A stretch of DNA of 21,480 bases, taken from positions 1 through 21,480 of IMG/VR virus record IMGVR_UViG_3300027771_001286, one strand, 5' to 3'. Below, piece after piece: positions 1 through 21,480 of this stretch; position 1 is the first letter of the stretch, and every line of letters begins with the position of its first letter. The notes below the pieces were generated by a model. It searched no databases. It had not been told where the DNA came from and worked only from the letters and a program-made list of their open reading frames with translations. The position numbers were made by a program, and so were the translations under genes. This stretch comes from a virus.

Positions 1-53
1 GCAGATGAAGCAATAAAGATTACAGCGATCGCTGCAATAATAGTACGAAACAT
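1..53 (-). CDS. Exported protein, N-terminus only (cut by window edge)
   Basis: Only the first 17 codons and two bases are inside the window. They read as a short basic start (M-F-R) followed by an Ala/Ile/Val-rich hydrophobic stretch (TIIAAIAVIFIASS), which is a signal peptide or membrane anchor. A strong ribosome binding site (AAGGAAAGG) lies 8-10 bases before the ATG. The 61-base gap upstream carries a hairpin and an extended -10-like sequence, so this gene may start its own transcript. The mature protein cannot be identified. Confidence 0.6.
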   Translation of the reverse strand, partial: MFRTIIAAIAVIFIASS

Positions 54-63
54 ATTATGTTTT

Positions 64-105
64 CCTTTCCTTATGTTTAAACAAGTTCATTGTAGCATAA
101 GGAAG
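64..105 (-). promoter_or_regulatory. RBS-sequestering hairpin with internal extended -10 element
   Basis: A perfect 9-base inverted repeat (67-75 with 96-104, 20-base loop) places the AAGGAA of the downstream gene's ribosome binding site in one arm. Read on the minus strand, the other arm ends in TGC followed by TACAAT (89-97), an extended -10 with 5 of 6 consensus bases; no good -35 is visible. Read-through transcripts could fold and hide the RBS, while a transcript starting from TACAAT would lack the first arm. T4 lysozyme gene e is a known case of such control. The regulatory role here is inference. Confidence 0.45.
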
Positions 106-114
106 TAGCAATAC

Positions 115-333
115 CTAGAAGTTATTTGTAGATATTTCTATTTCTGTGGGGTTTGCAATTTCCCGCTCAAGCACTACAAGACGATCCTGTAACTCCAATG
201 TGTACTTGATTAGTTTTTGATACTCGTTGGCAGCGTGTTGTGCGTCAACTCTAGTAATACTAATACTCGGACTAACGCCAATGGTTGCCTTCTTTACAAA
301 CGTTTCTAAGTTATTAAAGTTTGGCAGTCTCAT
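115..333 (-). CDS. Small hypothetical coiled-coil protein
   Basis: This 72-residue protein is not recognised. Its C-terminal half (about residues 30-62) is rich in Leu, Glu, Lys and Gln with a heptad-like pattern (YQKLIKYTLELQDRLVVLE), suggesting one amphipathic helix or coiled coil. There is no signal peptide or cysteine pair. Its ATG overlaps the TGA of the upstream gene as ATGA and no strong RBS is visible, so it is probably translated by coupling to that gene. It is the last gene before the 61-base regulatory gap. Function unknown. Confidence 0.65.
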   Translation of the reverse strand: MRLPNFNNLETFVKKATIGVSPSISITRVDAQHAANEYQKLIKYTLELQDRLVVLEREIANPTEIEISTNNF

Positions 334-791
334 AATTTTTTCTGTTTCTCTTGCATTTCAAACTTGTTCATATATGGACCTACAAAATCATTTTTGCCTA
401 GCGTAATTAACTTAGGACAATAACTTGGAAGCCAACCGCTTTCAAACTTAATAATATAGTATCCAGCGCAATAAAAACTCTGACTCTTGGGAGTCTTAGT
501 GTACAACGGTAACTTCCGCTTTAAGTCAAAAATGTCATTAAACGGTTTGCACTTACAAGGAAATCCGTGTACGTCAAAGTCCTTGTTTTTATCTTCTGTT
601 ACTTCTAGTTCGTTGCCAGTAGCAAATTCAATTTTAGTTGAGTCACACAATGATTTAAAATCCGCAAATCTAGCACTTTTTTGATTAATAGTAAGAACGA
701 GATCCTTGGTTTTACGCAAGGTGCCTACTTTTTCTCCGTTACGTTCTACGATCCAAAACTTTTCGTCAATGATGGGTTTAGCAAGCAACAT
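330..791 (-). CDS. Conserved T4-like phage hypothetical protein
   Basis: This 153-residue protein begins at MLLAKPIIDEKFWIVE. I chose this start over one 63 bases upstream because GGAGAAGGA sits about six bases before the ATG and the overlap with the exonuclease gene shrinks to 14 bases. The N-terminal part (FWIVERNGEKVGTL) looks like a small beta domain. The middle has a CKCKPFNDIF segment and the C-terminal half is aromatic-rich (YCAGYYIIKF, LPSYCPKL). From memory it resembles a conserved protein of T4-like cyanophages that often neighbours the RNase H-type exonuclease; I cannot name a domain. The conserved position next to a replication nuclease hints at an early or replication-linked role, as inference only. 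Confidence 0.7.
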   Translation of the reverse strand: MLLAKPIIDEKFWIVERNGEKVGTLRKTKDLVLTINQKSARFADFKSLCDSTKIEFATGNELEVTEDKNKDFDVHGFPCKCKPFNDIFDLKRKLPLYTKTPKSQSFYCAGYYIIKFESGWLPSYCPKLITLGKNDFVGPYMNKFEMQEKQKKL

Positions 792-1788
792 CTTTATCCT
801 TCTCCACGTAACTCTTTTGTAACCATTCTGCATACTTAGGTGCTTCGTCTGCAATGCGCTTTAGCTCATACTTACCACAAAACTTTAGGAACTTTGCTCC
901 TACCATTGGGTTCTGTTTAGGAGCCATCTGCGATCGCATAGTGCTATCAATATACTCTTTAAGCTCTTCAGGCTGTGCTGTTAAGTCTACTAGTACACGA
1001 TTGCGTTCGTAATCATCTAGTACACGATGCTCTTCGCCGTTGTGATCTGTCCAACGTTGTAACATCATATTATTCCAATTAAAGCCCTTGCTATTGCGAT
1101 CATCAAAGGCTTCTAGCAATCCTACTTTGTTCTTACTGCCTTTTTTGCGGACGCCTGGGTAAGCACTAAAGATATTATCAGTTGCATCGCCTCGCATACA
1201 CTTCTCAAACAACAGCCATTCAGGATGGACTTCTTTGTGTTCACCAGTCTTCTTATCTTTTACAGGCTTGCCAAAGTCATCAAACACTCCATCAAGTGTA
1301 ATCATGTTATTAGAGATGCCATTGTACTGCTTAACGTTCTCGCTAACTAGCTGAACAAAGTCAGTATCACTGCTAACAATAACGTGTTTGTCTTCAGGAT
1401 GCATGTTAACAAACCGTGCAATAATATCATCTGCTTCTGCGATATCACACTGCAATGTGCTACAGTTTGCATTTTCTGTTAAGAACGTAACCAAAGAGTC
1501 GTATGCTTCAAAAAATAGCGCATCTTCTTCTTGCTCTAGTTCTGTCTTTGCTTGCCTAGCAGCAACACGATGTGCTTTATAAGGCTTAAAGAAGTCTTTA
1601 CGCCAACTACGCCCTTCTAGAGCAAATACGACATGGTCAGCCTTGCTGATACGCCAGGCACGATTAACTGCACCCATTGTTACATGGATAGCAAATCCTA
1701 CCTTGGTCCACATATCCATGCCACGATGGGCAGCGTGTCTAGCACGAAAGAATGTATTTAGAGAGTCTACAAGTAAATATGTCGTCAC
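778..1788 (-). CDS. rnh: 5'-3' exonuclease / RNase H-type flap nuclease
   Basis: This 336-residue protein has the motifs of the bacterial PolI-type 5'-3' exonuclease and T4 RNase H family, which removes RNA primers and 5' flaps during lagging-strand synthesis. The metal-binding acids are visible in order: D8 (YLLVDSLN), the arch region W62-RKDFFKPYKAHR, EADD at 118-121, SSDTDFVQL at 139-147 and GDATDN at 200-205, followed by an SAYPGVRKKG helix-hairpin-helix-like segment. The length is close to T4 RNase H (305). The start is GTG, supported by GAGG six bases upstream. It ends within the next small gene by 14 bases. This is the clearest replication gene in the window. The symbol follows T4 usage. 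Confidence 0.9.
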   Translation of the reverse strand: MTTYLLVDSLNTFFRARHAAHRGMDMWTKVGFAIHVTMGAVNRAWRISKADHVVFALEGRSWRKDFFKPYKAHRVAARQAKTELEQEEDALFFEAYDSLVTFLTENANCSTLQCDIAEADDIIARFVNMHPEDKHVIVSSDTDFVQLVSENVKQYNGISNNMITLDGVFDDFGKPVKDKKTGEHKEVHPEWLLFEKCMRGDATDNIFSAYPGVRKKGSKNKVGLLEAFDDRNSKGFNWNNMMLQRWTDHNGEEHRVLDDYERNRVLVDLTAQPEELKEYIDSTMRSQMAPKQNPMVGAKFLKFCGKYELKRIADEAPKYAEWLQKSYVEKDKDVAC

Positions 1789-1804
1789 TTTTACCTCATT
1801 AATT

Positions 1805-2578
1805 CTAACCGGGGTTAACTGTCTTATTATTCGTTATTATACTACTAGATTTACTAGAAGTCAACCGCGGAAGTAAAAATTTAAACCATGCATTGTGGCC
1901 ATCTGCGCCATAGTGCTGGCTATCAGGGCTAGCAGTTTTAAACCCTCGGTCTTGTAACCAGTAATAGAATGTACTAGATTTTTCATATGGGTTAATGTAA
2001 CTAGCACCCCAGTCTCTTGGCTCGTCAACATCAAATTGGTTGTATGAGTTAAAGAAAATATGGCGCATGCCTTTGTCGTCTAACTGCTCATGTAAGTCCC
2101 AGATCTGGTCGTGCCAGTATTTGCACTTTTCTCTGACTACATCAGGAGTTTGGTTAATAACCCATCGTTTATAACGGTCACCAAGTTCTTCTGGAACATT
2201 GTCAGTACCACTAGCAGTTACTTGGACATAATTATCGCTAGAATCTTTCCATTCTTCACGTTCCCATGAACTCCATCCGATTACAATTAAGTCATCTGGA
2301 TCTTTAATGGCATTAGGTTGTGCAAAAAACGCTTCCATTCTGTCAACATGTGCTTGTGTAGTTCTAAGTATACGTTCATTGCTACTAGCACTCTCTGCAT
2401 CAGGAACAAACCAAGTAGATAGTGCTTGTGCTAGTTTGAATCCATAAGTTAAAGGAACTGCATCAGGATGAGCTTGACGTCCAAGTTCTGCATACTTTGG
2501 GTCATCTTCTGCAAAGCAATAATCTTTAATTAACTCAGCGCCTGCGCTGTGGCTATCGCCGTTTACATATAAGGTCAT
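1805..2578 (-). CDS. SGNH/GDSL-like hydrolase
   Basis: This 257-residue protein starts with the SGNH block I signature NGDSHSAG, with S9 as likely nucleophile. A DLIVIGWSSWEREEW segment (96-110) fits the strand that follows in this fold, and DSQH (219-222) gives the DxxH acid/base pair near the C-terminus, followed by HNAWFKFLLPRL. SGNH enzymes are esterases or deacetylases acting on acylated sugars, lipids or peptidoglycan; the substrate here is unknown. The start has a good RBS (AAGGAAA). No signal peptide is visible, so it probably works in the cytoplasm or virion. The last 15 or so residues are Ser/Thr/Asn-rich and look unstructured. Similar proteins occur in marine T4-like phages, from memory. 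Confidence 0.7.
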   Translation of the reverse strand: MTLYVNGDSHSAGAELIKDYCFAEDDPKYAELGRQAHPDAVPLTYGFKLAQALSTWFVPDAESASSNERILRTTQAHVDRMEAFFAQPNAIKDPDDLIVIGWSSWEREEWKDSSDNYVQVTASGTDNVPEELGDRYKRWVINQTPDVVREKCKYWHDQIWDLHEQLDDKGMRHIFFNSYNQFDVDEPRDWGASYINPYEKSSTFYYWLQDRGFKTASPDSQHYGADGHNAWFKFLLPRLTSSKSSSIITNNKTVNPG

Positions 2579-2591
2579 ATAGACTTTCCTT

Positions 2592-2774
2592 TCATTCTAA
2601 ATCTAACTCCTTTAATTTAAACCATAAACAATCTAATCCTATAACTAGTGCTAGGATTAATCCTGGCTTTAATACTACTCCAAACATCATTGGCAAACCC
2701 AGGAATAAACCCAAGTACCGTGCTAAAAATTTAATATATCCATCAAGGTCTTTTTTAGGTATTGGTTTTATCAT
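2592..2774 (-). CDS. Small two-helix membrane protein
   Basis: This 60-residue protein has a basic N-terminus (MIKPIPKKD) and two hydrophobic segments (about 18-36 and 37-52) separated by Lys-Pro-Gly, ending in an acidic tail (KLKELDLE). It is probably an inner-membrane hairpin. Its first 20 bases overlap the end of the upstream gene, and the RBS is poor, so translation may be coupled. Together with the 52-residue membrane protein upstream it makes a pair of small membrane proteins around a cysteine-rich protein. A holin-like or superinfection role is possible but unsupported. Confidence 0.6.
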   Translation of the reverse strand: MIKPIPKKDLDGYIKFLARYLGLFLGLPMMFGVVLKPGLILALVIGLDCLWFKLKELDLE

Positions 2775-2970
2775 TTTTCTGTTTCAGTTCATCTTGTAAC
2801 ATCTTAGGATAACCAAATGCTTGGTCTCCGATGTCATACCAGCATGATTGGCACAATGGTCCTTCCATTTCTGAACCACCCAATGCAATCTGGTTATTTT
2901 TATCTATAAAATATTTAATAAAGTTTGCAACTTTAGTTTGGCAACCACAGTTGACACAGGATAGTGTCAC
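2755..2970 (-). CDS. Small cysteine-rich (zinc-ribbon-like) protein
   Basis: This 71-residue protein has two cysteine knuckles, CVNCGC (residues 5-10) and CQSC (40-43), about 30 residues apart, typical of a small zinc ribbon. The rest is polar, with a lysine-rich tail. The start must be GTG: an in-frame stop lies 21 bases before it and there is no other early start. The GTG overlaps the TGA of the upstream 52-residue gene as GTGA, which supports both the start and translational coupling. It could bind DNA, RNA or a protein partner; the sequence does not say which. Confidence 0.65.
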   Translation of the reverse strand: MTLSCVNCGCQTKVANFIKYFIDKNNQIALGGSEMEGPLCQSCWYDIGDQAFGYPKMLQDELKQKNDKTNT

Positions 2971-3125
2971 AGAGCAGGAACTATATTAAAAAGAAAGTAC
3001 TCTACTGTTAAGTACCAAGCCCACACTGGAAACGCCACTGCTAGTAACGTACTCCAAAAACCGTTTGCTAATACTATTCCAGACATCCATGCAATGCACA
3101 ATATTAACCCGATTAAACTTTGCAT
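2967..3125 (-). CDS. 52-residue small membrane protein
   Basis: This gene is easy to miss because of its size. It starts MQSLIGLILCIAWMSG and encodes 52 residues with two hydrophobic stretches (about 4-20 and 26-50, the second with WAWYLTVEYFLF). Its ATG overlaps the TAA of the upstream gene (TAATG), and its TGA overlaps the GTG of the next gene (GTGA), so it fills the space exactly and fits the operon. A longer reading in another frame over the same stretch overlaps the neighbour by more than 100 bases and is likely spurious. Function unknown; a small inner-membrane protein is the only supported description. Confidence 0.65.
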   Translation of the reverse strand: MQSLIGLILCIAWMSGIVLANGFWSTLLAVAFPVWAWYLTVEYFLFNIVPAL

Positions 3126-3490
3126 TATTTGTATTCTGCTTTGCCGTCACCAATCTCATTTCTAGTAACCATGGCTTCGTCTTTCTCGTATGTTTCCATA
3201 ACAACTTGTCTACAAACATCCTGGAACCAACGATCAACCATGTCTTCTTCTACTTCGTTACGATATCCTGCCTTAAAGAGCATCTTAATAAACTGTGGGT
3301 TCCAGTCAAGTTCAAATGCACCACTGCCAGGATTGTCTGGATCAACTTCAAGATCAATAACATTAACCCAGGGCTCGTCTTTCTCAGTAGCGAGTTCCTT
3401 GGCTGACTTCTTAGGAGCTCGTTTCGGTTTAGTAACTTTTTTAGCCTGTCCTAATCCTATCGCTTTCTTAGCGTTATCTAAAAGTCCCAT
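3125..3490 (-). CDS. Conserved T4-like phage protein, basic N-terminus
   Basis: This 121-residue protein starts MGLLDNAKKAIGLGQ, followed by a strongly basic linker (KKVTKPKRAPKKSAKELA) and then an acidic conserved domain with PWVNVIDLEVD, FELDWNPQF and a C-terminal helix carrying WFQDVCRQVVMETYE. An excellent RBS (AGGAGAGA) precedes the ATG. I recognise the layout from conserved hypothetical proteins of marine T4-like phages, but no function is known to me. The basic tail could contact nucleic acid. It overlaps the histidine phosphatase gene by 13 bases and abuts the tiny membrane-protein gene. Confidence 0.75.
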   Translation of the reverse strand: MGLLDNAKKAIGLGQAKKVTKPKRAPKKSAKELATEKDEPWVNVIDLEVDPDNPGSGAFELDWNPQFIKMLFKAGYRNEVEEDMVDRWFQDVCRQVVMETYEKDEAMVTRNEIGDGKAEYK

Positions 3491-4005
3491 TCTATTATCT
3501 CTCCTGTATTGTGTACTTTAAAATCTTGTATGTCATGTGGTGTTCTTTTTCCTAGTACAACTGCCGCAGCTCTTACTGTATCACTGTGGCAAATTATAAT
3601 GTGCGGCAGTTCGTTACTTCGATCTTCTATCTCTTTTAAAAAACTATATACTCTAGATCCGGTATCTTGTAAACTTTCTCCGTTAACCAGAGGAGTTTTC
3701 CATTCCTGGGGAATTTGTAATTGTGTGCCAGTTATATCACCAAAGTCACGATCTCTAATAAACGGGCTTACTTGTTGGGTTTTTCCCCAAGGGGTACTTT
3801 CACATACAATTCTTGCTGTATTAAAACTACGTCTTAGGTCACTGCAATACACATTAGCAATCTCTACGTATTTATCTGCTAAGACCGTAGCGATGTGTTT
3901 AGCTTCAGCCATGCCCTGTTCAGTTAGTTCAGGGTCATGCCATCCTGCTATTAAGTTTTGGACAGTGTATTCACATTGTCCGTGTGTTACCCAAACTGAC
4001 TTCAC
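3478..4005 (-). CDS. Histidine phosphatase / phosphoglycerate mutase-like protein
   Basis: This 175-residue protein follows the histidine phosphatase (PGM) fold: phosphohistidine site VTHGQ with H8, then N17-AGWHDPELTEQG, the CSDLRRSFNTA helix with R59, an acid region RDRDFGDITG (D85 at the usual Glu position) and ICHSDTVRAA with H140. Such enzymes dephosphorylate small metabolites, nucleotides or proteins. The usual Arg before the catalytic His (RHG) is Thr here, which should weaken or alter phosphate binding. The start is GTG, overlapping the stop of the upstream mini-gene as GTGA. It lies in the queD-queE operon, and could act on a nucleotide or pterin phosphate, but this is inference. Confidence 0.8.
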   Translation of the reverse strand: MKSVWVTHGQCEYTVQNLIAGWHDPELTEQGMAEAKHIATVLADKYVEIANVYCSDLRRSFNTARIVCESTPWGKTQQVSPFIRDRDFGDITGTQLQIPQEWKTPLVNGESLQDTGSRVYSFLKEIEDRSNELPHIIICHSDTVRAAAVVLGKRTPHDIQDFKVHNTGEIIEWDF

Positions 4006-4127
4006 AACCCACTCTTTCTTAGCTTATCTTCCATTAGTTCATCTGGTATCTTTTCTTTTACCGTAATGTCTTTCTCTACAGTAAACACATCAGGAAGTCC
4101 AGTGCTATTATTACGTTCCCCAGGCAT
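4002..4127 (-). CDS. Putative 41-residue mini-gene after queE
   Basis: An ORF of 41 codons starts within the last 17 bases of queE (MPGERNNSTGLPDVF) and ends in a TGA that overlaps the GTG of the histidine phosphatase gene (GTGA). It is charged (DITVKEKIPDELMEDKLRK) and fills an otherwise empty gap of 105 bases exactly, which fits the dense operon. No clear RBS is visible, so translation would depend on coupling with queE. The function is unknown, and the gene call is tentative. Confidence 0.5.
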   Translation of the reverse strand: MPGERNNSTGLPDVFTVEKDITVKEKIPDELMEDKLRKSGL

Positions 4128-4977
4128 TGCCGAAAACGTCGACATGAAGCCGGGGGGAGTAACGATAGCCTTTTTTAAGTGCCAGTTCTGCGACATCTTT
4201 TCCGTTTTTAAAATAACTTTCTGACGTGCCTCCGACAGCCATGAGGTATACCGGCGCTTGGACTCCATTGGATCCAAATACTGACACAGCCTTGTCAACT
4301 TCATCCACGTCCACAGTATCACATACCACAAACTTGAAATACAATTGACTATTAGGAATATCGCTGTAACTACGAGCAATGTCAGGCTTAATAGCGTCAT
4401 CCCAATCATGTCCACTAACCGATAATTTAGGGGAACATGACCATGTAACATGTATTCGCTGTGAATTTGTGAGATAAGATTTGAAATCGTTGTGCAGAGT
4501 TTGTGTGGTATTTGTTTCAAATGTAACATTTTTTAAGTCCTTCATACGAGGGTGTTCAAATAGTTCTGTATACATACGTTGCCATCCTAACAATGGCTCC
4601 CCTCCAGTAACTACTAAATGGATATCCTGACCATTCTCCTGTGTCCAACGTCCGTCTGGAGTTAAACTTAGTAAATGTTCTACTAGTCCGTCTACGTCTG
4701 TGTTATTTTGAAACTTCTTAAACGCAGGATGCCACGCTGCATAACTATCACATCCTGTTGTTGCTAGTGGGAGATCATCCAGTTTCTTATACTTTTCTGG
4801 ATTTTCCATAACTTCAGCAGCAATTTCATCTGGCTCATTGGTCTCTTGACCGCGCGGCAGTCCAAACCCAGGACACGTAAAGTTACATCCGTACATGCGA
4901 AGGAAAACACTGGGAACACCAGTAAATCTTCCTTCGCCTTGTACACTATAAAATGCTTCAGTGTATCTAATTTTCAT
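4111..4977 (-). CDS. queE: QueE, 7-carboxy-7-deazaguanine synthase (radical SAM)
   Basis: QueE rearranges 6-carboxytetrahydropterin to 7-carboxy-7-deazaguanine (CDG), the first 7-deazapurine in the queuosine pathway. The 288-residue protein has the N-terminal EAFYSVQGEGRFTGVPSVFLR substrate segment, cluster cysteines C31 and C35 (GCNFTCPG), a probable third ligand C76 (TTGCDSYA) after a long insertion, and the SAM-binding TGGEPLLGW at 124-132. Cellular QueE enzymes have a compact CxxxCxxC; the roughly 40-residue insertion matches phage QueE proteins from memory. It lies two genes after queD and works with FolE (12679-13365) and the DpdA homologue (14427-15893). The ATG has a GAGG-like RBS and starts ten bases after the preceding stop. 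Confidence 0.92.
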   Translation of the reverse strand: MKIRYTEAFYSVQGEGRFTGVPSVFLRMYGCNFTCPGFGLPRGQETNEPDEIAAEVMENPEKYKKLDDLPLATTGCDSYAAWHPAFKKFQNNTDVDGLVEHLLSLTPDGRWTQENGQDIHLVVTGGEPLLGWQRMYTELFEHPRMKDLKNVTFETNTTQTLHNDFKSYLTNSQRIHVTWSCSPKLSVSGHDWDDAIKPDIARSYSDIPNSQLYFKFVVCDTVDVDEVDKAVSVFGSNGVQAPVYLMAVGGTSESYFKNGKDVAELALKKGYRYSPRLHVDVFGNAWGT

Positions 4978-4986
4978 TGATGCCTC

Positions 4987-5244
4987 TTATTTTAATTTAG
5001 ATTTAAGATCTTTAATCATGTTTGGCTTGGTCATACGACGATCCAGTTCAACTCCTAGATCACGGCCATGCTCTTCAATCTTAGCTTTAGTCATTTTTGC
5101 TATATCTTTAGCAATCTTTACTTTTGCTTTTGCTTTTGCAGCTTTTTCTACAATAGCATCTGAAGCACCACTAGCAATAGCATCTAACGTGTCACTTGCA
5201 ACTTGAGGTGTTCTAGTAATCATATTCCATAGTTTATTAAACAT
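4987..5244 (-). CDS. Small Ala/Lys-rich helical protein between queD and queE
   Basis: This 85-residue protein starts MFNKLWNMITRT. GGAG lies six bases before this ATG, and the start overlaps the end of queD, so I prefer it to an ATG 30 bases upstream. The centre (residues 18-55) is a long Ala/Lys/Ile-rich amphipathic helix (EKAAKAKAKVKIAKDIAK), followed by a charged C-terminal part (GRDLGVELDRRM). It has no cysteines or signal peptide. The position between queD and queE suggests a link with deazaguanine synthesis, but I do not recognise it and it may be an unrelated small phage protein. Confidence 0.7.
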   Translation of the reverse strand: MFNKLWNMITRTPQVASDTLDAIASGASDAIVEKAAKAKAKVKIAKDIAKMTKAKIEEHGRDLGVELDRRMTKPNMIKDLKSKLK

Positions 5245-5710
5245 CATATTCTCCATCTTCTCTGTGACCAACACGCATTGCCATGTTGGCGTCTGTCTCT
5301 CTTACCTCTACTCTGGAACACCAAACACGAGTGCCTGGCTCATATGCTGGAAGAAAGATAGTGTTTATATATTCGTATAAGAAGTCAGATAAGCCTTCGC
5401 AACCTGATTTTTCAACTTCTGTAATCTTAGCAAGACCCTTCTTGCCAAGTTCTAGTAGTGTTTCGCGCTCTGGATCATCTTGGGCTACCAGTAGCGTATG
5501 GTCGAACCAATCTTCGAGATTGTCTTTTAGTGGACGCAATCCACCAAAATCAATAACCCAGTTTCGTGCATCTAAATCATCTGTTTCAAATTCAAAATGG
5601 AAACTTAAAGCGTATCCATGAATTAAGTTACAGTGACTATCTGCCCTCCACTGTCGATAACAGACTGGGCCTAGTTGTTTGTATGTTTTTGTGCTAATAT
5701 ATTTTGCCAT
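5237..5710 (-). CDS. queD: QueD, 6-carboxytetrahydropterin synthase
   Basis: QueD turns 7,8-dihydroneopterin triphosphate, the FolE product, into 6-carboxytetrahydropterin, the QueE substrate. The 157-residue protein has the T-fold motifs: WRADSHCNLIHGY (21-33), with H26 and H31 as zinc ligands and C27 as the catalytic cysteine spaced as in E. coli QueD; WVIDFGGLRPL (51-61); FDHTLL with D70-H71; and the C-terminal EVRET. The third zinc ligand of the usual HGH is Tyr33 here. I remember this HGY form from a proteobacterial and phage subgroup, so it is probably active. A strong RBS (AAGGAG) precedes the ATG, and a 102-base leader lies upstream, so this gene heads the queD-queE operon. Confidence 0.9.
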   Translation of the reverse strand: MAKYISTKTYKQLGPVCYRQWRADSHCNLIHGYALSFHFEFETDDLDARNWVIDFGGLRPLKDNLEDWFDHTLLVAQDDPERETLLELGKKGLAKITEVEKSGCEGLSDFLYEYINTIFLPAYEPGTRVWCSRVEVRETDANMAMRVGHREDGEYDV

Positions 5711-5744
5711 CTCTTTACTCCTTGTAGTAGCAAGTTTGATGACA

Positions 5745-5823
5745 CGCAGAATATTTTAAGAGGGTTGAGTGTCTTAGTCCTCATTGTATGTAATATACTA
5801 CTATACTTATCACTATTTTGCAA
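5745..5823 (-). promoter_or_regulatory. queD leader: weak sigma70-like promoter and small hairpin
   Basis: The 102 bases between the oxygenase stop and queD carry no convincing gene. On the minus strand TTGCAA (5818-5823), a 17-base spacer and TAGTAT (5795-5800) give a weak sigma70-like promoter. Downstream, GAGG (5779-5782) pairs with CCTC (5760-5763) across a 15-base loop, followed by an A-rich TTAAAATA stretch. The layout loosely recalls a type I preQ1 aptamer but the stem is only four pairs and the loop does not match well. Promoter likely in principle; riboswitch very uncertain. Confidence 0.35.
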
Positions 5824-6376
5824 TAAACTTTTCACAAAATTCACGTTTAACTGCTTGCATAGCGATAATAGATCTCATTGCAGGACATCGTCTTTGTGGT
5901 CCTTTGCCAATGTGTTCTATACTACTGTCAAACATAACAAGTTTTCGAGGTTCATATTCCGAACTGTATAATCCATCTTCTCCAACAAATGTAGTATCTC
6001 CGCCCCAGTTGCGTTCCCAGGTCTTATCTGTATAAAGAACACCAGTAACACTCTTGTTAGGACTAGGCCAGTCTGTATGGAAATCGCCATCTAACCCAAA
6101 GGTGTTAGCACATGCCATACTACGAATTAGTACATAATCTTCTGGACATTGTGCTACAAACCTAAGTGATATTGTTTTAATTATGTCTGGAGTGTCTTGT
6201 GTAAACTGTTGATCCTTAACTTCAAAAAACCCTTGAGTCCACATAGGAAAGTTTAAATCGTATCTGCCATCGTCACTGGTCTGACCAAAACTCCATTTGT
6301 CAGCAAGAACCACTGACTTAATTATGTCAGTGTGTTCCTGTTCAGTTATCCAGTCGTTGTGTTGTTTATAAAACAC
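5813..6376 (-). CDS. 2-oxoglutarate/Fe(II) dioxygenase, prolyl-hydroxylase type
   Basis: This 187-residue protein has the double-stranded beta-helix signatures of 2OG-Fe(II) oxygenases: iron ligands H100 and D102 (DFHTDWPSP), distal H155 (FDSSIEHIGKGP) and the 2OG-anchoring R168 with S170 (MRSIIAMQA). GVLYTDKTWERNWGGDTTF (112-130) and the RKLVMFDSS segment are typical of the phage P4H-like group. These enzymes hydroxylate proteins, nucleic-acid bases or small molecules; the target here is unknown. The start is GTG, four bases after the upstream stop, with a weak RBS. In T4-like marine phages such genes are common. A role in base hypermodification is possible but not shown. Confidence 0.85.
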   Translation of the reverse strand: MFYKQHNDWITEQEHTDIIKSVVLADKWSFGQTSDDGRYDLNFPMWTQGFFEVKDQQFTQDTPDIIKTISLRFVAQCPEDYVLIRSMACANTFGLDGDFHTDWPSPNKSVTGVLYTDKTWERNWGGDTTFVGEDGLYSSEYEPRKLVMFDSSIEHIGKGPQRRCPAMRSIIAMQAVKREFCEKFIAK

Positions 6377-6379
6377 AGT

Positions 6380-6838
6380 TTACCACCACTCTTCCCAGGG
6401 GAAAACAATCCAACTAGGATCTTCTGATTTGTCAATCTCTGTGCCAATGTAACTCATGCTTACATTGCACTCACTGGCTAAGTTATCCATTAGTACTGCA
6501 AATCTAACGTTTGTTGCATTGTTAACATCCCAGTCGTCCATGATCCAGTTAAATGTAGCACCAGTGTCGTTAATGTCGTCTAATACAAGAATGTTTTTTC
6601 CTGCTTGGGCATCATCTGCCATCCATAGATTCGATTCTTTTTCATCACCGTCGCGAAGTCTAACATCCAGTGTGTGCATCTTAATGCCAGTGAATTGGCT
6701 TAACATTACTGATGGAGTAAGTCCGCCTCGTGTGATGCCTACAATGTAATCAGGCCGCCAGTTGTCTTTGTATAGTTGTGATACGATAGTAGAAACATAT
6801 TTTTGTATATCAGTATTAGTTAAGTAAATCTTATTCAT
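6380..6838 (-). CDS. Phosphoribosyltransferase (purine salvage type)
   Basis: This 152-residue type I phosphoribosyltransferase has the hood strand DYIVGITRGGLTPSVMLS (30-47) and the PRPP-binding loop ILVLDDINDTGAT (83-95). It ends in WIVFPWEEWW, a tail typical of xanthine/hypoxanthine-type enzymes. It would transfer ribose-5-phosphate from PRPP to a purine base. In a phage that modifies guanine, salvage of guanine or xanthine is a sensible job, but activity on a deazapurine is only a guess. No clear Shine-Dalgarno sequence is seen before the ATG. It is followed after three bases by the GTG-started oxygenase gene. Confidence 0.85.
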   Translation of the reverse strand: MNKIYLTNTDIQKYVSTIVSQLYKDNWRPDYIVGITRGGLTPSVMLSQFTGIKMHTLDVRLRDGDEKESNLWMADDAQAGKNILVLDDINDTGATFNWIMDDWDVNNATNVRFAVLMDNLASECNVSMSYIGTEIDKSEDPSWIVFPWEEWW

Positions 6839-6854
6839 TTTATATAGTCCGTTG

Positions 6855-7313
6855 TTAGTAAGTTGGGTATTCGTAATTATCAGTTTCTGTGTTTAGTTGG
6901 AGAACAAAAGCGCCATTATTTAAATGGAATCTTTTAGCCATTGCTGTTTTTGGACTTAGAGTTACCAGTCGGTGTACGGTATCATCTTTTTTTATTATTT
7001 CCATTAGATCCGTTATTATTTTTCTACCTGCACGTGGTTTCTTACTCCAAACTGTATAAGCAACTGCAATACTACTGTGTGTGCCATTATTTGTGGCTTG
7101 ACTTAATTTGTCTAGTTCTTTAACAGTAGTCGGAACATCATTACAGTATGCTATACAGATCGCCGCTTTATATTCACCGTCCTCTGTTAGAGCGTATACT
7201 GAACGTCCATTTCTTAATCTAAATTCTAAATCAAGCTCTGGACGAACAGGGTCATCACTTACTTTAAAGTTAAGTTTCTTATTATTGTCGTAAGTGATAA
7301 CCGTTAGTTCCAT
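6855..7313 (-). CDS. GNAT-like acetyltransferase family protein
   Basis: This 152-residue protein has a beta-rich N-terminal half (LEFRLRNGRSVYALTEDGEYKAAICIAY is the central sheet region) and a C-terminal half with AVAYTVWSKKPRAGRKIITDLMEIIK, where R-A-G-R-K sits at the acetyl-CoA loop before helix alpha3. VTLSPKTAMAKRFHLNNGAFVLQ, at the end, fits the GNAT motif in which a residue moves up in rank from a neighbouring helix. The family is diverged, so the acetyl donor and acceptor are unknown. An AAGGAAC RBS precedes the ATG and overlaps the end of the autotransporter gene. I am fairly confident of the fold but not of the activity. Confidence 0.65.
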   Translation of the reverse strand: MELTVITYDNNKKLNFKVSDDPVRPELDLEFRLRNGRSVYALTEDGEYKAAICIAYCNDVPTTVKELDKLSQATNNGTHSSIAVAYTVWSKKPRAGRKIITDLMEIIKKDDTVHRLVTLSPKTAMAKRFHLNNGAFVLQLNTETDNYEYPTY

Positions 7314-7322
7314 TGTAGTTCC

Positions 7323-10300
7323 TTAGTAAGTCCAGTTAAGTTTAACACCAGCTGACCGCTGATTGTTTCCGTCTGTGCCGGCAACGTTTACACGCATTTC
7401 ACCAAACGCTGCCATCGAAAACCTTTGATCCACTTTGTAGTTTAAGAACAAACCAAAGTCATGTTCTAGAACCTGTGTGCTTGCGTCTGCACTCCCGGAA
7501 TCAAACTGCACTGCTCCGTCTACCGAACGTCCAGTAGGCACTTTGTAGTTCATACTACCACTCATTACGTGTAGTGGCTGACTATAAGTACCGCCCACTG
7601 TCCATCCTGCCGCTGGCTTAAAACCTAAGCCAGTGTTAAAGCTCTGACTAATTAAGCTACTGAATCCAGTAACTAGACTAAAGTCTTTGCTTGTTTCCAC
7701 ATCAGTAGTACCAATCTGGTAGTTACCAAATCCAAACACTTGGTCACTAAATTTATGACTAATGTTTAAACTTGCATACTGAGTTGTGTGATTTTCGCCA
7801 ACACCCATAAATCCTTCTTGGACGTTATTAAGAAACTTACCTGTTTCTTTAAGAAATCCTAATCCAAGATTAAGACTAGTTTCTTCATCTTCAAAGGCCT
7901 TATAGTTAGCGTTCAATGTATAGTCGCCTCCTGCGTTACTATTCATTTTCATGCTTGTGGAGAAACCCATGTATTCAGGAGTAGCGATGTTTTGGTTAGT
8001 ACCAGCAAGATTGCTATACGCATCGTATTTACCGCCACCAAATGCCAGTCCTTCAACATAACTTCCTGGACGGGTATCTACTGCCTGTGTCTGACTAAGA
8101 TCAACTGTAAAGTCTCTCTCAAACTCATCAAGCACTATAGCATTACTTAGTGCGGCAAATGCCCCTGGGTTAATATTACCAATTGCAGCACCGCCACTTA
8201 GGCTAGAGATACTACCGTCAGTACGCCCGCTTGTTGGGATACCAGTTGCGCCTACAGGCTGTGTTGCTTTATCTAGATCCAACAATCCTGAACCGTGTGT
8301 GTTAACATGATAACCAGCAATCGTCTTATCAGCAGTCTTAGTAACCAACTGAACAAGATTTTCGCCCTTCATGTGAGGCCACATTTGGTTTAGGATAGCA
8401 AGTGATCCAGCAACTACTGGAGTAGACATACTAGTACCAGTCATTATCTCGTTACCGCCACTTTTACTAGCACTTTCCAAAGCACTTCCTGGAGCAAGAA
8501 TGTAGAAGTCTGAAGTACTTTTTGCATCAGTACAAGAACCACTAACATAACTAGCACACATATGTCCTGCTTTGTTGCCAAGAATCTGTTTACTATCAAG
8601 ATTCCAGTTACCAACGATTAACATACGGCCGCCTAAAATAAGATTGCCGTCTGTGTCAGTAGCAGTAGCCATCTGTCCAGTGCCAGGAACATAATCGTAA
8701 CCATGATTACCTGCGCTGTTAACAAACACTTGCTCTGTACCCAGTGCCGTTGCGTATGAAGGAGCTTCGTCTGTTACTCCATTGTAACCATGCTTACTAT
8801 AAAAGTGATGACTACTATGGTACTTACCATCGCCATCATCTACAATACTAGATCTAAATGCACTATCAGTATTGTAGTTTGCACTAACACTAATTGCAAC
8901 TGCACCTAAGTCACGAGACCATGCCATGGCTTTTTTTGCACGACCAAAACTAAATGCAACCCCTTCAGAAATCTTAGCAACCGCAACATCAGCATCAAAC
9001 GCAACACCGTGTGTTCCAGTACCATTCTTACGACCAGCTGCAAGTCCAAGAACATGACTACCATGTCCATTACTATCGTTCATACTAGCATCTCCGTTGC
9101 CAGTAGTCTTAACATCAGTTAGTGTATTGTAGGTATACTTAACTGCACTGGATAAGTCATTATGATCTACATCATATCCAGTATCAGCAATAGTAATTAA
9201 ACTACCCTTGCCAGTCCAACCGCGACTGTAAGCATACTCTGCTTTAATGGCTGACTTATAGTTTTGACCATTATTTGAGCCATTAAACTCTGATGTGCGG
9301 TAGCTAGCTGGATCCGAATTAAAACCTGCTGTACGTGTACCTAGGTCAGCATGATCATTACCAACTGGAGTTACTGGTGCGGCTTCTTCAACAGCTTCTA
9401 CTGTTACTGAATTCTCACTCATAACCTTGGACCACATATCATTTACTACAGTATTTTCAGTAGCAACAGTTGTTACAGTATCACCACGAATCAACTCTAC
9501 ACGGTCATCTGTCCATGTCTGCTTAGTAACCGGAGTAGTCTTAGTAGTTGTAGTGGTTACAATAGTTGCTGTTGTAGTGTAATTACGTGTTATTGTCGTA
9601 GTCTTAACTGTGCCAACAGTATTGTCAGACGTAACATCATCATGCTCAGTAACAAACACTGGGTCTGCTTCTGTAACTGTAGTAATTACTTCGTTAGTAA
9701 TAACTTCATTAGCAACAATGTGCTCAGTAGACGAAGTATGTAATACTTCATTATCTGTAACTACTACATCATCCACAACTACTACATCCACTTGATCAGT
9801 AGCATCATCTGTAAACGTATGACCATCTGAATAAGTGTAAACAGTAACCTTAGGATAGGTAGTTGTAGTAGTAACAGGAGTAGTTGTTGTTGTGTTAGTG
9901 TTACGGAACGTCTTGTGCAAAATACTTGTATCGCTTTGCACTTCTTCTATTAAGCGATCAGTATATACATTCTCTACCGTGTCTGCTCCGCGAGTAACTA
10001 CTATCGTAGGTGTATTCTGAACATCAGTAGTAAACGTAATATTTTTACTCATCTCTTCAGAGGACACTTGTGCCTTAGCATCAAACGTTTGCTTGTTTTC
10101 AACACTACGTATAGCACCTTTATCTGTTTTCATAGTGCCATCACTAAAGACAGTAGTAGTAACGTTCTGTACCTTAAGGGTAAATGTACGATCATACTCC
10201 ATGTTCTTTGTAGTAGTTTTCGTCCATGTTGCAGTACGTGTTGTGTTACCAACACTATCACCACCAGTAAGAGTTTGCTCACCATTTGCAATGTCAGTTG

Positions 10301-10889
10301 TCTTGACACGCTCTGCTGAGTTAGTCGTTGCTGATGTTTCTACAGTTACAGAGCTAGTAGATGCACTGATAACAGTTGGAGTAGCGCCGTCAAAAATAGC
10401 TGCCTTCTTCTCCGTAATTTTACGGTCCAACGTTTCCTTCTTTGCGAGGAATTCAAAATCTTTTGTATCATAGCTGCCACCGTTGACAACTTTAGTAACT
10501 ACGGGCCGTAGATCTTCTTTGAGAATCTTAACAACAGCCTCAGCTTCTCTCCACTCTGCGGTGGATAATTTAACTGCAAGTAGTGTTGGGTTCATGCTGG
10601 ATTTATAATCGTCCCAGCTTTTAATAACGTTATCGATCTGAGAAACAACATTACCTGCCATTTTCACATCGTTTTCGTTAGGGTTAATTAGCGCACTGAT
10701 ACTAGCACTACTCTGTGCTACTGCAACCACTTTCTCCAATTCGGAGACTTGGCTACTGATAGCAGCAAAGGCACTATTCGTTGTCAATGCACTAGTAGCA
10801 CTTCTAACAGCATTTACACTATCGCCTGGATTACAAGCGGTAAGTGCAGTTGTTGCCATTAGAAGTCCAAGAGTGCTTCTAAGTTTCAT
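7323..10889 (-). CDS. Lipoprotein subtilisin (S8) with autotransporter barrel
   Basis: This 1188-residue protein has a lipoprotein signal peptide (LTAC, lipidated C19), then a helical segment (about 40-165) and a very Thr/Val-rich stretch (about 175-500). The subtilisin domain follows (about 555-875) with D569 (ITIADTGYD), H609 (NGHGSHV), oxyanion N728 (NSAGNHG) and S820 (TGTSMSTP). The C-terminal 220-260 residues are alternating amphipathic strands ending in LNWTY, with a terminal aromatic residue as in outer-membrane barrels. It should be secreted to the cell surface and act as a protease there or release itself. NalP and SphB1 are known lipidated subtilisin autotransporters. It has its own strong promoter and is uncommon phage cargo. 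Confidence 0.9.
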   Translation of the reverse strand: MKLRSTLGLLMATTALTACNPGDSVNAVRSATSALTTNSAFAAISSQVSELEKVVAVAQSSASISALINPNENDVKMAGNVVSQIDNVIKSWDDYKSSMNPTLLAVKLSTAEWREAEAVVKILKEDLRPVVTKVVNGGSYDTKDFEFLAKKETLDRKITEKKAAIFDGATPTVISASTSSVTVETSATTNSAERVKTTDIANGEQTLTGGDSVGNTTRTATWTKTTTKNMEYDRTFTLKVQNVTTTVFSDGTMKTDKGAIRSVENKQTFDAKAQVSSEEMSKNITFTTDVQNTPTIVVTRGADTVENVYTDRLIEEVQSDTSILHKTFRNTNTTTTTPVTTTTTYPKVTVYTYSDGHTFTDDATDQVDVVVVDDVVVTDNEVLHTSSTEHIVANEVITNEVITTVTEADPVFVTEHDDVTSDNTVGTVKTTTITRNYTTTATIVTTTTTKTTPVTKQTWTDDRVELIRGDTVTTVATENTVVNDMWSKVMSENSVTVEAVEEAAPVTPVGNDHADLGTRTAGFNSDPASYRTSEFNGSNNGQNYKSAIKAEYAYSRGWTGKGSLITIADTGYDVDHNDLSSAVKYTYNTLTDVKTTGNGDASMNDSNGHGSHVLGLAAGRKNGTGTHGVAFDADVAVAKISEGVAFSFGRAKKAMAWSRDLGAVAISVSANYNTDSAFRSSIVDDGDGKYHSSHHFYSKHGYNGVTDEAPSYATALGTEQVFVNSAGNHGYDYVPGTGQMATATDTDGNLILGGRMLIVGNWNLDSKQILGNKAGHMCASYVSGSCTDAKSTSDFYILAPGSALESASKSGGNEIMTGTSMSTPVVAGSLAILNQMWPHMKGENLVQLVTKTADKTIAGYHVNTHGSGLLDLDKATQPVGATGIPTSGRTDGSISSLSGGAAIGNINPGAFAALSNAIVLDEFERDFTVDLSQTQAVDTRPGSYVEGLAFGGGKYDAYSNLAGTNQNIATPEYMGFSTSMKMNSNAGGDYTLNANYKAFEDEETSLNLGLGFLKETGKFLNNVQEGFMGVGENHTTQYASLNISHKFSDQVFGFGNYQIGTTDVETSKDFSLVTGFSSLISQSFNTGLGFKPAAGWTVGGTYSQPLHVMSGSMNYKVPTGRSVDGAVQFDSGSADASTQVLEHDFGLFLNYKVDQRFSMAAFGEMRVNVAGTDGNNQRSAGVKLNWTY

Positions 10890-10919
10890 ATTAAAACCTC
10901 TATGTCTAAGTTGTATGTG

Positions 10920-10938
10920 TACACAGCCTATCTGTGTA
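10920..10938. promoter_or_regulatory. Seven-base palindrome near the transcription start
   Basis: TACACAG and CTGTGTA form a perfect 7-base inverted repeat around a CCTAT spacer (10920-10926 with 10932-10938). It lies 12-30 bases past the -10 on the minus strand, just after the expected start site. It could be an operator for a dimeric repressor or a hairpin at the 5' end of the autotransporter mRNA. It is not followed by a T-run, so it is not a terminator. Confidence 0.5.
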
Positions 10939-10949
10939 AACTATAACTT

Positions 10950-10977
10950 ATAATAGCATAGGTTAGTAGAACGTCAA
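10950..10977 (-). promoter_or_regulatory. Sigma70-type promoter for the autotransporter gene
   Basis: On the minus strand TTGACG (10972-10977), a 16-base spacer and TATTAT (10950-10955) give five of six consensus bases at each element. It lies in the 109-base gap upstream of the subtilisin gene and would give a leader of about 55 bases. The -35 sits inside a second 6-base palindrome (AGAACG, 5-base loop, CGTTCT; 10968-10984) that could be a repressor site. Confidence 0.65.
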
Positions 10978-10998
10978 CCGTTCTTGAAACTTATTTAA

Positions 10999-11286
10999 TT
11001 ATTTTTTGTTAAGTAGATCCCATGCTACATAATGTTTCTGGAGATCTTTAAATTCTTCCCATTTAGCCTGTAACTCAGGGTGTTCCCCACATAATTCAAT
11101 GTCTATATAGTAACTATTTTCCCTAACAGCCTTCATGATTGGGTCTGACTTGTCAAATCTAGATGGGGTTGGCTTAATCTGCACCCTATTTTCATGTGAG
11201 TCACCAAAATCTTTTGCGAACACTGTTAGGCCACCATCCGGAGATTCGTAAATTTTTGGGTTTACTTTTGCTGTAAAATTTGCCAT
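10999..11286 (-). CDS. Small hypothetical protein
   Basis: This 95-residue protein begins MANFTAKVNPKIYES. This start, four codons inside the longest reading, has GGAAAG six bases upstream. The first half is beta-like (GGLTVFAKDFGDSHENRVQI), the second half helical and charged with several aromatics (WEEFKDLQKHYVAWDLL). It has a single cysteine and no signal peptide. It overlaps the upstream HAD gene by 25 bases and ends just before the 109-base promoter region, so it closes the folE-cytochrome-phosphomannomutase operon. I do not recognise it. Confidence 0.65.
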   Translation of the reverse strand: MANFTAKVNPKIYESPDGGLTVFAKDFGDSHENRVQIKPTPSRFDKSDPIMKAVRENSYYIDIELCGEHPELQAKWEEFKDLQKHYVAWDLLNKK

Positions 11287-11948
11287 GTTTCTTTCCAATC
11301 TTTAACGTGTGATACTTTACAGTTGCGTCTATTTTTAAGTCTGCTTGCAATGCTGTGGTCATTGCCTCCTGGCTCGCAACGGTCACCAAAAAAGTGTATG
11401 TCTTGTCCACGGAAGTATTTTAATGATTGTGATTTGTCATAGCCTTTAGGGTAGACATCAATTCCTGTTTCTCCCCCAACACCAGCAGTTAACTCAGGGA
11501 ACAAAGTCCTAATCGTAACACAAAGTCTGTGTCGTTCGCCAGAAATATTATCCCAGTTAAAGTAATCTGTTCTTTGATTGCCAACTGCATTCCTGCCCAC
11601 TATGCTAAAATTAAGTGACCCTGGCCTTACTTCTATATGATTCCCATACGCATGTTTGTATTCACTGTCTGCTAAACATTTGTTAAGTACATCTACCAAT
11701 TTATCGCTGGGTGTCCAGTTGTTTCTTGTTAAACTTACTCCGTTACGGTAAACATCACTACCACTACAATTAAAACAGTAACGTGCTTGATCAAATACAT
11801 CCTGCCCTAATTGTTCAACAGTTTTATCCACATCACTTCCAGTAATTAAACTAAAGTCAGGAAGTGTCTTAAAGAATTTTTTAAAGTCTGGGTCCATTAA
11901 TCCCCTGCTGGGGGTTAGTGTACCATCCACATCGAATAACAGTATCAA
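11262..11948 (-). CDS. Phosphomannomutase-like HAD protein (eukaryotic PMM type)
   Basis: This 228-residue protein carries the eukaryotic-type phosphomannomutase pattern of HAD IIB enzymes: catalytic D6 and D8 in FDVDGTLTPSR, the cap substrate site VRPGSLNFSIVGR (R108, N113, R119), GGETGIDVYPKGYDK (158-172) and the metal site HFFGDRCEPGGND (185-197). PMM converts mannose-6-phosphate to mannose-1-phosphate on the way to GDP-mannose; some relatives are sugar phosphatases. The length is near that of PMM (about 245). The start is TTG, right after the cytochrome stop, with GGAAAA upstream and DxDGT at the normal position. It fits the sugar genes at 16.5-19.1 kb and could feed the glycosyltransferase. 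Confidence 0.85.
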   Translation of the reverse strand: MILLFDVDGTLTPSRGLMDPDFKKFFKTLPDFSLITGSDVDKTVEQLGQDVFDQARYCFNCSGSDVYRNGVSLTRNNWTPSDKLVDVLNKCLADSEYKHAYGNHIEVRPGSLNFSIVGRNAVGNQRTDYFNWDNISGERHRLCVTIRTLFPELTAGVGGETGIDVYPKGYDKSQSLKYFRGQDIHFFGDRCEPGGNDHSIASRLKNRRNCKVSHVKDWKETWQILQQK

Positions 11949-12380
11949 TTACTTTTCCACTTCTGGTTGCATGGATTTTAGATATACAATGGTTGCGGCA
12001 CGTTTCTTTTCTTTTTTCTCACGGAACCCCATTTTCGTACCTTTAACTAATTTTTTACTCTTAGTAAGCCATTGGTCCATTAACTCAACAGTCCATACAG
12101 GATTCTCTTCTGCCCATGCTCTAAACTTCTTACTATACTTGTAGTCTTTATTTTGAGCAGTGCCGCGGTTAAAGACATCCCAGAGGTTTGGGCCCATCTT
12201 GTTTTTGCCATCTTCGTTAATGGTGTGGCAGGATACACACTTTTTAAATGATTTTTTATCTATTGGTATTAACCTAACCTCTGCCCACGATGGCGTAACT
12301 ATTAACGCTGTTATTACTAGTACCCATAGTATAACCTGTGTTGCTATTATTGCTGGTGTTGATAGTAAATTTTTTAACAT
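11949..12380 (-). CDS. Periplasmic c-type cytochrome (class I)
   Basis: This 143-residue protein has a long hydrophobic N-terminal signal or anchor (about 10-32, with SWA-E as a possible cleavage site). The haem-attachment CVSCH is at 48-52 (C48, C51, H52) and the axial methionine is M117 (VKGTKMGF). GPNLWDVFNRG, the YSKKF segment and the C-terminal AATIVYLKSM helix match mitochondrial c/c2-type cytochromes. It would carry electrons in the periplasm after haem attachment by the host maturation system. The ATG follows the preceding TAA directly. A full-length cytochrome c in a phage operon is unusual. It has all key residues, so it looks functional rather than decayed. Confidence 0.9.
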   Translation of the reverse strand: MLKNLLSTPAIIATQVILWVLVITALIVTPSWAEVRLIPIDKKSFKKCVSCHTINEDGKNKMGPNLWDVFNRGTAQNKDYKYSKKFRAWAEENPVWTVELMDQWLTKSKKLVKGTKMGFREKKEKKRAATIVYLKSMQPEVEK

Positions 12381-12665
12381 TTAATTAGAATGTCCTTTCT
12401 CAAAAGTAGGCATTCCGTATTTGCCATTATCTAATGTATCGTCTGTAGCAACATCGAACATGTACCCAAAGTTCTTTCGAAGACACTCAAGTTTATCCTC
12501 TGCTTGAGTTAGCTTAATGATTGCTCCGTCCAACTCTCTCAACTTATACGCTTCGCCTAGATTAACTGGCATATAGTTAGGCTTGTTATTCTTAATAAAT
12601 CCAGTTATGGCTTCTTTGCAAGATGCCACGTCTTCTTCATATTGTTTCTGTAATGCATTAATCAT
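12381..12665 (-). CDS. Small helical hypothetical protein
   Basis: This 94-residue protein begins MINALQKQYEEDVASC. The ATG has a GGAG site eight bases upstream, whereas a longer in-frame reading would run into folE. The first two-thirds are predicted helices rich in Glu, Lys and Leu (LRELDGAIIKLTQAEDKLECL), the rest a polar Gly-rich tail (MPTFEKGHSN). Two cysteines (16 and about 62) are too far apart to form a visible motif. It lies between folE and the cytochrome gene, with no gap to the latter. The function is unknown. Confidence 0.7.
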   Translation of the reverse strand: MINALQKQYEEDVASCKEAITGFIKNNKPNYMPVNLGEAYKLRELDGAIIKLTQAEDKLECLRKNFGYMFDVATDDTLDNGKYGMPTFEKGHSN

Positions 12666-12678
12666 TGTTTTTCTCCTT

Positions 12679-13365
12679 CTACTTACATACAAATCCTTGC
12701 TGAAGTTTAATGTTGTCCATAAACTCTTTCTTACAACCAGGATCGTTATGGAAACTACCACGCAAGATAGTTGTTTGTGTTAAACTGCTAGTGGCCATAA
12801 TGCCGCGGTTCTCACAACATCCATGAGTTGCGTGTATATAGACACCAACGTTATTACTGCCTGTAGCTTGTTGAATCTCATTGGCAATAACCATGTTAAG
12901 TTCTTCTTGCAACGTTCCACGTCTAGCACACCATTGTGCAATTCTTGTGTATTTACTTAGGCCAATAAGTGTATCAGCAGCAATAATGCCAATGTATGCA
13001 ACTCCACTTACAGGCTGATGGTGGTGTGAACAGATACTTTTTATCTCACTGCGAACTACTAACATGCCATCATAACTATCAGTAGTGTTAGGAAATGCAG
13101 TGGCCTTAGGACGTGGTGTATATCTACCACTCATAGTCTCATTAATATACATCTTGGCAAGACGTCTACCAGTGTCCATGCTGTTTGGATCATTCTCTTT
13201 ATCGATTACCAAACTGTCTAGTACTGCTTCAAACTTTGGAGTAAGCTCTTCAATAAGTAGATCTGTCTCACCATCAAGTATAAACTCGCTAATATTGTCA
13301 CCAGCCCAGTAACGAGCGCCGGACTTTTGTATTCGTTCTTTAATAACTTCGGAAGTCTTTGTCAT
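12679..13365 (-). CDS. folE: FolE, GTP cyclohydrolase I
   Basis: FolE converts GTP to 7,8-dihydroneopterin triphosphate, the first step shared by folate and 7-deazaguanine synthesis. The 228-residue protein has zinc ligands C112 and H115 (ICSHHHQPVSG) and C183 (THGCCENRG), plus the T-fold core GLSKYTRIAQWCARRGTLQEEL (135-156) and VGVYIHATHG. The length is normal (about 220). The N-terminal 50 residues are less conserved. RBS AGGAAC lies about nine bases before the ATG. With QueD, QueE and the DpdA homologue in the same window, a role in making a modified guanine for phage DNA is far more likely than folate supply. Confidence 0.93.
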   Translation of the reverse strand: MTKTSEVIKERIQKSGARYWAGDNISEFILDGETDLLIEELTPKFEAVLDSLVIDKENDPNSMDTGRRLAKMYINETMSGRYTPRPKATAFPNTTDSYDGMLVVRSEIKSICSHHHQPVSGVAYIGIIAADTLIGLSKYTRIAQWCARRGTLQEELNMVIANEIQQATGSNNVGVYIHATHGCCENRGIMATSSLTQTTILRGSFHNDPGCKKEFMDNIKLQQGFVCK

Positions 13366-13368
13366 ATA

Positions 13369-14430
13369 CTATGTTCCTAATAAAGTGTTAATCATAGTAC
13401 TACTTGATAGGTAGTCTTTGATTAGTATTTGTTGCTGTTGTTTAATTAAATCTTGATAGTCAGCAAAGTTATCAAGGCGTGTGTTAATAAATTCTACTAG
13501 TTGATCTCTGTGATGGATAAACTGTTCGTAGTTTTCTGTCCATTCTCTTGGATACTTAAACTCTGGTAAGTACATCTCTGCATAACTGCAACGGTCAGGC
13601 ACGATGGGAACGGCCCCTGTAAGTACTGCTTCCATTACACTAATACCTAAATTTTCATGTAATGCACAACTAAAGATAGCTTTACTAGTACCCATTTTAG
13701 CATAGTAATCAGCTTTATCCAAATTCATTTTCTGTGTGATTACCACATCAAAATCGTTTAATAAGTTTTCAGCAATCTCAGGCTGTTTGTCGTCGTTGTA
13801 ACGATGCGGCCACATAACAGTGTTTTGTTTATCTGTGCTTTGATACTGTGTTAGCGAGTCAACAATAAGCTCATGTGGTTGTCCACTACGGATTGCTTTG
13901 TGATGATATTCTTCTGGAATGTTTAAGTTCTTTAAAAACATGCTTCTGTGGCTCTCACTAGCATAATAGTTGTAATCACTACTATGGAACCAACTAGTCT
14001 CAACATGACTAGGCCAGGGCTTTTGCATCTTATAACCCAATATATCACTGGGATCATAAGCACCAGCATGCCAAATACTATGGATCTCTACTGGAATCTC
14101 CAGTAAGTCACTCATGTATTTGATAGGCGTAATAATAAAGTTCCATGCATCAGTAATTAGGAACTTATCACCGGCTTTAATTCTGCCATGACTAAACCAA
14201 CGACTTACTTGTTCAGTTTGCGATGCCTTGTAAACATTAGTTGCCCCAAAGTCTAAAAACGCACCTGAGCTAGTCTTATCTTCAATTCCAGCACCGTATA
14301 CAGTGACCACTTCATAGTCCAGATTTTGCTGGGCAATATTCTTTTGTAGCATTTTAGGAATATTATCATACCATTGTCTTGTGTAACGCTGATCAATAGG
14401 TTCAATAGGGATAATGTAAATGGTGTTCAT
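13369..14430 (-). CDS. GT-B glycosyltransferase coupled to the DpdA homologue
   Basis: This 353-residue protein looks like a GT4-type GT-B glycosyltransferase. The C-terminal half has VMWPHRYNDDKQPE (205-218) and the sugar-nucleotide site FSCALHENLGISVMEAVLTGAVPIVP (253-278), with E259 and E267 as the usual acidic pair. The N-terminal half (acceptor domain) is less clear, with WHAGAYDPSDI around 120-130. The arrangement WxHRxxxDKxPE and ALHExxGxxxxEAVxxGxxPxxP recalls, from memory, the queuosine mannosyltransferase QTMAN (GTDC1). Its ATG overlaps the DpdA stop as ATGA, so the two are probably made together. A role in glycosylating deazaguanine is inference; it could instead modify surface glycans. 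Confidence 0.78.
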   Translation of the reverse strand: MNTIYIIPIEPIDQRYTRQWYDNIPKMLQKNIAQQNLDYEVVTVYGAGIEDKTSSGAFLDFGATNVYKASQTEQVSRWFSHGRIKAGDKFLITDAWNFIITPIKYMSDLLEIPVEIHSIWHAGAYDPSDILGYKMQKPWPSHVETSWFHSSDYNYYASESHRSMFLKNLNIPEEYHHKAIRSGQPHELIVDSLTQYQSTDKQNTVMWPHRYNDDKQPEIAENLLNDFDVVITQKMNLDKADYYAKMGTSKAIFSCALHENLGISVMEAVLTGAVPIVPDRCSYAEMYLPEFKYPREWTENYEQFIHHRDQLVEFINTRLDNFADYQDLIKQQQQILIKDYLSSSTMINTLLGT

Positions 14431-15893
14431 CGTTCATCGTCCTCTTCCTGTGTGCTATCAATGTCAGTATTAACCGGAGTTGCATCACCAAAACTAAACA
14501 AACTATCAAAAGTGTCACTGTTCTTGAGGTTTTTCTTACGGCTTAGTTTCGCAATTAACTTCTCGTGCTTTAGTAGTTCAGCATCAATAGCCGCCATGCT
14601 ACCGCCATAGTCTTTCTCAAACAAACTTTCGCATACTTGACTAAACTCGATATACTGACTTGGAACCCAGGGATTGATACCATGTGTGCGTGTCATTAAC
14701 CTGTTTGCCATCTGTACACTGTCAATGTGTTTGTAGATATTATGTCCCATCATTAAACAATAAGCAAAACTATCCCAGCTTGTTTTACCTTCTTTACCAA
14801 TCTTATTTAGGTCGCCGGGATCATACCAGTTAATATCTTTCCATGTTAAACGCTCACCAATTGGACTATCATCCCAGGGCCAAGGAGCATCTTTACCTTG
14901 TGGGTCCTTTTCATCCACCATGTGTACCATGTTGTAGCCGATACGTTTTTCATCAAAGGTGTTGTGTGTGTAAACCTGTCCATTAGCAGTTGCAATAAAC
15001 GGGCTAGCACAATCCATACTAATAGTAAGATTAGGATTAACATGCTTTCTAATAGCACGTTGCATAGCAGTATACATAACTCCTTGATCTAATCTACCTG
15101 TGCCCAAGAAGTGTATCCACTCTGAGTTTTCTAGGATCTTTAGTTCCTTTAGATAAAGTAATCGACGTAGACTGTGGTTAACCATTGTTTTCTGGATACC
15201 ACCAAATGCCCAGCCACTTGTTTCACCAACTACTGGCAAACATACCTTATCAAACCAATCGTCTGCTTGTGCGTATGTACTACCCTGGCAGACATTTAAG
15301 AACTTCGTCTTACCCTGGCGATGGTTAAAGAAATAGTTGTTATTAGCAATAGTTGCGTCTCTAAACTCGCCATAATCATTAAGTCCACACTTGGGCTTGC
15401 CAGTTACTTCATCAACAAAGTTTAATCCGTTAGTAGGAATATCTAGTACCATACTATAGTCTGCTGTATTCTCTAACCAGTTTAATACTTTGCCGCGAGT
15501 CTTATCCGTTTCAGTACATTCCCCTTCTGGCTCAAGCCAATTGCCTGACCAAACACCCTTGCTAATTTGAAAGCCGCCACTGTCGCCAATTAATGTAGTA
15601 AAGTTCTTGTCGCGGCCATGGATCATGCCTTCCTTGGCTGGTGCTTTGTTCATGTCTAGTTCAGCATGCCCTGCACTATACAATACATGATCATATGTAA
15701 AGTAACCTGCTTCTGGATTTAAGAAGTTTAGCCCTTCAAGACCGTTTTCAAACTTAGCTGGAACTCGGGATGGTTCTACGTGATTAGGATTAACTTGTTG
15801 CTTGCTGACATAACTGCTATAAAACCCGCTTAGTGCTGGAGTAAAGACAGCGTAGTCATGATTCTTCTTACTTAGATCTATCTTGTTTGTCAT
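14427..15893 (-). CDS. dpdA: DpdA-like 7-deazaguanine DNA transglycosylase
   Basis: This 488-residue protein is a tRNA-guanine-transglycosylase homologue of the DNA-modifying DpdA kind, which exchanges guanine in DNA for a 7-deazaguanine base. The two catalytic aspartates are in place: D104 in GDSGGFQISKG and the nucleophile D294 in ISMDCASPF. MVLDIPTNG (148-156), VCQGSTYAQA (201-210), GWAFGGIQ (227-234) and HFLGTGRLDQG (261-271) match TGT core positions. The zinc-binding CxCxxC of tRNA enzymes is absent, and the length exceeds bacterial Tgt (about 375), as in phage DpdA. The last 30 residues are acidic and flexible. It follows a near-consensus promoter and is coupled to the glycosyltransferase by ATGA. 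Which base it inserts cannot be read from the sequence. Confidence 0.88.
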   Translation of the reverse strand: MTNKIDLSKKNHDYAVFTPALSGFYSSYVSKQQVNPNHVEPSRVPAKFENGLEGLNFLNPEAGYFTYDHVLYSAGHAELDMNKAPAKEGMIHGRDKNFTTLIGDSGGFQISKGVWSGNWLEPEGECTETDKTRGKVLNWLENTADYSMVLDIPTNGLNFVDEVTGKPKCGLNDYGEFRDATIANNNYFFNHRQGKTKFLNVCQGSTYAQADDWFDKVCLPVVGETSGWAFGGIQKTMVNHSLRRLLYLKELKILENSEWIHFLGTGRLDQGVMYTAMQRAIRKHVNPNLTISMDCASPFIATANGQVYTHNTFDEKRIGYNMVHMVDEKDPQGKDAPWPWDDSPIGERLTWKDINWYDPGDLNKIGKEGKTSWDSFAYCLMMGHNIYKHIDSVQMANRLMTRTHGINPWVPSQYIEFSQVCESLFEKDYGGSMAAIDAELLKHEKLIAKLSRKKNLKNSDTFDSLFSFGDATPVNTDIDSTQEEDDER

Positions 15894-15923
15894 ATAGTTC
15901 TGCCTTGTTATCTAATATATTTT

Positions 15924-15952
15924 ATTATATGATTATTTAGACGATTAGTCAA
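15924..15952 (-). promoter_or_regulatory. Near-consensus sigma70 promoter upstream of dpdA
   Basis: On the minus strand TTGACT (15947-15952), a 17-base spacer and TATAAT (15924-15929) match consensus at 11 of 12 bases with ideal spacing. The -35 overlaps the stop region of the aminotransferase gene. The leader to the dpdA ATG would be about 25 bases. CTAAATA (15934-15940) lies in the spacer and resembles late-promoter elements described for T4-like cyanophages, so the site could also be read late. It would make dpdA, the glycosyltransferase and folE early genes. Confidence 0.75.
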
Positions 15953-16550
15953 CATTAATATTGATCTTGCTAACATCAGGATATGTCTTTAATTGTGATT
16001 TCTTGTTGGGCAATTCATCCAAATGTTGCATCATATCAATGCCTTTCGCAGCATCTTCTAGTCGCATGTTGTAATGGTAACCAATAAACCAACTTTTTTG
16101 GCTTTGCCAAGGCGAATGTTCGTTAACTATACGGCCATCATACGCCATTGGTTTAAGAGAAAAGTAGTCTCCTCTTTTATCGAGTAGTATAGCACCGCCG
16201 TGGCCAATAGCCAAACGTTTGTCCCAACCAAAGCTCACACATTGCTGGCGGCCTGGTACGTACATGTCTTTGTCAAACGCTCTTGCACTATCCCAGATAT
16301 TAGTAGGAGCAATTCGATACTCATAATCCCAATTAACTTCTTTATCCCAATATATGCTAAGTCCTAACTTATGCATAGTCATTGGTATACTAATATAAGT
16401 TTGGTGTGGCAGTATAATTGGTCCTTTATATTTTTGATGTCTTAAACATAACTCTATAGCATGCGTACAACTATCTGTTAGTACAACATACGGCGCACCA
16501 GTATATTTGCTTATCATTGCTTCAAATTTGTCTAATACGTCAAAATTCAT
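15945..16550 (-). CDS. Half-size DegT/DnrJ/EryC1/StrS aminotransferase-like protein
   Basis: This 201-residue protein has the PLP-fold core of the DegT family, which aminates nucleotide-linked keto-sugars: LTDSCTHAIEL (24-34), the LPHQTYISIP segment, IWDSARAF with D87, the PLP-lysine region SFGWDKRLAIGHGG with K111, and YNMRLEDAAKGIDMM (160-174). Family members are usually 360-400 residues; the C-terminal small domain is missing, and the next gene starts 50 bases on. Either it is a functional minimal form, as I recall from other phages, or a truncated relic. The open frame, operon position and ATGA overlap with the upstream oxygenase favour a maintained gene. Confidence 0.8.
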   Translation of the reverse strand: MNFDVLDKFEAMISKYTGAPYVVLTDSCTHAIELCLRHQKYKGPIILPHQTYISIPMTMHKLGLSIYWDKEVNWDYEYRIAPTNIWDSARAFDKDMYVPGRQQCVSFGWDKRLAIGHGGAILLDKRGDYFSLKPMAYDGRIVNEHSPWQSQKSWFIGYHYNMRLEDAAKGIDMMQHLDELPNKKSQLKTYPDVSKININVD

Positions 16551-17074
16551 CTTAGATGTCCTGTTATTTGTAATGTGTAACGATCTTCTAAACCAATATT
16601 AGCTGCCATGTGCTTAACGTCGCCGAACCACCAAACATAGTCGCCTGCTTTCCAATGAGTAACTGGGTTGCCACTAATCTCAAAATAGTGACCACTCTGC
16701 CAATCTTCTAAGAATACAACTACCCGTTTAATGTTGTGTAGTTCGCATCTAAACATCTCTCTGTATCTTGTGTATATATCGCCATGCATTGGGAGAATAA
16801 CTCCGGTACCCATACGATAATAACTTGTTCCAATATCATATACATTGTATTTCTTATAGAACCAAGAAACAATTTCGTCATTCCATGTAGGTTGTAGGCC
16901 ACGCATGTCACACATTGCACCAGTGTAGTGGCTATCTGGGTGAACGTATCCTTGATCTTTCCATAGTTTTAAATCATCTGGGTTGTTAAACTTTTCCTGA
17001 ATATAGTCTAATCCGATATACTCATTGTCCCAGAACGGCTCCATACGACCTAGACCCCATTTATCAGTGATCAC
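16547..17074 (-). CDS. 2OG-Fe(II)/cupin-type oxygenase, Asp-hydroxylase-like
   Basis: This 175-residue protein shows a jelly-roll oxygenase pattern: YRMGTGVILPMHGDIY gives an HxD pair (H97, D99), and GDYVWWFGDVKHMAANIG gives distal H155, followed by EDRYTLQITGH with R165 as the likely 2OG anchor. IKRVVVFLEDW (115-125) and HYFEISG form the strands between. This resembles the aspartyl/asparaginyl hydroxylase group and small phage 2OG enzymes. The start is uncertain: the GTG chosen overlaps the dehydrogenase by 11 bases and has a GGAAA site, but M11 (MEPFWDNEY) is an alternative. It lies between sugar genes, so hydroxylation of a sugar or base is possible but unproven. Confidence 0.72.
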   Translation of the reverse strand: MITDKWGLGRMEPFWDNEYIGLDYIQEKFNNPDDLKLWKDQGYVHPDSHYTGAMCDMRGLQPTWNDEIVSWFYKKYNVYDIGTSYYRMGTGVILPMHGDIYTRYREMFRCELHNIKRVVVFLEDWQSGHYFEISGNPVTHWKAGDYVWWFGDVKHMAANIGLEDRYTLQITGHLR

Positions 17075-18317
17075 GAGTATTTCCGTAATGTATTACTTTA
17101 ACGTAATCACTGTTTTTAGGAAATTGTCTCCATGGATCAACAATGACACATTCTGGATCTAACTCACAATATAATCCACTAACGGTTTTTTGTTGTGAAT
17201 ATGGATAATACTTGTAAGTTGTATTAGCACTATGGGCTAATAGTACAACTGCTTGGAATGGACCAGGATCAGGATGGGTAAATGGATCAACTAGGATTGG
17301 TGGTCTTCCAGCTTCGTTAAGGTAATGTGCTACTAGTAAACTATAACTTCCGTCTACGTATTCTACTCCTGGCTTATATGCTACCCCGTGAATCAATAAA
17401 GGCAAGTCATATTTCTCTGCTTGCTCTAGTAGAAACTTAGCCATATTCTTTGCTTGTTTTTCTCTAGCAGTCATAATGCTATCAAACAAATCGTACCCTA
17501 GATCTAATTCTTGTGCCATCCAGCGTAGTGCAATATTATCTCTTGGATGGCATGCTCCGCCATCGCCCATCCCTGCTGTCATATACTGTGGACCCATAAT
17601 ACGTTGTGTACTACGGGCAAGTGCATCAGTGACTATGTCAACATCCATGTGTCCAATTTTTAATGCAACGTCTTGAATCATATTAACTAGGCTTAGTTTA
17701 GCACTAATAAATGTATTATAGAATATCTTAATACTCTCAGCTTCTTCATATGTACCTACTACACACCTTGGATGATTTTGCATAATGCTTCCATAGAACT
17801 TAGTTAATACCTCAACATCATCAGATGGTTTAACCGGATGGCTGTATCCAAGTCCAGTTTCTGTTCCGATAATAATCATCTCAGGATTAACCATGTCCCA
17901 CGCAACACTTCCCATAGCAATTAAGTATGGATTGTATACAAACCTTGCTTGTGTAATAATAGGTGCAAGTTCTCTGCGCACTGTGCCAGGCAGTACAGTA
18001 CTAATTAATACAACAAGAGTATTTTTGTCTGCATAATCATTTACTTCTGCTAACACCTGTTTTACGGGATCGTAGTCAAAATCTTTGTTTGGCAAGTGTG
18101 AAGTGGGCTTACTGCCATCGTAATCAGGATGATGAGGCGTTGGAACTGCCACAAAGACAATGTCTTTATCTCTGGTTGCTAATTCTAAATCAGTAACAAT
18201 ATTAATCTTAGTACTAGTTCGGTCATATATATCGTATCCAGATACTTCGTGCTGGTCTGCCATTGCTTCGGCACAAGGTAATCCTAGTTTTCCTAAACCA
18301 ATAAATCCTATCTTCAT
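17064..18317 (-). CDS. UDP-glucose/GDP-mannose 6-dehydrogenase family protein
   Basis: This 417-residue protein is an NAD-dependent four-electron sugar-nucleotide dehydrogenase, oxidising a UDP- or GDP-sugar to the uronic acid. Motifs: NAD-binding GFIGLGKLGLP (4-14), VAVPTP (57-61), VLISTVLPGTV (103-113), NPYLIAMGSVAWDM (129-142), the central helix ESIKIFYNTFISAKLSLVNM with K197 and K207, and catalytic C256 in GDGGACHPRD (251-260). The length fits the family (about 390-450). The Asn-Glu usually seen in the central helix is Asn-Met (212-213). RBS AAGGATAA precedes the ATG. It belongs with the epimerase and aminotransferase in a sugar-nucleotide operon. The exact substrate cannot be told. Confidence 0.9.
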   Translation of the reverse strand: MKIGFIGLGKLGLPCAEAMADQHEVSGYDIYDRTSTKINIVTDLELATRDKDIVFVAVPTPHHPDYDGSKPTSHLPNKDFDYDPVKQVLAEVNDYADKNTLVVLISTVLPGTVRRELAPIITQARFVYNPYLIAMGSVAWDMVNPEMIIIGTETGLGYSHPVKPSDDVEVLTKFYGSIMQNHPRCVVGTYEEAESIKIFYNTFISAKLSLVNMIQDVALKIGHMDVDIVTDALARSTQRIMGPQYMTAGMGDGGACHPRDNIALRWMAQELDLGYDLFDSIMTAREKQAKNMAKFLLEQAEKYDLPLLIHGVAYKPGVEYVDGSYSLLVAHYLNEAGRPPILVDPFTHPDPGPFQAVVLLAHSANTTYKYYPYSQQKTVSGLYCELDPECVIVDPWRQFPKNSDYVKVIHYGNTRDH

Positions 18318-18321
18318 TAAA

Positions 18322-19146
18322 TTATCCTTGAATAAGCTGATCTATTCCTGCAAATACATCAATGCTGGGTTTATACCCCAGTTCTAATTTCGCTTTGTCT
18401 ACACACATCGTTCCACGTTTGGGGTAATCCATGTCTGCTAATTCCACTTTAACTGTGCCACTGCCAACTTTCTCGCAGATATACTTGGCGACATTTTCTA
18501 AATGGACTGCATTGCCGTAACTAATATTGTACACTCTGTTTTCAGTGGAAGACATTCCTAGTATAATACCAGCAACAACGTCATCAACGTGTGTAAAATC
18601 AAGTTGATTGCTATGGCCTTTTACTGTGAGTGTTTCGTTGTTACGTGCTCTTTCGATAAAGAAAGGCATTACTCTTCTGGGGTCATCGTTTGCCCCATAC
18701 ACTGCCGTGGGCCTAATAATAGTCCAATAGTCGTGTAGTTCACGGACAATACCTTCGCCTGCTAGTTTAAGTTGCCCGTACAGGTCAATAGGAGCCTTGG
18801 CACTATATTCATGGACGCTATCACTATCCCAATTACCATAAACCATGCTACTGCTGATGTATGTAAAATGTGCCTGTGGATAGTTAATTAGACTATTCAT
18901 TAGACCGCTTGTCATAGTTTTAATGGCTTCTTTTGGGTTTTGTTTAACAGCCTTAAGATTAGCCTCTGCCGCTAAAAATACAACATGACTAAAGTTAACG
19001 TCAGTGATAAAACTGTACTCATTGTTAATATCTCTATTAGACTTTTTGTCTACGACACTTACAAAATGCCCTTGATCGGTTAATTTTTGTTTAAGATGTG
19101 TGCCGATGAATCCATCGCCACCAATAAGCAATACTTTTTTGGTCAT
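18322..19146 (-). CDS. NAD-dependent sugar epimerase/dehydratase (extended SDR)
   Basis: This 274-residue protein is an extended short-chain dehydrogenase of the UDP-glucose epimerase/dehydratase type. The NAD site is VLLIGGDGFIGTHL (5-18), the catalytic region is YISSSMVYG (96-104) with YGQLK giving Y123 and K127, and IIRPTAVYG and LDFTHVDDVVAGI are the usual later motifs. It is a little shorter than typical GalE (about 330). It would epimerise or dehydrate a nucleotide sugar, upstream of the dehydrogenase in the same operon. The start overlaps the previous stop as ATGA. No GalE-specific residue lets me choose between 4-epimerase and reductase. Confidence 0.87.
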   Translation of the reverse strand: MTKKVLLIGGDGFIGTHLKQKLTDQGHFVSVVDKKSNRDINNEYSFITDVNFSHVVFLAAEANLKAVKQNPKEAIKTMTSGLMNSLINYPQAHFTYISSSMVYGNWDSDSVHEYSAKAPIDLYGQLKLAGEGIVRELHDYWTIIRPTAVYGANDDPRRVMPFFIERARNNETLTVKGHSNQLDFTHVDDVVAGIILGMSSTENRVYNISYGNAVHLENVAKYICEKVGSGTVKVELADMDYPKRGTMCVDKAKLELGYKPSIDVFAGIDQLIQG

Positions 19147-19400
19147 GTGGTTTTTCCCATCAATCCTACTAGTAATTTACTCTCTTCATTACGGAAGCAT
19201 AAGTTAAGTTTGTCTGATCCCATGCCTTCCCACCACCAATCTTTCTTGTAGATTAGACCATGATTTCCTAAATAATTAGAAACAGAAGCCAACGCATCCA
19301 CAGAAGTGTATCCAGCGTTTAACGCACCGCCTTCTTGAGGAAGATGATTTGGGCGATCACTAAAATCACTTATGGATACACTTACTGTGTGATGGAACAT
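19143..19400 (-). CDS. Small hypothetical protein
   Basis: This 85-residue protein (MFHHTVSVSISDF at the start) is not recognised. It has a polar N-terminal half with PQEGGALNAGYTS and an aromatic centre (KKDWWWEGMGSDKL), ending in a short hydrophobic strand (KLLVGLMG). Its ATG directly follows the stop of the preceding 72-residue gene, and its stop overlaps the epimerase start as ATGA, so it is part of the sugar operon by position. The Trp triplet could be a ligand or membrane-interface patch, but this is speculation. Confidence 0.6.
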   Translation of the reverse strand: MFHHTVSVSISDFSDRPNHLPQEGGALNAGYTSVDALASVSNYLGNHGLIYKKDWWWEGMGSDKLNLCFRNEESKLLVGLMGKTT

Positions 19401-19619
19401 TTAGTAGGACCGTGGACCAAATATATTGGCTCCACAGAGTTTAGCATCGCGCATCCAGTTATTACTGATACGTTTGCCATCTTTAAGTAGCCTATACTGC
19501 TGATATGTTACGTCTTCTGTATTGTATAAGGCAGCCTCATTATAAGGGTGTCCAAATACTTTGCAAAAACGCAAGTAGTCAGCTAAGTCGTCGAATACTT
19601 TCTTAGTTTGAGTTGTCAT
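19401..19619 (-). CDS. Small hypothetical protein
   Basis: This 72-residue protein (MTTQTKKVFDDLADYLRF) has a first amphipathic helix (residues 6-18), then FGHPYNEAALYNTEDVTYQQY and a C-terminal KRISNNWMRDAKLCG. It has two isolated cysteines. It starts one base after the stop of the upstream PTPS-like gene and abuts the next gene with no gap, so it is co-transcribed. I do not recognise a family, and the weak GAAAG RBS gives modest support. Confidence 0.6.
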   Translation of the reverse strand: MTTQTKKVFDDLADYLRFCKVFGHPYNEAALYNTEDVTYQQYRLLKDGKRISNNWMRDAKLCGANIFGPRSY

Positions 19620-19620
19620 T

Positions 19621-20067
19621 TTACATGTCTTTCATGTATTGGGTTAACGAGCCGTTCTCGCCATCTTCACTTACATCAATAATAACGTCCCGGCTCGGAT
19701 AACGTTCATTAATTTGTAAATATAGATCATCGCTGATCATTTCACAGCTTTTAAAATCTAGTGCAAGTATACCACTATCCGCATACAGGGACTCAAGCCA
19801 ACGTTTAAATTGGATAAACTCAATGTCACGATCGTCGTGGAATACTTCTATTGATACCTTAAATTTAAAAATATGTCTATGAACATAACCTAAAAAACTT
19901 ACATCATATTCATCGCCAGTTGCTAAACGAGGATCGTCTAACGCTGCCGGGTATTTATGCAGGCCTTCTTTCTGAAATGTAACCCAAATCATTTTCTTTG
20001 CTTTTAACATTTTAGTTTTAAGTGCCTCTTCTCGCATCTTGTCTAGTATAAATTCATCATGTCCCAT
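19621..20067 (-). CDS. Conserved T-fold (PTPS/QueD-like) phage protein without the catalytic Cys
   Basis: This 148-residue protein is conserved in T4-like phages, from memory, and seems to share the PTPS/QueD fold. H37, H63 and H65 (GLHKYPAA, then YVHRHIFKFKVSIEV) are spaced like the zinc ligands H23, H48 and H50 of mammalian PTPS. IEFIQFKRWLESL (82-94) fits the strand-helix after them, SCEMISDDLYLQI (107-119) fits the PTxE helix with E109, and DVIIDVSEDGENGS the C-terminal strand with its Glu. No cysteine sits before the HxH pair as in QueD. It may bind a pterin, act in the deazaguanine pathway, or have lost catalysis. The homology is inferred from motif spacing alone. Confidence 0.7.
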   Translation of the reverse strand: MGHDEFILDKMREEALKTKMLKAKKMIWVTFQKEGLHKYPAALDDPRLATGDEYDVSFLGYVHRHIFKFKVSIEVFHDDRDIEFIQFKRWLESLYADSGILALDFKSCEMISDDLYLQINERYPSRDVIIDVSEDGENGSLTQYMKDM

Positions 20068-20081
20068 TTGAGTATCTCTCT

Positions 20082-20321
20082 TTAATGTAAGGTTGTATCT
20101 ACGTCCAAAGACTCAGCTTCGTATGGCTTAACGTCTGCAGATGTATCTTGGATTGTTTCCATCATCCTGTTAAATTCATCTTCGCTTAGTACTGTTTTAT
20201 ACAAACGCATTGCTTGTCCTAGCAATACACTTGCTACTGCTATTACAGAATACTCGCCTGCTAACCGCATGTTTACTTCAAATGACTTGTTAAACAACTC
20301 GTCTAATTCTTTTTTATCCAT
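20082..20321 (-). CDS. Conserved small T4-like phage protein
   Basis: This 79-residue protein begins MDKKELDELFNKSF. I preferred this start to one 66 bases upstream because GGGAG lies seven bases before it and the overlap with the previous gene disappears. It is mainly helical, with RLAGEYSVIAVASVLLGQAMRLYK (20-43) as a hydrophobic central helix that could be buried in a bundle or touch the membrane, followed by an acidic tail (KPYEAESLDVD). I recall similar short proteins in marine T4-like phages but no function. It lies 15 bases upstream of the PTPS-like gene. Confidence 0.7.
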   Translation of the reverse strand: MDKKELDELFNKSFEVNMRLAGEYSVIAVASVLLGQAMRLYKTVLSEDEFNRMMETIQDTSADVKPYEAESLDVDTTLH

Positions 20322-20322
20322 T

Positions 20323-20934
20323 TTAATTCTCCCAAATTGAGGCATAATAGCCTTTTCCTGTTGTGTCTCCGCCGTTATTATCAACATCTTCGCCAGCGTA
20401 CTCTGTAAGTTCTAACATTGTATCACCATTTGGGTTCAATGTCAAACAAAATTTAAGTTTTGTTATGTCAAGGTCGCCTTCAGTCTCAATTAAATAGTCA
20501 CCAAATGTGCCTTTTTCGCTACTAAATCCTGTAAATCCATACGCAGAATTCTCACCTACTTCTTCTTCATCTAACTCATCACATACTGGGTTGTACTTTT
20601 CTTGAAAATCATTAAAACTTTGATCTACTACTTCGGTTATAGTTTTAGCATCATATTCTGGGCTATCAACCTCAGTAATAGTAATATAACAACTATCTAC
20701 AGTTACAGCATTATCATGATACAAATCATCGAGTTCGTTCCAGTAACCAAGGAACCTCTTGTCAGCATCGTCAAAGACAGGATTTTCATCAGTCTCATCC
20801 CAGGGATCATCAAAAGCATGCGCAATGATGTCACTTTCTTCTAGATCTTTCCAAAAGTCGTATTGTTCTTTAGTAAGTGTTCCGCATACTGTTTCGCCAC
20901 CATATCCAGAAAGTTGTACTGTAAAATATCTCAT
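20323..20934 (-). CDS. Conserved acidic phage protein
   Basis: This 203-residue protein starts MRYFTVQLSGYGGETV. I chose this ATG because the longer reading would overlap the YdcH-like gene, and AGGA is found nine bases upstream. It is strongly acidic throughout (DDPWDETDENPVFDDAD, CDELDEEEVGEN) with a beta-rich C-terminal half (KLKFCLTLNPNGDTMLELTEY) and a Gly-rich end. Net charge suggests a DNA-mimic or a binding partner of a basic protein, but nothing identifies the role. It is probably a conserved T4-like phage protein, as its small neighbours are. Confidence 0.65.
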   Translation of the reverse strand: MRYFTVQLSGYGGETVCGTLTKEQYDFWKDLEESDIIAHAFDDPWDETDENPVFDDADKRFLGYWNELDDLYHDNAVTVDSCYITITEVDSPEYDAKTITEVVDQSFNDFQEKYNPVCDELDEEEVGENSAYGFTGFSSEKGTFGDYLIETEGDLDITKLKFCLTLNPNGDTMLELTEYAGEDVDNNGGDTTGKGYYASIWEN

Positions 20935-20944
20935 CACGGTTTTC

Positions 20945-21178
20945 CTAAGAGTTATCGTAGTTGTGGAAGTCAAATGTTTCTTGAGCTTCCAATTCGCTGC
21001 GTTCAAGTTCGACAAGATCGTCTTTTATACTGAGCTTCTTTCGCTTTAATTCTGCTAGGTGTGATGCTAGTTGGACCTTTTGGGGAGATAATTGAAGTTC
21101 AAGTTCTAGTTCTGTAGTACTAGCATCTAATCTTGCATGTTGTTCAATTAAGAAGTTTATCCTGTCTCTGTTGTTCAT
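20945..21178 (-). CDS. DUF465/YdcH-like coiled-coil protein
   Basis: This 77-residue protein (MNNRDRINFLIEQHARLD) resembles the small DUF465/YdcH family: an N-terminal LIEQHARLDASTTELE helix, a short break, then LAELKRKKLSIKDDLVELER, which matches the family's LKKxKLxLKD pattern. These proteins form antiparallel helical hairpins and have no known catalytic role. A GGAGGA-like RBS precedes the ATG. It is followed, with a ten-base gap, by the acidic protein gene. Family match is from memory and moderate. Confidence 0.6.
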   Translation of the reverse strand: MNNRDRINFLIEQHARLDASTTELELELQLSPQKVQLASHLAELKRKKLSIKDDLVELERSELEAQETFDFHNYDNS

Positions 21179-21196
21179 AAACTATCCTCCGCTAAG

Positions 21197-21304
21197 TTAG
21201 TTCGTAAATTGTTCATACTGGTTAATAGGAATGTTGATCCAAGCATATTTCAGCGTTGGATCAACTTTCATAGCATAAGACGTGGGACGAAAAAAATTAA
21301 CCAT
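21197..21304 (-). CDS. Putative 35-residue mini-gene
   Basis: A 35-codon ORF starts MVNFFRPTSYAMKVD and ends INQYEQFTN. Its ATG overlaps the TAA of the upstream gene (TAATG), its stop lies 18 bases before the next start, and it fills the space between two genes. Residues are aromatic-rich without a membrane segment. There is no independent RBS, so translation would depend on coupling. The call is tentative. Confidence 0.45.
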   Translation of the reverse strand: MVNFFRPTSYAMKVDPTLKYAWINIPINQYEQFTN

Positions 21305-21480
21305 TACTTGCTTTGTGCAGGCAGTAGATACCTATAGCTACCTAGTCCACTGTCAACAGTAATCTCAGTTACGCCATCATCACTGATCTTGTAATCAATA
21401 TCACCACCGAGACTTAGGATCTTGCTAACTTGATCAACAGGCCAAGCCCATCCGCGATCTACTTTGCCGCCAACATCATG
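21304..21480 (-). CDS. C-terminal end of an unidentified protein (cut by window edge)
   Basis: The last 58 residues and the stop of a gene lie inside the window. They include DRGWAWPVDQVSKILSL and a strand-rich end GVTEITVDSGLGSYRYLLPAQSK. The frame is open to the window edge, and the stop overlaps the start of the 35-codon gene as TAATG. I do not recognise the family from this piece. No start, RBS or promoter can be judged. Confidence 0.6.
   Translation of the reverse strand, partial: HDVGGKVDRGWAWPVDQVSKILSLGGDIDYKISDDGVTEITVDSGLGSYRYLLPAQSK

Follow-up and report, generated by a model that had tools for sequence, protein, structure and literature searches.

A family of phage-encoded class I cytochromes c suggests that phages of heterotrophic marine bacteria help to run host respiration

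The gene at positions 11949 to 12380 (minus strand) of the window, our name for a 21,480-base IMG/VR record, is a genuine phage gene and encodes a class I cytochrome c of 143 amino acids. It belongs to a family that recurs on uncultured viral contigs, and the DoxX-family and alternative oxidase (AOX) genes beside its relatives suggest that the phages carrying it help to run host respiration during infection. We think it somewhat probable, reasoning from sequence, that the protein would be exported and supplement the one-electron carriers of the host periplasm.

Results

The gene coincides exactly with one intact open reading frame (ORF). Its product scores 33.1 bits against the class I cytochrome c profile PF00034 (cut-off, 21.3) and aligns over the whole core with the PDB sequences of mitochondrial cytochrome c and bacterial c552, while a search with the cytochrome c-550 CycA equivalog (NF043008) gave 54.3 bits and did not reach the cut-off of 240. 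The protein has both the CxxCH heme motif and the distal axial Met of a class I cytochrome c. On the minus strand, the heme-attachment motif CVSCH (residues 48 to 52) is encoded at positions 12225 to 12239 and the axial Met117 at 12030 to 12032. A GPNLW motif occupies residues 63 to 67, and the axial Met stands in KGTKM, after which comes the phage-type shortened loop GFREKK. Two CxxCH motifs occur in window ORFs of 60 or more codons, and only the one described here has a cytochrome context around it. The AlphaFold model (mean pLDDT, 74.6) was matched by Foldseek to cytochrome c with an E-value of 7.6e−6 and, among the matches listed, TM scores of 0.62 to 0.75 depending on the target; as modeled, the protein has the cytochrome c fold. 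Residues 1 to 33 (12282 to 12380, minus strand) form a signal-like hydrophobic N-terminus, with a helix at residues 5 to 27 in the model, and end in SWA; by eye, SWA-E resembles a signal peptidase site. This N-terminus looks like a signal peptide, and export and covalent heme attachment are predicted. The earlier note had described CVSCH, the axial Met and the signal peptide as intact, and all three were borne out, the signal peptide as judged by eye.

All genes in the window point in one direction, and the GC content is even throughout. Directly upstream of the cytochrome gene is an ORF of 94 amino acids (12381 to 12665, minus strand) with no family match in profile and PHROG searches, the TAA of which abuts the cytochrome ATG. 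The cytochrome TAA in turn directly abuts the TTG of a phosphomannomutase/HAD-like gene (11262 to 11948, minus strand; PF03332, phrog_29277). The GTP cyclohydrolase I gene folE, also identified by profile and PHROG searches, is in the same row (12679 to 13365, minus strand). Thus, of the placement between folE and a phosphomannomutase given in the earlier note, the downstream side is right, but the 94-amino-acid ORF separates folE from the cytochrome gene. Neither folE nor the phosphomannomutase gene says much about the role of the cytochrome. Phages with the cytochrome also have a phrog_29277 gene in common with the window, in one contig close to gp43, and the window protein has 41 to 43% identity to their proteins in the best matches. 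Our searches found no AOX, DoxX or C18 gene in the 21,480 bases of the window. Elsewhere in it are a queE-like gene (4111 to 4977), a queD-like gene (5237 to 5710) and a gene for a 488-amino-acid protein (14427 to 15893), which we take to resemble DpdA-type transglycosylases and which, among phage proteins, best matches ones from Pseudomonas jumbo phages that are annotated as "hypothetical". Together with folE, these genes likely constitute a 7-deazaguanine DNA modification set. The window also encodes a subtilase-type protein of 1188 amino acids (7323 to 10889; PF00082, phrog_3677), large for a phage, with a lipoprotein-like start.

Relatives of the cytochrome are encoded on 58 IMG/VR contigs besides the window (two viral-contig scans, with 47 and 58 loci); these are not 58 independent cases, because contigs from one site can be one virus. 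The window and the first-scan loci contain 26 distinct core sequences. Of 15 larger records searched, six carry the T4-type capsid gene gp23 and five a terminase gene. We recognised no capsid, terminase or other structural gene in the window, so the assignment of its cytochrome gene as a phage auxiliary metabolic gene by hallmark genes rests on the records of these relatives. The nearest annotated phage to the gp23 and terminase of cytochrome-bearing records is C48C1 (66 to 70% identity), which is filed under Kyanoviridae and whose record names no host. At least one of eight T4-type replication/recombination marker genes is present in the fetched flank of 30 of the 58 loci. The common arrangement is gp45, gp44, gp62, regA, then hsp20, the cytochrome gene and the DNA polymerase gene gp43; gp45, gp44, gp62, regA, Hsp20 and gp43 were confirmed by PHROGs in one representative. 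In other arrangements the cytochrome gene comes after the gp41 helicase gene, after a ribonucleotide-reductase-like gene (by eye) or near uvsX. On the viral contig L005 (1124 to 3838), the genes flanking it encode a PF00909 ammonium transporter and a PF00848 subunit of a ring-hydroxylating oxygenase. Among the 50,697 phage records of INPHARED, the window protein had no match, and the protein of locus L042 had merely a weak, irrelevant match in two records of phage phiM9. Such a gene, called unusual in the earlier note, is indeed so among annotated phage records but recurs among contigs of uncultured viruses.

A tree thinned from 103 to 61 rows contains a branch (support, 100/100) that separates the 21 phage rows from 40 cellular ones. 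All 40 come from alphaproteobacteria, and those of SAR11 group in a clade of their own. The loop at the axial Met is one residue shorter in 26 of 26 phage cores and in 0 of 77 cellular proteins; in the latter it is full-length in 75 and of a different form in 2. Tree and loop count drew on the window, the first-scan loci, the second-genome-scan sequences and fetched plasmid loci that matched a pattern. They leave out L002 and L003 as repeats, L051 to L058 (the gp23 and terminase loci) and the 11 contigs that were new in the second viral scan; the pattern was not matched by L050 (truncated), L063, L065, L067, L079, L099, L110, L116, L121, L133 and L134. Two loci from the second viral scan do not fit the clade: L184 has a cellular-type loop, and L185 is distant. 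Their sequences suggest separate acquisitions and hence more than one uptake of cytochrome c by phages. The cytochrome gene in L184 (3075 to 4056) directly follows a peroxiredoxin-like gene (by eye).

The first scan of cellular genomes found no relative. In the second, none of the best 80 of 573 relatives exceeds 53% identity, and these closest cellular relatives are alphaproteobacterial, many of them from SAR11; among the matches listed from 398 sampled Pseudomonadota genomes, identity is at most 52%. The phylogeny that the earlier note had proposed for finding the donor brought out the alphaproteobacterial relationship but no donor species, because the phage clade branches outside every cellular sequence sampled. 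The phage copies are under purifying selection and thus maintained, with dN/dS values of 0.09 to 0.29 in the 11 usable close phage pairs of 13 computed (of the other two, one lacked synonymous changes and the second was saturated). An alignment of 15 phage proteins shows conservation of CxxCH, GPNLW, the axial Met and Trp/Tyr. The mean net charge of the core is +6.8 in phages, +8.6 in SAR11 and +2.2 in other alphaproteobacteria; the basic phage core, like that of SAR11, would therefore be suited to docking on the same partners.

A DoxX- or AOX-type gene adjoins the cytochrome gene in 25 of the 58 relatives. DoxX-family membrane proteins account for 23 loci, often with an overlap of a few bases with the cytochrome start, and all three neighbors tested passed the Pfam cut-off for DoxX. 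AOX is the upstream neighbor in two loci (E-values of 1.2e−80 and 3.2e−77). One and the same slot, after hsp20 and before the cytochrome gene and gp43, holds AOX in L034 and DoxX in L017. The fetched flank of 26 of the 58 loci contains none of AOX, DoxX and C18, in some cases owing to the contig end. Among 27 large viral records chosen for carrying cytochrome c, AOX or DoxX, AOX is present in 8, DoxX in 13 and both in 0, an exclusivity that is a hint only because this selection favors it; cytochrome c is present in 14, of which 7 carry DoxX and 1 carries AOX. Viral contigs contain relatives of AOX at 341 loci and of DoxX at 405 loci, with a cytochrome gene nearby in 2 of the 80 listed AOX loci and 7 of the 80 listed DoxX loci. 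In 17 rows of phage DoxX, two His and other polar residues are invariant, and a fold search with the DoxX protein returned no solved relative. The contigs L155 and L159 encode near-identical neighboring proteins, with DoxX and C18 around the cytochrome gene in L159 only, a difference that amounts to a gain or loss in nature. The small membrane protein C18, which has two helices, adjoins the cytochrome gene in 14 of the 58 loci; it was considered as a third partner and rejected, as 56 of the 80 listed C18 loci have no cytochrome, AOX or DoxX gene in the flank.

In an AOX tree of 54 rows, in which phage rows more than 90% alike were thinned and from which 8 of 108 loci, including that of C48C1, were missing after failing a motif pattern, the phage AOX proteins form a clade that encloses one cellular row. 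A cellular AOX with 74% identity to the phage form (L398, 8019 to 8621) is nested in this clade; its gene is close to an integrase-like gene, and the genes near it are presumably a Zorya defense system. The AOX gene of phage C48C1 (L145, 26279 to 26830) is annotated only as a hypothetical protein and adjoins clamp-loader genes.

Discussion

How would a phage use a cytochrome c? We hypothesize that the host cytochrome c maturation machinery attaches the heme and that the phage protein is then reduced by the host bc1 complex (or by a dehydrogenase) and oxidised by a host cytochrome oxidase, whereby respiration and ATP supply would go on through the lytic cycle. In related phages AOX, and possibly the DoxX-like protein, would play a comparable part at the level of quinol. 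The heme ligands, the export-type N-terminus, the SAR11-like basic surface and the respiratory-type neighbors of the relatives fit a periplasmic shuttle, and the cellular relatives point to marine alphaproteobacteria as the likely hosts. The earlier note had already proposed that respiration is kept going during infection; this gains from the DoxX and AOX genes beside the relatives and from the alphaproteobacterial kinship, but not from the window's own neighbors, which are uninformative. AOX is a quinol oxidase and bypasses cytochrome c. The two are therefore not in series, and their pairing makes better sense as two means by which the chain and the quinone pool stay oxidised than as a single pathway. 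Several observations count against a respiratory shuttle: AOX, DoxX and C18 genes are absent from the window and from the fetched flanks of 26 of the 58 loci, some of which stop at a contig end, 78 of the 80 listed AOX loci and 73 of the 80 listed DoxX loci have no cytochrome gene nearby, and the shortened Met loop could shift the redox potential or the choice of partner. More tentatively, and with slightly less confidence than we would need to favor it, we propose that T4-like phages of heterotrophic marine alphaproteobacteria share an interchangeable toolkit of cytochrome c, AOX and DoxX-like protein. The set would often occupy one constant position among the replication genes, and AOX and DoxX would be mutually exclusive quinol-side valves.

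The cytochrome could instead be the dedicated electron partner of a phage membrane redox protein, DoxX-like or other, on a side branch that does not top up the host chain. The adjacency of DoxX in 23 of the 58 loci, often with a few bases of overlap, the invariant His and polar residues of the 17 phage DoxX rows and the phage-specific Met loop all speak for such a partnership. We nevertheless consider it unlikely: many loci, the window among them, have the cytochrome gene without DoxX, L155 and L159, with near-identical neighboring proteins, differ in its presence, and the fold search gave DoxX no solved homologue. Less probable still is a function in protection against oxidative or nitrosative stress, as a peroxidase donor or scavenger, rather than in respiration. 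AOX is often tied to limiting reactive oxygen, and the separate phage cytochrome of L184 stands directly downstream of its peroxiredoxin-like gene; however, the neighbor survey, in which clusters were named by eye or by family, revealed no recurrent peroxidase beside the main clade.

By far the least probable explanation is that a host gene is carried by chance or that the contig is chimeric. The earlier note would have abandoned its phage reading for a contig chimeric with a bacterial genome and lacking phage homologues. In favor of chance carriage or chimerism, the window has no recognised capsid or terminase gene. Against it stand 58 further viral contigs, several with capsid or terminase genes, one well-supported clade under purifying selection, T4 genes alongside, and the even GC content and single gene direction of the window. 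We regard chimerism and contamination as ruled out by the viral contigs, the gp23 and terminase records, the phage clade and the T4 genes in the flanks. With a respiratory shuttle as the preferred reading, a phage-only clade of respiratory-type cytochromes c with AOX and DoxX-like neighbors in relatives would extend management of the electron transport chain to phages of heterotrophs. Whether lytic growth in abundant marine bacteria is limited by electron flow thereby becomes a testable question.

The phage proteins resemble the respiratory cytochromes c of alphaproteobacteria (the SAR11 copy in G016; Paracoccus c552, 1ql4) in fold, heme motif, axial Met and basic surface, but have only about 50% identity to them and a shorter Met loop. 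The SAR11 copy (179 amino acids) has a longer, anchor-like N-terminus and a linker, whereas the phage copies have a short signal-like N-terminus.

Other phage genes touch on the same processes. A phage-borne soxD, described on two viral contigs as a sulfur-enzyme subunit with heme motifs partly missing, is likewise a c-type cytochrome carried by phages (PMC8190135, available part); in contrast, no sox genes were recognised at the cytochrome loci studied here. The phage 5-ALA synthase vAlaS is also proposed to sustain respiration, together with tetrapyrrole supply, but makes a heme precursor and is no electron carrier, as far as the available part of PMC11480375 describes it. Cytochrome oxidase and NADH dehydrogenase genes are reported in viromes in the available parts of PMC3474794 and PMC3877843. 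For phages with denitrification genes, the accessible portion of PMC8115048 reports that electron carriers, cytochromes included, were not seen; the family described here means that another group has one. By title and abstract start, no recognisable paper on a phage-encoded soluble cytochrome c was found in the open PMC literature, a weak negative. Phage electron-transport genes are already known as a kind, and the soluble cytochrome c family is a new variation.

To our knowledge, such genes are known chiefly from cyanophages. PTOX is related to AOX, and plastocyanin, the petE product, is a copper protein. According to the available part of PMC3037559, plastocyanin and PTOX occur jointly in T4-like cyanophages, as members of a hypothesized mobile cassette. 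The likeness lies in the T4-like backbone and in the combination of a small soluble one-electron carrier with an AOX-type quinol oxidase. Here, an AOX gene adjoins the carrier gene in 2 of the 58 loci and not in the window; the carrier is a heme protein related to those of alphaproteobacteria, and photosystem genes were not recognised nearby, whereas the cyanophage pair serves cyanobacterial photosynthesis. By analogy, the phage cytochrome family would be the heterotroph counterpart of the plastocyanin/PTOX pair and the toolkit, if true, a second, independent answer to the problem that cyanophages meet with that pair.

Follow-up and report, generated by a model that had tools for sequence, protein, structure and literature searches.

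The window analysed here is a 21,480-base fragment of a virus record (IMG/VR IMGVR_UViG_3300027771_001286) that carries all genes of interest on its minus strand. A homologue of the DNA-guanine transglycosylase DpdA, 488 aa in length (14427-15893), and a GT-B/GT4-type glycosyltransferase of 353 aa (GT; 13369-14430) are joined by an ATGA overlap, which an earlier sequence-only reading of this DNA had described with correct coordinates. Only 3 nt separate the GT stop from the start of FolE, a GTP cyclohydrolase I (12679-13365; Pfam PF01227, E 1e-36). Ahead of dpdA, on the same strand, lies a promoter-like site, TTGACT-17 nt-TATAAT (15952-15924), which agrees with the consensus at 11 of 12 positions and ranks best of 11 such sites in 4.2 kb. 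Because such sites are no more frequent than in shuffled sequence (11 observed against a mean of 13.8 per shuffle), the near-consensus promoter that dpdA and GT had been said to share is plausible, not proven.

The same strand encodes further enzymes of base and sugar metabolism. Downstream of FolE lies a phosphomannomutase of the eukaryotic PMM type (11262-11948; PF03332, E 3e-30), rightly placed in the operon by the sequence-only reading and matched in sequence to characterised phosphomannomutases of the PDB at E 1e-34 to 7e-22. FolE and the phosphomannomutase are separated in the operon by a cytochrome c gene (11949-12380); in close relatives the two are adjacent, and no cytochrome c gene was seen between them. 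Beyond these follow a subtilase (S8) protein of 1188 aa with an autotransporter-like C-terminus, which is kept in relatives (7323-10889), a phosphoribosyltransferase (6380-6838; PF00156, E 1e-13), a QueD-like 6-carboxytetrahydropterin synthase (5237-5710; PF01242, E 2e-14; phrog_2389, E 8e-41), and a QueE-like radical SAM 7-carboxy-7-deazaguanine synthase (4111-4977; phrog_2076, E 2e-50; TIGR04322, E 9e-12). On the other side of dpdA are a compact DegT-type sugar aminotransferase (15945-16550; PF01041, E 1.4e-13 in two stretches), an NDP-sugar dehydrogenase (17064-18317; PF03721, E 1e-17; PF00984, E 4e-17), an NDP-sugar epimerase/dehydratase (18322-19146; PF01370, E 1.5e-27), and a conserved QueD-like protein, probably of the T-fold (19621-20067). 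The aminotransferase is only 201 aa long, a shortness common to its relatives, and keeps the SFGWDKRL motif.

DpdA and GT are poorly recognised by Pfam, PHROGs, and NCBIfam; DpdA has no Pfam or PHROG match, and PDB sequence-profile searches with GT, DpdA, and the conserved QueD-like protein gave no real relatives. An AlphaFold model of DpdA built from 25 sequences (pLDDT 86) has a TIM-barrel fold of the tRNA-guanine transglycosylase (TGT) type. The top eight PDB matches of the model are tRNA-guanine transglycosylases without exception (E 3e-7 to 9e-6), followed by a clear drop to an unrelated ninth (E 2e-3). The TGT-type catalytic and base-binding residues D104-SGG-x-Q109, D151, Q203-G204, and D294 are invariant in the 25 members, and together with the fold they support the proposed DpdA identity of the 488-aa protein.

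The glycosyltransferase was modelled from 26 sequences (pLDDT 87.9) and has a GT-B/GT4 fold, with 159 PDB matches at E<=0.001, of which the best 50 are all glycosyltransferases of that kind; the matches include BshA, MshA, PimA, and glycogen synthase. The closest viral structure is gp124 of phage ACP17 (TM 0.83, E 5e-27), followed by a second at E 3e-18, and from the third onward the viral matches are generic glycosyltransferases at E 5e-9 or weaker. Both motifs previously pointed out in the protein, WxHRxxxDKxPE and ALHExxGxxxxEAVxxGxxPxxP, are present as WPHRYNDDKQPE at residues 207-218 and ALHENLGISVMEAVLTGAVPIVP at residues 256-278. Residues W207, P208, H209, R210, D214, K215, H258, E259, G262, E267, P275, and P278 are invariant in 26 members, so that the EX7E pair (E259/E267) and the Arg/Lys donor-phosphate site (R210/K215) are intact throughout. 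Fold and motifs thus uphold the assignment of the 353-aa protein as a GT-B glycosyltransferase.

The motifs appear to resemble the C-terminal motifs of QTMAN/GTDC1, the tRNA-queuosine mannosyltransferase, and GT had been likened to that enzyme. Membership of the QTMAN/GTDC1 family is not supported by the one defining feature examined. The QTMAN_N domain (PF12038) is absent from all 26 GT members even at E<=10 and from the six frames of the window, and the predicted structure of the 353-aa protein, while bearing out a GT4-type fold, matches generic GT4 enzymes. A search of viral contigs for the QTMAN motif pattern gave no match. The QTMAN Pfam model matched no genome of an archaeal set, controls included, so that only the 26-member scan is informative. 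GT shares with QTMAN/GTDC1 a GT-B fold and a tie to 7-deazaguanine; it differs in being without QTMAN_N, apparently viral-only, and linked to DpdA rather than TGT.

In a scan of 84,980 cellular genomes the GT family was found once, on the phage-like contig L132, which was assigned to a Nitrosarchaeum MAG and on which GT is accompanied by FolE, QueD, a DpdA, and the QueD-like protein, while a plasmid search returned GT4 matches at chance level, none of them close. By these searches GT looks like a distinct viral family. A divergent GT clade with the N-terminus MRKLFYMGLEPYEGRYT, often beside an epimerase, occupies the same position in L137, L139, L150, L169, L186, L203, and L221 (6656-7822). 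In Xanthomonas phage PhiXhv-15 a stretch (L135:3669-7755) groups a related glycosyltransferase with Gfo/Idh, a PIG-L deacetylase, and a gene resembling glucosamine-6-phosphate synthase, and no DpdA was seen near it.

Two IMG/VR scans for GT, one for DpdA, and phage records yielded 125 GT loci, 99 at 90% identity. Among 37 GT-selected, non-redundant, well-flanked loci, DpdA lies within 10 kb in 36, as does the QueD-like protein; the exception for DpdA is phage Phosso, in which dpdA is elsewhere in the genome and GT stands by folE and queE. Reciprocally, all 39 loci that were selected by DpdA and extend 5 kb or more downstream contain GT, and all 97 GT-DpdA pairs lie on one strand. The linkage holds across unrelated phages, from the PA5oct type, ACP17, and X1 to contigs from the environment and the phage-like L132 of an archaeal MAG: in phage collections GT adjoins dpdA in PA5oct-type phages of Pseudomonas, gp123 and gp124 of Acidovorax phage ACP17 overlap by four bases, and in Xanthomonas phage X1 the neighbour of GT bears the annotation queuine tRNA-ribosyltransferase. 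This conservation points to a strong functional linkage, and GT is a near-obligate partner of the QueC-less DpdA system. In other phages the two genes stay linked but are mostly not in contact. Only about 8/97 pairs touch, with a median gap of 1.5 kb, and translational coupling of dpdA and GT is a local variant, a feature of a clade, not a general one. An uncharacterised family of about 173 aa (FTGYEVEHT...GM.TLFVVG; for example L171:13317-13838) occurs in 31/73 clusters, mostly between dpdA and GT.

The GT family pairs with two DpdA types, that of the window and that of ACP17, X1, and L132, which align across the catalytic region (hhalign E 9e-6). The second type hits precisely YP_008125322, the protein of Vibrio phage nt-1 that is DpdA2 in Hutinet 2019, and the DNA of that phage carries dPreQ0 (PMC6884629). 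Because one GT family pairs with the window type and the DpdA2 type of a phage with modified DNA, the pairing argues for DNA over tRNA as the target; the putative action of the window-type DpdA on DNA is drawn indirectly, through this analogy. Another GT-like gene lies ahead of the DpdA2 of Synechococcus phage BUCT-ZZ01.

The base is addressed by FolE, QueD, and QueE. No QueC match over cut-off was obtained in 28 records, which include complete PA5oct, ACP17, and Phosso and the fragmentary window, while 12/14 control genomes were positive; weak QueC matches fell below the cut-off. QueF likewise gave no match over cut-off in the 28 records, three whole phage genomes among them, with positive controls. 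Two weak QueF matches, one of which by its coordinates lies inside FolE, a homologous fold, were also below the cut-off and were discarded. PP-loop proteins occur near GT in a few relatives. Since QueC and QueF were not found over cut-off, the base probably derives from 7-carboxy-7-deazaguanine (CDG) or a derivative of it, unless the host supplies QueC.

The conserved QueD-like protein is present in 67/73 well-flanked GT loci, with H37, H63, H65, S107, C108, and E109 invariant. Its histidines resemble the QueD zinc site, and its C-terminal part is in register with phage QueD (hhalign E 2.5e-4, at only 43% probability), so that a T-fold is likely, though unproven. The protein also occurs in some deazaguanine phages in which no GT was found nearby (Cellulophaga phiST and Rhizobium RHph_I1_18 among them), which suggests a candidate enzyme for tailoring the base rather than a role in sugar transfer. 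Work by Cui in 2023 reportedly found CDG and 7-deazaguanine in other phages and named a CDG decarboxylase DpdL; that the QueD-like protein is this DpdL is a lead only. The phosphoribosyltransferase, present in 50/73 clusters, possibly salvages or recycles the guanine released by DpdA; the BUCT-ZZ01 cluster (L221) holds an annotated xanthine-guanine phosphoribosyltransferase.

A supply of nucleotide sugar near dpdA and GT, first suggested by the phosphomannomutase of the window, is found more widely: at least one sugar gene lies within 10 kb in 45/73 loci, and none was recognised in 28/73. The phosphomannomutase follows FolE in the window clade. The immediate upstream neighbour of GT encodes, in 28 loci, a fusion of a HIGH-type nucleotidyltransferase with a mannose-6-phosphate-isomerase cupin, or one of the two domains; other loci carry a class I aldolase, pairs of Gfo/Idh and alcohol-dehydrogenase-like genes, DegT aminotransferases, epimerases, or NDP-sugar dehydrogenases. 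In L027 (7243-8001) and its relatives the fusion, whose nucleotidyltransferase is a cytidylyltransferase, stands between dpdA and GT, and we know of no such fusion in cellular sugar pathways. The sugar thus probably differs between phages, and mannose, a reasonable guess for some of them, is one option, because the sugar genes differ between relatives; mannose in every case is not borne out.

From the enzyme families, motifs, conserved linkage, and absence of QueC and QueF matches over cut-off, all computed here, we infer the acceptor, the order of steps, the sugar, and the function. We consider it likely that FolE, QueD, QueE, DpdA, and GT of this locus together give rise to glycosylated 7-deazaguanine in the DNA of the phage. 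FolE, QueD, and QueE would convert GTP to CDG, which would enter the next step as it is or after tailoring, probably by the QueD-like protein (19621-20067), and DpdA would exchange guanine in DNA for the CDG-derived base. The GT4-type enzyme would then move a sugar from a nucleotide-sugar onto the base, most likely after its insertion into DNA, with the phosphomannomutase, NDP-sugar dehydrogenase, epimerase, and DegT aminotransferase feeding or shaping the sugar donor. The bulky glycosylated base may block host nucleases. The sugar-decorated 7-deazaguanine proposed by the sequence-only reading is thus retained as the best account of DpdA, GT, their linkage, and the sugar genes, while the QTMAN route and a universal mannose are dropped. 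Against this account stand the chemistry of C7, where neither CDG nor its decarboxylated form offers an evident hydroxyl or amine as acceptor, and the 28/73 loci in which no sugar gene was recognised within 10 kb. A shared DNA-metabolism region might likewise account for the co-location, though the intervening genes vary strongly.

Glycosylation could instead precede insertion: GT would modify the 7-deazaguanine precursor as a free base or as a nucleotide and leave the product for DpdA to insert. Cluster order is silent on this timing, and the huimycin glycosyltransferase works on a free deazaguanine-derived base (PMC7439116). The order is nevertheless unlikely in the present phages: DpdA/TGT pockets bind small bases, and phage base glucosyltransferases of the T4 type act on DNA. 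Action of the pair on tRNA, with DpdA as a phage enzyme like TGT and GT as a mannosyltransferase akin to QTMAN that together yield a sugar-queuosine analogue, would suit the fold common to DpdA and TGT and the apparent QTMAN likeness of the GT motifs. It is rendered highly improbable by the absence of QTMAN_N, by QueC and QueF not reaching the cut-off, and by the pairing of GT with the DpdA2 type of nt-1, whose DNA is modified (PMC6884629). There is scarcely any chance that GT works on surface or virion glycans (LPS, capsule, or glycoprotein) and has dpdA nearby by accident, since a generic GT4 fold, sugar genes like those of O-antigen cassettes, and the assignment of similar cyanophage cassettes to surface polysaccharide (Iyer 2021, PMC7824862) are set against reciprocal linkage to DpdA in 36/37 and 39/39 loci and a family met once in 84,980 cellular genomes and not closely matched on plasmids.

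The proposed glycosylated 7-deazaguanine in DNA can be compared with several known systems. In phage DNA, sugars are known on pyrimidines. T4, RB69, and their relatives likewise encode a glycosyltransferase for a modified DNA base, but their enzymes act on 5-hydroxymethyl- or 5-hydroxy-pyrimidines, whereas the linked enzymes here point to 7-deazaguanine. With the FolE-QueD-QueE-QueC-DpdA modification of phages 9g, CAjan, and nt-1 (Hutinet 2019, PMC6884629) the present system shares the base enzymes up to QueE as well as DpdA; it differs in that QueC and QueF did not exceed the cut-off in 28 records and in the addition of GT, the QueD-like protein, and sugar genes. The deazaguanine system of PA5oct is noted in PMC7824862, without an associated GT. 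The huimycin pathway also combines FolE, QueD, and QueE homologues with a glycosyltransferase acting on a 7-deazaguanine-derived base, HuiG, which places N-acetylglucosamine on the 2-amino group of the 7-deazapurine, and may serve as a precedent by analogy, although it makes a small-molecule antibiotic, uses a QueC homologue, and has no DpdA (PMC7439116).

No description of a sugar-modified deazaguanine in DNA was found in the searchable literature, and a guanine substitute bearing a sugar would, if confirmed, add a chemically new class to the known DNA modifications. We lean towards a widespread family of phage DNA hypermodification, in which a QueC-independent 7-deazaguanine is decorated by a dedicated GT and the sugar is varied through exchangeable sugar-nucleotide cassettes. 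The gene set is present in the cultured phages PA5oct, Paride, ACP17, Xanthomonas X1, and Phosso. If correct, the preferred reading would explain the product of QueC-less phage deazaguanine pathways, and it bears on how such phages, including Pseudomonas jumbo phages, might evade restriction and CRISPR.
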